Shown here: positions 1-27,749 of the stretch, in pieces
How the letters are laid out: each line of letters starts with the position of its first letter
How positions within the stretch are numbered: the stretch's first letter is position 1
Source of the DNA: a virus
Direction: 5' to 3' (one strand)
DNA length: 27,749 nucleotides
Virus record (IMG/VR): IMGVR_UViG_3300037218_000026
Span: 1-27,749 of that record
Made by a program: the position numbers and the translations under genes
The notes under the pieces: model-generated
Told to the model about the DNA's origin: nothing
Databases searched by the model: none
Seen by the model: only the letters and a program-made list of their open reading frames with translations

Positions 1-2
1 CG

Positions 3-227
3 CTGACTGTTTCCGTTGGAACTGAGGGCGGCAACTTCGCTTCCGACCAGGCGAAAGTTGCCGTCCTTGAAACAGCAGTCGAGTGGATGCGCTGGTGCTC
101 GAACTGCGAAACCGAGCAACGCTTTGTGGCGGAGATGGAGTGCGCGATCGGCTTGATTGGACACTGCTCGAATTGTGGGGAAGAAAAGATTGCGCCGTAC
201 ACGCGGACGGTGGGGGAGGCAAGCTAA
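3..227 (+). CDS. Small zinc-ribbon protein (5' end outside window)
   Basis: An open frame enters from the left edge and runs 74 codons to TAA at 225-227; the true start is either outside the window or the ATG at 87. Two CSNC knuckles lie about 20 residues apart, the second followed by GEE. This is the classic two-knuckle layout of a small zinc ribbon, so Zn binding is likely; nucleic-acid or protein contact is inferred. The stop is followed immediately by the ATG of the next cistron (TAAATG). A rival frame over the same bases, opening at GTG 83, lacks this Cys pattern and is better read as starting at 329. Function unknown. Confidence 0.7.
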   Translation: MTVSVGTEGGNFASDQAKVAVLETAVEWMRWCSNCETEQRFVAEMECAIGLIGHCSNCGEEKIAPYTRTVGEAS

Positions 228-329
228 ATGGTTACCTGTCGCGTCTCGCCGGCACCAGACGACATTTCGCAAGCCGTCGCGTTTGCCGTCACGATCGTGC
301 GAAGCGACGCAAAATCGGAGGTTGCCTGA
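228..329 (+). CDS. Hypothetical 33-aa protein
   Basis: This short frame starts with ATG directly after the preceding TAA and ends in TGA at 327-329, which overlaps the next ATG (TGATG). The product begins MVTCRVSPAPDDISQAV and has no recognisable domain. It is below the usual length cut-off for gene callers, and the case for it is the seamless coupling on both sides. Start and stop fit a chain of overlapping cistrons that continues to 2471. It could instead be only a translational spacer whose peptide has no function. Confidence 0.45.
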   Translation: MVTCRVSPAPDDISQAVAFAVTIVRSDAKSEVA

Positions 330-544
330 TGCACGAGCTCCTGAACCTCTACCTCTTCGCCTACTGCATCTGGAAAGTTCTCTGGATGACGGGATTGGGC
401 GAGGGCTTGATTCTTGTCTACGCGGCAACGCGCTGGCAGAGAGCATTCGGGGTCCCTGCCCCAAGGCGGTTTGCACGTGGTCGAGTGATTGAATTCAAAA
501 AAGTTTCTCCGGCGCCGCGCCGGAAAGCATGGAGGCACGCATGA
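329..544 (+). CDS. Small hydrophobic membrane-like protein (71 aa)
   Basis: The ATG at 329 overlaps the previous stop (TGATG). The same frame stays open upstream to 83, but the coupled ATG is the better start because the upstream part overlaps the zinc-ribbon gene. The N-terminal half (LLNLYLFAYCIWKVLWM, then GLILVYAA) is strongly hydrophobic and could form one or two membrane helices. The C-terminal half is basic (RRFARGR, PAPRRKAWRH). This suggests an inner-membrane protein with a cytoplasmic basic tail. It ends in ATGA with the next gene at 541. Family unknown. Confidence 0.6.
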   Translation: MHELLNLYLFAYCIWKVLWMTGLGEGLILVYAATRWQRAFGVPAPRRFARGRVIEFKKVSPAPRRKAWRHA

Positions 545-882
545 GCGAAACCCTCACTCTCGGCTTCACTGAATCAACCGAACGTCTCGCCGCCGCTGTG
601 ACTCCTTACGGCCTCGGCACCAAATCCTACAATTCGTCTCCGGAAAAGCGCGAAGTAGATCGGCAACGCAAAGCCGCGACGGAAGCCTACGAATCAGCGC
701 CCCGTCAGGAAATCAAAGTCCTGCCTCTTTGCTCCTGCCCCCAGCGCTCTCACCCGCACGAACTCAGCATTCACACTCAACTGAAATCTGAGTCCTACAT
801 CCGGGTGAACAAATTTCGCTGGCCCTGGTCGCTGGTTCAATCGCAGAGAATCGAGCCGAGCACGGAGAGGAGTGCCGCATGA
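541..882 (+). CDS. Hypothetical protein with Cys/His cluster (113 aa)
   Basis: The start is the ATG of an ATGA overlap with the preceding stop; an in-frame ATG at 529 lies inside that gene and is less likely. The N-terminal half is polar and helical in appearance. A compact cluster near residues 68-82 (PLCSCPQRSHPHELSIH) holds two Cys and three His and could bind a metal. The C-terminal part (FRWPWSLVQSQR) is aromatic and basic. The product is soluble, with no signal peptide. I do not recognise the family with certainty, though the Cys/His segment looks like a conserved motif. The stop overlaps the next ATG at 879. Confidence 0.65.
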   Translation: MSETLTLGFTESTERLAAAVTPYGLGTKSYNSSPEKREVDRQRKAATEAYESAPRQEIKVLPLCSCPQRSHPHELSIHTQLKSESYIRVNKFRWPWSLVQSQRIEPSTERSAA

Positions 883-1037
883 AATCCTTCTTTCGTAACG
901 CGGCTGCGATTGTGATTGTGGCCGTTGCCTTTGTTCCCTTGACTGTTTTGGTTATCGCCGGAGTGCTGGTGCTGGCGATCCTCTTCGGCGTAGACAAAAT
1001 CGTGGAGTGCCCGAAGCGCTGGAGAGATGCCGCATGA
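879..1037 (+). CDS. Single-pass membrane protein (52 aa)
   Basis: The ATG sits in an ATGA overlap with the upstream gene, and the TGA at 1035-1037 overlaps the following ATG at 1034. After MKSFFRN comes a run of about 34 mostly hydrophobic residues (AAAIVIVAVAFVPLTVLVIA and beyond), then a short charged tail ending KRWRDAA. Topology is probably N-in with one long helix or a hairpin. No lipobox is present. The size and placement fit a phage early membrane peptide of unknown role. A holin is conceivable from topology alone, but nothing beside it suggests lysis. Confidence 0.6.
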   Translation: MKSFFRNAAAIVIVAVAFVPLTVLVIAGVLVLAILFGVDKIVECPKRWRDAA

Positions 1038-1228
1038 AAATTTCTGAACTGGCCGCCCAGCTTGCAGTTCGCACACCCGCCGACATGCTGCGCCTGCTAG
1101 CGGAAGAAGCCTACGAAGCGCGGTTGCCCGGCGGCGGAAAATTGTGCGACCTCACCGATGTCAAGGAATGGCTGCTGGAACTTTCTCAAGCGACGCGGTC
1201 GCAGGAGGAATGGAGGGAGGTTTCGTGA
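1034..1228 (+). CDS. Hypothetical small acidic helical protein (64 aa)
   Basis: It starts at the ATG of an ATGA overlap, with GGAGAG ten bases upstream as ribosome binding site. The product begins MKISELAAQLAVRTPADM and is rich in Leu, Ala and Glu, with predicted helices and a single Cys in KLCDLTDVKEW. The N-terminal segment (SELAAQLAVRTPADMLRLL) has a helix-turn-helix flavour but is too short to assign. The stop overlaps the next start as GTGA. No family recognised. Confidence 0.55.
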   Translation: MKISELAAQLAVRTPADMLRLLAEEAYEARLPGGGKLCDLTDVKEWLLELSQATRSQEEWREVS

Positions 1229-1434
1229 GCTTTGAAGTGCGTAATCCGGAAGTAGAGGAAAAGCTGAAAGAGATCGGGCGCGAGCTGAAAGCCTCGATGC
1301 CAGCGGGCTATGGCTTCACGCTGCTGATTACATCCTATGGCGAAGGCGGCGCGTTGTTCTACATGAGCAGTTGCGAGCGCGATTCCATGATCGCCACGAT
1401 GCGCGAATTTATTCAGAAGCACGAGCACAATTGA
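1225..1434 (+). CDS. Hypothetical phage protein (69 aa)
   Basis: The chosen start is GTG 1225, overlapping the previous stop as GTGA and preceded by a purine-rich stretch (GGAGGAATGGAGGGAGG) that is an excellent ribosome binding site. ATG 1210 in the same frame is an alternative but lies inside that site. The product has an alpha-beta pattern: a Glu/Lys-rich helix (VEEKLKEIGRELKASM), a beta segment (GFTLLITSYG) and a C-terminal helix (MIATMREFIQKHEHN). This looks like a small folded domain seen in phage early regions. Biochemical role unknown. Confidence 0.65.
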   Translation: MSFEVRNPEVEEKLKEIGRELKASMPAGYGFTLLITSYGEGGALFYMSSCERDSMIATMREFIQKHEHN

Positions 1435-1472
1435 TGGCCAACCAAGAGCGTGACAGACAGGTGAGACGATGA
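1434..1472 (+). CDS. 12-codon micro-ORF bridging two cistrons
   Basis: The TGA of the upstream gene overlaps an ATG at 1434. That frame encodes MANQERDRQVRR and stops at TGA 1470-1472, which overlaps the ATG of the next gene at 1469. It therefore fills an otherwise untranslated gap exactly. The peptide is basic and polar. It may work as a coupling device that keeps ribosomes on the message rather than as a protein. The match of both ends could still be chance. Confidence 0.35.
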   Translation: MANQERDRQVRR

Positions 1473-1675
1473 GCGGTCCTTGTTGCGGTGACGGGTGTAA
1501 GTGGTTCAGCCGGAATTTGCTAGGCGATCAGGCGAAGGGAGAATGCCTCGACCCAACGAAACGCATTTATTACAAATATGGCGGTCCAGTGGATGATCCG
1601 CCGAGCGTTAACGAAAACATGACATGCAGCAATTACGCACCGAACGCAAATTTTGAAGATGTAGAAAAGGCTTGA
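1469..1675 (+). CDS. Cys-rich hypothetical protein (68 aa)
   Basis: The ATG at 1469 is preceded by AGGTGAG at good spacing. The product opens MSGPCCGDGCKWFSR with three early Cys, then has further Cys in GECLDP and MTCSNY. Five Cys in 68 residues suggest metal or Fe-S binding, or a compact zinc fold. The aromatic basic segment KRIYYKYGG could contact nucleic acid. No known family. It ends in TGA at 1673-1675, where a TTG overlaps. Confidence 0.6.
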   Translation: MSGPCCGDGCKWFSRNLLGDQAKGECLDPTKRIYYKYGGPVDDPPSVNENMTCSNYAPNANFEDVEKA

Positions 1676-1678
1676 TTG

Positions 1679-1720
1679 GTGACCGACTCCAAAGGAAAAG
1701 ACGGACAGGAGCCCCGATGA
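1679..1720 (+). CDS. 13-codon micro-ORF bridging two cistrons
   Basis: GTG at 1679 opens a frame encoding MTDSKGKDGQEPR that stops at TGA 1718-1720. The stop overlaps the ATG ATG pair (1717, 1720) of the next gene. It starts four bases after the previous stop, so a reinitiating ribosome could use it. Alternatively the following gene itself starts at TTG 1672 and this frame is unused. It resembles the micro-ORF at 1434-1472. Confidence 0.25.
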   Translation: MTDSKGKDGQEPR

Positions 1721-1884
1721 TGGCGAAATGCCCAAACCAGATCGAAGACGGCCCGATGCACGTAATTTGGATTGGCAACCTGTTTCGGCAGGAAGAAGAT
1801 TTTAAGTGTTACACGTGCGGCTTGAGATTCAATCTACCGCATACCGAAAACCGAATTCAGGCAGGCAACTGCAATGGCTTATAG
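1717..1884 (+). CDS. Small Cys-pair protein (55 aa)
   Basis: The start is ATG 1717 (or the adjacent ATG 1720), with AGGAG at 1707-1711 as ribosome binding site. An upstream in-frame TTG 1672, overlapping the previous stop, would add 15 residues. The product contains one clear knuckle, FKCYTCGLRF, plus single Cys residues near each end (AKCPNQ, AGNCNG), which could complete a zinc site. The middle MHVIWIGNLFRQ is beta-like. It overlaps the next gene by 11 nt. Function unknown. Confidence 0.55.
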   Translation: MMAKCPNQIEDGPMHVIWIGNLFRQEEDFKCYTCGLRFNLPHTENRIQAGNCNGL

Positions 1885-2083
1885 CGAAAAAGACGGACAA
1901 GTGATCCTCGCCATGAGCCGGGAGGATTACGAATTCTTGCTTGTTTGCCTCGGCCTAGCAACGTCTGAATTTCTTCGGACTAACGACCTCGAAGATATCA
2001 AAACCGTATATTCGCTTTTGAACCGCCTCAACGAGGGCAACCCCAACTACACGCCTTATCGCACAGAGAAAGCCGCGAAATGA
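1874..2083 (+). CDS. Hypothetical helical protein (69 aa)
   Basis: ATG 1874 lies inside the end of the upstream gene. The product starts MAYSEKDGQVILAMSREDYE, with a beta-strand followed by long helices (FLLVCLGLATSEFLRTNDLE, KTVYSLLNRLNEG). It is soluble and has no metal motif. The segment VILAMSREDYEFLLVCLGLA resembles the start of many small phage proteins of unknown role. The TGA overlaps the next ATG as ATGA at 2080. Confidence 0.65.
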   Translation: MAYSEKDGQVILAMSREDYEFLLVCLGLATSEFLRTNDLEDIKTVYSLLNRLNEGNPNYTPYRTEKAAK

Positions 2084-2301
2084 GCCGTTTCGATTCCTTC
2101 ACTTGGCGCTGCGACATCTGCCACGAAGAACGCCCGGACTCTAAAATCAGCGTCTACAAAGTGGACATCGGCCCGCGCAGCTTACCCTCTGGCACCCTGG
2201 TGCGCAACGTAAAATACTGCAACGACAATTCTCGCTGCTACGAGGGAGCGCTGCATTGGAGCGAGGAAGATTATTTGATGCGCCAGCGGGTGAAGGTGTG
2301 A
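2080..2301 (+). CDS. Zinc-finger-like hypothetical protein (73 aa)
   Basis: It starts in an ATGA overlap. An N-terminal knuckle WRCDICHEERPD is followed about 35 residues later by two more Cys (VKYCNDNSRCYEGA), giving a treble-clef or ribbon-like pattern of four Cys. The intervening SKISVYKVDIGPRSLPSG is strand-rich. The C-terminus is amphipathic (HWSEEDYLMRQRVKV). It is likely a small Zn-binding regulator or adaptor, but this is inferred from the Cys spacing alone. It ends in GTGA with the next gene. Confidence 0.65.
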   Translation: MSRFDSFTWRCDICHEERPDSKISVYKVDIGPRSLPSGTLVRNVKYCNDNSRCYEGALHWSEEDYLMRQRVKV

Positions 2302-2471
2302 CGCTCGGTTCAATCGAAGATGTCCCCATGGTTTGCGACACCTGCGGGAGCACGTTCCGGCTTGGCGAGTGCGAAACGAAAGACGCCTACGATCACGGCG
2401 GGCCTTACGAGGGAGATTTTGGTTGTCCGGTGCCGGACTGCGGCGGCACAATGCGGGAGTTTGGAAAGTAA
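2298..2471 (+). CDS. Zinc-ribbon protein, last gene of the rightward chain (57 aa)
   Basis: GTG 2298 overlaps the preceding stop; ATG 2328 is an alternative start that keeps all Cys. The product has one knuckle MVCDTCGSTFRLGEC and a second site GCPVPDCGGTMREFG about 25 residues later, a rubredoxin-like or ribbon pattern. It ends TAA at 2469-2471, one base from the stop of a convergent gene on the other strand. No hairpin with a T-run is visible at this junction. Confidence 0.6.
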   Translation: MTLGSIEDVPMVCDTCGSTFRLGECETKDAYDHGGPYEGDFGCPVPDCGGTMREFGK

Positions 2472-2472
2472 A

Positions 2473-2697
2473 CTAACTCTCCGCACTATCCTGTCCCACC
2501 GCGTCTCCAGAAACCCTGATACTGAATCGTCGGCACAATCCCGCCTGCGCGTAATCGAGCAGTGCGCTCATGTTGGGTTCGCAACCATCGCGCCAGAATA
2601 GTTCGAGCACGCGATCGCCGAGTTGCAGGATCGGCGAACTGGTGGAACCCGCAGAGCTGACAAGCTGGAGCTTCCAATCGTAGAATGCTGGTGGCAT
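2473..2697 (-). CDS. Hypothetical protein, distal gene of leftward operon (74 aa)
   Basis: The leftward frame runs from ATG 2697 to TAG 2473-2475. The product starts MPPAFYDWKLQLVSSAGSTS and continues with alternating strands (SPILQLGDRVLELFWRDG) and a helix (MSALLDYAQAG). The look is that of a small folded protein rather than a shadow. There is no convincing ribosome binding site, and it lies 68 nt beyond the HNH gene. A longer leftward frame over 2486-2881 covers the same DNA but is Arg-rich and unlike a protein. Unknown function. Confidence 0.5.
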   Translation of the reverse strand: MPPAFYDWKLQLVSSAGSTSSPILQLGDRVLELFWRDGCEPNMSALLDYAQAGLCRRFSIRVSGDAVGQDSAES

Positions 2698-2765
2698 TGT
2701 TGCAGTAAGGATGCAATGTTAAGCGGATGGGAATCTGTACACTTTTGCTCACCTTTCCCAAGGCG

Positions 2766-3110
2766 TTAACCCTTAGCTGAATTACACGTCCAGTGCGCCG
2801 CCCCATTCCAATCCTGCCCGTCCTTCGTAATTCTGTCATCCCGCCACGCCGCGCCCATCCCTCTGCGTCTCTGATGTTCAAACGTGGCTTGCGATAGGGC
2901 TAGACGGCAATTGCAGAGGCAGCAGCAGAAGTTCTGCCGGCGGACCATGATTTCTACCCGGCGTTTGTATTCTCGCCAGCCTGCGGGAGAATCGGCGCAA
3001 ACTTCGCGTCCGTTAGAATATCTGCGGACAGATCCTCCAAGAATAGTTTCGTAGCGCAACGAGGCTTCCGGGTAGGAGCGGGTGCGCGGGATGGGCCTTC
3101 TACGATTCAC
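2766..3110 (-). CDS. HNH-type endonuclease-like protein (114 aa)
   Basis: GTG 3110 is the start, inside the end of the 19-codon frame upstream. The C-terminal half carries an HNH/treble-clef signature: a Cys cluster FCCCLCNCRLAL, then FEHQRRRGMGAAWRDDRI with the first His, then WNGAAHWTCNSAKG with the final His/Cys/Asn set. This layout is typical of short phage HNH proteins. Such proteins cut or nick DNA with a beta-beta-alpha-metal site, often alongside packaging or recombination. The N-terminal part (about 55 residues) is basic. A Glu precedes the first His where Asp is commoner. It belongs to the leftward recombination operon. Confidence 0.75.
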   Translation of the reverse strand: MNRRRPIPRTRSYPEASLRYETILGGSVRRYSNGREVCADSPAGWREYKRRVEIMVRRQNFCCCLCNCRLALSQATFEHQRRRGMGAAWRDDRITKDGQDWNGAAHWTCNSAKG

Positions 3111-3159
3111 TTGGCCTTCGTCTGCTATGCCCGCAGATGCAGATGTCGTCTAAGGTCAT
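3100..3159 (-). CDS. 19-codon micro-ORF with C-x-C-G-H motif
   Basis: ATG 3159 overlaps the TGA of the upstream gene (ATGA). The frame encodes MTLDDICICGHSRRRPSES and stops at TAG 3100-3102, overlapping the HNH GTG by 11 nt. The CICGHSRRR segment resembles a partial zinc site. It may be a real micro-protein or a coupling element between the 3156-3509 gene and the HNH gene. The rest of the longer frame extending back to 3354 looks like a shadow. Confidence 0.35.
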   Translation of the reverse strand: MTLDDICICGHSRRRPSES

Positions 3160-3509
3160 TTCTCGCCTCTGGCGCGGGCAAGAGCGGCCTCTACGGCTAT
3201 AACCATCTCTTCCGCCAATTCTGGGGAAGAGTTCCCGAATGCATAACTGACGAGTGCATGATGCGCTGTCTCCAGAGTCTTGTAGAGGTCCGGCGCCGCT
3301 GCTATCAGGTGGGCATTGGCCGTAGCTTCTTCCGGCGTGTAGTCGTGAATCCACGGTCTCTCCTCTGGCTTATACGAAGGCACAACAGTTGCAACTGTAT
3401 AAATCGTGTCGCCATCGCGATTCTGTCTTTCTCCGGTTTCGTGAATTGCAAAATCGGCGCGACCATCTCCACGTTGAGGTGTTTGAATTAACTGCCAATT
3501 CTTTTCCAT
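3156..3509 (-). CDS. Hypothetical phage protein (117 aa)
   Basis: The start is ATG 3509, overlapping the preceding TGA (TGATG); a GTG one codon earlier is possible. Strong purine tract GGGAAGGGAGGGAAGG lies just upstream. The N-terminal half is strand-rich (NWQLIQTPQRG, DTIYTVATVVPSYK). The C-terminal half contains the segment EATANAHLIAAAPDLYKTLE followed by a helix. An ANAxLIAAAPDL motif is a well-known feature of small phage proteins of unknown function located near replication and recombination genes. Soluble, cytoplasmic. Confidence 0.75.
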   Translation of the reverse strand: MEKNWQLIQTPQRGDGRADFAIHETGERQNRDGDTIYTVATVVPSYKPEERPWIHDYTPEEATANAHLIAAAPDLYKTLETAHHALVSYAFGNSSPELAEEMVIAVEAALARARGEK

Positions 3510-3751
3510 CACGCCTTCCCTCCCTTCCCTCTGGCGGCCTTCCTGCGCTCGCGTTCCTTGCGGGCATAGATTTCGGCAGCCAGGTCGAAAACGCCGCGCC
3601 AGGACACTTCGTAGCGCGTTCTTGTGCCAAGCAATCGTACAGCGGCATGGTCGGGATAGACTTCGATTACGATGTCCCGGTCCTTGCCCCGATACCGGGC
3701 CGTAGCGTTGGTGATGAAGCTGAGTCGTGACTTGCGGTGAGAAAGTCTCAT
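3509..3751 (-). CDS. Basic hypothetical protein (80 aa)
   Basis: ATG 3751 overlaps the stop of the exonuclease gene (ATGA). The product has an N-terminal strand-rich part (SRLSFITNATARYRGK, RDIVIEVYPDHAAVRLLG), then a helix (WRGVFDLAAEIYARKERERR) and a Lys/Arg/Gly tail ending KAARGKGGKA. The basic tail and small size suggest a nucleic-acid-associated accessory factor of the recombination module. This is inference only; no family recognised. Confidence 0.65.
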   Translation of the reverse strand: MRLSHRKSRLSFITNATARYRGKDRDIVIEVYPDHAAVRLLGTRTRYEVSWRGVFDLAAEIYARKERERRKAARGKGGKA

Positions 3752-4476
3752 GCGTAATCTTCCCTCCCCTGATCCAGGATGGCTACGATCGGCTGTGGCC
3801 CGTGTTTTAGTTTGGCGATTTCGACGCTTTTGCGAAGCAGCGGTTCCATGTCGCCCAGACAGGAGAGCCGCACGAGCATGTCTTTTACCTCAGCCAGAAA
3901 TTTCGTTACCTCGAGCTCGATTTCGGCAATGCGAGTTTGGTCGCGCGGGAATCTGCGGACGAAGAGTTGCAGTTCGGAAGGGAGGCGCGGATCGAAACTT
4001 ACGAAGTCGCACCAGGCTGCATTGGTGCAGGCCATCTCTGCCAACATCTGGTGCTGATATTCGGCTGGCACATCGCCTTTAAGCAGGTATTCAATGTGGG
4101 TTGCGGTGTGTGGACATTTGAATTGAACGAGGCCCTTGCCGATCATCCCGTCCGGCGATGCCCCAAAGGATTCGATCGTGGGATGCAAGACAAATCCAAC
4201 GGTGTCAATCATGACCTCGTATTTCAGCTCATAAGCGGCGCGCGCGAAAGGCTCTGTGTCGATTCCCCATTGCATGGGGCGGCTCACGAAAGGATTATCT
4301 GCTGGTGTCCCGGTTAGAACTTCGGCGATGATCTGCGCCCGATAGTTGGCCCGGGTGGTAGCCTCGCGTCCTTTGACTTTAGCGAGAACGTCAGCGATAC
4401 AGGAAGCCGTGACCTTGCCTGCGCGAGCCATGCGCCAGGCTTCGGTGCGTTGCTCCAGCAGGAGTGGAGAGTTCAT
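3748..4476 (-). CDS. YqaJ-type (lambda exonuclease-like) phage recombinase nuclease, 242 aa
   Basis: YqaJ/lambda-exo proteins degrade one strand of dsDNA 5' to 3' to expose ssDNA for a partner annealing protein. Seen here: an N-terminal signature QRTEAWRMARAGKVTAS (residues 9-25), WGIDTEPFARAAYE (70-83, with conserved Glu 75), GASPDGMIG (Asp 109), then VQFKCPHTATHIEYL (118-120 as Gln-x-Lys) and EYQHQMLAEMACT. Length is usual for the family. The position that is Glu in the PD-(D/E)xK core reads CAA (Gln 118), so activity may be altered. Overlaps ATGA with the annealing-protein gene upstream and with the basic protein gene downstream, so all three are likely translated together. Confidence 0.93.
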   Translation of the reverse strand: MNSPLLLEQRTEAWRMARAGKVTASCIADVLAKVKGREATTRANYRAQIIAEVLTGTPADNPFVSRPMQWGIDTEPFARAAYELKYEVMIDTVGFVLHPTIESFGASPDGMIGKGLVQFKCPHTATHIEYLLKGDVPAEYQHQMLAEMACTNAAWCDFVSFDPRLPSELQLFVRRFPRDQTRIAEIELEVTKFLAEVKDMLVRLSCLGDMEPLLRKSVEIAKLKHGPQPIVAILDQGREDYA

Positions 4477-5258
4477 CGGAGCTCCTTTCGTCGCTGGTCC
4501 TTAGCGGTGATGTAGGCGGCTTGCGTCTTCCGTTCGTTGGTGCTTTTGTATGCGTTGGCGAAGGCGATGCGGAGCTGTTCCATATTGGCGGCCTTCTGGA
4601 TCGCGCGGATGAAATCACTAACCTGATTCGTTTTCTCGGCGGGTGAGGACGCGAGGGCATCAGTGTCCGGACTCGCGTCGGCTAATCCGGTGGCAGCCAT
4701 CAGGGTGTAGCGCTCCAGATATTTCGCGCTGGATCCGATGGCCTGAATCGCATTCTTGCTGCCGGAATGATCGACGGGACCTTCGAGCGTAGTCTGTTCG
4801 CTGTGTCCGAATTTGTGGGTCAAAACGCAGGTGACACGCACCGTCTCTGGCTGCGGCTGTTCGACAATCCAGCGGTGCGAGATGCCGTGGCGACTCAGTT
4901 CCGAGAGAACGGCATCATGAATGTGGTCAAGCGTGGAATATTCCCACTCGACGAGCTCGCCATTCTTGCCGACAAACTTGGCAACCTCGTTCTTGGTGAT
5001 CTGCGGCGGATTCGCCTTGAAGCCGTTCATGGCTTCCACGTAGGCTTTCTTGGCTTCACTCCGCTGCCAGCGCTCCTGTAAATCCATAAGCTGCGAAAGC
5101 TTTGCCAGGTCGGCATTCTGGGCAACGGCGATGCGAAGCAAGTCCGTAGGAGTTGAAGTTTCCGGCAAGGCCGGACGTGCAGGAACCAGAGCCTCGGAGC
5201 GGCGAAAAGGCCAAAGTTTCCAATTGAAAGGAAGATTAAGCGGCAGACTGTTATCCAT
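4473..5258 (-). CDS. erf: ERF-family single-strand annealing protein, 261 aa
   Basis: ERF proteins anneal complementary ssDNA and promote phage recombination or circularisation. Seen here: a central core with ERWQRSEAKKAYVEAMNGF, ITKNEVAKFVGKNG, and YSTLDHIHDAVLSELSRHGI. The family hallmark SGSKNAIQAIGSSAKYLERY lies near residues 165-184 and is followed by TLMAATGL. The C-terminal 70 residues are helical and charged. The start ATG 5258 has AAAAGGAG close upstream. The stop overlaps the exonuclease ATG, the standard annealing protein plus exonuclease pairing. About 60 N-terminal residues before the core are Pro-rich and probably flexible. Confidence 0.93.
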   Translation of the reverse strand: MDNSLPLNLPFNWKLWPFRRSEALVPARPALPETSTPTDLLRIAVAQNADLAKLSQLMDLQERWQRSEAKKAYVEAMNGFKANPPQITKNEVAKFVGKNGELVEWEYSTLDHIHDAVLSELSRHGISHRWIVEQPQPETVRVTCVLTHKFGHSEQTTLEGPVDHSGSKNAIQAIGSSAKYLERYTLMAATGLADASPDTDALASSPAEKTNQVSDFIRAIQKAANMEQLRIAFANAYKSTNERKTQAAYITAKDQRRKELR

Positions 5259-5376
5259 GATTTCTCCTTTTCGTGAAGTGGTAGACCACAGCCCAAATTG
5301 CGGGCGAAAAGATCAGCCCGGTAAAGCAGCCGACCCAGAACAAGCAGCGGACAAAGAGCCAAATATCAGTACTCAT
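5251..5376 (-). CDS. Small membrane protein (41 aa)
   Basis: ATG 5376 overlaps the stop of the upstream gene by 11 nt, and TAA at 5251-5253 overlaps the ERF start by 8 nt. The product begins MSTDIWLFVRCLFWVGCFTG and continues LIFSPAIWAVVYHF, then the basic tail TKRRNHG. One long hydrophobic helix with a positively charged C-terminus is predicted. It is too short for standard gene callers, but the tight double overlap supports it. The ERF ribosome binding site lies within its last codons. Function unknown. Confidence 0.6.
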   Translation of the reverse strand: MSTDIWLFVRCLFWVGCFTGLIFSPAIWAVVYHFTKRRNHG

Positions 5377-5629
5377 CGCGCGCGGCTTCGAAGGCGTAAT
5401 AGCTGTGCACGTCGGGGAATCCGTTGAGGGCGACGGTGAGGGGATCGGGCTTCGGGCGAGGAAGTTCGACTGCCTGCGTGAGCATCTTTTCGCCGAGCGC
5501 CCAGAGTTCGAGCAGCATGGCGGCGTTACGTTCGCGCCGTTGCTCGTCGGTAGGGGTGATGATCGTGGTGCTGAGATCAGGTTGTGGAAATTCGGAGAGG
5601 GATGGAACTGGTAGAGTGCTCTGAGACAT
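5366..5629 (-). CDS. Hypothetical protein, first well-supported gene of leftward operon (87 aa)
   Basis: ATG 5629 is preceded by a consensus AAGGAGG (5636-5642), the best ribosome binding site in the leftward operon. The N-terminus (MSQSTLPVPSLSEFPQPDLS) is Pro/Ser-rich and probably disordered. The middle has helices (EQRRERNAAMLLELWALGEK) and the end is acidic (YYAFEAARDEY). No domain recognised. It lies first in the recombination operon, about 220 nt from the candidate promoter, and its ribosome binding site is part of a small inverted repeat. Confidence 0.75.
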   Translation of the reverse strand: MSQSTLPVPSLSEFPQPDLSTTIITPTDEQRRERNAAMLLELWALGEKMLTQAVELPRPKPDPLTVALNGFPDVHSYYAFEAARDEY

Positions 5630-5632
5630 TTG

Positions 5633-5651
5633 AAGCCTCCTTGTTAGGCTT
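5633..5651 (-). promoter_or_regulatory. Ribosome binding site within a small hairpin
   Basis: On the leftward transcript AAGCCT (5651-5646) can pair with AGGCTT (5638-5633) across a 7-nt loop. The Shine-Dalgarno AAGGAGG spans 5642-5636, so its last three bases lie in the stem. Pairing would partly hide the site. A regulatory role is inferred; the stem is only 6 bp and could be incidental. Confidence 0.4.
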
Positions 5652-5669
5652 GATTTGTTTAGGGCTGAT

Positions 5670-5688
5670 CGGGTGTTGGTAGCACCCG
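5670..5688. other. Inverted repeat in leader of leftward operon
   Basis: CGGGTG (5670-5675) and CACCCG (5683-5688) form a perfect 6-bp stem with a 7-nt loop. It lies between the candidate leader ORF and the first well-supported leftward gene. There is no T-run on either side, so it is not a standard intrinsic terminator. It may be an attenuator, an operator or incidental. Confidence 0.35.
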
Positions 5689-5698
5689 GTCGGTCCGT

Positions 5699-5842
5699 CT
5701 AGCTTTGGACTGCCAACATTCTTCGGTAGCGTGTGATCAATCGTTCCGCGCCGTACCTGCTAGTAAAAAAGCGTATCCGGCACCGATTCACGCGAAGCTC
5801 CCAAAGTCCGATGCGTCCTACGAATTGAAGCGTGTACGTCAT
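5699..5842 (-). CDS. Candidate 47-aa basic protein behind the leftward promoter
   Basis: ATG 5842 lies only 11 nt beyond the -10 of the best leftward promoter, so its message would be leaderless or nearly so. The frame starts MTYTLQFVGRIGLWELRVNR and contains RFFTSRYGAERLITRYRRM, ending at TAG 5699-5701. It is basic, with strand then helix character, which would suit a small DNA-binding regulator. There is no ribosome binding site. The position between promoter and operon matches where phages often keep a regulator. It is also possible that this is untranslated leader; another frame on the + strand (5705-5905) looks worse. Confidence 0.35.
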   Translation of the reverse strand: MTYTLQFVGRIGLWELRVNRCRIRFFTSRYGAERLITRYRRMLAVQS

Positions 5843-5852
5843 TACAAGAGGA

Positions 5853-5881
5853 ATCCTAATCCGCGCTTGCACGCATGTCAA
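5853..5881 (-). promoter_or_regulatory. Candidate leftward sigma70-type promoter
   Basis: On the - strand TTGACA (5881-5876, perfect -35) is followed by a 17-bp spacer and TAGGAT (5858-5853, 4 of 6 matches to TATAAT). It points into the recombination operon. One copy of the 12-bp repeat CTTGCACGCATG fills most of the spacer and touches the -35, as expected for a repressor site. Confidence 0.6.
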
Positions 5882-5904
5882 CCAAATTCGTACTTGCACG
5901 CATG
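5866..5904. repeat. Pair of 12-bp direct repeats, candidate operators
   Basis: CTTGCACGCATG occurs at 5866-5877 and again at 5893-5904, a spacing of 27 bp or about 2.6 helical turns. The first covers the leftward promoter spacer; the second covers the candidate rightward -35. This fits a switch in which one protein controls both directions. The binding protein is not identified. Confidence 0.55.
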
Positions 5905-5922
5905 ATTATTTTGTGTCATAGT
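5894..5922 (+). promoter_or_regulatory. Weak candidate rightward promoter
   Basis: TTGCAC (5894-5899, 3 of 6), 17-bp spacer, then CATAGT (5917-5922, 4 of 6). The GTG start at 5930 is only 7 nt past the -10, so the message would be leaderless. The match is weak and rests mainly on symmetry with the leftward promoter and the shared repeat. Confidence 0.3.
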
Positions 5923-5929
5923 CTCCCTC

Positions 5930-6073
5930 GTGGCAAAGCCTCTGACGATCACGGAGTTCGCTCGAATGGGCGGCAAAGCCCTAGCTAGGAAAATGACCAA
6001 AGAGCAGCGCAAGGAATCCGCCCGCCGCGCCGCCCAAGCGCGTTGGAGCAAGCAGAAGAAGGAAAAGGCGTAA
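5930..6073 (+). CDS. Small basic helical protein (47 aa)
   Basis: GTG 5930 opens a frame starting MAKPLTITEFARMGGKALAR and ending in a Lys/Arg-rich helix (RRAAQARWSKQKKEKA). The pattern MGGKALARKMTKEQRKES followed by ARRAAQARW is a familiar arrangement in very short bacterial and phage proteins (G-G-K-A then E-R/K-A-A-x-A-R-W), whose role is not settled; nucleic-acid binding is plausible from the charge. No ribosome binding site precedes it, in keeping with a leaderless message. It is the first rightward gene beside the divergent control region. The next ATG follows its stop by one base. Confidence 0.65.
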   Translation: MAKPLTITEFARMGGKALARKMTKEQRKESARRAAQARWSKQKKEKA

Positions 6074-6074
6074 T

Positions 6075-6251
6075 ATGCGACCCACGATTGAAGAACTCAA
6101 GGCTGCCGAGAAAAGGAAGGACGATGCGGGTGCTGCTCTGGTCGCTGGCATTCAGCGAGGGGTAGATAGCACAACGCATGACCGACTGAACGAGGAATAC
6201 TTAGCCGCTCACGAGAATTTTCTTGATCTGGTCGAAAAGCTGAAACCGTAA
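6075..6251 (+). CDS. Hypothetical coiled helical protein (58 aa)
   Basis: ATG 6075 starts one base after the previous stop, with AAGGAAAAGG upstream as ribosome binding site. The product starts MRPTIEELKAAEKRKDDAGA and is nearly all charged helix, ending HENFLDLVEKLKP, suggestive of a short coiled coil. It would form a two-gene rightward unit with the 47-aa basic protein. Unknown function; possible antitoxin-like or regulatory role is only a guess from size and charge. Confidence 0.6.
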   Translation: MRPTIEELKAAEKRKDDAGAALVAGIQRGVDSTTHDRLNEEYLAAHENFLDLVEKLKP

Positions 6252-6327
6252 AAGGTCTGTCCCACCCCAACCGCCCCTACACCGTCGTAACTTCGCTTCC
6301 CTACCCGGTTCCGAATAGAGTTATCGC

Positions 6328-6353
6328 TTTAGCGGTTCCATTTAGCGGTTCCC
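6328..6353. repeat. Tandem 13-bp AGCGG repeat
   Basis: TTTAGCGGTTCC is repeated at 6328 and 6341 with one base between (period 13). It lies in the otherwise gene-poor stretch 6252-6469, which shows no good ORF and no clear terminator. Similar AGCGG units with 12-13-bp period recur at 6797 and 9168. Possible iteron or packaging-protein site; function not shown. Confidence 0.5.
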
Positions 6354-6469
6354 TTATTCCAGTGCTCTCTCCCCAAGAGCCTCTCATACCCGGTCGCTGC
6401 CCGGCGCTTTTTAAAGCACACCCGTCTCTCGGGAAAAGTGCGCCCCGAAATACCCTCCAAACTTCATTC

Positions 6470-6904
6470 ATGCCTGCCACTGATCTAGTTCCCTGCTTTT
6501 ACACGGGACAGCTTCGCTGTGTTGAACGTCCCCGTGAATTCCGCCAGCGTGCGGAATTACACCAACTGAAAGCCGCCAAGCTCGGCAAATTCGTCGATAA
6601 CGGGAAAGTGTTCCTGTTCGACAAAACCGACAAGATCGTAAAAGTTTGGGACGGCCCCATTGGGATCGGGAACCTCTTACCCTTCGCCAAGCAAAATAAT
6701 TACGGCGACAAACTCCACTACGAAATGCCTCACGCTGGCGATCGCGGCCTTCTGCATCGGCATGGGTTGTACCGACAAAGAGCCGACCCAGCGAGAAGCG
6801 GCAAATTGAGCGGCAAATTGAGCACGCGCACGCTCAGTGTTTCATCGCGCAATATCTTCGCGCGCCACACTGCCCCGGAGCTCGCGGCCATGAGCGCGTA
6901 CTGA
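6470..6904 (+). CDS. Hypothetical protein with doubtful C-terminal half (144 aa)
   Basis: ATG 6470 is chosen over GTG 6362 because the upstream part looks non-coding. The N-terminal 85 residues look real: AAKLGKFVDNGKVFLFDKTD, IVKVWDGPIGIGNLLPFAKQ. From about residue 86 (MPHAGDRGLL) the frame becomes Arg/His/Ser-rich and resembles a shadow. In the same DNA another frame encodes a lipoprotein-like start (TLAIAAFCIGMGCTDKE) and a third frame encodes a credible helix (QIERQIEHAHAQCFIAQYL). The frame ends in TGATG with the next gene. A frameshift or overlapping genes may be present. Confidence 0.45.
   Translation: MPATDLVPCFYTGQLRCVERPREFRQRAELHQLKAAKLGKFVDNGKVFLFDKTDKIVKVWDGPIGIGNLLPFAKQNNYGDKLHYEMPHAGDRGLLHRHGLYRQRADPARSGKLSGKLSTRTLSVSSRNIFARHTAPELAAMSAY
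6797..6823. repeat. Tandem 12-bp AGCGG repeat
   Basis: AGCGGCAAATTG occurs twice head to tail (6797-6808, 6809-6820) followed by a partial third copy. It lies inside the doubtful half of the 6470 frame. In one alternative frame each copy introduces a TGA. It shares the AGCGGCAAA core with the cluster at 9168-9199. Confidence 0.55.
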
Positions 6905-7221
6905 TGACGATCCCCGATCAAAAGCTTATCCCCGGAATCGCCATTCTCGCCGGCACAGTGGACGCCATCGATCGCAGCCGGCAATACCAGGAACCAAATC
7001 CGAAGGACATGCTGCGCGCGATCAACGAAGGCTGGGCCAAGACTCGCGAGAACGAGAAAGCGATCCGACAGAAAGACATTCAAATCGCCGAGCTCAAGAA
7101 AAAGTTTTGTTTCTGCAAAATAAAGAACGTCGCCCTGATCTCTATTATCTCGGGACTGGCGTTGAAAGGATTGGAGGCGCTGCTGCCACTGGTACCGAAC
7201 GCCTTCAGCTATCTGAAATGA
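6904..7221 (+). CDS. Coiled-coil protein with C-terminal membrane helix (105 aa)
   Basis: ATG 6904 is in a TGATG overlap. The N-terminal third starts MTIPDQKLIPGIAILAGTVD. The middle (RENEKAIRQKDIQIAELKKK) is a charged coiled coil. Residues from about 80 (NVALISIISGLALKGLEALL) form a probable membrane helix near the C-terminus, after a CFCK segment. A tail-anchored topology with the bulk in the cytoplasm is inferred. The neighbouring lipoprotein-like gene makes a lysis role thinkable, but the topology is not that of a usual inner-membrane spanin. Ends in ATGA with the next gene. Confidence 0.65.
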   Translation: MTIPDQKLIPGIAILAGTVDAIDRSRQYQEPNPKDMLRAINEGWAKTRENEKAIRQKDIQIAELKKKFCFCKIKNVALISIISGLALKGLEALLPLVPNAFSYLK

Positions 7222-7511
7222 ACACCACGGAACAATACGAATGCGGCAACTGCTACTTCGTCGGCGAACTTGACGTACACGGCGGCTGCGGGAGATGCCA
7301 CAGCCAGGCCGTGCTCTCGGTGGAGAAAGTCAGAGAGCTATTTACACGGGAAATCATGTTGATGGATCAAAGACGCGCCGAGGCAGCGAATTTCCTGAAT
7401 GAGTTGAGAAGTAAGGGCCTGTCGCTCAATGACCCGGTAGTGATCGAGCGGGCCGGGTACTGGCTGCAACGCTGTCAGGAGCGCGACAGAGAGTGCGTCG
7501 GACGGCGGTAA
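7218..7511 (+). CDS. Zinc-ribbon plus helical domain protein (97 aa)
   Basis: The start is ATG 7218 (ATGA overlap); the frame is open upstream, but that part lies within the coding sequence of the previous gene. Residues 1-30 hold two knuckles, YECGNCYF and GGCGRCHS, about 15 residues apart, a minimal zinc ribbon. The rest is helical (VEKVRELFTREIMLMDQRRA, EAANFLNELRSKG, AGYWLQRCQERDREC). A small nucleic-acid or protein-binding adaptor is inferred. Function unknown. Confidence 0.65.
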   Translation: MNTTEQYECGNCYFVGELDVHGGCGRCHSQAVLSVEKVRELFTREIMLMDQRRAEAANFLNELRSKGLSLNDPVVIERAGYWLQRCQERDRECVGRR

Positions 7512-7517
7512 ATAGTC

Positions 7518-7691
7518 GTGCGAGTCGTCGCTCTGATAATTCTAGCGCTCGCATCGAGCGGCTGCGCCAGGCGGAAACCCTTGCGAATGCACCTGACCAT
7601 CTCTAACGAGACCTGCAATCCCCGCTATCTGCGCAGCGTGGGCCGGGAGAAGCTGGATAAGTGCTACGTGCGCTCGCACGATCTAATCTGA
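7518..7691 (+). CDS. Candidate lipoprotein (57 aa)
   Basis: GTG 7518 starts six bases after the previous stop. The N-terminus MRVVALIILALASSGCARRK is a short basic-hydrophobic signal ending at SSGC, a lipobox-like site with Cys 16, though the -3 position is Ser rather than Leu. The mature part would be about 42 residues with two more Cys (NETCNPRY, DKCYV). Lipid-anchored small proteins of this size next to phage membrane proteins are often outer-membrane spanins, but there is no Pro-rich linker and no clear partner here. Below the size of usual callers. Confidence 0.5.
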   Translation: MRVVALIILALASSGCARRKPLRMHLTISNETCNPRYLRSVGREKLDKCYVRSHDLI

Positions 7692-7706
7692 GAAAGCAAA
7701 AACCTT

Positions 7707-8132
7707 ATGTCCCCAGCCTACAACTCCCAAGCTACCTCGAATTCCCCGTTACAGATGATCGCGGCGGGAGATGCCAATCCAGCCCTCTTGTTCAATAACG
7801 AGATTCCCGCTTCGGGCGAAGCGAGCATCGCAGTCGCCGTCCAGGCCAACACCGCGAACGCCGACGGCGCGGCTTACATCTCCATCCAGCTGGAATGCCC
7901 CGGCGGAATTGGCGCAGGGGTATTCCAGATTCAGGATTCGGACATCTGCGACACGGCGGGCGAGGATTTCACTAGCATCAACTTCAACGGCGCCACGCCG
8001 GGACAGATTACTTCCGCCAACGTGAACGCCAGCGGGACCGCGAGAATCGAATTGCTGACTAAGGCTAGATTTATTCGCGTGCTCTGCGTCACTGCTCCCG
8101 GCGCCGCCGTCACTGTCCGCGCGAGCCGGTAA
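7707..8132 (+). CDS. Beta-rich Gly/Ala protein, possible virion component (141 aa)
   Basis: ATG 7707 opens a frame beginning MSPAYNSQATSNSPLQMIAA. Composition is low in charge and rich in Ala, Gly, Ser, Thr and Ile with alternating strands (EASIAVAVQANTANADGAA, YISIQLECPGGIGAGVFQIQ, ARIELLTKARFIRVLCV). This is typical of small phage surface or decoration proteins and of host-secreted beta proteins, but no signal peptide is present. It lies well before the head genes, which is unusual for a structural gene. Virion role is an inference. Confidence 0.6.
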   Translation: MSPAYNSQATSNSPLQMIAAGDANPALLFNNEIPASGEASIAVAVQANTANADGAAYISIQLECPGGIGAGVFQIQDSDICDTAGEDFTSINFNGATPGQITSANVNASGTARIELLTKARFIRVLCVTAPGAAVTVRASR

Positions 8133-8136
8133 GATC

Positions 8137-8553
8137 ATGGAGCGAATTGTCGTCAAAATCGCGAGCGAGAAAGAGCGCGACGAAATGTTGCGCTGGCGAC
8201 CCGCTACACTCGACGGCGATTTGATGGATCTCGACATCTTCAACCATGACTCCACTTTCTCGCTGTGCGCGATCGGCGAATCCGGGCGCATGGCCTATTT
8301 GCCTGTGCAGCAGCCCTTGATGCTGGAAAATCTAATCTTTCGTCAGGGGTTGACCGAGAGGCAGACAGCGGCGGCGATTACGAGATTGGCAGAGCGCGCG
8401 GTCGGGGAAGCCTATCGCAGAGATGCCGGCGAACTATATTTTCTCTGCCGCGATCGATCTACTTGTGACTTTGCCGAGCGCCACAATTTCAAGATGCTGC
8501 CTGAAGAGTTGAAGGTCTACCGGTTGAATCTGCTGGAAACTTTCGGATGCTAG
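8137..8553 (+). CDS. GNAT-like phage protein (138 aa)
   Basis: ATG 8137 starts four bases after the previous stop. The product begins MERIVVKIASEKERDEMLRW. Strands (STFSLCAIGESGRMAYLPVQ) are followed by a helix with a stretch TAAAITRLAERAVGEAYRRD, then a strand GELYFLCRDRS, FAERHNFKMLPEE and KVYRLNLLE. The order helix, strand, short helix with F-x-x-x-x-F, final strand resembles the second half of the GNAT acetyltransferase fold, and such proteins occur in phage late regions. A clear acetyl-CoA loop (Q/R-x-x-G-x-G/A) is not visible, so enzyme activity is doubtful. Overlaps the recombinase start by 7 nt. Confidence 0.55.
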   Translation: MERIVVKIASEKERDEMLRWRPATLDGDLMDLDIFNHDSTFSLCAIGESGRMAYLPVQQPLMLENLIFRQGLTERQTAAAITRLAERAVGEAYRRDAGELYFLCRDRSTCDFAERHNFKMLPEELKVYRLNLLETFGC

Positions 8554-9125
8554 TAGCCCTCTACGCTCGCGTATCGAAGAACTGCGTGACCTGCGGAAAA
8601 ACTCCCGATCAACACAAAGGACTCAGCCATAGCTATGAAGGGCAGAATCCAGAAGTGCAACTCCGCGAGTTGCGCGAATGGTGCAAGAAAAACGATCACA
8701 CGATCATAGCGGAATATGTCGATCGATTGAGCGGTAAAGACACTCGCCGGCCGGAACTTCAGAAACTCATGCGGGATGCGACCAAAGGACTGCGCGACCT
8801 GGATGCAGTCGTGGTGTGGAAGCTAGATCGGTTCGGACGATCGCAGCGCGATCTGCTCAATCTGGTCGAGGATTTGAAAGCCGCGAAGGTCGCGTTCATC
8901 AGCTACAGCGAAAACTTCGATTTGACGACGCCGATGGGCAAAGTGATTTTCGGAATCATGGCCGCCTTCGCAGAGCTTGAGCGAAATAACATAAGCGAGC
9001 GCACCAAGGCGGGGCTGGCCCATGCGCGATCGGCCGGCCGTATCCCAGGTCCGAAGATTGACCCGAAGGTCGGGCCGAGCAGGTGGACGATCAATCGCAG
9101 GCGCAAACGCGAGCAGGCTGCATAA
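8547..9125 (+). CDS. Small serine recombinase (resolvase/invertase family), 192 aa
   Basis: Members cut both DNA strands with a serine nucleophile at a site with a 2-bp centre and rejoin after rotation. Seen here: LVALYARVS with Arg 8 and catalytic Ser 10, then VVVWKLDRFGRSQRDL (Asp 94, Arg 95, Arg 98), MGKVIFGIMAAFAELERN and the long E-helix ISERTKAGLAHARSAGR. Odd: a Cys/His-bearing insertion (NCVTCGKTPDQHKG) lies directly after Ser 10 where relatives have a short loop. After GRIPGPKIDP the usual DNA-binding helix-turn-helix is missing and replaced by a basic tail (RWTINRRRKREQAA). A large integrase is ruled out by length. A palindrome with a 2-bp centre follows 8 nt downstream. Confidence 0.93.
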   Translation: MLVALYARVSKNCVTCGKTPDQHKGLSHSYEGQNPEVQLRELREWCKKNDHTIIAEYVDRLSGKDTRRPELQKLMRDATKGLRDLDAVVVWKLDRFGRSQRDLLNLVEDLKAAKVAFISYSENFDLTTPMGKVIFGIMAAFAELERNNISERTKAGLAHARSAGRIPGPKIDPKVGPSRWTINRRRKREQAA

Positions 9126-9133
9126 TGCGCTCG

Positions 9134-9155
9134 GTGCAATTCGACCGAATTGCAC
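9134..9155. other. Perfect 10-bp inverted repeat with 2-bp centre, candidate recombination site
   Basis: GTGCAATTCG (9134-9143) and CGAATTGCAC (9146-9155) are exact reverse complements separated by AC. A 2-bp non-palindromic centre between inverted half-sites is the layout of serine recombinase crossover sites. It begins 8 nt after the recombinase stop. No T-run follows, so it is a poor terminator. Binding by the recombinase is inferred. Confidence 0.55.
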
Positions 9156-9165
9156 TATCAACGAC

Positions 9166-9199
9166 TTAGCGGCAAAATCGAGCGGAATAGCGGCAAAAA
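9166..9199. repeat. AGCGG repeat cluster upstream of the small terminase gene
   Basis: Three AGCGG units lie at 9168, 9181 and 9189; the outer two continue as CAAAA. With the clusters at 6328 and 6797 they form a family of short repeats. Lying about 200 bp before the small terminase gene, they could be a packaging start or replication element. The rest of 9200-9398 holds an AT-rich T-tract but no clear promoter. Confidence 0.45.
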
Positions 9200-9289
9200 C
9201 CTCACCGGAAATCAAAAACAATCAAACATCTGCTTGAGCTGAAACGAGTTGACTGCTCCGTGGACATGCAATCTGAAATTTGCAAGTTA

Positions 9290-9406
9290 ATGAAAACGCT
9301 ACAACGGCCTACGTGCGATCGTTTGATTGTCTTGAAAAGGGGTTGGTTTTCTTTGATTTCTTTGAATTTCTGGGGCATTTTTCAAACGGGGTTCGAGTGT
9401 GCCTAG
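9290..9406 (+). CDS. Doubtful 38-aa ORF before the small terminase
   Basis: ATG 9290 opens a frame starting MKTLQRPTCDRLIVLKRGWF and ending TAG 9404-9406, overlapping the small terminase GTG by 8 nt. The second half is hydrophobic (WFSLISLNFWGIF) because of the T-rich DNA. No ribosome binding site. It may be untranslated leader. Confidence 0.2.
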   Translation: MKTLQRPTCDRLIVLKRGWFSLISLNFWGIFQTGFECA

Positions 9407-9851
9407 GGGTGGAGCTCGAGAGAATGCCGGCCGAAGGGAAAAACCTCGGATTGAACAGATCGCCACAAAAGGTATCGCGACCGAAGTCCTCGCGATGGAC
9501 GGCGCGCCAGAGCATGAACGCAAGTGCAAATGCCAGGTTTGTGTTGACCACCGGAGTCGCCGCTGCAAATGCATCAAGGTCCACGATCAACCGCTCCCCG
9601 AAGAATGCGAGAAATTCGCCGAGCACCGGATCTGTCACTGTGAAATCTGCGGCTGGTGGGAACCATTGCTCGCGAAAGACATGCGGCTTAGGAAAGAGAC
9701 CCGGCAGTACCTCACGGATCGGCGCGATGGCAAACCGGCGCAAGGCGTCTTCATCGGCGACACCCGCGAATCGTCGGTGGACGTAGACTTTGGCGACATC
9801 CTTATGCCAGCCGCCCCGGATAAGCCTCGAACGGCTGGTAAACCCAACTGA
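9399..9851 (+). CDS. Probable small terminase subunit with Cys cluster (150 aa)
   Basis: GTG 9399 gives MPRGGARENAGRREKPR, the basic Gly/Ala/Arg start common in small terminase subunits, which bind the packaging site and load the large subunit. The C-terminal part YLTDRRDGKPAQGVFIGD also matches the tail of many small terminases (DR-x-x-GKP). It sits directly before, and overlaps, the large subunit gene. Odd: the middle holds nine Cys, including two C-x-C-x-x-C clusters at Cys 43/45/48 and 79/81/84, plus C-x-C at 56/58 and Cys 70, suggesting one or two metal sites. An overlapping frame at 9280-9786 lacks such motifs. An alternative reading is a separate zinc DNA-binding protein fulfilling the same role. 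Confidence 0.65.
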   Translation: MPRGGARENAGRREKPRIEQIATKGIATEVLAMDGAPEHERKCKCQVCVDHRSRRCKCIKVHDQPLPEECEKFAEHRICHCEICGWWEPLLAKDMRLRKETRQYLTDRRDGKPAQGVFIGDTRESSVDVDFGDILMPAAPDKPRTAGKPN

Positions 9852-11286
9852 GCGACAGCGTGAAGTTCTCGATGCGATCGCAGAACATGATTTTGTTCTC
9901 TTCGGTGGCGAAGCTGGCGGCGGCAAGAGCTACATCCTGCGCTGGTGGTTGGTTCTCTATCTGGTTTGGTGCTTTAAGGTTCTCGGCCTGCGGAATGTCG
10001 TTGCCGGATTGTTCTGTGAAGACTATCCCAACCTTCAGGACCGCCAGGTCTCGAAAATTGAGCATGAGTTTCCGAAGTGGCTCGGGGGTCTCACTTACAA
10101 AAAAGTATGGAACTTTCAATTGCGCCCGGAGTTCGGCGGCGGCGTCATCGCGCTGCGCAATCTGGACAAAATGGAGAAGTACAAGTCCGCAGAGTTTGCG
10201 GCCGTCGCTCTTGATGAAGTCACGCTCAACCCTCTCAGCGTTTTTAACTGGTTGCGCTTTCGGCTGCGTTGGCCCGGTATCGACCGGCCGAAATTCCTTG
10301 GGGCTACCAACCCCGGCGGCATCGGCCACACCTGGGTTAAGAATTACTGGCATGACCATAAATTCCCACCGGAGCTCGAAACGATCAGAGATCAGTTTGT
10401 GTTGGTCAAAGCTAAGTCGAGCGACAACCCACATCTGCCGGCTGGCTACCACGACCGCCTGCTCACGCTTCCGCCAGACATGGCGCGCATGGTCGGCCGC
10501 GGCGATTGGAACGTTTACACCGGTCAGTATTTCCCGCAGTTTGAGGAGTCGCGTCATGTGCTCAAAGCTGCCGATGCCGTTAAGCTGCTCAAGCCCTGGC
10601 ATACCCGCTGGATCTCGGGTGACTGGGGATTTGAACATCCAGCCTGCTGGCACTGGCACGCGAAAGACGAGCACAACCGCGTCATCACCTATGACGAAAT
10701 ATGGAATCGCCGCGTAGGCGAAATCGAGTGGGGACAGTTAATCACAGCACGCGAGGCGCAATGGAAGGCGCGATTCGGCGAAGGCTATCGGCCGTTGCAG
10801 TCCTTCCCGTTCTCCTGGGACGCCGGAAAACTCAGTCCGCGATCAAGGCCCAAATATCCGAAGTCAATTGTGCAGCTCGTGAGCGATGCGCTCGGAGCGG
10901 GAATCCCGAAGCCACATCCCGCAGATTCAACGCCAGGCTCGCGCATGTCCGGCTATCGTCTAATGGCTCAACTCCTCGATACCGATCACTGGAAAATCTC
11001 AGACAGTTGCCCTCGGTTGATCGAGTGCCTGCCGACGCTTATTCGCGATGAAGACGACACTGAATCAGTTCTTAAAGTTGATTATGCCGAAGGGGACACG
11101 ATTGGAGACGACCCAGCAGACTCAGCGCGCATGGGAATTCAACACATGCTGGGGAGCCCAGTGAAGCCGAAGTCCGTGCAACTCGAAGAGAGATTCCAGA
11201 GCGTAAGACGGACCTTCGCCAAGCCCACTGAAGCGGCGAGCGGAACCGACTTCTGGACTCGTTTCGGTGGCAAGAAGGTGGAATGA
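9790..11286 (+). CDS. terL: Large terminase subunit (ATPase-nuclease), 498 aa
   Basis: Powers DNA packaging into the prohead and cuts the concatemer. Seen from the TTG at 9790: Walker A GGEAGGGKS (39-47), Walker B AAVALDE (137-143), coupling motif GATNPGG (171-177), then the C-terminal RNase H-like nuclease with SGDWGFEHPACWHW (Asp 278) and a late acidic motif GDDPADSARMG (439-449). The length is close to P22 gp2 (499). No ATG exists near the start; TTG 9790 overlaps the small subunit by 62 nt and the start may be a little later. The stop overlaps the next ATG (ATGATG). Confidence 0.97.
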   Translation: MATSLCQPPRISLERLVNPTERQREVLDAIAEHDFVLFGGEAGGGKSYILRWWLVLYLVWCFKVLGLRNVVAGLFCEDYPNLQDRQVSKIEHEFPKWLGGLTYKKVWNFQLRPEFGGGVIALRNLDKMEKYKSAEFAAVALDEVTLNPLSVFNWLRFRLRWPGIDRPKFLGATNPGGIGHTWVKNYWHDHKFPPELETIRDQFVLVKAKSSDNPHLPAGYHDRLLTLPPDMARMVGRGDWNVYTGQYFPQFEESRHVLKAADAVKLLKPWHTRWISGDWGFEHPACWHWHAKDEHNRVITYDEIWNRRVGEIEWGQLITAREAQWKARFGEGYRPLQSFPFSWDAGKLSPRSRPKYPKSIVQLVSDALGAGIPKPHPADSTPGSRMSGYRLMAQLLDTDHWKISDSCPRLIECLPTLIRDEDDTESVLKVDYAEGDTIGDDPADSARMGIQHMLGSPVKPKSVQLEERFQSVRRTFAKPTEAASGTDFWTRFGGKKVE

Positions 11287-11615
11287 TGCGGCTTATATCG
11301 CCAGCCGGAATAGCGACGGAGTTGCCGGAAGAAGCGGTAGCAGGAGCCTTTCTGCTCGGCTATACGATGGCGAATGCGTCTCCCAATTCCGGTGAAGAGA
11401 ACACGGTTCGCATGATGTCGCCGGATGGAATTCTTTGCGACATTCCGGAAGACCAGGTTCAGGCTGCAACCGAAGCCGGAGCGCGCGTGATGACCAAGCA
11501 GGATTTAGCCGCCATGTTCAATCGGATATTTATGGAACATGTGCTGTTCAAAGAGAATGAGAAGAAATTGATGGCGAAGTTTCAGAAGCGGCGGAGCTTG
11601 AGAAGGCGGCGATGA
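11283..11615 (+). CDS. Duplicated-motif hypothetical protein (110 aa)
   Basis: ATG 11283 overlaps the terminase stop. Two copies of a 25-residue unit are visible: RLISPAGIATELPEE (residues 3-17, continuing to 27) and RMMSPDGILCDIPED (43-57, continuing to 67), period 40. The shared pattern is S-P-x-G-I, six residues later P-E-E/D, then A-x-x-x-G. The rest is a helix and a basic tail (FQKRRSLRRRR). A small binding module repeated in tandem is inferred; perhaps it contacts virion DNA or terminase. Unknown family. Ends in ATGA with a micro-ORF. Confidence 0.7.
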   Translation: MMRLISPAGIATELPEEAVAGAFLLGYTMANASPNSGEENTVRMMSPDGILCDIPEDQVQAATEAGARVMTKQDLAAMFNRIFMEHVLFKENEKKLMAKFQKRRSLRRRR

Positions 11616-11653
11616 GGCCAGATTGGTGCATCTCGCCTTCATTATTGCGATGA
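11612..11653 (+). CDS. 13-codon micro-ORF after the duplicated-motif gene
   Basis: ATG 11612 overlaps the preceding TGA (ATGA). The frame encodes MRPDWCISPSLLR and its TGA (11651-11653) overlaps the ATG at 11650. It is the first link of a two-step bridge across an otherwise empty gap. Possibly a coupling device rather than a protein. Confidence 0.3.
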   Translation: MRPDWCISPSLLR

Positions 11654-11727
11654 CTATCAGGGCCGCACTTAAACTCGCCGCCTGTTATCGGCGCGTCAGT
11701 ATAGCGAGGAATAAACAACTCCGATGA
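11650..11727 (+). CDS. 25-codon micro-ORF bridging to the next gene
   Basis: ATG 11650 overlaps the stop of the previous micro-ORF. It encodes MTIRAALKLAACYRRVSIAR and five more residues and ends in TGA 11725-11727, overlapping the ATG at 11724. The peptide is basic and amphipathic. Exact 4-nt overlap at both ends supports translation of the whole gap. Confidence 0.35.
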   Translation: MTIRAALKLAACYRRVSIARNKQLR

Positions 11728-12116
11728 CTCCGATCATTATCCTCTCGCTCGCCTTATTGATTTCGCTGGGGGTGATCGTCTTCCAAGTCTTCGAACTTCG
11801 GCATGTCTCGAATATCTACGAGACCTCGTGCTCGCTCCTAATCGCAGACCGCGATCAAGCACGTTCCGAAGTGAACACCATGCGCTCGGCCTTATTCCCG
11901 CAGTTGAGCAAGGTCACCAGAAGCACGATTGCTCCGCAGCCGCCGAAGAAAGTTGTGAGTGGCTTGCCACTTACCGAATTCGCAGATCGCCGCAAGCCCT
12001 TTCGTAAACTGTTCAAAGATTTAGTGCGCATCAATAACACTCAGCAACGCGGCCGAGACTTAATCGCTCAGGCCATCACGCCGCAACCAGCGGCAGAGGA
12101 AGTCTCCAATGGTTAA
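11724..12116 (+). CDS. N-terminally membrane-anchored protein (130 aa)
   Basis: ATG 11724 (ATGA overlap). The first 25 residues (MTPIIILSLALLISLGVIVF and on) form an uncleaved-looking signal anchor. They are followed by a helical region (SCSLLIADRDQARSEVNTMR) and a Pro-containing linker (APQPPKKV), ending in a charged tail. This topology puts about 100 residues on the far side of the membrane. It resembles inner-membrane spanins in outline but has no nearby outer-membrane partner. Function unknown. Overlaps the next gene by 8 nt. Confidence 0.65.
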   Translation: MTPIIILSLALLISLGVIVFQVFELRHVSNIYETSCSLLIADRDQARSEVNTMRSALFPQLSKVTRSTIAPQPPKKVVSGLPLTEFADRRKPFRKLFKDLVRINNTQQRGRDLIAQAITPQPAAEEVSNG

Positions 12117-12768
12117 AGCAGGCGACGTAGTTCTCTACCAGAGTCTCGGCAAAACGTATAACGCTATCGTGCTCGCGGCGCGCGACAACGAACCATCGCA
12201 CCTTGGCGAAAATGGCGAACCTTTGCTGCATCTCGCCTTCATTGCGCCACAGCGTGACACCGAGGTTGCGCGCAAGCGTCCCGGATACATCCCCGAAGTT
12301 CAGGTGGTCTATGACGTCGTACACGCCTCGCACGAATTCTCGCGGGAGTGGCTGCGGGAAAAGAAGATCACCACGCAGAGCGAGATTGCCACTCAACGGG
12401 GTGGCGGGGAGTGGGAGTGGGAAGATTTGCCGTCAGTTGCCGCGACTTACGAAGCTGAACTTGATGAATACGACAGATTCTTTCACGAAGTCGCAGAGCG
12501 GTTAGGTATTAACGAGGCGACCCCGGTCGCTATTTTAGTGGGAATTGACAGTTTAATAGCATTACCAGTGCCGGGAACTGCGACGAACAGCAGCTGTGAG
12601 CGAAAAGTGCGCCCCGACAACCCAGAGGGCCTCGGACCAGGCAGCGGCTTGCCCGTCTACGAATTCCCTTCTCCTGAATCCATCCAGCAAGTTCAGGAAC
12701 AAAACACAGCTTCACCAGTGATCGATTTGGCAACCGACCCAGCGATCTTAGGCGCTGACAAGGAGTAA
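12109..12768 (+). CDS. Hypothetical protein with N-terminal beta domain (219 aa)
   Basis: ATG 12109 lies in the end of the previous gene. Residues 1-95 look like one domain: KAGDVVLYQSLGKTYNAIVL, GENGEPLLHLAFIAPQRD, VQVVYDVVHASHEFSREW. Similar GDVVLY...YNAIVL...GEPLL...HASHEFS strings occur in short phage proteins of unknown role, so the domain is probably mobile on its own. Residues 96-219 are acidic and low-complexity (EWEWEDLP, AELDEYDRFFHEVAERLG, PSPESIQQVQEQNT), suggesting a disordered extension or fusion. A 16-bp string shared with 6433-6448 lies in the second half. Confidence 0.7.
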   Translation: MVKAGDVVLYQSLGKTYNAIVLAARDNEPSHLGENGEPLLHLAFIAPQRDTEVARKRPGYIPEVQVVYDVVHASHEFSREWLREKKITTQSEIATQRGGGEWEWEDLPSVAATYEAELDEYDRFFHEVAERLGINEATPVAILVGIDSLIALPVPGTATNSSCERKVRPDNPEGLGPGSGLPVYEFPSPESIQQVQEQNTASPVIDLATDPAILGADKE

Positions 12769-12771
12769 TCC

Positions 12772-13134
12772 ATGCATATGTCATCTAACTTTGGCGGCAA
12801 CATTCGTCCTTCACGCCCGCCGGTTGCGGACCCAACCAAACCAGCGGTTGACCCGACCGACCCCAACGCCGACCCGAACGCTACTTCAGGCGACGGCTTT
12901 CATCACCACACCATCGACCAGAACGAATCCGGCTTTCATTCTTCACACACCGACCCCGAAGGCCAGACTCAGGAAGCCGATCACGGCAGCTACGACGAAG
13001 CCAAAGACTTCGAAGATCAGATGTTCGGCGAACAGGACGGCTCTGGCGACCAGGCGGACGACGATCTGAGCGGTGGCGACACGCCTACGGATTCCAGCGA
13101 CGTTCCGGATTTGTCGGGAGCTTACAGCAAGTAG
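12772..13134 (+). CDS. Acidic disordered protein (120 aa)
   Basis: ATG 12772 has AAGGAG six bases upstream. The product is dominated by Asp, Pro, Thr, Ser and Gly (VADPTKPAVDPTDPNADPNA), with a His cluster (GFHHHTIDQN) and an acidic C-terminus (DQADDDLSGGDTPTDSSDVP). It lacks hydrophobic core segments. A charged unfolded protein in a head cassette could be a scaffold aid or an assembly chaperone, but this is inference. Alternative start is ATG 12778. Confidence 0.65.
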   Translation: MHMSSNFGGNIRPSRPPVADPTKPAVDPTDPNADPNATSGDGFHHHTIDQNESGFHSSHTDPEGQTQEADHGSYDEAKDFEDQMFGEQDGSGDQADDDLSGGDTPTDSSDVPDLSGAYSK

Positions 13135-13336
13135 CCGCGCTCGTGAACTGGTGAGATGGCCCAATGCATTGTTTGTCGAAAGTTAAATCAGCGCCATTTA
13201 CCAGAAGCTCGTCGCGCATTTCGATACGAAAGTGATTGCGGCGATTATGTGTAAGTCTGGTGATTTCACCGCCGCATGTTCCGCACACATCCAGAACTTC
13301 CAGCCTGCATCCCGCTTCTTTGCAAACGGAATTCAT
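13085..13336 (-). CDS. Possible antisense zinc-ribbon gene (83 aa)
   Basis: A leftward frame lies across the gap between two rightward genes. It begins MNSVCKEAGCRLEVLDVCGT with Cys 5, 10, 18 and 21, the last two forming VCGTCGG. It continues with strand-rich, well-balanced sequence (HNRRNHFRIEMRDELLVNGA, LTFDKQCIGPSHQF). Codons look better than those of the competing rightward short frames (13156-13254 and 13247-13390). There is no good ribosome binding site, and the last 50 bases overlap the acidic protein gene. If real it is an inserted accessory gene with its own promoter. Confidence 0.4.
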   Translation of the reverse strand: MNSVCKEAGCRLEVLDVCGTCGGEITRLTHNRRNHFRIEMRDELLVNGADLTFDKQCIGPSHQFTSAATCCKLPTNPERRWNP

Positions 13337-13386
13337 CAGGCGATATTACTTTGTACCGGGCAAAACGCCCAAGGAGAAATAACACC

Positions 13387-14250
13387 ATGAAACAACGCAT
13401 CGCAGTCTGGGCACTCGCAATCTGTGCCCTATTTTCTCTGGGCTTAACGTCAGGGTTTGCCCAGATCAACACCACCCCAGGGTCGAACCAGTCCTACATC
13501 GGCGGCATTTTCTACGCGCCGTCTTACGCGCTCTGGCACAACTACATCGTGACCGGCAACGCTTCCACCGGCTCTCAAACCATCCTGCTGAGTTCCGGCT
13601 CGGCCATCTTACAGGACGGGCGGGAGATTATCCCCTTTGCCGTCGGGGTGCCGTTGAGCATTGTGGATGGCAATTCCGAAACCGTGACCATCACTGCGGT
13701 GCAGAACTGCAACAAAGGACCGGCACTGGATGTCACCTTCGCCACTTGCCAGATCACAGCATCATTTTCCAATCTGCATGGCAACGGCGCGAAAGTCATA
13801 TCCGGCGACAATGGCTATCAGGAAGCGGTCAACGACGCCGGAAACAACGGCGGTGGAGCGGTGTATTGGGTCAACGATACCGGCCCAATGACGCTTTCTA
13901 CTGGCGGCACGACCACGACCAGCACCCAGACGAATTTCTTCCCGGTTAGTTCCATTGTGCTCGGCACGATCGGGCGAGTCACGACTGCGATCACCGGCAG
14001 CTGCACGGGCTGGGAAATCGGCGACGGCACTACCGCCGCGCGCTTCACAGCCAATAACACCACCCTCACCGCCGGAACCACCGCGGTCAACAGCGGCGCG
14101 GCCTGGAATACAGCCATCGCGGCGGTAGCTACCGGCGTGCAAATTGCGGCCAACAAAGCGGCCGTCGTTACCTGCGCTGGCGGCAACCCTACGGCGGGCG
14201 CGATCAAAGTGCGCGCCTTTGGCTGGACTCCGGTCGTTTCCAACTACTAA
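13387..14250 (+). CDS. Sec-signal protein, beta-rich (287 aa)
   Basis: ATG 13387 has AAGGAG upstream; in-frame sequence before it is not protein-like. The N-terminus MKQRIAVWALAICALFSLGL is a classic Sec signal, with likely cleavage after SGFA (residue 25). The mature part is Thr/Ser/Gly/Asn-rich and strand-rich (SYIGGIFYAPSYALWHNYIV, TGSQTILLSSGSAI, ASFSNLHGNGAKVISGDNGY). It would be exported by the host, so it is probably a surface or secreted factor, not an ordinary virion part. Such a gene inside a head cassette resembles a lysogenic-conversion or moron gene. Function unknown; adhesin-like is only a guess. Confidence 0.75.
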   Translation: MKQRIAVWALAICALFSLGLTSGFAQINTTPGSNQSYIGGIFYAPSYALWHNYIVTGNASTGSQTILLSSGSAILQDGREIIPFAVGVPLSIVDGNSETVTITAVQNCNKGPALDVTFATCQITASFSNLHGNGAKVISGDNGYQEAVNDAGNNGGGAVYWVNDTGPMTLSTGGTTTTSTQTNFFPVSSIVLGTIGRVTTAITGSCTGWEIGDGTTAARFTANNTTLTAGTTAVNSGAAWNTAIAAVATGVQIAANKAAVVTCAGGNPTAGAIKVRAFGWTPVVSNY

Positions 14251-14251
14251 C

Positions 14252-14437
14252 TTGCCCGAGCAGCGTTTCATTCAATTCCGCAGAGACTTGCGGAAGATCG
14301 CGCACTCCCTCGCTCACGATCAGCTAAAGGCGCAGGGCAAACTACCTCGCGAAGAACTGTCCGTAGGGCCAGCGGACAGTCGAGATTCGGTAACCGCCGA
14401 ACGCAACAGCCCGCAAAAAGGGCATGATCGCGATTAG
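14252..14437 (+). CDS. Small basic hypothetical protein (61 aa)
   Basis: TTG 14252 follows the previous stop by one base; there is no clear ribosome binding site, so reinitiation is assumed. The product starts MPEQRFIQFRRDLRKIAHSL, a basic amphipathic helix, and continues as a polar tail (DSRDSVTAERNSPQKGHDRD). The same frame is open upstream but only as a shadow of the secreted protein gene. Unknown function. Confidence 0.45.
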   Translation: MPEQRFIQFRRDLRKIAHSLAHDQLKAQGKLPREELSVGPADSRDSVTAERNSPQKGHDRD

Positions 14438-14440
14438 TGA

Positions 14441-14662
14441 ATGGCCCACGGTTTACCGCAACTGATTGAAGAAAATATCCAACTGCTCATTGCGATTGAC
14501 GCGCTCCGCCTCGAAGGGGAGTCGCACATTCGCAGGTGCGGCGAATACTTCCGTACCGGGCAAGAGGCGGTCGCAGTCTGGAACTACGAGTTTGACCGCT
14601 TAAAGTCATTTACTGCGCAACGATTCCTGCATGGAAGCAATTTTAGATACTCCATCGACTGA
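14441..14662 (+). CDS. Hypothetical helical protein upstream of portal (73 aa)
   Basis: ATG 14441 follows the previous stop by three bases. The sequence MAHGLPQLIEENIQLLIAID is a Leu/Ile-rich helix, followed by ALRLEGESHIRRCGEYFRTG and WNYEFDRLKSFTAQRFLHGS, all helical. It overlaps the portal start by 32 nt. Placement between the terminase and portal genes suggests a small head or packaging accessory. Not recognised. Confidence 0.6.
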   Translation: MAHGLPQLIEENIQLLIAIDALRLEGESHIRRCGEYFRTGQEAVAVWNYEFDRLKSFTAQRFLHGSNFRYSID

Positions 14663-16925
14663 CGTCACCGGCGAAGCAACGGAGCCAGAGGAGCCAGACT
14701 ATGGCCCGAACTTCACCGAGTTGCCGGAAGATAAGGTCGCGGAGTTGCGCTCCATCATCGAGACCTGCGCGGGAAAGCGCGACCTCTGGGGCCGGATGGT
14801 GGAGATTATCCGCTGCACCTTGCGGAGATATTTCTGGATTGGGATTCAGCACGGATTCTGGAACGCGGACACGCAGCAATTCCAGGTGGGCCCGAACGGC
14901 GGTTCGATTGACAACCTGAACGAAGAGGATCTGTTTCAGGGCGACTTCAATATCTACACCCAGAACGGGAAGATTTTTATTGCGGTGTTTTCGCAGAGCG
15001 CCGCCCCTACTCGAATTGAGCCCGACAAGCCGGGCGACCCAGCTAGCGCAAAGGCCGCCGCCGAAGCGGAAAAGTACGTCGAGGTCTACGAGAAATATAA
15101 TCCGCCCCAAGTTGCCCAGCAGGAAGTGGGCCGGCTGTTTTGGACCGATGGCCGGGTCATCGCTGTAACCAAAAGCGAGCCCAGCGAAGATTCGGTTGGC
15201 GTCGATGAAGACGAAGAGGGCAATGAAGTTCCGCGAGAAACCGAGCTAACTAAGTATTACGGGGTGCTTGAAACTAAGTGCCCGCTGGTTGAGCCGTTTC
15301 AGAAGTGGCCCTATCTCATCGTCTCGCAAGAAATCGACGTGCTCACTGCCAAAGACGAGAATCCTGAGTTTGCCGACAAGATTCAGGAATCTTCGAAGGG
15401 TTTGACGCCTAACGGCGAGATCGCGCGCATGTCGCGCATTGCCGTCGCCGAAAATATCGCGCAGATTTCCTCAGACACTTTGGCTCACATGGTCACGGAA
15501 GATACGGTGTGGTTAAGGCGATCAGCGTTTCGGGATTTAGATAAAGCGAAGCAAGCCTTCTGGATTGGCGGTCAGACGAAGAATGAAGATGGAACGGTAA
15601 CTCAGACCAAGGGAATCTTTCCGCAGGGCTGCCGCACGAAATGGTTTGGTTCGGTGTATTGCGGAGCCGAAGCGGTTGCGATGAACAAAGAGGTGCGGGT
15701 CTGCCACGCCATGCCGGGAAATGGAAACTCGCGGCCATCTTTGAGTGATGCGCTCATTCCTATCCAGATGGAATTTAACGATGCGGTCGGCATGTACTCG
15801 GAAATGCTGCACAAGTGCATCCCCCGCATTCACATCGACGCCGGACCGGAAGAACTACAGGCCATCCTCGAACAATTCTCGCGTTACGGCGAATATAGCG
15901 GGTTCGAGAATCCAAGTCCGGGGCAACCGCTTGAGAATAGTTTTTTCCCAGAGCCCACCGTCAGCATGCCCGGTGGGTTTTCTGAATGGCTGGAAAATCT
16001 CCAGGGGCCACTCTCGCAATTCGTAACCGGTAACTCTACTGCCCTATTTGGCGACTCGGACAAAGATCAAACGACCGCCAAGGGATATGCCCAGATGCGG
16101 GACGCTTCTCTCGGCTTGATGTCCATCGTCTGGGTTCCGTATCTTGCATTCGCAGGGCAGATCAGGGCGCAAGCGGCACTATGCGCGAGAAAACGAGACG
16201 GGGAATCAATTAAGGCAACCGTATCCAGCGATAAAGGGGATGATCAGACCGTCAGCATCGACCTCAGAATTCTCCGCGGCGGTGGATTTCTTTCCGCGCC
16301 GGTTACCGATCAGAATTTCCCAGAGTCGTGGACCGAAACTTCTAACACATGGAAAATGCTCAAAGGCGCGGCGGCGACAGATCCCGTCCTCGCCCAGAGC
16401 ATGAACTTGCCCGACAATCTGGTGGCCTTTAAGAATGCGATCGGGCTTAAAGATTTCGTTATACAAGGGGCGGATTCGCGAGATTTGCAGCTGCAAGAGT
16501 GGGCACAGATGCAGCAGGACTCAGGCCCCATCCCAGACGAGCAAGCTACCCAGCAACGCGACCAGCAAAAGCAGCAAATGGCAACACAGGCGGCCGCTGC
16601 GCTCGGGCATCAAGGCCAACTTCCACCCTTACCAGAAGAAAAACCGATCATGCGCTCGTCCGTGCAGATTGACGTTGATACCGACGATCACGTAGTTCAC
16701 GCGCTCGAAATGTTCCGCATCTTGAATTCACCGGACGGGCAGAAGATCAAATCCCAGAAACCGCTCGTCTGGGATGACGGGAAACTTCACATGCTGGCGC
16801 ACGTGCAGGCGGCAAAGATGAAGGGTTTGATTATCCCGCCGCCGCTCGGTGGACCGCCGCCGATGGCTCCGCCGCCCGGACACGTTCCGCCGAAGCCCGG
16901 AGCAGGAGCGCCGCCGCCCGCATGA
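14631..16925 (+). CDS. Portal protein, 764 aa
   Basis: The portal forms the dodecameric channel through which DNA enters and leaves the capsid, and nucleates prohead assembly. Its size, its place between terminase and scaffold genes, and its mixed alpha-beta core with many helices support the call; P22 portal is 725 aa. Recognisable stretches are RRYFWIGIQHGFWNADTQQF (about 65-85), LVEPFQKWPYLIVSQEIDVL, the central SLSDALIPIQMEFNDAVGMY typical of the portal stem region, and QFVTGNSTALFGDSDKDQTT. The C-terminus is Gln-rich, then a Pro-rich tail (PPPLGGPPPMAPPPGHVPP). ATG 14631 overlaps the previous gene; the stop overlaps the next ATG. Confidence 0.88.
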   Translation: MEAILDTPSTDVTGEATEPEEPDYGPNFTELPEDKVAELRSIIETCAGKRDLWGRMVEIIRCTLRRYFWIGIQHGFWNADTQQFQVGPNGGSIDNLNEEDLFQGDFNIYTQNGKIFIAVFSQSAAPTRIEPDKPGDPASAKAAAEAEKYVEVYEKYNPPQVAQQEVGRLFWTDGRVIAVTKSEPSEDSVGVDEDEEGNEVPRETELTKYYGVLETKCPLVEPFQKWPYLIVSQEIDVLTAKDENPEFADKIQESSKGLTPNGEIARMSRIAVAENIAQISSDTLAHMVTEDTVWLRRSAFRDLDKAKQAFWIGGQTKNEDGTVTQTKGIFPQGCRTKWFGSVYCGAEAVAMNKEVRVCHAMPGNGNSRPSLSDALIPIQMEFNDAVGMYSEMLHKCIPRIHIDAGPEELQAILEQFSRYGEYSGFENPSPGQPLENSFFPEPTVSMPGGFSEWLENLQGPLSQFVTGNSTALFGDSDKDQTTAKGYAQMRDASLGLMSIVWVPYLAFAGQIRAQAALCARKRDGESIKATVSSDKGDDQTVSIDLRILRGGGFLSAPVTDQNFPESWTETSNTWKMLKGAAATDPVLAQSMNLPDNLVAFKNAIGLKDFVIQGADSRDLQLQEWAQMQQDSGPIPDEQATQQRDQQKQQMATQAAAALGHQGQLPPLPEEKPIMRSSVQIDVDTDDHVVHALEMFRILNSPDGQKIKSQKPLVWDDGKLHMLAHVQAAKMKGLIIPPPLGGPPPMAPPPGHVPPKPGAGAPPPA

Positions 16926-17194
16926 AGGAAGTAAGACTTACTCGCGAAGAATATATTCGGACGACTGGTCTCGTCCCAGACTGGACCTCGGTGGGAGCGA
17001 TGATGTACGGCTCGATGGGCAACGAGCCTACGCCGCTGCTTCACTACATTTTTACTGACGACGCGACAGAACAGGATATGCCGCGCCTTCGCCGATGCGC
17101 ACAGCTCATCCTGGAAGAGAAACTGCACATGCCAGTTTTATCCGTGCGCGACAAAGATCAAATTGCAGACCTTGAGAGGCTATTCTCCCTATGA
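16922..17194 (+). CDS. Hypothetical protein between portal and scaffold genes (90 aa)
   Basis: ATG 16922 overlaps the portal stop (ATGA), and its TGA overlaps the next ATG at 17191. The product MKEVRLTREEYIRTTGLVPD has a helical, charged start. The middle includes GAMMYGSMGNEPTPLLHYIF and a C-terminal helix (LRRCAQLILEEKLHMPVL). No domain recognised. Tight coupling to portal and scaffold genes suggests a role in prohead assembly. Confidence 0.65.
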   Translation: MKEVRLTREEYIRTTGLVPDWTSVGAMMYGSMGNEPTPLLHYIFTDDATEQDMPRLRRCAQLILEEKLHMPVLSVRDKDQIADLERLFSL

Positions 17195-18591
17195 ATACTT
17201 GGATTCAACATCTCTTACGCTATTTCTTATTTGGTGCGACGATGTTCTTTGCCGCTGGCGCACCTGCAATCGGTGACGCTGGCGGAACGGCAGGCGGAGA
17301 TGGCTCTGGCTCTGCCACGGGTGATGGAGCGAGCGGCGATGGAGCGCCAACTTCAGACGATGGAGGAACTAACGACGGAGTATCTGACGTCGATGGTTCT
17401 CAATCGGATAATGGCACCGTCACTGATGATGCAGCAGACGGAGAACAGAAAGCCGACCTCAACGCCCCGATCGACATCGGCGACGGGCGCAAAGTCCCGC
17501 CCAAATGGAAGAACCTCTTCGACGCGGCGAAAGCGCAAGGCCTCGACAAAGAAGTAAAGCAGTTATTTTTCGGCCAGCAACGGCTGATTCAGAAGTTCCC
17601 CGGCGGCGTGAATGAAGCCGTGAAACTTGCCGACACCTTGCAGGAATTCGGCGGGGTTGAAGGCGTCTCGACCATCCAGCAAGATAATCAGGCGTTTCAT
17701 GAGGACGCGCAAACATTTCTGAACGATCCGGCGAAGTGGCTGGAAAATTCTTTCGCCGCGAACGAAGGCGCAAGCCTCAAAGCCTTTGGGATGTCGCTCG
17801 ACTTTGTAGCCGACAAGCACCCCGAGATGTACCAGCACCTGATGTCGAAGGTGCTCATCAACACGCTTGACGGCGACGAGTCGCCCATTGGAGATGTTTA
17901 CCGGGGATTGGTCAATCTCAAAGACAATCCGCAGGCGCAGGAACTGGCGAAGCATTTGGCCGACTGGTACAACGGCATCAAGCGCATAGCCTCGAAGATT
18001 CCCGAAAAGAAAATCGACCCGGACCGCAAGAAGCTCGAAGACGACCGTGCCAACCTTACTACCCAAACCGAAAAGCTCCGCAATGACACCGTAAACCAGA
18101 TCACCATCCCGCAGCTTGGGAAGTCGATGACCACGCACATCGAGAAGCAGGCAAAACTCGCGGGATTTGACTTGAAGAATTTCGCGGAAGAGCAGCCCGG
18201 CTCCTATAAAGCGATGCGCAGGGAAATCCTCAGCCGCGTGATGAATACCGCCGCCGCGGATGCGAAGTTCGTGAAGAACTACAAGGACGTGATGAAGACC
18301 GGCGACACCAACCGGGCGGCGCAGATGATGAACCGCAAACACGACTCCATTCTGGCCGACTCGACCATCATCGCGGACGTCGCCAAAGATTACGGCATCA
18401 CGAAAAAATCAGCCACCAAACCGAATGCGCAGCGGCAGCCGGGGAATGGAAATAACGCCACTCCCCAGGCGGGAGTATTGCGTGTAGCCGCGAAGCCCGA
18501 TCCCAAAACTATAGACTGGTCCGACAAGCGCACCGACATGTTCGAGTCGCGCGCCGTGCTCAAAAACGGCAAAGTCGTTACCTGGGGATAA
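17191..18591 (+). CDS. Probable scaffolding protein (466 aa)
   Basis: The gene lies between portal and coat genes, where scaffolds are found. The product has a long Gly/Asp/Ser-rich disordered N-terminus (GGTAGGDGSGSATGDGASGD), then an alpha-helical body rich in charge (KWKNLFDAAKAQGLDKEVKQ; VSTIQQDNQAFHEDAQTFLN; EKKIDPDRKKLEDDRANLTT), and a Gly/Asn/Gln-rich linker near the C-terminus. These are features of assembly scaffolds. Odd: from ATG 17191 the first 30 residues (RYFLFGATMFFAAGAPAI) are hydrophobic. ATG 17242 would give a shorter hydrophobic start. Alternative: a minor head protein. Confidence 0.55.
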   Translation: MNTWIQHLLRYFLFGATMFFAAGAPAIGDAGGTAGGDGSGSATGDGASGDGAPTSDDGGTNDGVSDVDGSQSDNGTVTDDAADGEQKADLNAPIDIGDGRKVPPKWKNLFDAAKAQGLDKEVKQLFFGQQRLIQKFPGGVNEAVKLADTLQEFGGVEGVSTIQQDNQAFHEDAQTFLNDPAKWLENSFAANEGASLKAFGMSLDFVADKHPEMYQHLMSKVLINTLDGDESPIGDVYRGLVNLKDNPQAQELAKHLADWYNGIKRIASKIPEKKIDPDRKKLEDDRANLTTQTEKLRNDTVNQITIPQLGKSMTTHIEKQAKLAGFDLKNFAEEQPGSYKAMRREILSRVMNTAAADAKFVKNYKDVMKTGDTNRAAQMMNRKHDSILADSTIIADVAKDYGITKKSATKPNAQRQPGNGNNATPQAGVLRVAAKPDPKTIDWSDKRTDMFESRAVLKNGKVVTWG

Positions 18592-18612
18592 CCCTACAAA
18601 TTTTGCTTTGAA

Positions 18613-18683
18613 GCTCTTCACCCGGAGCCGAACCGGGCTAAAAAACGGGAAGAGCGGAGAAGCCCATCCGAAGTGATTTCGGA
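18613..18683 (+). promoter_or_regulatory. Structured leader before the major capsid gene
   Basis: The 216-nt gap 18592-18807 has no ORF. It can fold as an outer stem GCTCTTC (18613-18619) with GAAGAGC (18649-18655) enclosing CCCGG (18621-18625) with CCGGG (18633-18637), followed by TCCGAA/TTCGGA (18667-18672 and 18678-18683). No T-run follows, so read-through is expected. A role in message stability or processing is inferred. Confidence 0.5.
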
Positions 18684-18807
18684 CGACCGTCCTGAGTCGC
18701 CCCTTCAGAGACATGCTCGAATAATCCCAAACCCGGCATCATCCAAGCCGCTCGTATCGAGAAAACGGACGATTCTTCGAAGCCCACAGACAAAGTGAGT
18801 TTCGATT

Positions 18808-20058
18808 ATGGCCCAAGGAAATAATGCTCAAGCAATCGCTTATCAGCTCGAAAAAGTAATCAAAAAAGTTCAGGACGCGATGCAGCGGGACCACCTGCTG
18901 TTCGACAAAATCGAAAAGCGCCCTGTGGAAGTAACCGCAATGCGCGCTCTGGCTTGGGCGCTTGACCTGGTACCGGGCACCAAAACCCGGCAGGTTGACC
19001 CGGACGGCGGCAACGCTGGACGTGGAGCCGCCATTCAGGCTGCGCGCGCGCAAACCTCCGTCGCCTTCTTTGAAGCCGCGACGGAAATGACCGACCTCGC
19101 CATGTCAGCCACCGACTCGGCGGACAAGGCGGTCGCAGACTTCGCCAAGCGGAACATGGAAAAGCAGGTCGTCCAGTTCCGTAACTTCTGCGAATCCCTG
19201 CTCAATTCCGACTCCAACGCAGCCGGAATCTTCGACACCATCACCTCCATTGCCGGAACTGTCATTGGCGTCAACAACGCCAATATGTTCCAAGGCCAGA
19301 AAGACTTTCAGGTGCTTCCCGGAGTCGGCCAAGCCTCGCGCGGCTCGATCACCATCCTGAACGTCGATGTCAACGCCAAGCAGCTCTATCTCTCGACTGC
19401 GCTGCCTCCCGGCACCATTGTCGGAGATGTTCTGGTGATTGACGGTTCGCCGGGGATTGCCAATTCCTCGCTGCAATCGCTCGCTTCGAATCATCTCGAT
19501 TCGAACGTTCAAGCGTGGAACAACCTGCCGCGCGCGAGTTTCCCCGGACAACTGAAAACCCCGCACGTTGCCATGAACAACTTTGCCGTGACTCCATCCT
19601 CGGTAAAGCTGGGCTTGAACTACCTGCGCCGAGTGCTGCCTGCCGAGATGGAACTCGATTTGTTAGTGCACATGGGATTCGACCAGGACCAGGCCCTCGA
19701 AAACTATGCGTACATGGCAAATCCCACCATCATCTGGAACGAAACCAAAGGCGACCGCAACATCGACATGATTAAAAAGCAATCTGCCGAAACCGTTGCC
19801 GGTTACCCCAAACTAGTTTCAAAACAAGCTCGTCCCGGACGCATCGACTGCCTGCATTTGAAGTCGTGGTTCCGTGGCGAATTGCGGCCGATCGGGCCGC
19901 TTGAGCGCGGCGGACAGACCGTTTTTCAGACCTACGGGGATGACGGCGGCCTGACCTTCTCGCAGATCAACTACATCTGGGGCGGATTCCAGGTGTGCTT
20001 GGAGAATCCGAAGTGTGGCCTCTATTTCGACGGCTGCGCTATCCCAACCGGAATGTAA
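18808..20058 (+). CDS. Major capsid (coat) protein, 416 aa
   Basis: The call rests on position after portal and scaffold, size (P22 coat is 430 aa), and an own leader. The start MAQGNNAQAIAYQLEKVIKK is helical with AAAGTGAG upstream. Later come RNMEKQVVQFRNFCESLLNS, GVNNANMFQGQKDFQVLP, a strand-rich central part (SITILNVDVNAKQLYLSTAL), and LVHMGFDQDQALENYAYMAN. An HK97-type fold is expected from the position in the cassette but is not proven by motif. The C-terminus (GFQVCLENPKCGLYFDGC) holds three Cys. Other reading: another head protein, with the coat elsewhere. Confidence 0.78.
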   Translation: MAQGNNAQAIAYQLEKVIKKVQDAMQRDHLLFDKIEKRPVEVTAMRALAWALDLVPGTKTRQVDPDGGNAGRGAAIQAARAQTSVAFFEAATEMTDLAMSATDSADKAVADFAKRNMEKQVVQFRNFCESLLNSDSNAAGIFDTITSIAGTVIGVNNANMFQGQKDFQVLPGVGQASRGSITILNVDVNAKQLYLSTALPPGTIVGDVLVIDGSPGIANSSLQSLASNHLDSNVQAWNNLPRASFPGQLKTPHVAMNNFAVTPSSVKLGLNYLRRVLPAEMELDLLVHMGFDQDQALENYAYMANPTIIWNETKGDRNIDMIKKQSAETVAGYPKLVSKQARPGRIDCLHLKSWFRGELRPIGPLERGGQTVFQTYGDDGGLTFSQINYIWGGFQVCLENPKCGLYFDGCAIPTGM

Positions 20059-20244
20059 TTGAAGACCATCGTCAGCCGCGAAGTGGATCAGCACTTATTT
20101 TCGGAGTTGATCAACTTCGCCAACGACGCGGATAACGTCATGTGGCGGCGGCACCTTGAAAAAGTGGGGACCGTCGCCCTCTGGCGCAAAGAATTTCAAG
20201 AGAGGGTTAATGATCATCCTGTGCGCTTACTTTCACGCTCTTAG
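20059..20244 (+). CDS. Small hypothetical protein after the capsid gene (61 aa)
   Basis: TTG 20059 follows the coat stop directly. The product starts MKTIVSREVDQHLFSELINF and continues with NDADNVMWRRHLEKVGTVAL, a helical charged protein. It could be expressed by reinitiation from the coat gene. No family known. It overlaps the next gene by 35 nt. Confidence 0.45.
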   Translation: MKTIVSREVDQHLFSELINFANDADNVMWRRHLEKVGTVALWRKEFQERVNDHPVRLLSRS

Positions 20245-20548
20245 CCCAGAACTCGTGAAGTCTTTGCTGTTGCTCGTCAGGCGCGATGGATTTGATCTGT
20301 CGAACGCAGAATGGCGAGTTCCGCCCGCTCAATTACACCAGTTACACAGTATGGCCGTGATTTCGTCTGTCGCGATTCCTGCCGAAGTTGGGGGCGAATC
20401 GCAAAAACGCTATGGCCATTCGCCTTGCACGATGGGCGGGGTAAAAGTAACGCCAGATGACAAAGCCAACCCACACTTCGTGGACCTAGTGATCGACGGA
20501 AAAGAAATCGCACGCATTGAAGCCCTTGCAATACCGATCGGATTTTAA
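20210..20548 (+). CDS. Hypothetical protein, possible head accessory (112 aa)
   Basis: ATG 20210 is chosen; the frame is open to 20156, and ATG 20351 would give a shorter form. The N-terminal MIILCAYFHALSPELVKSLL is hydrophobic, followed by VRRDGFDLSNAEWRVPPAQL and a strand-rich end (VKVTPDDKANPHFVDLVIDG then KEIARIEALAIPIGF). No signature. The stop is two bases before the next start. Confidence 0.5.
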   Translation: MIILCAYFHALSPELVKSLLLLVRRDGFDLSNAEWRVPPAQLHQLHSMAVISSVAIPAEVGGESQKRYGHSPCTMGGVKVTPDDKANPHFVDLVIDGKEIARIEALAIPIGF

Positions 20549-20550
20549 TC

Positions 20551-21174
20551 ATGCAGACCCCAGAGTGGGCTAAACAGATCGCGGATAGCTTCGGGACCAC
20601 GCTTCTAGCGGGCATCCCAAGATTTCGCGTGATCTGGGCACCGGGCGTGACCGAGCAGTGCTTCGGGAAAACGGTGAAGTCCTATCCGCATCTCGGCGAT
20701 CGCTGGATTCTCGAAGAAGTAGTGCCCTGGAGTTTATACGGCGAATGGCGCGAGGAAGCCTTCGGGCCAAAACCTAATTCTGACGGACCTTACTGTCACG
20801 CGCACACCATTCAATTCGGCATACCGGGAAAAGAAACGCAATATATGTCGCTCGAAGATTTCGGAGCGGAGAGCCTGCGATTGCTGATTAAGTGTGCCGT
20901 CGAAACCAAACTCGTTCCCCACTGGCTCAAGAAAAATCATCGTCTGGAAATAATGGAGCGAGAAGAAAAAGATACCGTCCAAGTGGTGGATGATGCGTTC
21001 GATGATGCATCGGGAATTGGGCTGGTTGGCGGCCCACTCGGCGAAAACGCCATTTCCGGCATCCCCGGCAAGAAAACCTCAGCCGATCAGAAAATTATTT
21101 TGCTCGAAGACCTGCCGCCGCACCTGCAAGCGAAACTGCGCTGCAAGCCCGGCTCCATCAAACAGATTTCTTAA
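20551..21174 (+). CDS. Hypothetical structural-cassette protein (207 aa)
   Basis: ATG 20551. The N-terminal half is aromatic (RFRVIWAPGVTEQCFGKTVK, LEEVVPWSLYGEWREEAFGP), the middle helical (EDFGAESLRLLIKCAVETKL), and the end acidic, then Gly-rich (GIGLVGGPLGENAISGIPGK). It lies between capsid and tail genes, where head completion or ejection factors are coded. Family not recognised. Confidence 0.65.
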   Translation: MQTPEWAKQIADSFGTTLLAGIPRFRVIWAPGVTEQCFGKTVKSYPHLGDRWILEEVVPWSLYGEWREEAFGPKPNSDGPYCHAHTIQFGIPGKETQYMSLEDFGAESLRLLIKCAVETKLVPHWLKKNHRLEIMEREEKDTVQVVDDAFDDASGIGLVGGPLGENAISGIPGKKTSADQKIILLEDLPPHLQAKLRCKPGSIKQIS

Positions 21175-21189
21175 AAGGAGAAACTCCCA

Positions 21190-21888
21190 ATGCTGATGCC
21201 AGTTCGCGCCAACGCCACAGAGATGCTCAGAAAACGCAATCGCACCATGCCCGCCATGAAGGCGGCGCTCGGAACGGTAAAAGTTCCCCCGGTCTACATC
21301 TTCAACGTGTGGACGCGCACCTGGGGAGAAGGTAAATACACCATTCCCGCTTGCCCGGAAGGCGAAGATCACTCGGAGCCGCTCGTAATTGATGGCTTAG
21401 TCCTCTCGGAATATGACCTCGGCGACGGCGGAGCCAACATGGGCACGGCGGTCGATGCCGGGATGGCCGTTGCGCAGGACATTATCGGGGTCAATTCAAC
21501 CTCGCCCGCGCTCGACTTATTCACCACGAACCGGGAGTGGTTCGGAGTGTTTGCGACCACGAACGAACAACCGACCAAGAAGGAAATTGCCGCGGCGCGC
21601 GCGAAACTTGTCCGCATGATGGAGTTGATCTACGCCAAAGGCTCTGAGCTGGTGCAAACCGGCGAAAAGGTTCCCATGCTCGACCGCAAAAACTATAACG
21701 AAGCCGCGGCGGTGCTCGGATTGAAACAACTCTGGGGCAACCAGGAGCATGTGATGTCGGACTGCCCGCTTTGCCGCGAACCGATCAAAGATGGCGCAGT
21801 TTTCTGCAAGCACTGTCAGCAGGACATCAGCCCGGAAGCTCTTGCCGATCGCGAATCTGCAAAGAAATCAAAGGTAAAAGCGAGCTAG
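21190..21888 (+). CDS. Protein with C-terminal zinc ribbon (232 aa)
   Basis: ATG 21190 has AAAAGGAG ahead. The N-terminal half has strand-rich segments (VPPVYIFNVWTRTWGEGKYT; GEDHSEPLVIDGLVLSEYDL) and Gly-rich turns (GDGGANMGTAVDAGM). The middle is helical (KKEIAAARAKLVRMMELIYA). Residues from about 195 hold a zinc ribbon, CPLCREPI then FCKHCQQD, two knuckles 14 residues apart, followed by a basic tail. A zinc ribbon fused to a capsid-region protein is unusual and may bind nucleic acid or another virion protein. Function unknown. Confidence 0.7.
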   Translation: MLMPVRANATEMLRKRNRTMPAMKAALGTVKVPPVYIFNVWTRTWGEGKYTIPACPEGEDHSEPLVIDGLVLSEYDLGDGGANMGTAVDAGMAVAQDIIGVNSTSPALDLFTTNREWFGVFATTNEQPTKKEIAAARAKLVRMMELIYAKGSELVQTGEKVPMLDRKNYNEAAAVLGLKQLWGNQEHVMSDCPLCREPIKDGAVFCKHCQQDISPEALADRESAKKSKVKAS

Positions 21889-21889
21889 T

Positions 21890-22891
21890 TTGCCATTAAA
21901 TCTCTCAGCCCCCTACGATTCGCTGGCGCAGGTGACGCAGATGACGCGCACCGCGCTGGCCGACTATATCGCGGGGATACAACCGAATCTTGCAGGCACG
22001 GTGAACGTCAACGGCACCGCTGTCGCCTGGGTGTCGGGAAATAAATTCTCCTACCTGATGAACGGTGCGCCGATGGTTATCAATGCTGTGTCTTATCAGG
22101 TAACGCAGGTGCTCAGCGCGATCTCCTTGATCATCGTGCAATCGGCTGGGGTGCAAAATGGCGTGGCTTTTTCGGCGCAACTCCCGACCGGAGACATTTT
22201 TTCCGACAATCAGGCTTACGTTTTGCCGACGGTGAATCTGGGCTGGCGAAAGTTGCAGAAAAAGCTCGCCGATCTGGGCCATCCCCGGATGCAGAACGAA
22301 GTGGACGTTCTCTCCATCCCGGTAATTACGAATCTCGATCCGATTTCGCAGCAATATATTTCCTGGACGCAGTTTTTCGATGGAACGAATTATTTAACCC
22401 CGAACACGACGCCGCCGGGTCCGGTTTTGCCGCAGGATTTCATCTCGCCTTTGCGAATCTGGGAGCGCCAGACAGGAATGACGGTCACTTTCCGGCCCAT
22501 GCACCTCGCGGGCGACGGCTTACGGTCCTACGTCAAGGGAAGCTACAACCGGCGCTGGGACTGGCGGGAAGATGCGCTTTATTTCCCCGGGTCACTCCTG
22601 CTTATGGATATGCGGGTGCGCTATTCATCTTTTTTGCCGGACTTGGCGGCATCGGCCGGCGGATTTACTTCGACGCAAGTCCCCATCATGCGCTCGGCGG
22701 ACGCTCTCGCTTATTACGCCGCAGAAGCCTTCGTAGAGCCTCGCGGCGGGCTCTTGGCCCCGTCTTATGCGGCGAAAGGCGATGCCGCCTGCGCGCAGAT
22801 CACGAACGCCTGGGAAAAGACCCAGCAAAGAGGCTCATTTCACCGCCAGCCATGGGGCGGACGCAGAAATCTAAACCGGATAGCACGTTGA
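21890..22891 (+). CDS. Possible head-tail connector or tail adaptor (333 aa)
   Basis: TTG 21890 starts one base after the previous stop. Beginning MPLNLSAPYDSLAQVTQMTR, it has a helix then strand-rich region (VAWVSGNKFSYLMNGAPMVI), later NLGWRKLQKKLADLGHPRMQ and TFRPMHLAGDGLRSYVKGSY. The position after the coat gene and before the large tail gene, and the mix of a helical and a beta half, fit an adaptor, but no motif proves it. The C-terminus is basic (GGRRNLNRIAR). Tandem 15-bp repeats overlap the stop. Confidence 0.55.
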   Translation: MPLNLSAPYDSLAQVTQMTRTALADYIAGIQPNLAGTVNVNGTAVAWVSGNKFSYLMNGAPMVINAVSYQVTQVLSAISLIIVQSAGVQNGVAFSAQLPTGDIFSDNQAYVLPTVNLGWRKLQKKLADLGHPRMQNEVDVLSIPVITNLDPISQQYISWTQFFDGTNYLTPNTTPPGPVLPQDFISPLRIWERQTGMTVTFRPMHLAGDGLRSYVKGSYNRRWDWREDALYFPGSLLLMDMRVRYSSFLPDLAASAGGFTSTQVPIMRSADALAYYAAEAFVEPRGGLLAPSYAAKGDAACAQITNAWEKTQQRGSFHRQPWGGRRNLNRIAR

Positions 22892-22919
22892 TTCGACAAT
22901 TCACGATTCGACAATTCAG
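22890..22919. repeat. Tandem 15-bp repeat in intergenic gap
   Basis: GATTCGACAATTCAC (22890-22904) is followed by GATTCGACAATTCAG (22905-22919), differing in the last base. The repeat covers the end of the connector gene and most of the 63-nt gap before 22955. It may be a polymerase slippage product or a protein site. Confidence 0.7.
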
Positions 22920-22954
22920 GATCCAAAAATCTCGCACGAATTAAGGAGTTTTTC

Positions 22955-23374
22955 ATGTCTTTAGCTATTGCAATTCAAACCTCGTCAGACAACGCGCAGC
23001 CGCTTATCGAAAAAACTCCGAAATTGTTGCGCGTGCGCGGCATCATCACTCCGTCCGGCAACTACGCAGCCGGCGGCGACACGCTCGATCTGACCACCAT
23101 TTTCGCGTTAGCGGCGGGTGCGCCCGGAGCAAGCCTGCCTACCGCCGCATTGCCGGTCGAAGTTCGCATCTGGTCGGCGTGCCCGGCAGCCACTCCGCAA
23201 ACCCATCAGTACCAATATGGCTTTGCGCCTGGAACCACACTCAAGAATGGCACCATGCAGGTATTCACTGGCGCCGCCGCGCAAACTGCACTGACGGAAC
23301 TCTCGGCCGGCGCTTATCCCGCTGGCGTGACCGGCGACGTGATTCTCTTCGAAGCCTGCTTCCCGGTCCCGTAA
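22955..23374 (+). CDS. Beta-rich structural protein (139 aa)
   Basis: ATG 22955 has TAAGGAG at good spacing. It starts MSLAIAIQTSSDNAQPLIEK and is strand-rich with Ala/Gly/Thr (LRVRGIITPSGNYAAGGDTL; LPVEVRIWSACPAATPQTHQ; YQYGFAPGTTLKNGTMQVFT). It resembles the beta-sandwich decoration or tail-attached proteins of phages. The stop is followed immediately by the next ATG. Family unknown. Confidence 0.65.
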   Translation: MSLAIAIQTSSDNAQPLIEKTPKLLRVRGIITPSGNYAAGGDTLDLTTIFALAAGAPGASLPTAALPVEVRIWSACPAATPQTHQYQYGFAPGTTLKNGTMQVFTGAAAQTALTELSAGAYPAGVTGDVILFEACFPVP

Positions 23375-23929
23375 ATGGCGCTCTCGCAAAAGGGCGCGGG
23401 ATACCTACGGCGCAACAACATCGTTGACCCGAATGTCCGTCAGGCGCTCGATGACCTCGCCAGTCAGATAGCAAACGTCAGCAGCCAGGCGAACGCTTCG
23501 ACTCAGGGAACGATGGCCGCTCCGCCGCAAGTCTCAAGCCTGAGCGTAACCGCATCGGGCGGGATATTCGACGCAGCGATTCAGGACAATAACCCGGTCA
23601 GCCGCGGGATTGAATATTTTCTTGAGTATTCCCTGACGGCAGTCGGGCCGTGGACGGTGGTTTCGCTCGGCCCGGCGCGGAACTGGCGAGGAACGCTCGG
23701 CAACCAGACGTTTTACTGGCGCGCCTACAGCCAATATCCGACCTCGGCACCTTCGGGAGTGATTTATTTCGGCGGTGCGAGTAGCCCGACCGCTGTAGTG
23801 GGCGGCGGAACAGCGGCGGGACCTGCGCCGCAACCTAGTGCTGGCTCTGGCACCGCGCCGACGAATGGACTCTCCGGCGGACAAGGGTATGGAAGCTTAC
23901 CCACGCGCAGTCCGATTCCACAGTTTTAG
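23375..23929 (+). CDS. Fibronectin-III-like tail-region protein (184 aa)
   Basis: ATG 23375 follows the previous stop directly. The N-terminus (MALSQKGAGYLRRNNIVDPN) and LDDLASQIANVSSQANAS are helical. Residues about 50-130 look like an Ig/FN3 fold: PPQVSSLSVTASGGIFDAAI, RGIEYFLEYSLTAVGPWTVV, and TFYWRAYSQYPTSAPSGVIY (YWRAYS matches the common final-strand motif). The C-terminus is Gly/Pro-rich and flexible. Such domains display on tails or capsids and often bind host surfaces. Confidence 0.65.
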   Translation: MALSQKGAGYLRRNNIVDPNVRQALDDLASQIANVSSQANASTQGTMAAPPQVSSLSVTASGGIFDAAIQDNNPVSRGIEYFLEYSLTAVGPWTVVSLGPARNWRGTLGNQTFYWRAYSQYPTSAPSGVIYFGGASSPTAVVGGGTAAGPAPQPSAGSGTAPTNGLSGGQGYGSLPTRSPIPQF

Positions 23930-23972
23930 TTTTCGACTGCTTTCGCAACTCTATCTCTCCACTTCTTAATCC

Positions 23973-26900
23973 ATGGCAAGCCAAGCCCTAGCCCCGCCAA
24001 TTCCGGTAGATGTCACGCTGTCGCTATTTGGCGGCACCGACACGGAAATCTCGCCTGCCGATCTGCCGGAAGGCCTCTCTCCCGACAACCAGGACATGAT
24101 CTTCCTGCCGGGCGGGGCGAACGACCGCCCCGGATTGCATAAGCTGTTCAATCCTTCCTTTGGCGCGGTCGCGGTCGTATATCACAAAAGTTATGTGCAG
24201 CCAAATGGCGACCCGCTCACCTTGATTCTGACCTCAGACGGAGTTCTGCGGGTCGAAGATGTGGGGAATTCTCCGGGCGTGCCTACTCAGATCGCCCAGC
24301 TTCCTTCGGGGATGTACGCGCACTCAGTCTCGGACTTTGGCCGGGAATATATCGCGTCTTCGGATTTGCTGCACGGGCAAGCTGTCCCGCTGCAATACGA
24401 CGGCACTAACTTGGACCGAGTGACGATGGACGGGCCAGGTACGGCTCCCATCGTGGCGGACTACGACCTCTCGTTTCCAATTAACGCCTCGCCCACTGGC
24501 CTAGGGATGGTGGCAGCCATCGGGATTAACAGTCTGGCGGAAGAGGGTCAACTGGTGACCCTGGTCAGCAACCCCACCACGATTGGGTTGACGCCGCGCA
24601 TCGGCGACGCCATCGAGATCGCGGGAGCTACCACCGGTTACAACGGCACCTTTCCCATAGCTTCAGTTTCGATTGCCCCAGCGTCGGCCGGCCGGCACGT
24701 TTACACCATTCAGTTCATTAACGGAACGGCTGGGCTCGCGGTTGGCTCTGGCGGCACCTTTCAGTTTCCTTACGCAGAAGTATTTACGGCGGCAAATATG
24801 CCATTCGTCGCCGGGCAATTAGTGGCGATCGCGGGAGCCGGAGTTTCTGGCTACAACGGGACTTGGCCGGTCATTCTAGCCAGCGGCATCACTGAGATTG
24901 TGGTCATGGTCGGCTCTTATGCGCTGGCAACTTCAGGCGCCGGTACGATTTCGGACGCCGGACAGCTTTCCGTCGGACAGCACCAATGCGTGCAGATGTT
25001 CTTGCTGCGAACGGGCGCACTCACCAGACCGTCCCCGGCATTCTCGTGGGCTTCGGGCGGCGGAGTGCGAGCGGCGATTGCCGACCTCGCCATTGGACCG
25101 TCGAATGTTGTAGCCAGGGTTTTAGCCTTTTCCGGAGCAGGCGGAGACAATTTCTTTACCTTGACCGCGCCCGGAGTCTTGCCGAATCTCACGGGCCCGC
25201 CGACGGTCGTCCAAGCCTTCATTATTCCCGATAACACCTCGAGCTCGGCCATCATTGATTTTTCGGATAACGCCTTATTCGCCGGGATCCCCATTGACGT
25301 CGTCGGCAATGATCTATTCGATCAGGTCGTGCTCGGTCCGGTGCTTGGCTTCTTCGGCTACGCCTCCAGACTCGCCACCTGGGGTGACTACAACAAAATC
25401 GAAAACTTTCTCAACATGGGGTTTTGCGGCGGCTATCTTTCGGGAGCGCTCGGAACCCCTCTCGGATGGACGGCCGCAACCTCTGGCGGAACGCTCGTAA
25501 ATGGCGGCTCCTGGGCGAACGGGATGGCCTGGCAGATTACGGGAGATGGAAGCACAAACCCAAAGGGCCAGATTACCCAACCGGCCTATCAGGATAGTTT
25601 TTATGACGCGATTCTGTCTGCCCTCACCGATTACACCCTGCGAATCTGGGCAAAGGCGAGCGCCGCCAATCTCTCCGGCGACATCATCGTTGACTTCTAC
25701 AGCCCAACGGCAGGGGTTTTAGCCTCAGCCGTGATTCCCATCAGCCAGGCCTCAACTACCGGCGGATTTTTGCAGGCGAATTTCAGCGCCGAGACTCCGG
25801 CCACAATTCCCAGCGACACAGTTCTGCGCGTCTACGAATCCGGATTAAATAACGGCTCGACCTTGCTTCTCTCGGAAGTTGGAATTGTCTTCACCCAGAA
25901 CCCCTACACCGGCACAGCGAAAATCTCCTACGTCGAAAACCCGGAAGCCTTCGCTGCGACCACCGGAAATCTTGGCGCGGCCGACGACGACTCGCCCATC
26001 CGCTGCTTCTCCCTGCAAAAAAATGTCGGCATGATGAAAACCGCCGAAGCTGTCCATGAGTTTCAGGATAACGATCAAGAGCCCGATCAATGGCCCGTGA
26101 ATGCGCTCTCGCACAGCGTCGGAGCCTTATCCCTTAGAGCCTGCGATCCGGGGAAATTTGGCACCGGCGATGCGGCGGAAGATTGGGACATTATCGCCAG
26201 CAAAAACGGAGTCTACCTACACGTCGGCTCGGACTTCTACAAGGTGGCGCAGGAAATGTCGCGCACCGAAGCCACGGCCCCAACCGCTGTCACTTGGGAT
26301 GACATCAATTGGGCGGCGCAGCAAACCGTCTGGGTAAAAAATGATTTGAATCAGCGGCGGGCTTATATCGGCGCGCCGATTAATGGATCCCAAACTCCGA
26401 ACGTAGTTTTTGTGCTCGATTACCGCGAGATGGATACCGTCGCCCAGATCGCGGCCGCCCTGCCCATCCATATCACGCTCACCGGGAAGATGAAGTCGAG
26501 CGACATGACCCGCAAATGGTCGCGCTGGAACATGGCCGCCTACTCCGGGGAAGTGCTGATTCGTCCAGGAAATGCGCGCACCTTTTATCTTGGCGGCGGC
26601 CCGAACTCGCAAGGCGTCTCGTTCGGGAACCTCTACTCGCTAGATCCTGCTTATCTGACGGACGACGATTACGGGCAAATCGCGCCCTACTACTTCACTT
26701 ACGCCTTCATCGACCACGATCAGGAGCAGATGTATCAGCTCGGCAGCGCGCGACATTTCTACTCGCACATCAGCGCCTTCATTACCGGAGTCGGACTGGT
26801 TACGATCACGCCCTATGTGAACTCGCTGAACAATCCCCTGGCCCCAACTTCGCCGCGGCAACTCAGCAAGGACGCAGACGGCGGAACGGCTCTAGCCTTC

Positions 26901-27059
26901 GATCTCGAATGGACAGTTTGCGTGCACGCGCAACGATGCTTCTTTTTGATTCAGGTAGAACCTCTCCCCGGAACTACTGACGTACAGATGCAGATTCAGA
27001 AATTGATTGTCCGCATGTCGAAAGACCCGGTGGCTTTATTCCGTGGGTCGGGAATCTAG
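23973..27059 (+). CDS. Large tail protein (1028 aa)
   Basis: ATG 23973 is the only sensible start; it lacks a clear ribosome binding site. The N-terminus has SLFGGTDTEISPADLPEGLS and then DMIFLPGGANDRPGLHKLF, a string like the start of phage tail-hub or nozzle proteins, where L-x-P-G-G-A-x-x-R-P-G is typical. Two units at about residues 195-265 and 275-330 share AGATTGYNGTFPI and AGVSGYNGTWPV. Residues about 490-645 (PLGWTAATSGGTLVNGGSWA and LTDYTLRIWAKAS) look like a carbohydrate-binding beta-sandwich. The end holds YREMDTVAQIAAALPIHITL and a strand-rich domain. A nozzle, fibre or receptor-contact role is inferred. Confidence 0.7.
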   Translation: MASQALAPPIPVDVTLSLFGGTDTEISPADLPEGLSPDNQDMIFLPGGANDRPGLHKLFNPSFGAVAVVYHKSYVQPNGDPLTLILTSDGVLRVEDVGNSPGVPTQIAQLPSGMYAHSVSDFGREYIASSDLLHGQAVPLQYDGTNLDRVTMDGPGTAPIVADYDLSFPINASPTGLGMVAAIGINSLAEEGQLVTLVSNPTTIGLTPRIGDAIEIAGATTGYNGTFPIASVSIAPASAGRHVYTIQFINGTAGLAVGSGGTFQFPYAEVFTAANMPFVAGQLVAIAGAGVSGYNGTWPVILASGITEIVVMVGSYALATSGAGTISDAGQLSVGQHQCVQMFLLRTGALTRPSPAFSWASGGGVRAAIADLAIGPSNVVARVLAFSGAGGDNFFTLTAPGVLPNLTGPPTVVQAFIIPDNTSSSAIIDFSDNALFAGIPIDVVGNDLFDQVVLGPVLGFFGYASRLATWGDYNKIENFLNMGFCGGYLSGALGTPLGWTAATSGGTLVNGGSWANGMAWQITGDGSTNPKGQITQPAYQDSFYDAILSALTDYTLRIWAKASAANLSGDIIVDFYSPTAGVLASAVIPISQASTTGGFLQANFSAETPATIPSDTVLRVYESGLNNGSTLLLSEVGIVFTQNPYTGTAKISYVENPEAFAATTGNLGAADDDSPIRCFSLQKNVGMMKTAEAVHEFQDNDQEPDQWPVNALSHSVGALSLRACDPGKFGTGDAAEDWDIIASKNGVYLHVGSDFYKVAQEMSRTEATAPTAVTWDDINWAAQQTVWVKNDLNQRRAYIGAPINGSQTPNVVFVLDYREMDTVAQIAAALPIHITLTGKMKSSDMTRKWSRWNMAAYSGEVLIRPGNARTFYLGGGPNSQGVSFGNLYSLDPAYLTDDDYGQIAPYYFTYAFIDHDQEQMYQLGSARHFYSHISAFITGVGLVTITPYVNSLNNPLAPTSPRQLSKDADGGTALAFDLEWTVCVHAQRCFFLIQVEPLPGTTDVQMQIQKLIVRMSKDPVALFRGSGI

Positions 27060-27068
27060 GAGTTTTCC

Positions 27069-27626
27069 ATGGGCAAGGGGAGCAATCGGCAGCTACTTTC
27101 GAATTCAGGCGTTGCGCAGTCTAACAACAAGAACCTGAATTCGAACGCTTCGAGTCTCTACGGATTTTTAGATCCGACACTCGAAGCCCAAGCCACCAAT
27201 CCGCAAGGCTACACGCCAACCCAGATGGCCGACATGAATACGGCCTCGCAGCAATCTCTGGGCGGTGCGACCGGAGCGGTCACCGGACAAGCGAATTTGA
27301 CGGCCGCGAGAACCCGCAACGCCGGCGGATTCCAGGGAGCCATCGGCACGGGTACGCGGGATGCGATGAAGCAAGACTCACAAAACGCGGTACAGATTCA
27401 GGCCAACCAGGCGAATCTTCAGCAACAACAGAAACAGCAAGCCCTCTCGGCATTGCAGGGTTTGTACGGGACGGATCTAGGAACCGCAGAAAGCTATTTG
27501 AATTCCTCGAATAGCGCGCTGGGCACCGAGAATCAGGGCAGCGAACTAGCAAATAACGACTTCTGGAATTCCTTCAACAATATCGAGAAAACAGCCGGAT
27601 CGGTCGGCAGCGGAGTCGCGAGCTAA
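27069..27626 (+). CDS. Gln/Asn/Ala-rich protein, possible ejection or internal protein (185 aa)
   Basis: ATG 27069 has AGGAG upstream. MGKGSNRQLLSNSGVAQSNN begins a polar, Asn/Gln/Ser-rich protein with QIQANQANLQQQQKQQALSA as a long helix, then ESYLNSSNSALGTENQG. Low aromatic content and long polar helices are common in podovirus proteins ejected with DNA. It follows the large tail gene, which suits this. The motif match is only compositional. Confidence 0.55.
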   Translation: MGKGSNRQLLSNSGVAQSNNKNLNSNASSLYGFLDPTLEAQATNPQGYTPTQMADMNTASQQSLGGATGAVTGQANLTAARTRNAGGFQGAIGTGTRDAMKQDSQNAVQIQANQANLQQQQKQQALSALQGLYGTDLGTAESYLNSSNSALGTENQGSELANNDFWNSFNNIEKTAGSVGSGVAS

Positions 27627-27630
27627 AGCA

Positions 27631-27749
27631 ATGGGGCTCTTCGACATTCCCGATGATGACGAGCAGGACGATCTAAAACAGCGTCCGGCGATTGCTCCGC
27701 CTTCGACGGGAACGACAGCGATTCCGCCGTTAAATCTGCCGGGAGTTTC
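27631..27749 (+). CDS. Protein truncated at the right edge (39+ codons)
   Basis: ATG 27631 starts four bases after the previous stop. The visible part MGLFDIPDDDEQDDLKQRPA then IAPPSTGTTAIPPLNLPG is acidic and Pro-rich, probably the flexible N-terminus of a late virion protein. The rest is outside the window, so no function is given. Confidence 0.6.
   Translation, partial: MGLFDIPDDDEQDDLKQRPAIAPPSTGTTAIPPLNLPGV

Follow-up and report, generated by a model that had tools for sequence, protein, structure and literature searches.

A small serine recombinase of soil phages and an adjoining palindrome as a putative co-inherited module

The described systems closest to the one analyzed here are the resolvases and invertases, in particular, gamma-delta/Tn3 resolvase and Gin, with which it has in common the catalytic domain, the long helix E and a dyad with a 2-bp centre; among PDB entries, the best sequence matches are to Gin, with gamma-delta further down. 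It differs from the resolvases and invertases in that one conserved helix takes the place of the C-terminal helix-turn-helix (HTH) and that there is a single dyad, with no resolvase sites II/III or enhancer recognised. The large serine integrases Bxb1, TP901-1 and phiC31 also are phage-borne and have a related catalytic domain, but the enzyme described here has no recombinase or zinc-ribbon domain, with a total length of about 170-200 amino acids. The phage P1 genome contains a single lox-like site adjoining its recombinase, Cre, and in this arrangement resembles the present locus; Cre, however, is a tyrosine recombinase, whereas the enzyme here is of the serine type.

The plasmid prophages of the Bacillus cereus group, as covered in the available part of the report on them (PMC8026635), are comparable in having one small serine or Xer-type recombinase in the same kind of phage, although the recombinase detailed there has a small C-terminal HTH that is missing here, and the partition genes present there were not found here. 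For acidobacterial phage isolates, the available part of another report (PMC11924767) lists annotated recombinase or integrase genes in 3 of 5. None of the 50,697 records of named phages contains a protein at least 60% identical to the recombinase, nor does any of the best 5,000 plasmid records; no description of such a recombinase-palindrome pair was found in the open-access literature, most subscription papers being outside the scope of that search. The window, that is, the whole stretch of DNA analyzed, is a complete IMG/VR virus record of 27,749 bases, itself an unclosed fragment, and the family of recombinases and palindromes to which it belongs comes from soil phages.

The recombinase and its C-terminal tail

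The relevant features of the gene, all on the plus strand, are:
8547-9125, plus strand: small serine recombinase, 192 amino acids, entire gene (ORF; Pfam Resolvase, E 4e-42; IMG/VR relatives 100-58% identical)
8631-9041, plus strand: catalytic (Resolvase) domain match, residues 29-165 (Pfam PF00239)
8931-9032, plus strand: long helix spanning residues 129-162, the counterpart of gamma-delta helix E (AF2 model; phmmer alignment)
9069-9122, plus strand: C-terminal tail with a GPS-x-x-T-x-W-R-R-type motif (GPSRWTINRR here) and one predicted helix, residues 179-191 (alignment and AF2 model)

The Resolvase domain is the sole Pfam match above the cut-off, and no HTH_7, Recombinase or zinc-ribbon model matches the 192-residue protein at E≤0.1. 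Residues Arg8, Ser10, Asp94, Arg95 and Arg98, which we take to be those of the serine-recombinase active site, are invariant in the alignment of 35 sequences. The domains of the large serine integrases are absent, the protein stopping at residue 192 with PF00239 alone above the cut-off, and so is the N-terminal HTH of the IS607 type, the catalytic domain beginning at the N terminus. By class, the protein is a serine recombinase that has the Resolvase catalytic domain and lacks the C-terminal HTH. Near the N terminus, before the catalytic domain match, residues 13-28 (positions 8583-8630) comprise a CxxC...H-like insert, which may be a zinc site gained and lost within the family: it is present in the close relatives of the window and in group 2b (see below) and absent from most other members.

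The absence of the usual C-terminal HTH, which had been predicted originally from the window alone, is borne out by the Pfam scan, without a match to any HTH model, and by the AlphaFold model, in which there is only one terminal helix. The accompanying claim that a basic tail replaces the HTH holds with respect to the short tail but not to its being merely basic: what is found is, rather, a conserved motif predicted to form one helix (179-191), with G176, P177, S178, T181 and R184 (window numbering) kept in all 35 aligned members. The HTH-bearing relatives from genomes continue from a GRP-type linker through further helices; compared to these, about 20 residues are absent here (the tail motif was examined in all 79 genome loci, with a control of 12/12; the full tails come from 41 entries, two of them empty or truncated). 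Loss of the HTH through a frameshift is unsupported because 35 of the 35 aligned relatives share the same kind of short-tail ending. L041, a relative with a longer tail, produced a weak HTH_23 match, and the 26-aa tail consensus found no match in named phages.

The AlphaFold model, built with 35 sequences as input (mean pLDDT 84), consists of the catalytic domain, the long helix 129-162, a linker, and the single helix 179-191; confidence is lowest in the linker (block means of 65-66) and reaches 78-82 in the last helix. Foldseek and VIA-align matched the model to the catalytic domain of TP901-1 (3bvp; Z 18.3, rmsd 1.9 Å, 128 residues aligned), such matches concerning chiefly the catalytic part and helix E, not the tail.

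The palindrome and its inheritance with the enzyme

Downstream of the gene, the window contains:
9134-9155, no strand: 22-bp palindromic site GTGCAATTCG-AC-CGAATTGCAC, proposed crossover site (sequence, single-copy search, comparison)
9144-9145, no strand: dinucleotide at the centre, AC in the window; the near-identical phage L014/L192 has GT (comparison)
9157-9168, plus strand: ATCAACGACTTA, conserved one-sided flank (group-1 comparison, BLAST boundary test)
9399-9851, plus strand: putative small terminase (position and relatives only, no family match)
9790-11286, plus strand: large terminase subunit (phrog_2, E 1.2e-22)

The palindrome, with its 10-nt arms and 2-nt centre, is perfect and starts 8 nt past the recombinase stop, exactly as predicted. 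It occurs once in the 27,749-base record and is the sole perfect palindrome in the window at arms of at least 10 and loops of 0-8. By itself, this is weak evidence, because 100 dinucleotide shuffles of the window yield, on average, 0.38 such palindromes when loops of 0-8 are allowed and 0.07 when the loop is 2 nt; comparison therefore was needed, and it is the comparative evidence that makes the palindrome significant.

The scan of viral contigs yielded 8 loci with the protein as the query and 52 with the alignment. A dyad and then ATCAACRACTTA come after the gene in 28 of these 52 loci; these 28, along with the window, the genome contig L063 and four new contigs, make up the 34 sequences of group 1, each of which carries a diverged dyad after the recombinase and then ATCAACRACTTA. 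The commonest dyad in this group is TTTCATATCG-NC-CGAANTGAAA, and, although the letters differ, the general plan is shared: outer TTTC/GAAA, inner TC(G/A)/(C/T)GA, a centre in which the first base is variable (0.09 bits), and the flank. Group 2 (19 of the 52 loci, 42-49% identical to the window protein) has the dyad TTTCAATTCA-CC-TGAATTGAAA located 68-474 bp upstream of the start of the recombinase match in 19/19 loci; the remaining five loci, L041 among them, are without a dyad. The site of L057, a form with more mismatches, was missed by the stricter pattern and was typed from the earlier dyad comparison. All 53 loci of the two groups thus have a diverged form of the dyad next to the recombinase gene, and because the site lies downstream in group 1 and upstream in group 2, it stays with the enzyme despite switching sides.

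Scanning the collection with the extended site pattern produced 21 matches, all of which adjoin a group-1 recombinase. Among the 24 matches to the palindrome pattern, 15 adjoin a serine recombinase of the family, one adjoins a tyrosine recombinase and eight are unrelated. Matches of the 42-nt consensus site to a Vibrio phage and a Citrobacter plasmid, in a search of named phages and plasmids, were judged to be due to chance.

Examination of the recombinase tree (46 distinct family members) indicates that base 10 of the site (G or A) changed once, compared to about 15 times in shuffles. The terminase type, in contrast, is almost randomly distributed, with 8 changes on the tree of 20 group-1 members vs 9.3 in shuffles (types labelled from the best tblastn hits; near-copies and loci with a weak or no TerL hit, e.g., L016, L018, L022 and L029, omitted). 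The recombinase-site pair precedes at least three unrelated terminase types, without tree agreement, pointing to frequent module exchange at the junction between the pair and the terminase.

The extent of the conserved element was delineated by BLAST comparison of 20 group-1 loci (190 pairs, 98 of them with an alignment across the site). Similarity never ends before the last base of ATCAACRACTTA; the offset of the alignment end is at least 35, with a median of 39.5, and 75 of the 98 alignments stop by 45, that is, conservation ends at a 35-bp element. Within the 21 unique group-1 sites, pairs 1-4 and 8-10 are kept in 16-21, and pairs 5-7 in 10-13. A perfect inverted copy of ATCAACRACTTA is present 160-172 bp past the site in L023, L035, L036, L142 and L144, and a copy with one mismatch in four more sequences, most others having none; with respect to the three-part layout of res, one dyad and ATCAACRACTTA are seen, joined by the inverted copy (0-1 mismatch) in 9 of the 34 sequences. 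On these comparisons, the recombinase and the palindrome appear to be one co-inherited module, and both the association and the dyad itself are firm.

Recognition of the site and its central dinucleotide

Enzyme and site change together. Helix-E sequence ERT is found with G10/C13, and ERI or ERV with A10/T13, with no exceptions among the rows compared; in the ungapped phmmer alignment (136-170 vs 109-143), Thr153 of the window protein corresponds to Thr126 of gamma-delta resolvase, which, according to a published report (PMC3783163), intercalates between base pairs near the scissile phosphate. Similarly, GTGC arms are found only in the window, its near-copies and L015, in which the tail reads SRWTIN, not SR-x-T-x-W. 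Because each of these co-changes is a single event on the tree, they are not independent replications and are suggestive rather than proof.

The palindrome probably is the enzyme's own crossover site. Two recombinase subunits would bind the two half-sites, with helix E and the linker reading the inner TC(G/A)/(C/T)GA beside the centre and the single C-terminal helix reading the outer TTTC (GTGC in the window phage); cleavage would occur at the variable dinucleotide in the centre, staggered by 2 bases, with strand exchange by subunit rotation. If so, the recombinase would be unusually small and its site short and well defined, the recognition of DNA by helix E and by the lone helix could be deduced from co-variation among natural sequences, and the question would arise how a serine recombinase reads DNA without an HTH; the pair would also be a compact candidate tool.

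The 2-bp centre determines polarity in the large serine integrases, as stated in the available part of PMC3642061. Across the 53 loci, seven centre types were identified (TC, AC, CC, GT, GG, AG and CA), and none of the four self-complementary dinucleotides is among them; group 2 has CC in 19/19. The centre differs even between close relatives. The window and L192 are 99.9% identical, with six differences over 10,737 positions in the main alignment, and two of the six are the change of the centre from AC to GT; the centres of L009 and L010 (99.2% identical, 7 mismatches in 3,285) are TC and CC, and those of L142 and L144 (97% identical, 46 mismatches in 1,644) are TC and AC, one base being changed in each of these two pairs. 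The centre is unchanged between the window and L191, and in the pairs L027/L028, L029/L031, L030/L031, L035/L036 and L016/L017, the aligned stretches of the last pair being identical. For the change from AC to GT in the relative of the window, hairpin template switching in the perfect palindrome may be an alternative origin. A centre that drifts to a non-complementary pair should no longer match an invariant site in the host, whereas a match to another copy of itself is always retained. Free drift of the centre provides a direct test of self-recombination against integration.

Possible uses of the site

The recombinase would normally act on directly repeated copies of the site, two per reaction and both from the phage itself, such as are present in genome dimers or multimers, and the system would monomerise (resolve) phage DNA, in a role similar to that of lox or res, rather than integrate it here. 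Tentatively, we consider such self-resolution of phage genomes the best-fitting main use. In its favour are the single flanked site in each near-complete genome, the lack of integrated copies among the loci found, the changes of the centre between close relatives, the intact site inside provirus-like records, and the additional tyrosine integrase in 5 of the 19 group-2 records. The explanation as a whole, a co-inherited module in which the enzyme acts at its crossover site and resolves phage DNA, appears to us evenly balanced between right and wrong; if true, serine recombinases of phages would gain a use resembling that of lox. Among the roles proposed originally for a minimal site-specific unit, namely integration, dimer resolution and inversion, the unit itself is upheld by its co-inheritance in 53 loci and resolution seems to fit best; inversion finds no support, given that none of the 13 records examined, some of which are near-complete, has more than one flanked site.

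Resolution is also the better-precedented role because, in the plasmid prophages of the Bacillus cereus group, as described in the available part of the report (PMC8026635), small serine and Xer-type recombinases are swapped within one group, and resolution of phage dimers is the role believed to be played by the Xer-type enzymes. For the phages analyzed here, there is no support for a plasmid prophage with a partition system because neither ParB_N nor a ParA-type ATPase was found above the cut-off in 23 records, with sub-cut-off ParB_N hits inside long ORFs of G020 and G021. A role in circularisation of the P1-lox type is weakened: in P22, packaging starts inside terS, and, if packaging is P22-like, the site would lie outside the terminal redundancy. 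On the minus strand of the window, a YqaJ nuclease and an ERF annealing protein are encoded next to each other (3748-5258, Pfam), a homologous recombination pair that could be a maker of phage multimers.

That the palindrome is, instead, an attP and the enzyme a miniature serine integrase inserting the phage at a matching host site is, in our estimation, unlikely. A recombinase directly adjoining a site is the usual int-attP layout: in each of the 28 viral group-1 records, the site adjoins the only serine recombinase and there is no tyrosine integrase, and in group 2, the order tail-geneX-site-recombinase resembles attP-int, with the constant centre CC that a fixed attB also would give. The non-complementary differences between the centres of close relatives, however, speak against a fixed partner, and no host-phage junction is seen at the site in any locus, a weak kind of absence, the hosts being poorly sampled. 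The genome scan (80 of 82 relatives kept, in 79 loci) turned up the family once, in L063, and this sole GTDB relative is a phage contig of a metagenome bin. In 34 of the genomes behind the 79 loci, all bacterial, the sole palindrome without mismatches is the L063 phage's own, and with one mismatch, there are 12 among the matches listed, in five genomes, along with three control hits. No HTH_3 repressor was detected in 18 viral group-1 records, group 2 yielded four sub-cut-off HTH_3 hits, and there are no CI-type repressor genes above the cut-off. The prediction of integration at the palindrome thus lacks positive evidence, and no prophage boundary was seen at the AC centre, which itself is not constant, being GT in the 99.9% identical relative.

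Provirus-like records bear on the same question. Records bounded by genes on both sides, presumably through provirus trimming, account for 7 of 11 group-2-type records (G042 included), compared to none of the 13 group-1 records inspected; in G030, G031, G033, G040, G081 and G082, the first codon is a start codon and the last base coincides with a gene boundary. G030, G031 and G082 retain an intact, internal site, with geneX or late genes, the site, the recombinase and the record end following one another on the right, which argues against attP. Group-2 contigs ending past the recombinase were considered as proof of integration at the palindrome and rejected, the ends being gene-bounded and the site internal. 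A tyrosine integrase is additionally present in 5 of the 19 group-2 records, in L050 directly after the serine recombinase. G081 contains the family site with the right flank (AGTCAAC at about +32) but no serine recombinase; the gene next to the site encodes a tyrosine recombinase:
L229 1611-2471, equal to G081 36443-37303: tyrosine recombinase ORF, 281 residues (PF00589, 1e-17)
Here, the enzyme behind one site appears to be replaced non-homologously, suggesting that the site is a relic or else has some function apart from the serine recombinase. Possibly, although we consider this doubtful, the family represents its own kind of genome-resolution system, with the HTH shrunk to one helix, a single asymmetric 35-bp site, a centre drifting through self-only encounters, a pair moving between phages with unrelated terminases, and a site that can be retained when a tyrosine recombinase takes over.

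An operator for the recombinase itself or for another dimeric regulator is improbable. A dyad with a variable 2-bp centre would suit a repressor as well, and the site is upstream of the recombinase in group 2 (by the 68-474 bp given above) and of the tyrosine recombinase in G081, but it is downstream of the gene in group 1, co-changes with the helix-E residue and the tail helix of the recombinase, and follows the recombinase on the tree, not the neighbouring terminase. Still less probable is a part of the packaging start (cos or pac). Groups 1 and 2a place the site just before the terminase genes, with inverted repeats following in the intergenic stretch; against this, the same site precedes at least three terminase types without tree agreement, conservation stops at the 35-bp element, and in group 2b, the site follows the tail genes and precedes the early genes. 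The latter position also weakens the analogy with P1 cre-lox-pac, under which every member would have the site close to where packaging starts. A terminator or another RNA hairpin is hardly credible: folding of the window copy is favourable (66 nt, -22.4 kcal/mol, z -2.6), but it has no T-run directly after it, most family copies are imperfect (22-mer energies averaging -3.6 kcal/mol), and only about half of the unique group-1 sites retain pairs 5-7, with the left half mostly TTTCATATC.

Between the site and the putative terS, the window contains the inverted repeats AATCAAAAACAATCAA / GTTTGATTGTC (9208-9360), possibly packaging or regulatory elements; similar AATCAAAC/GTTTGATT pairs were noticed by eye in L005, L009 and L142.
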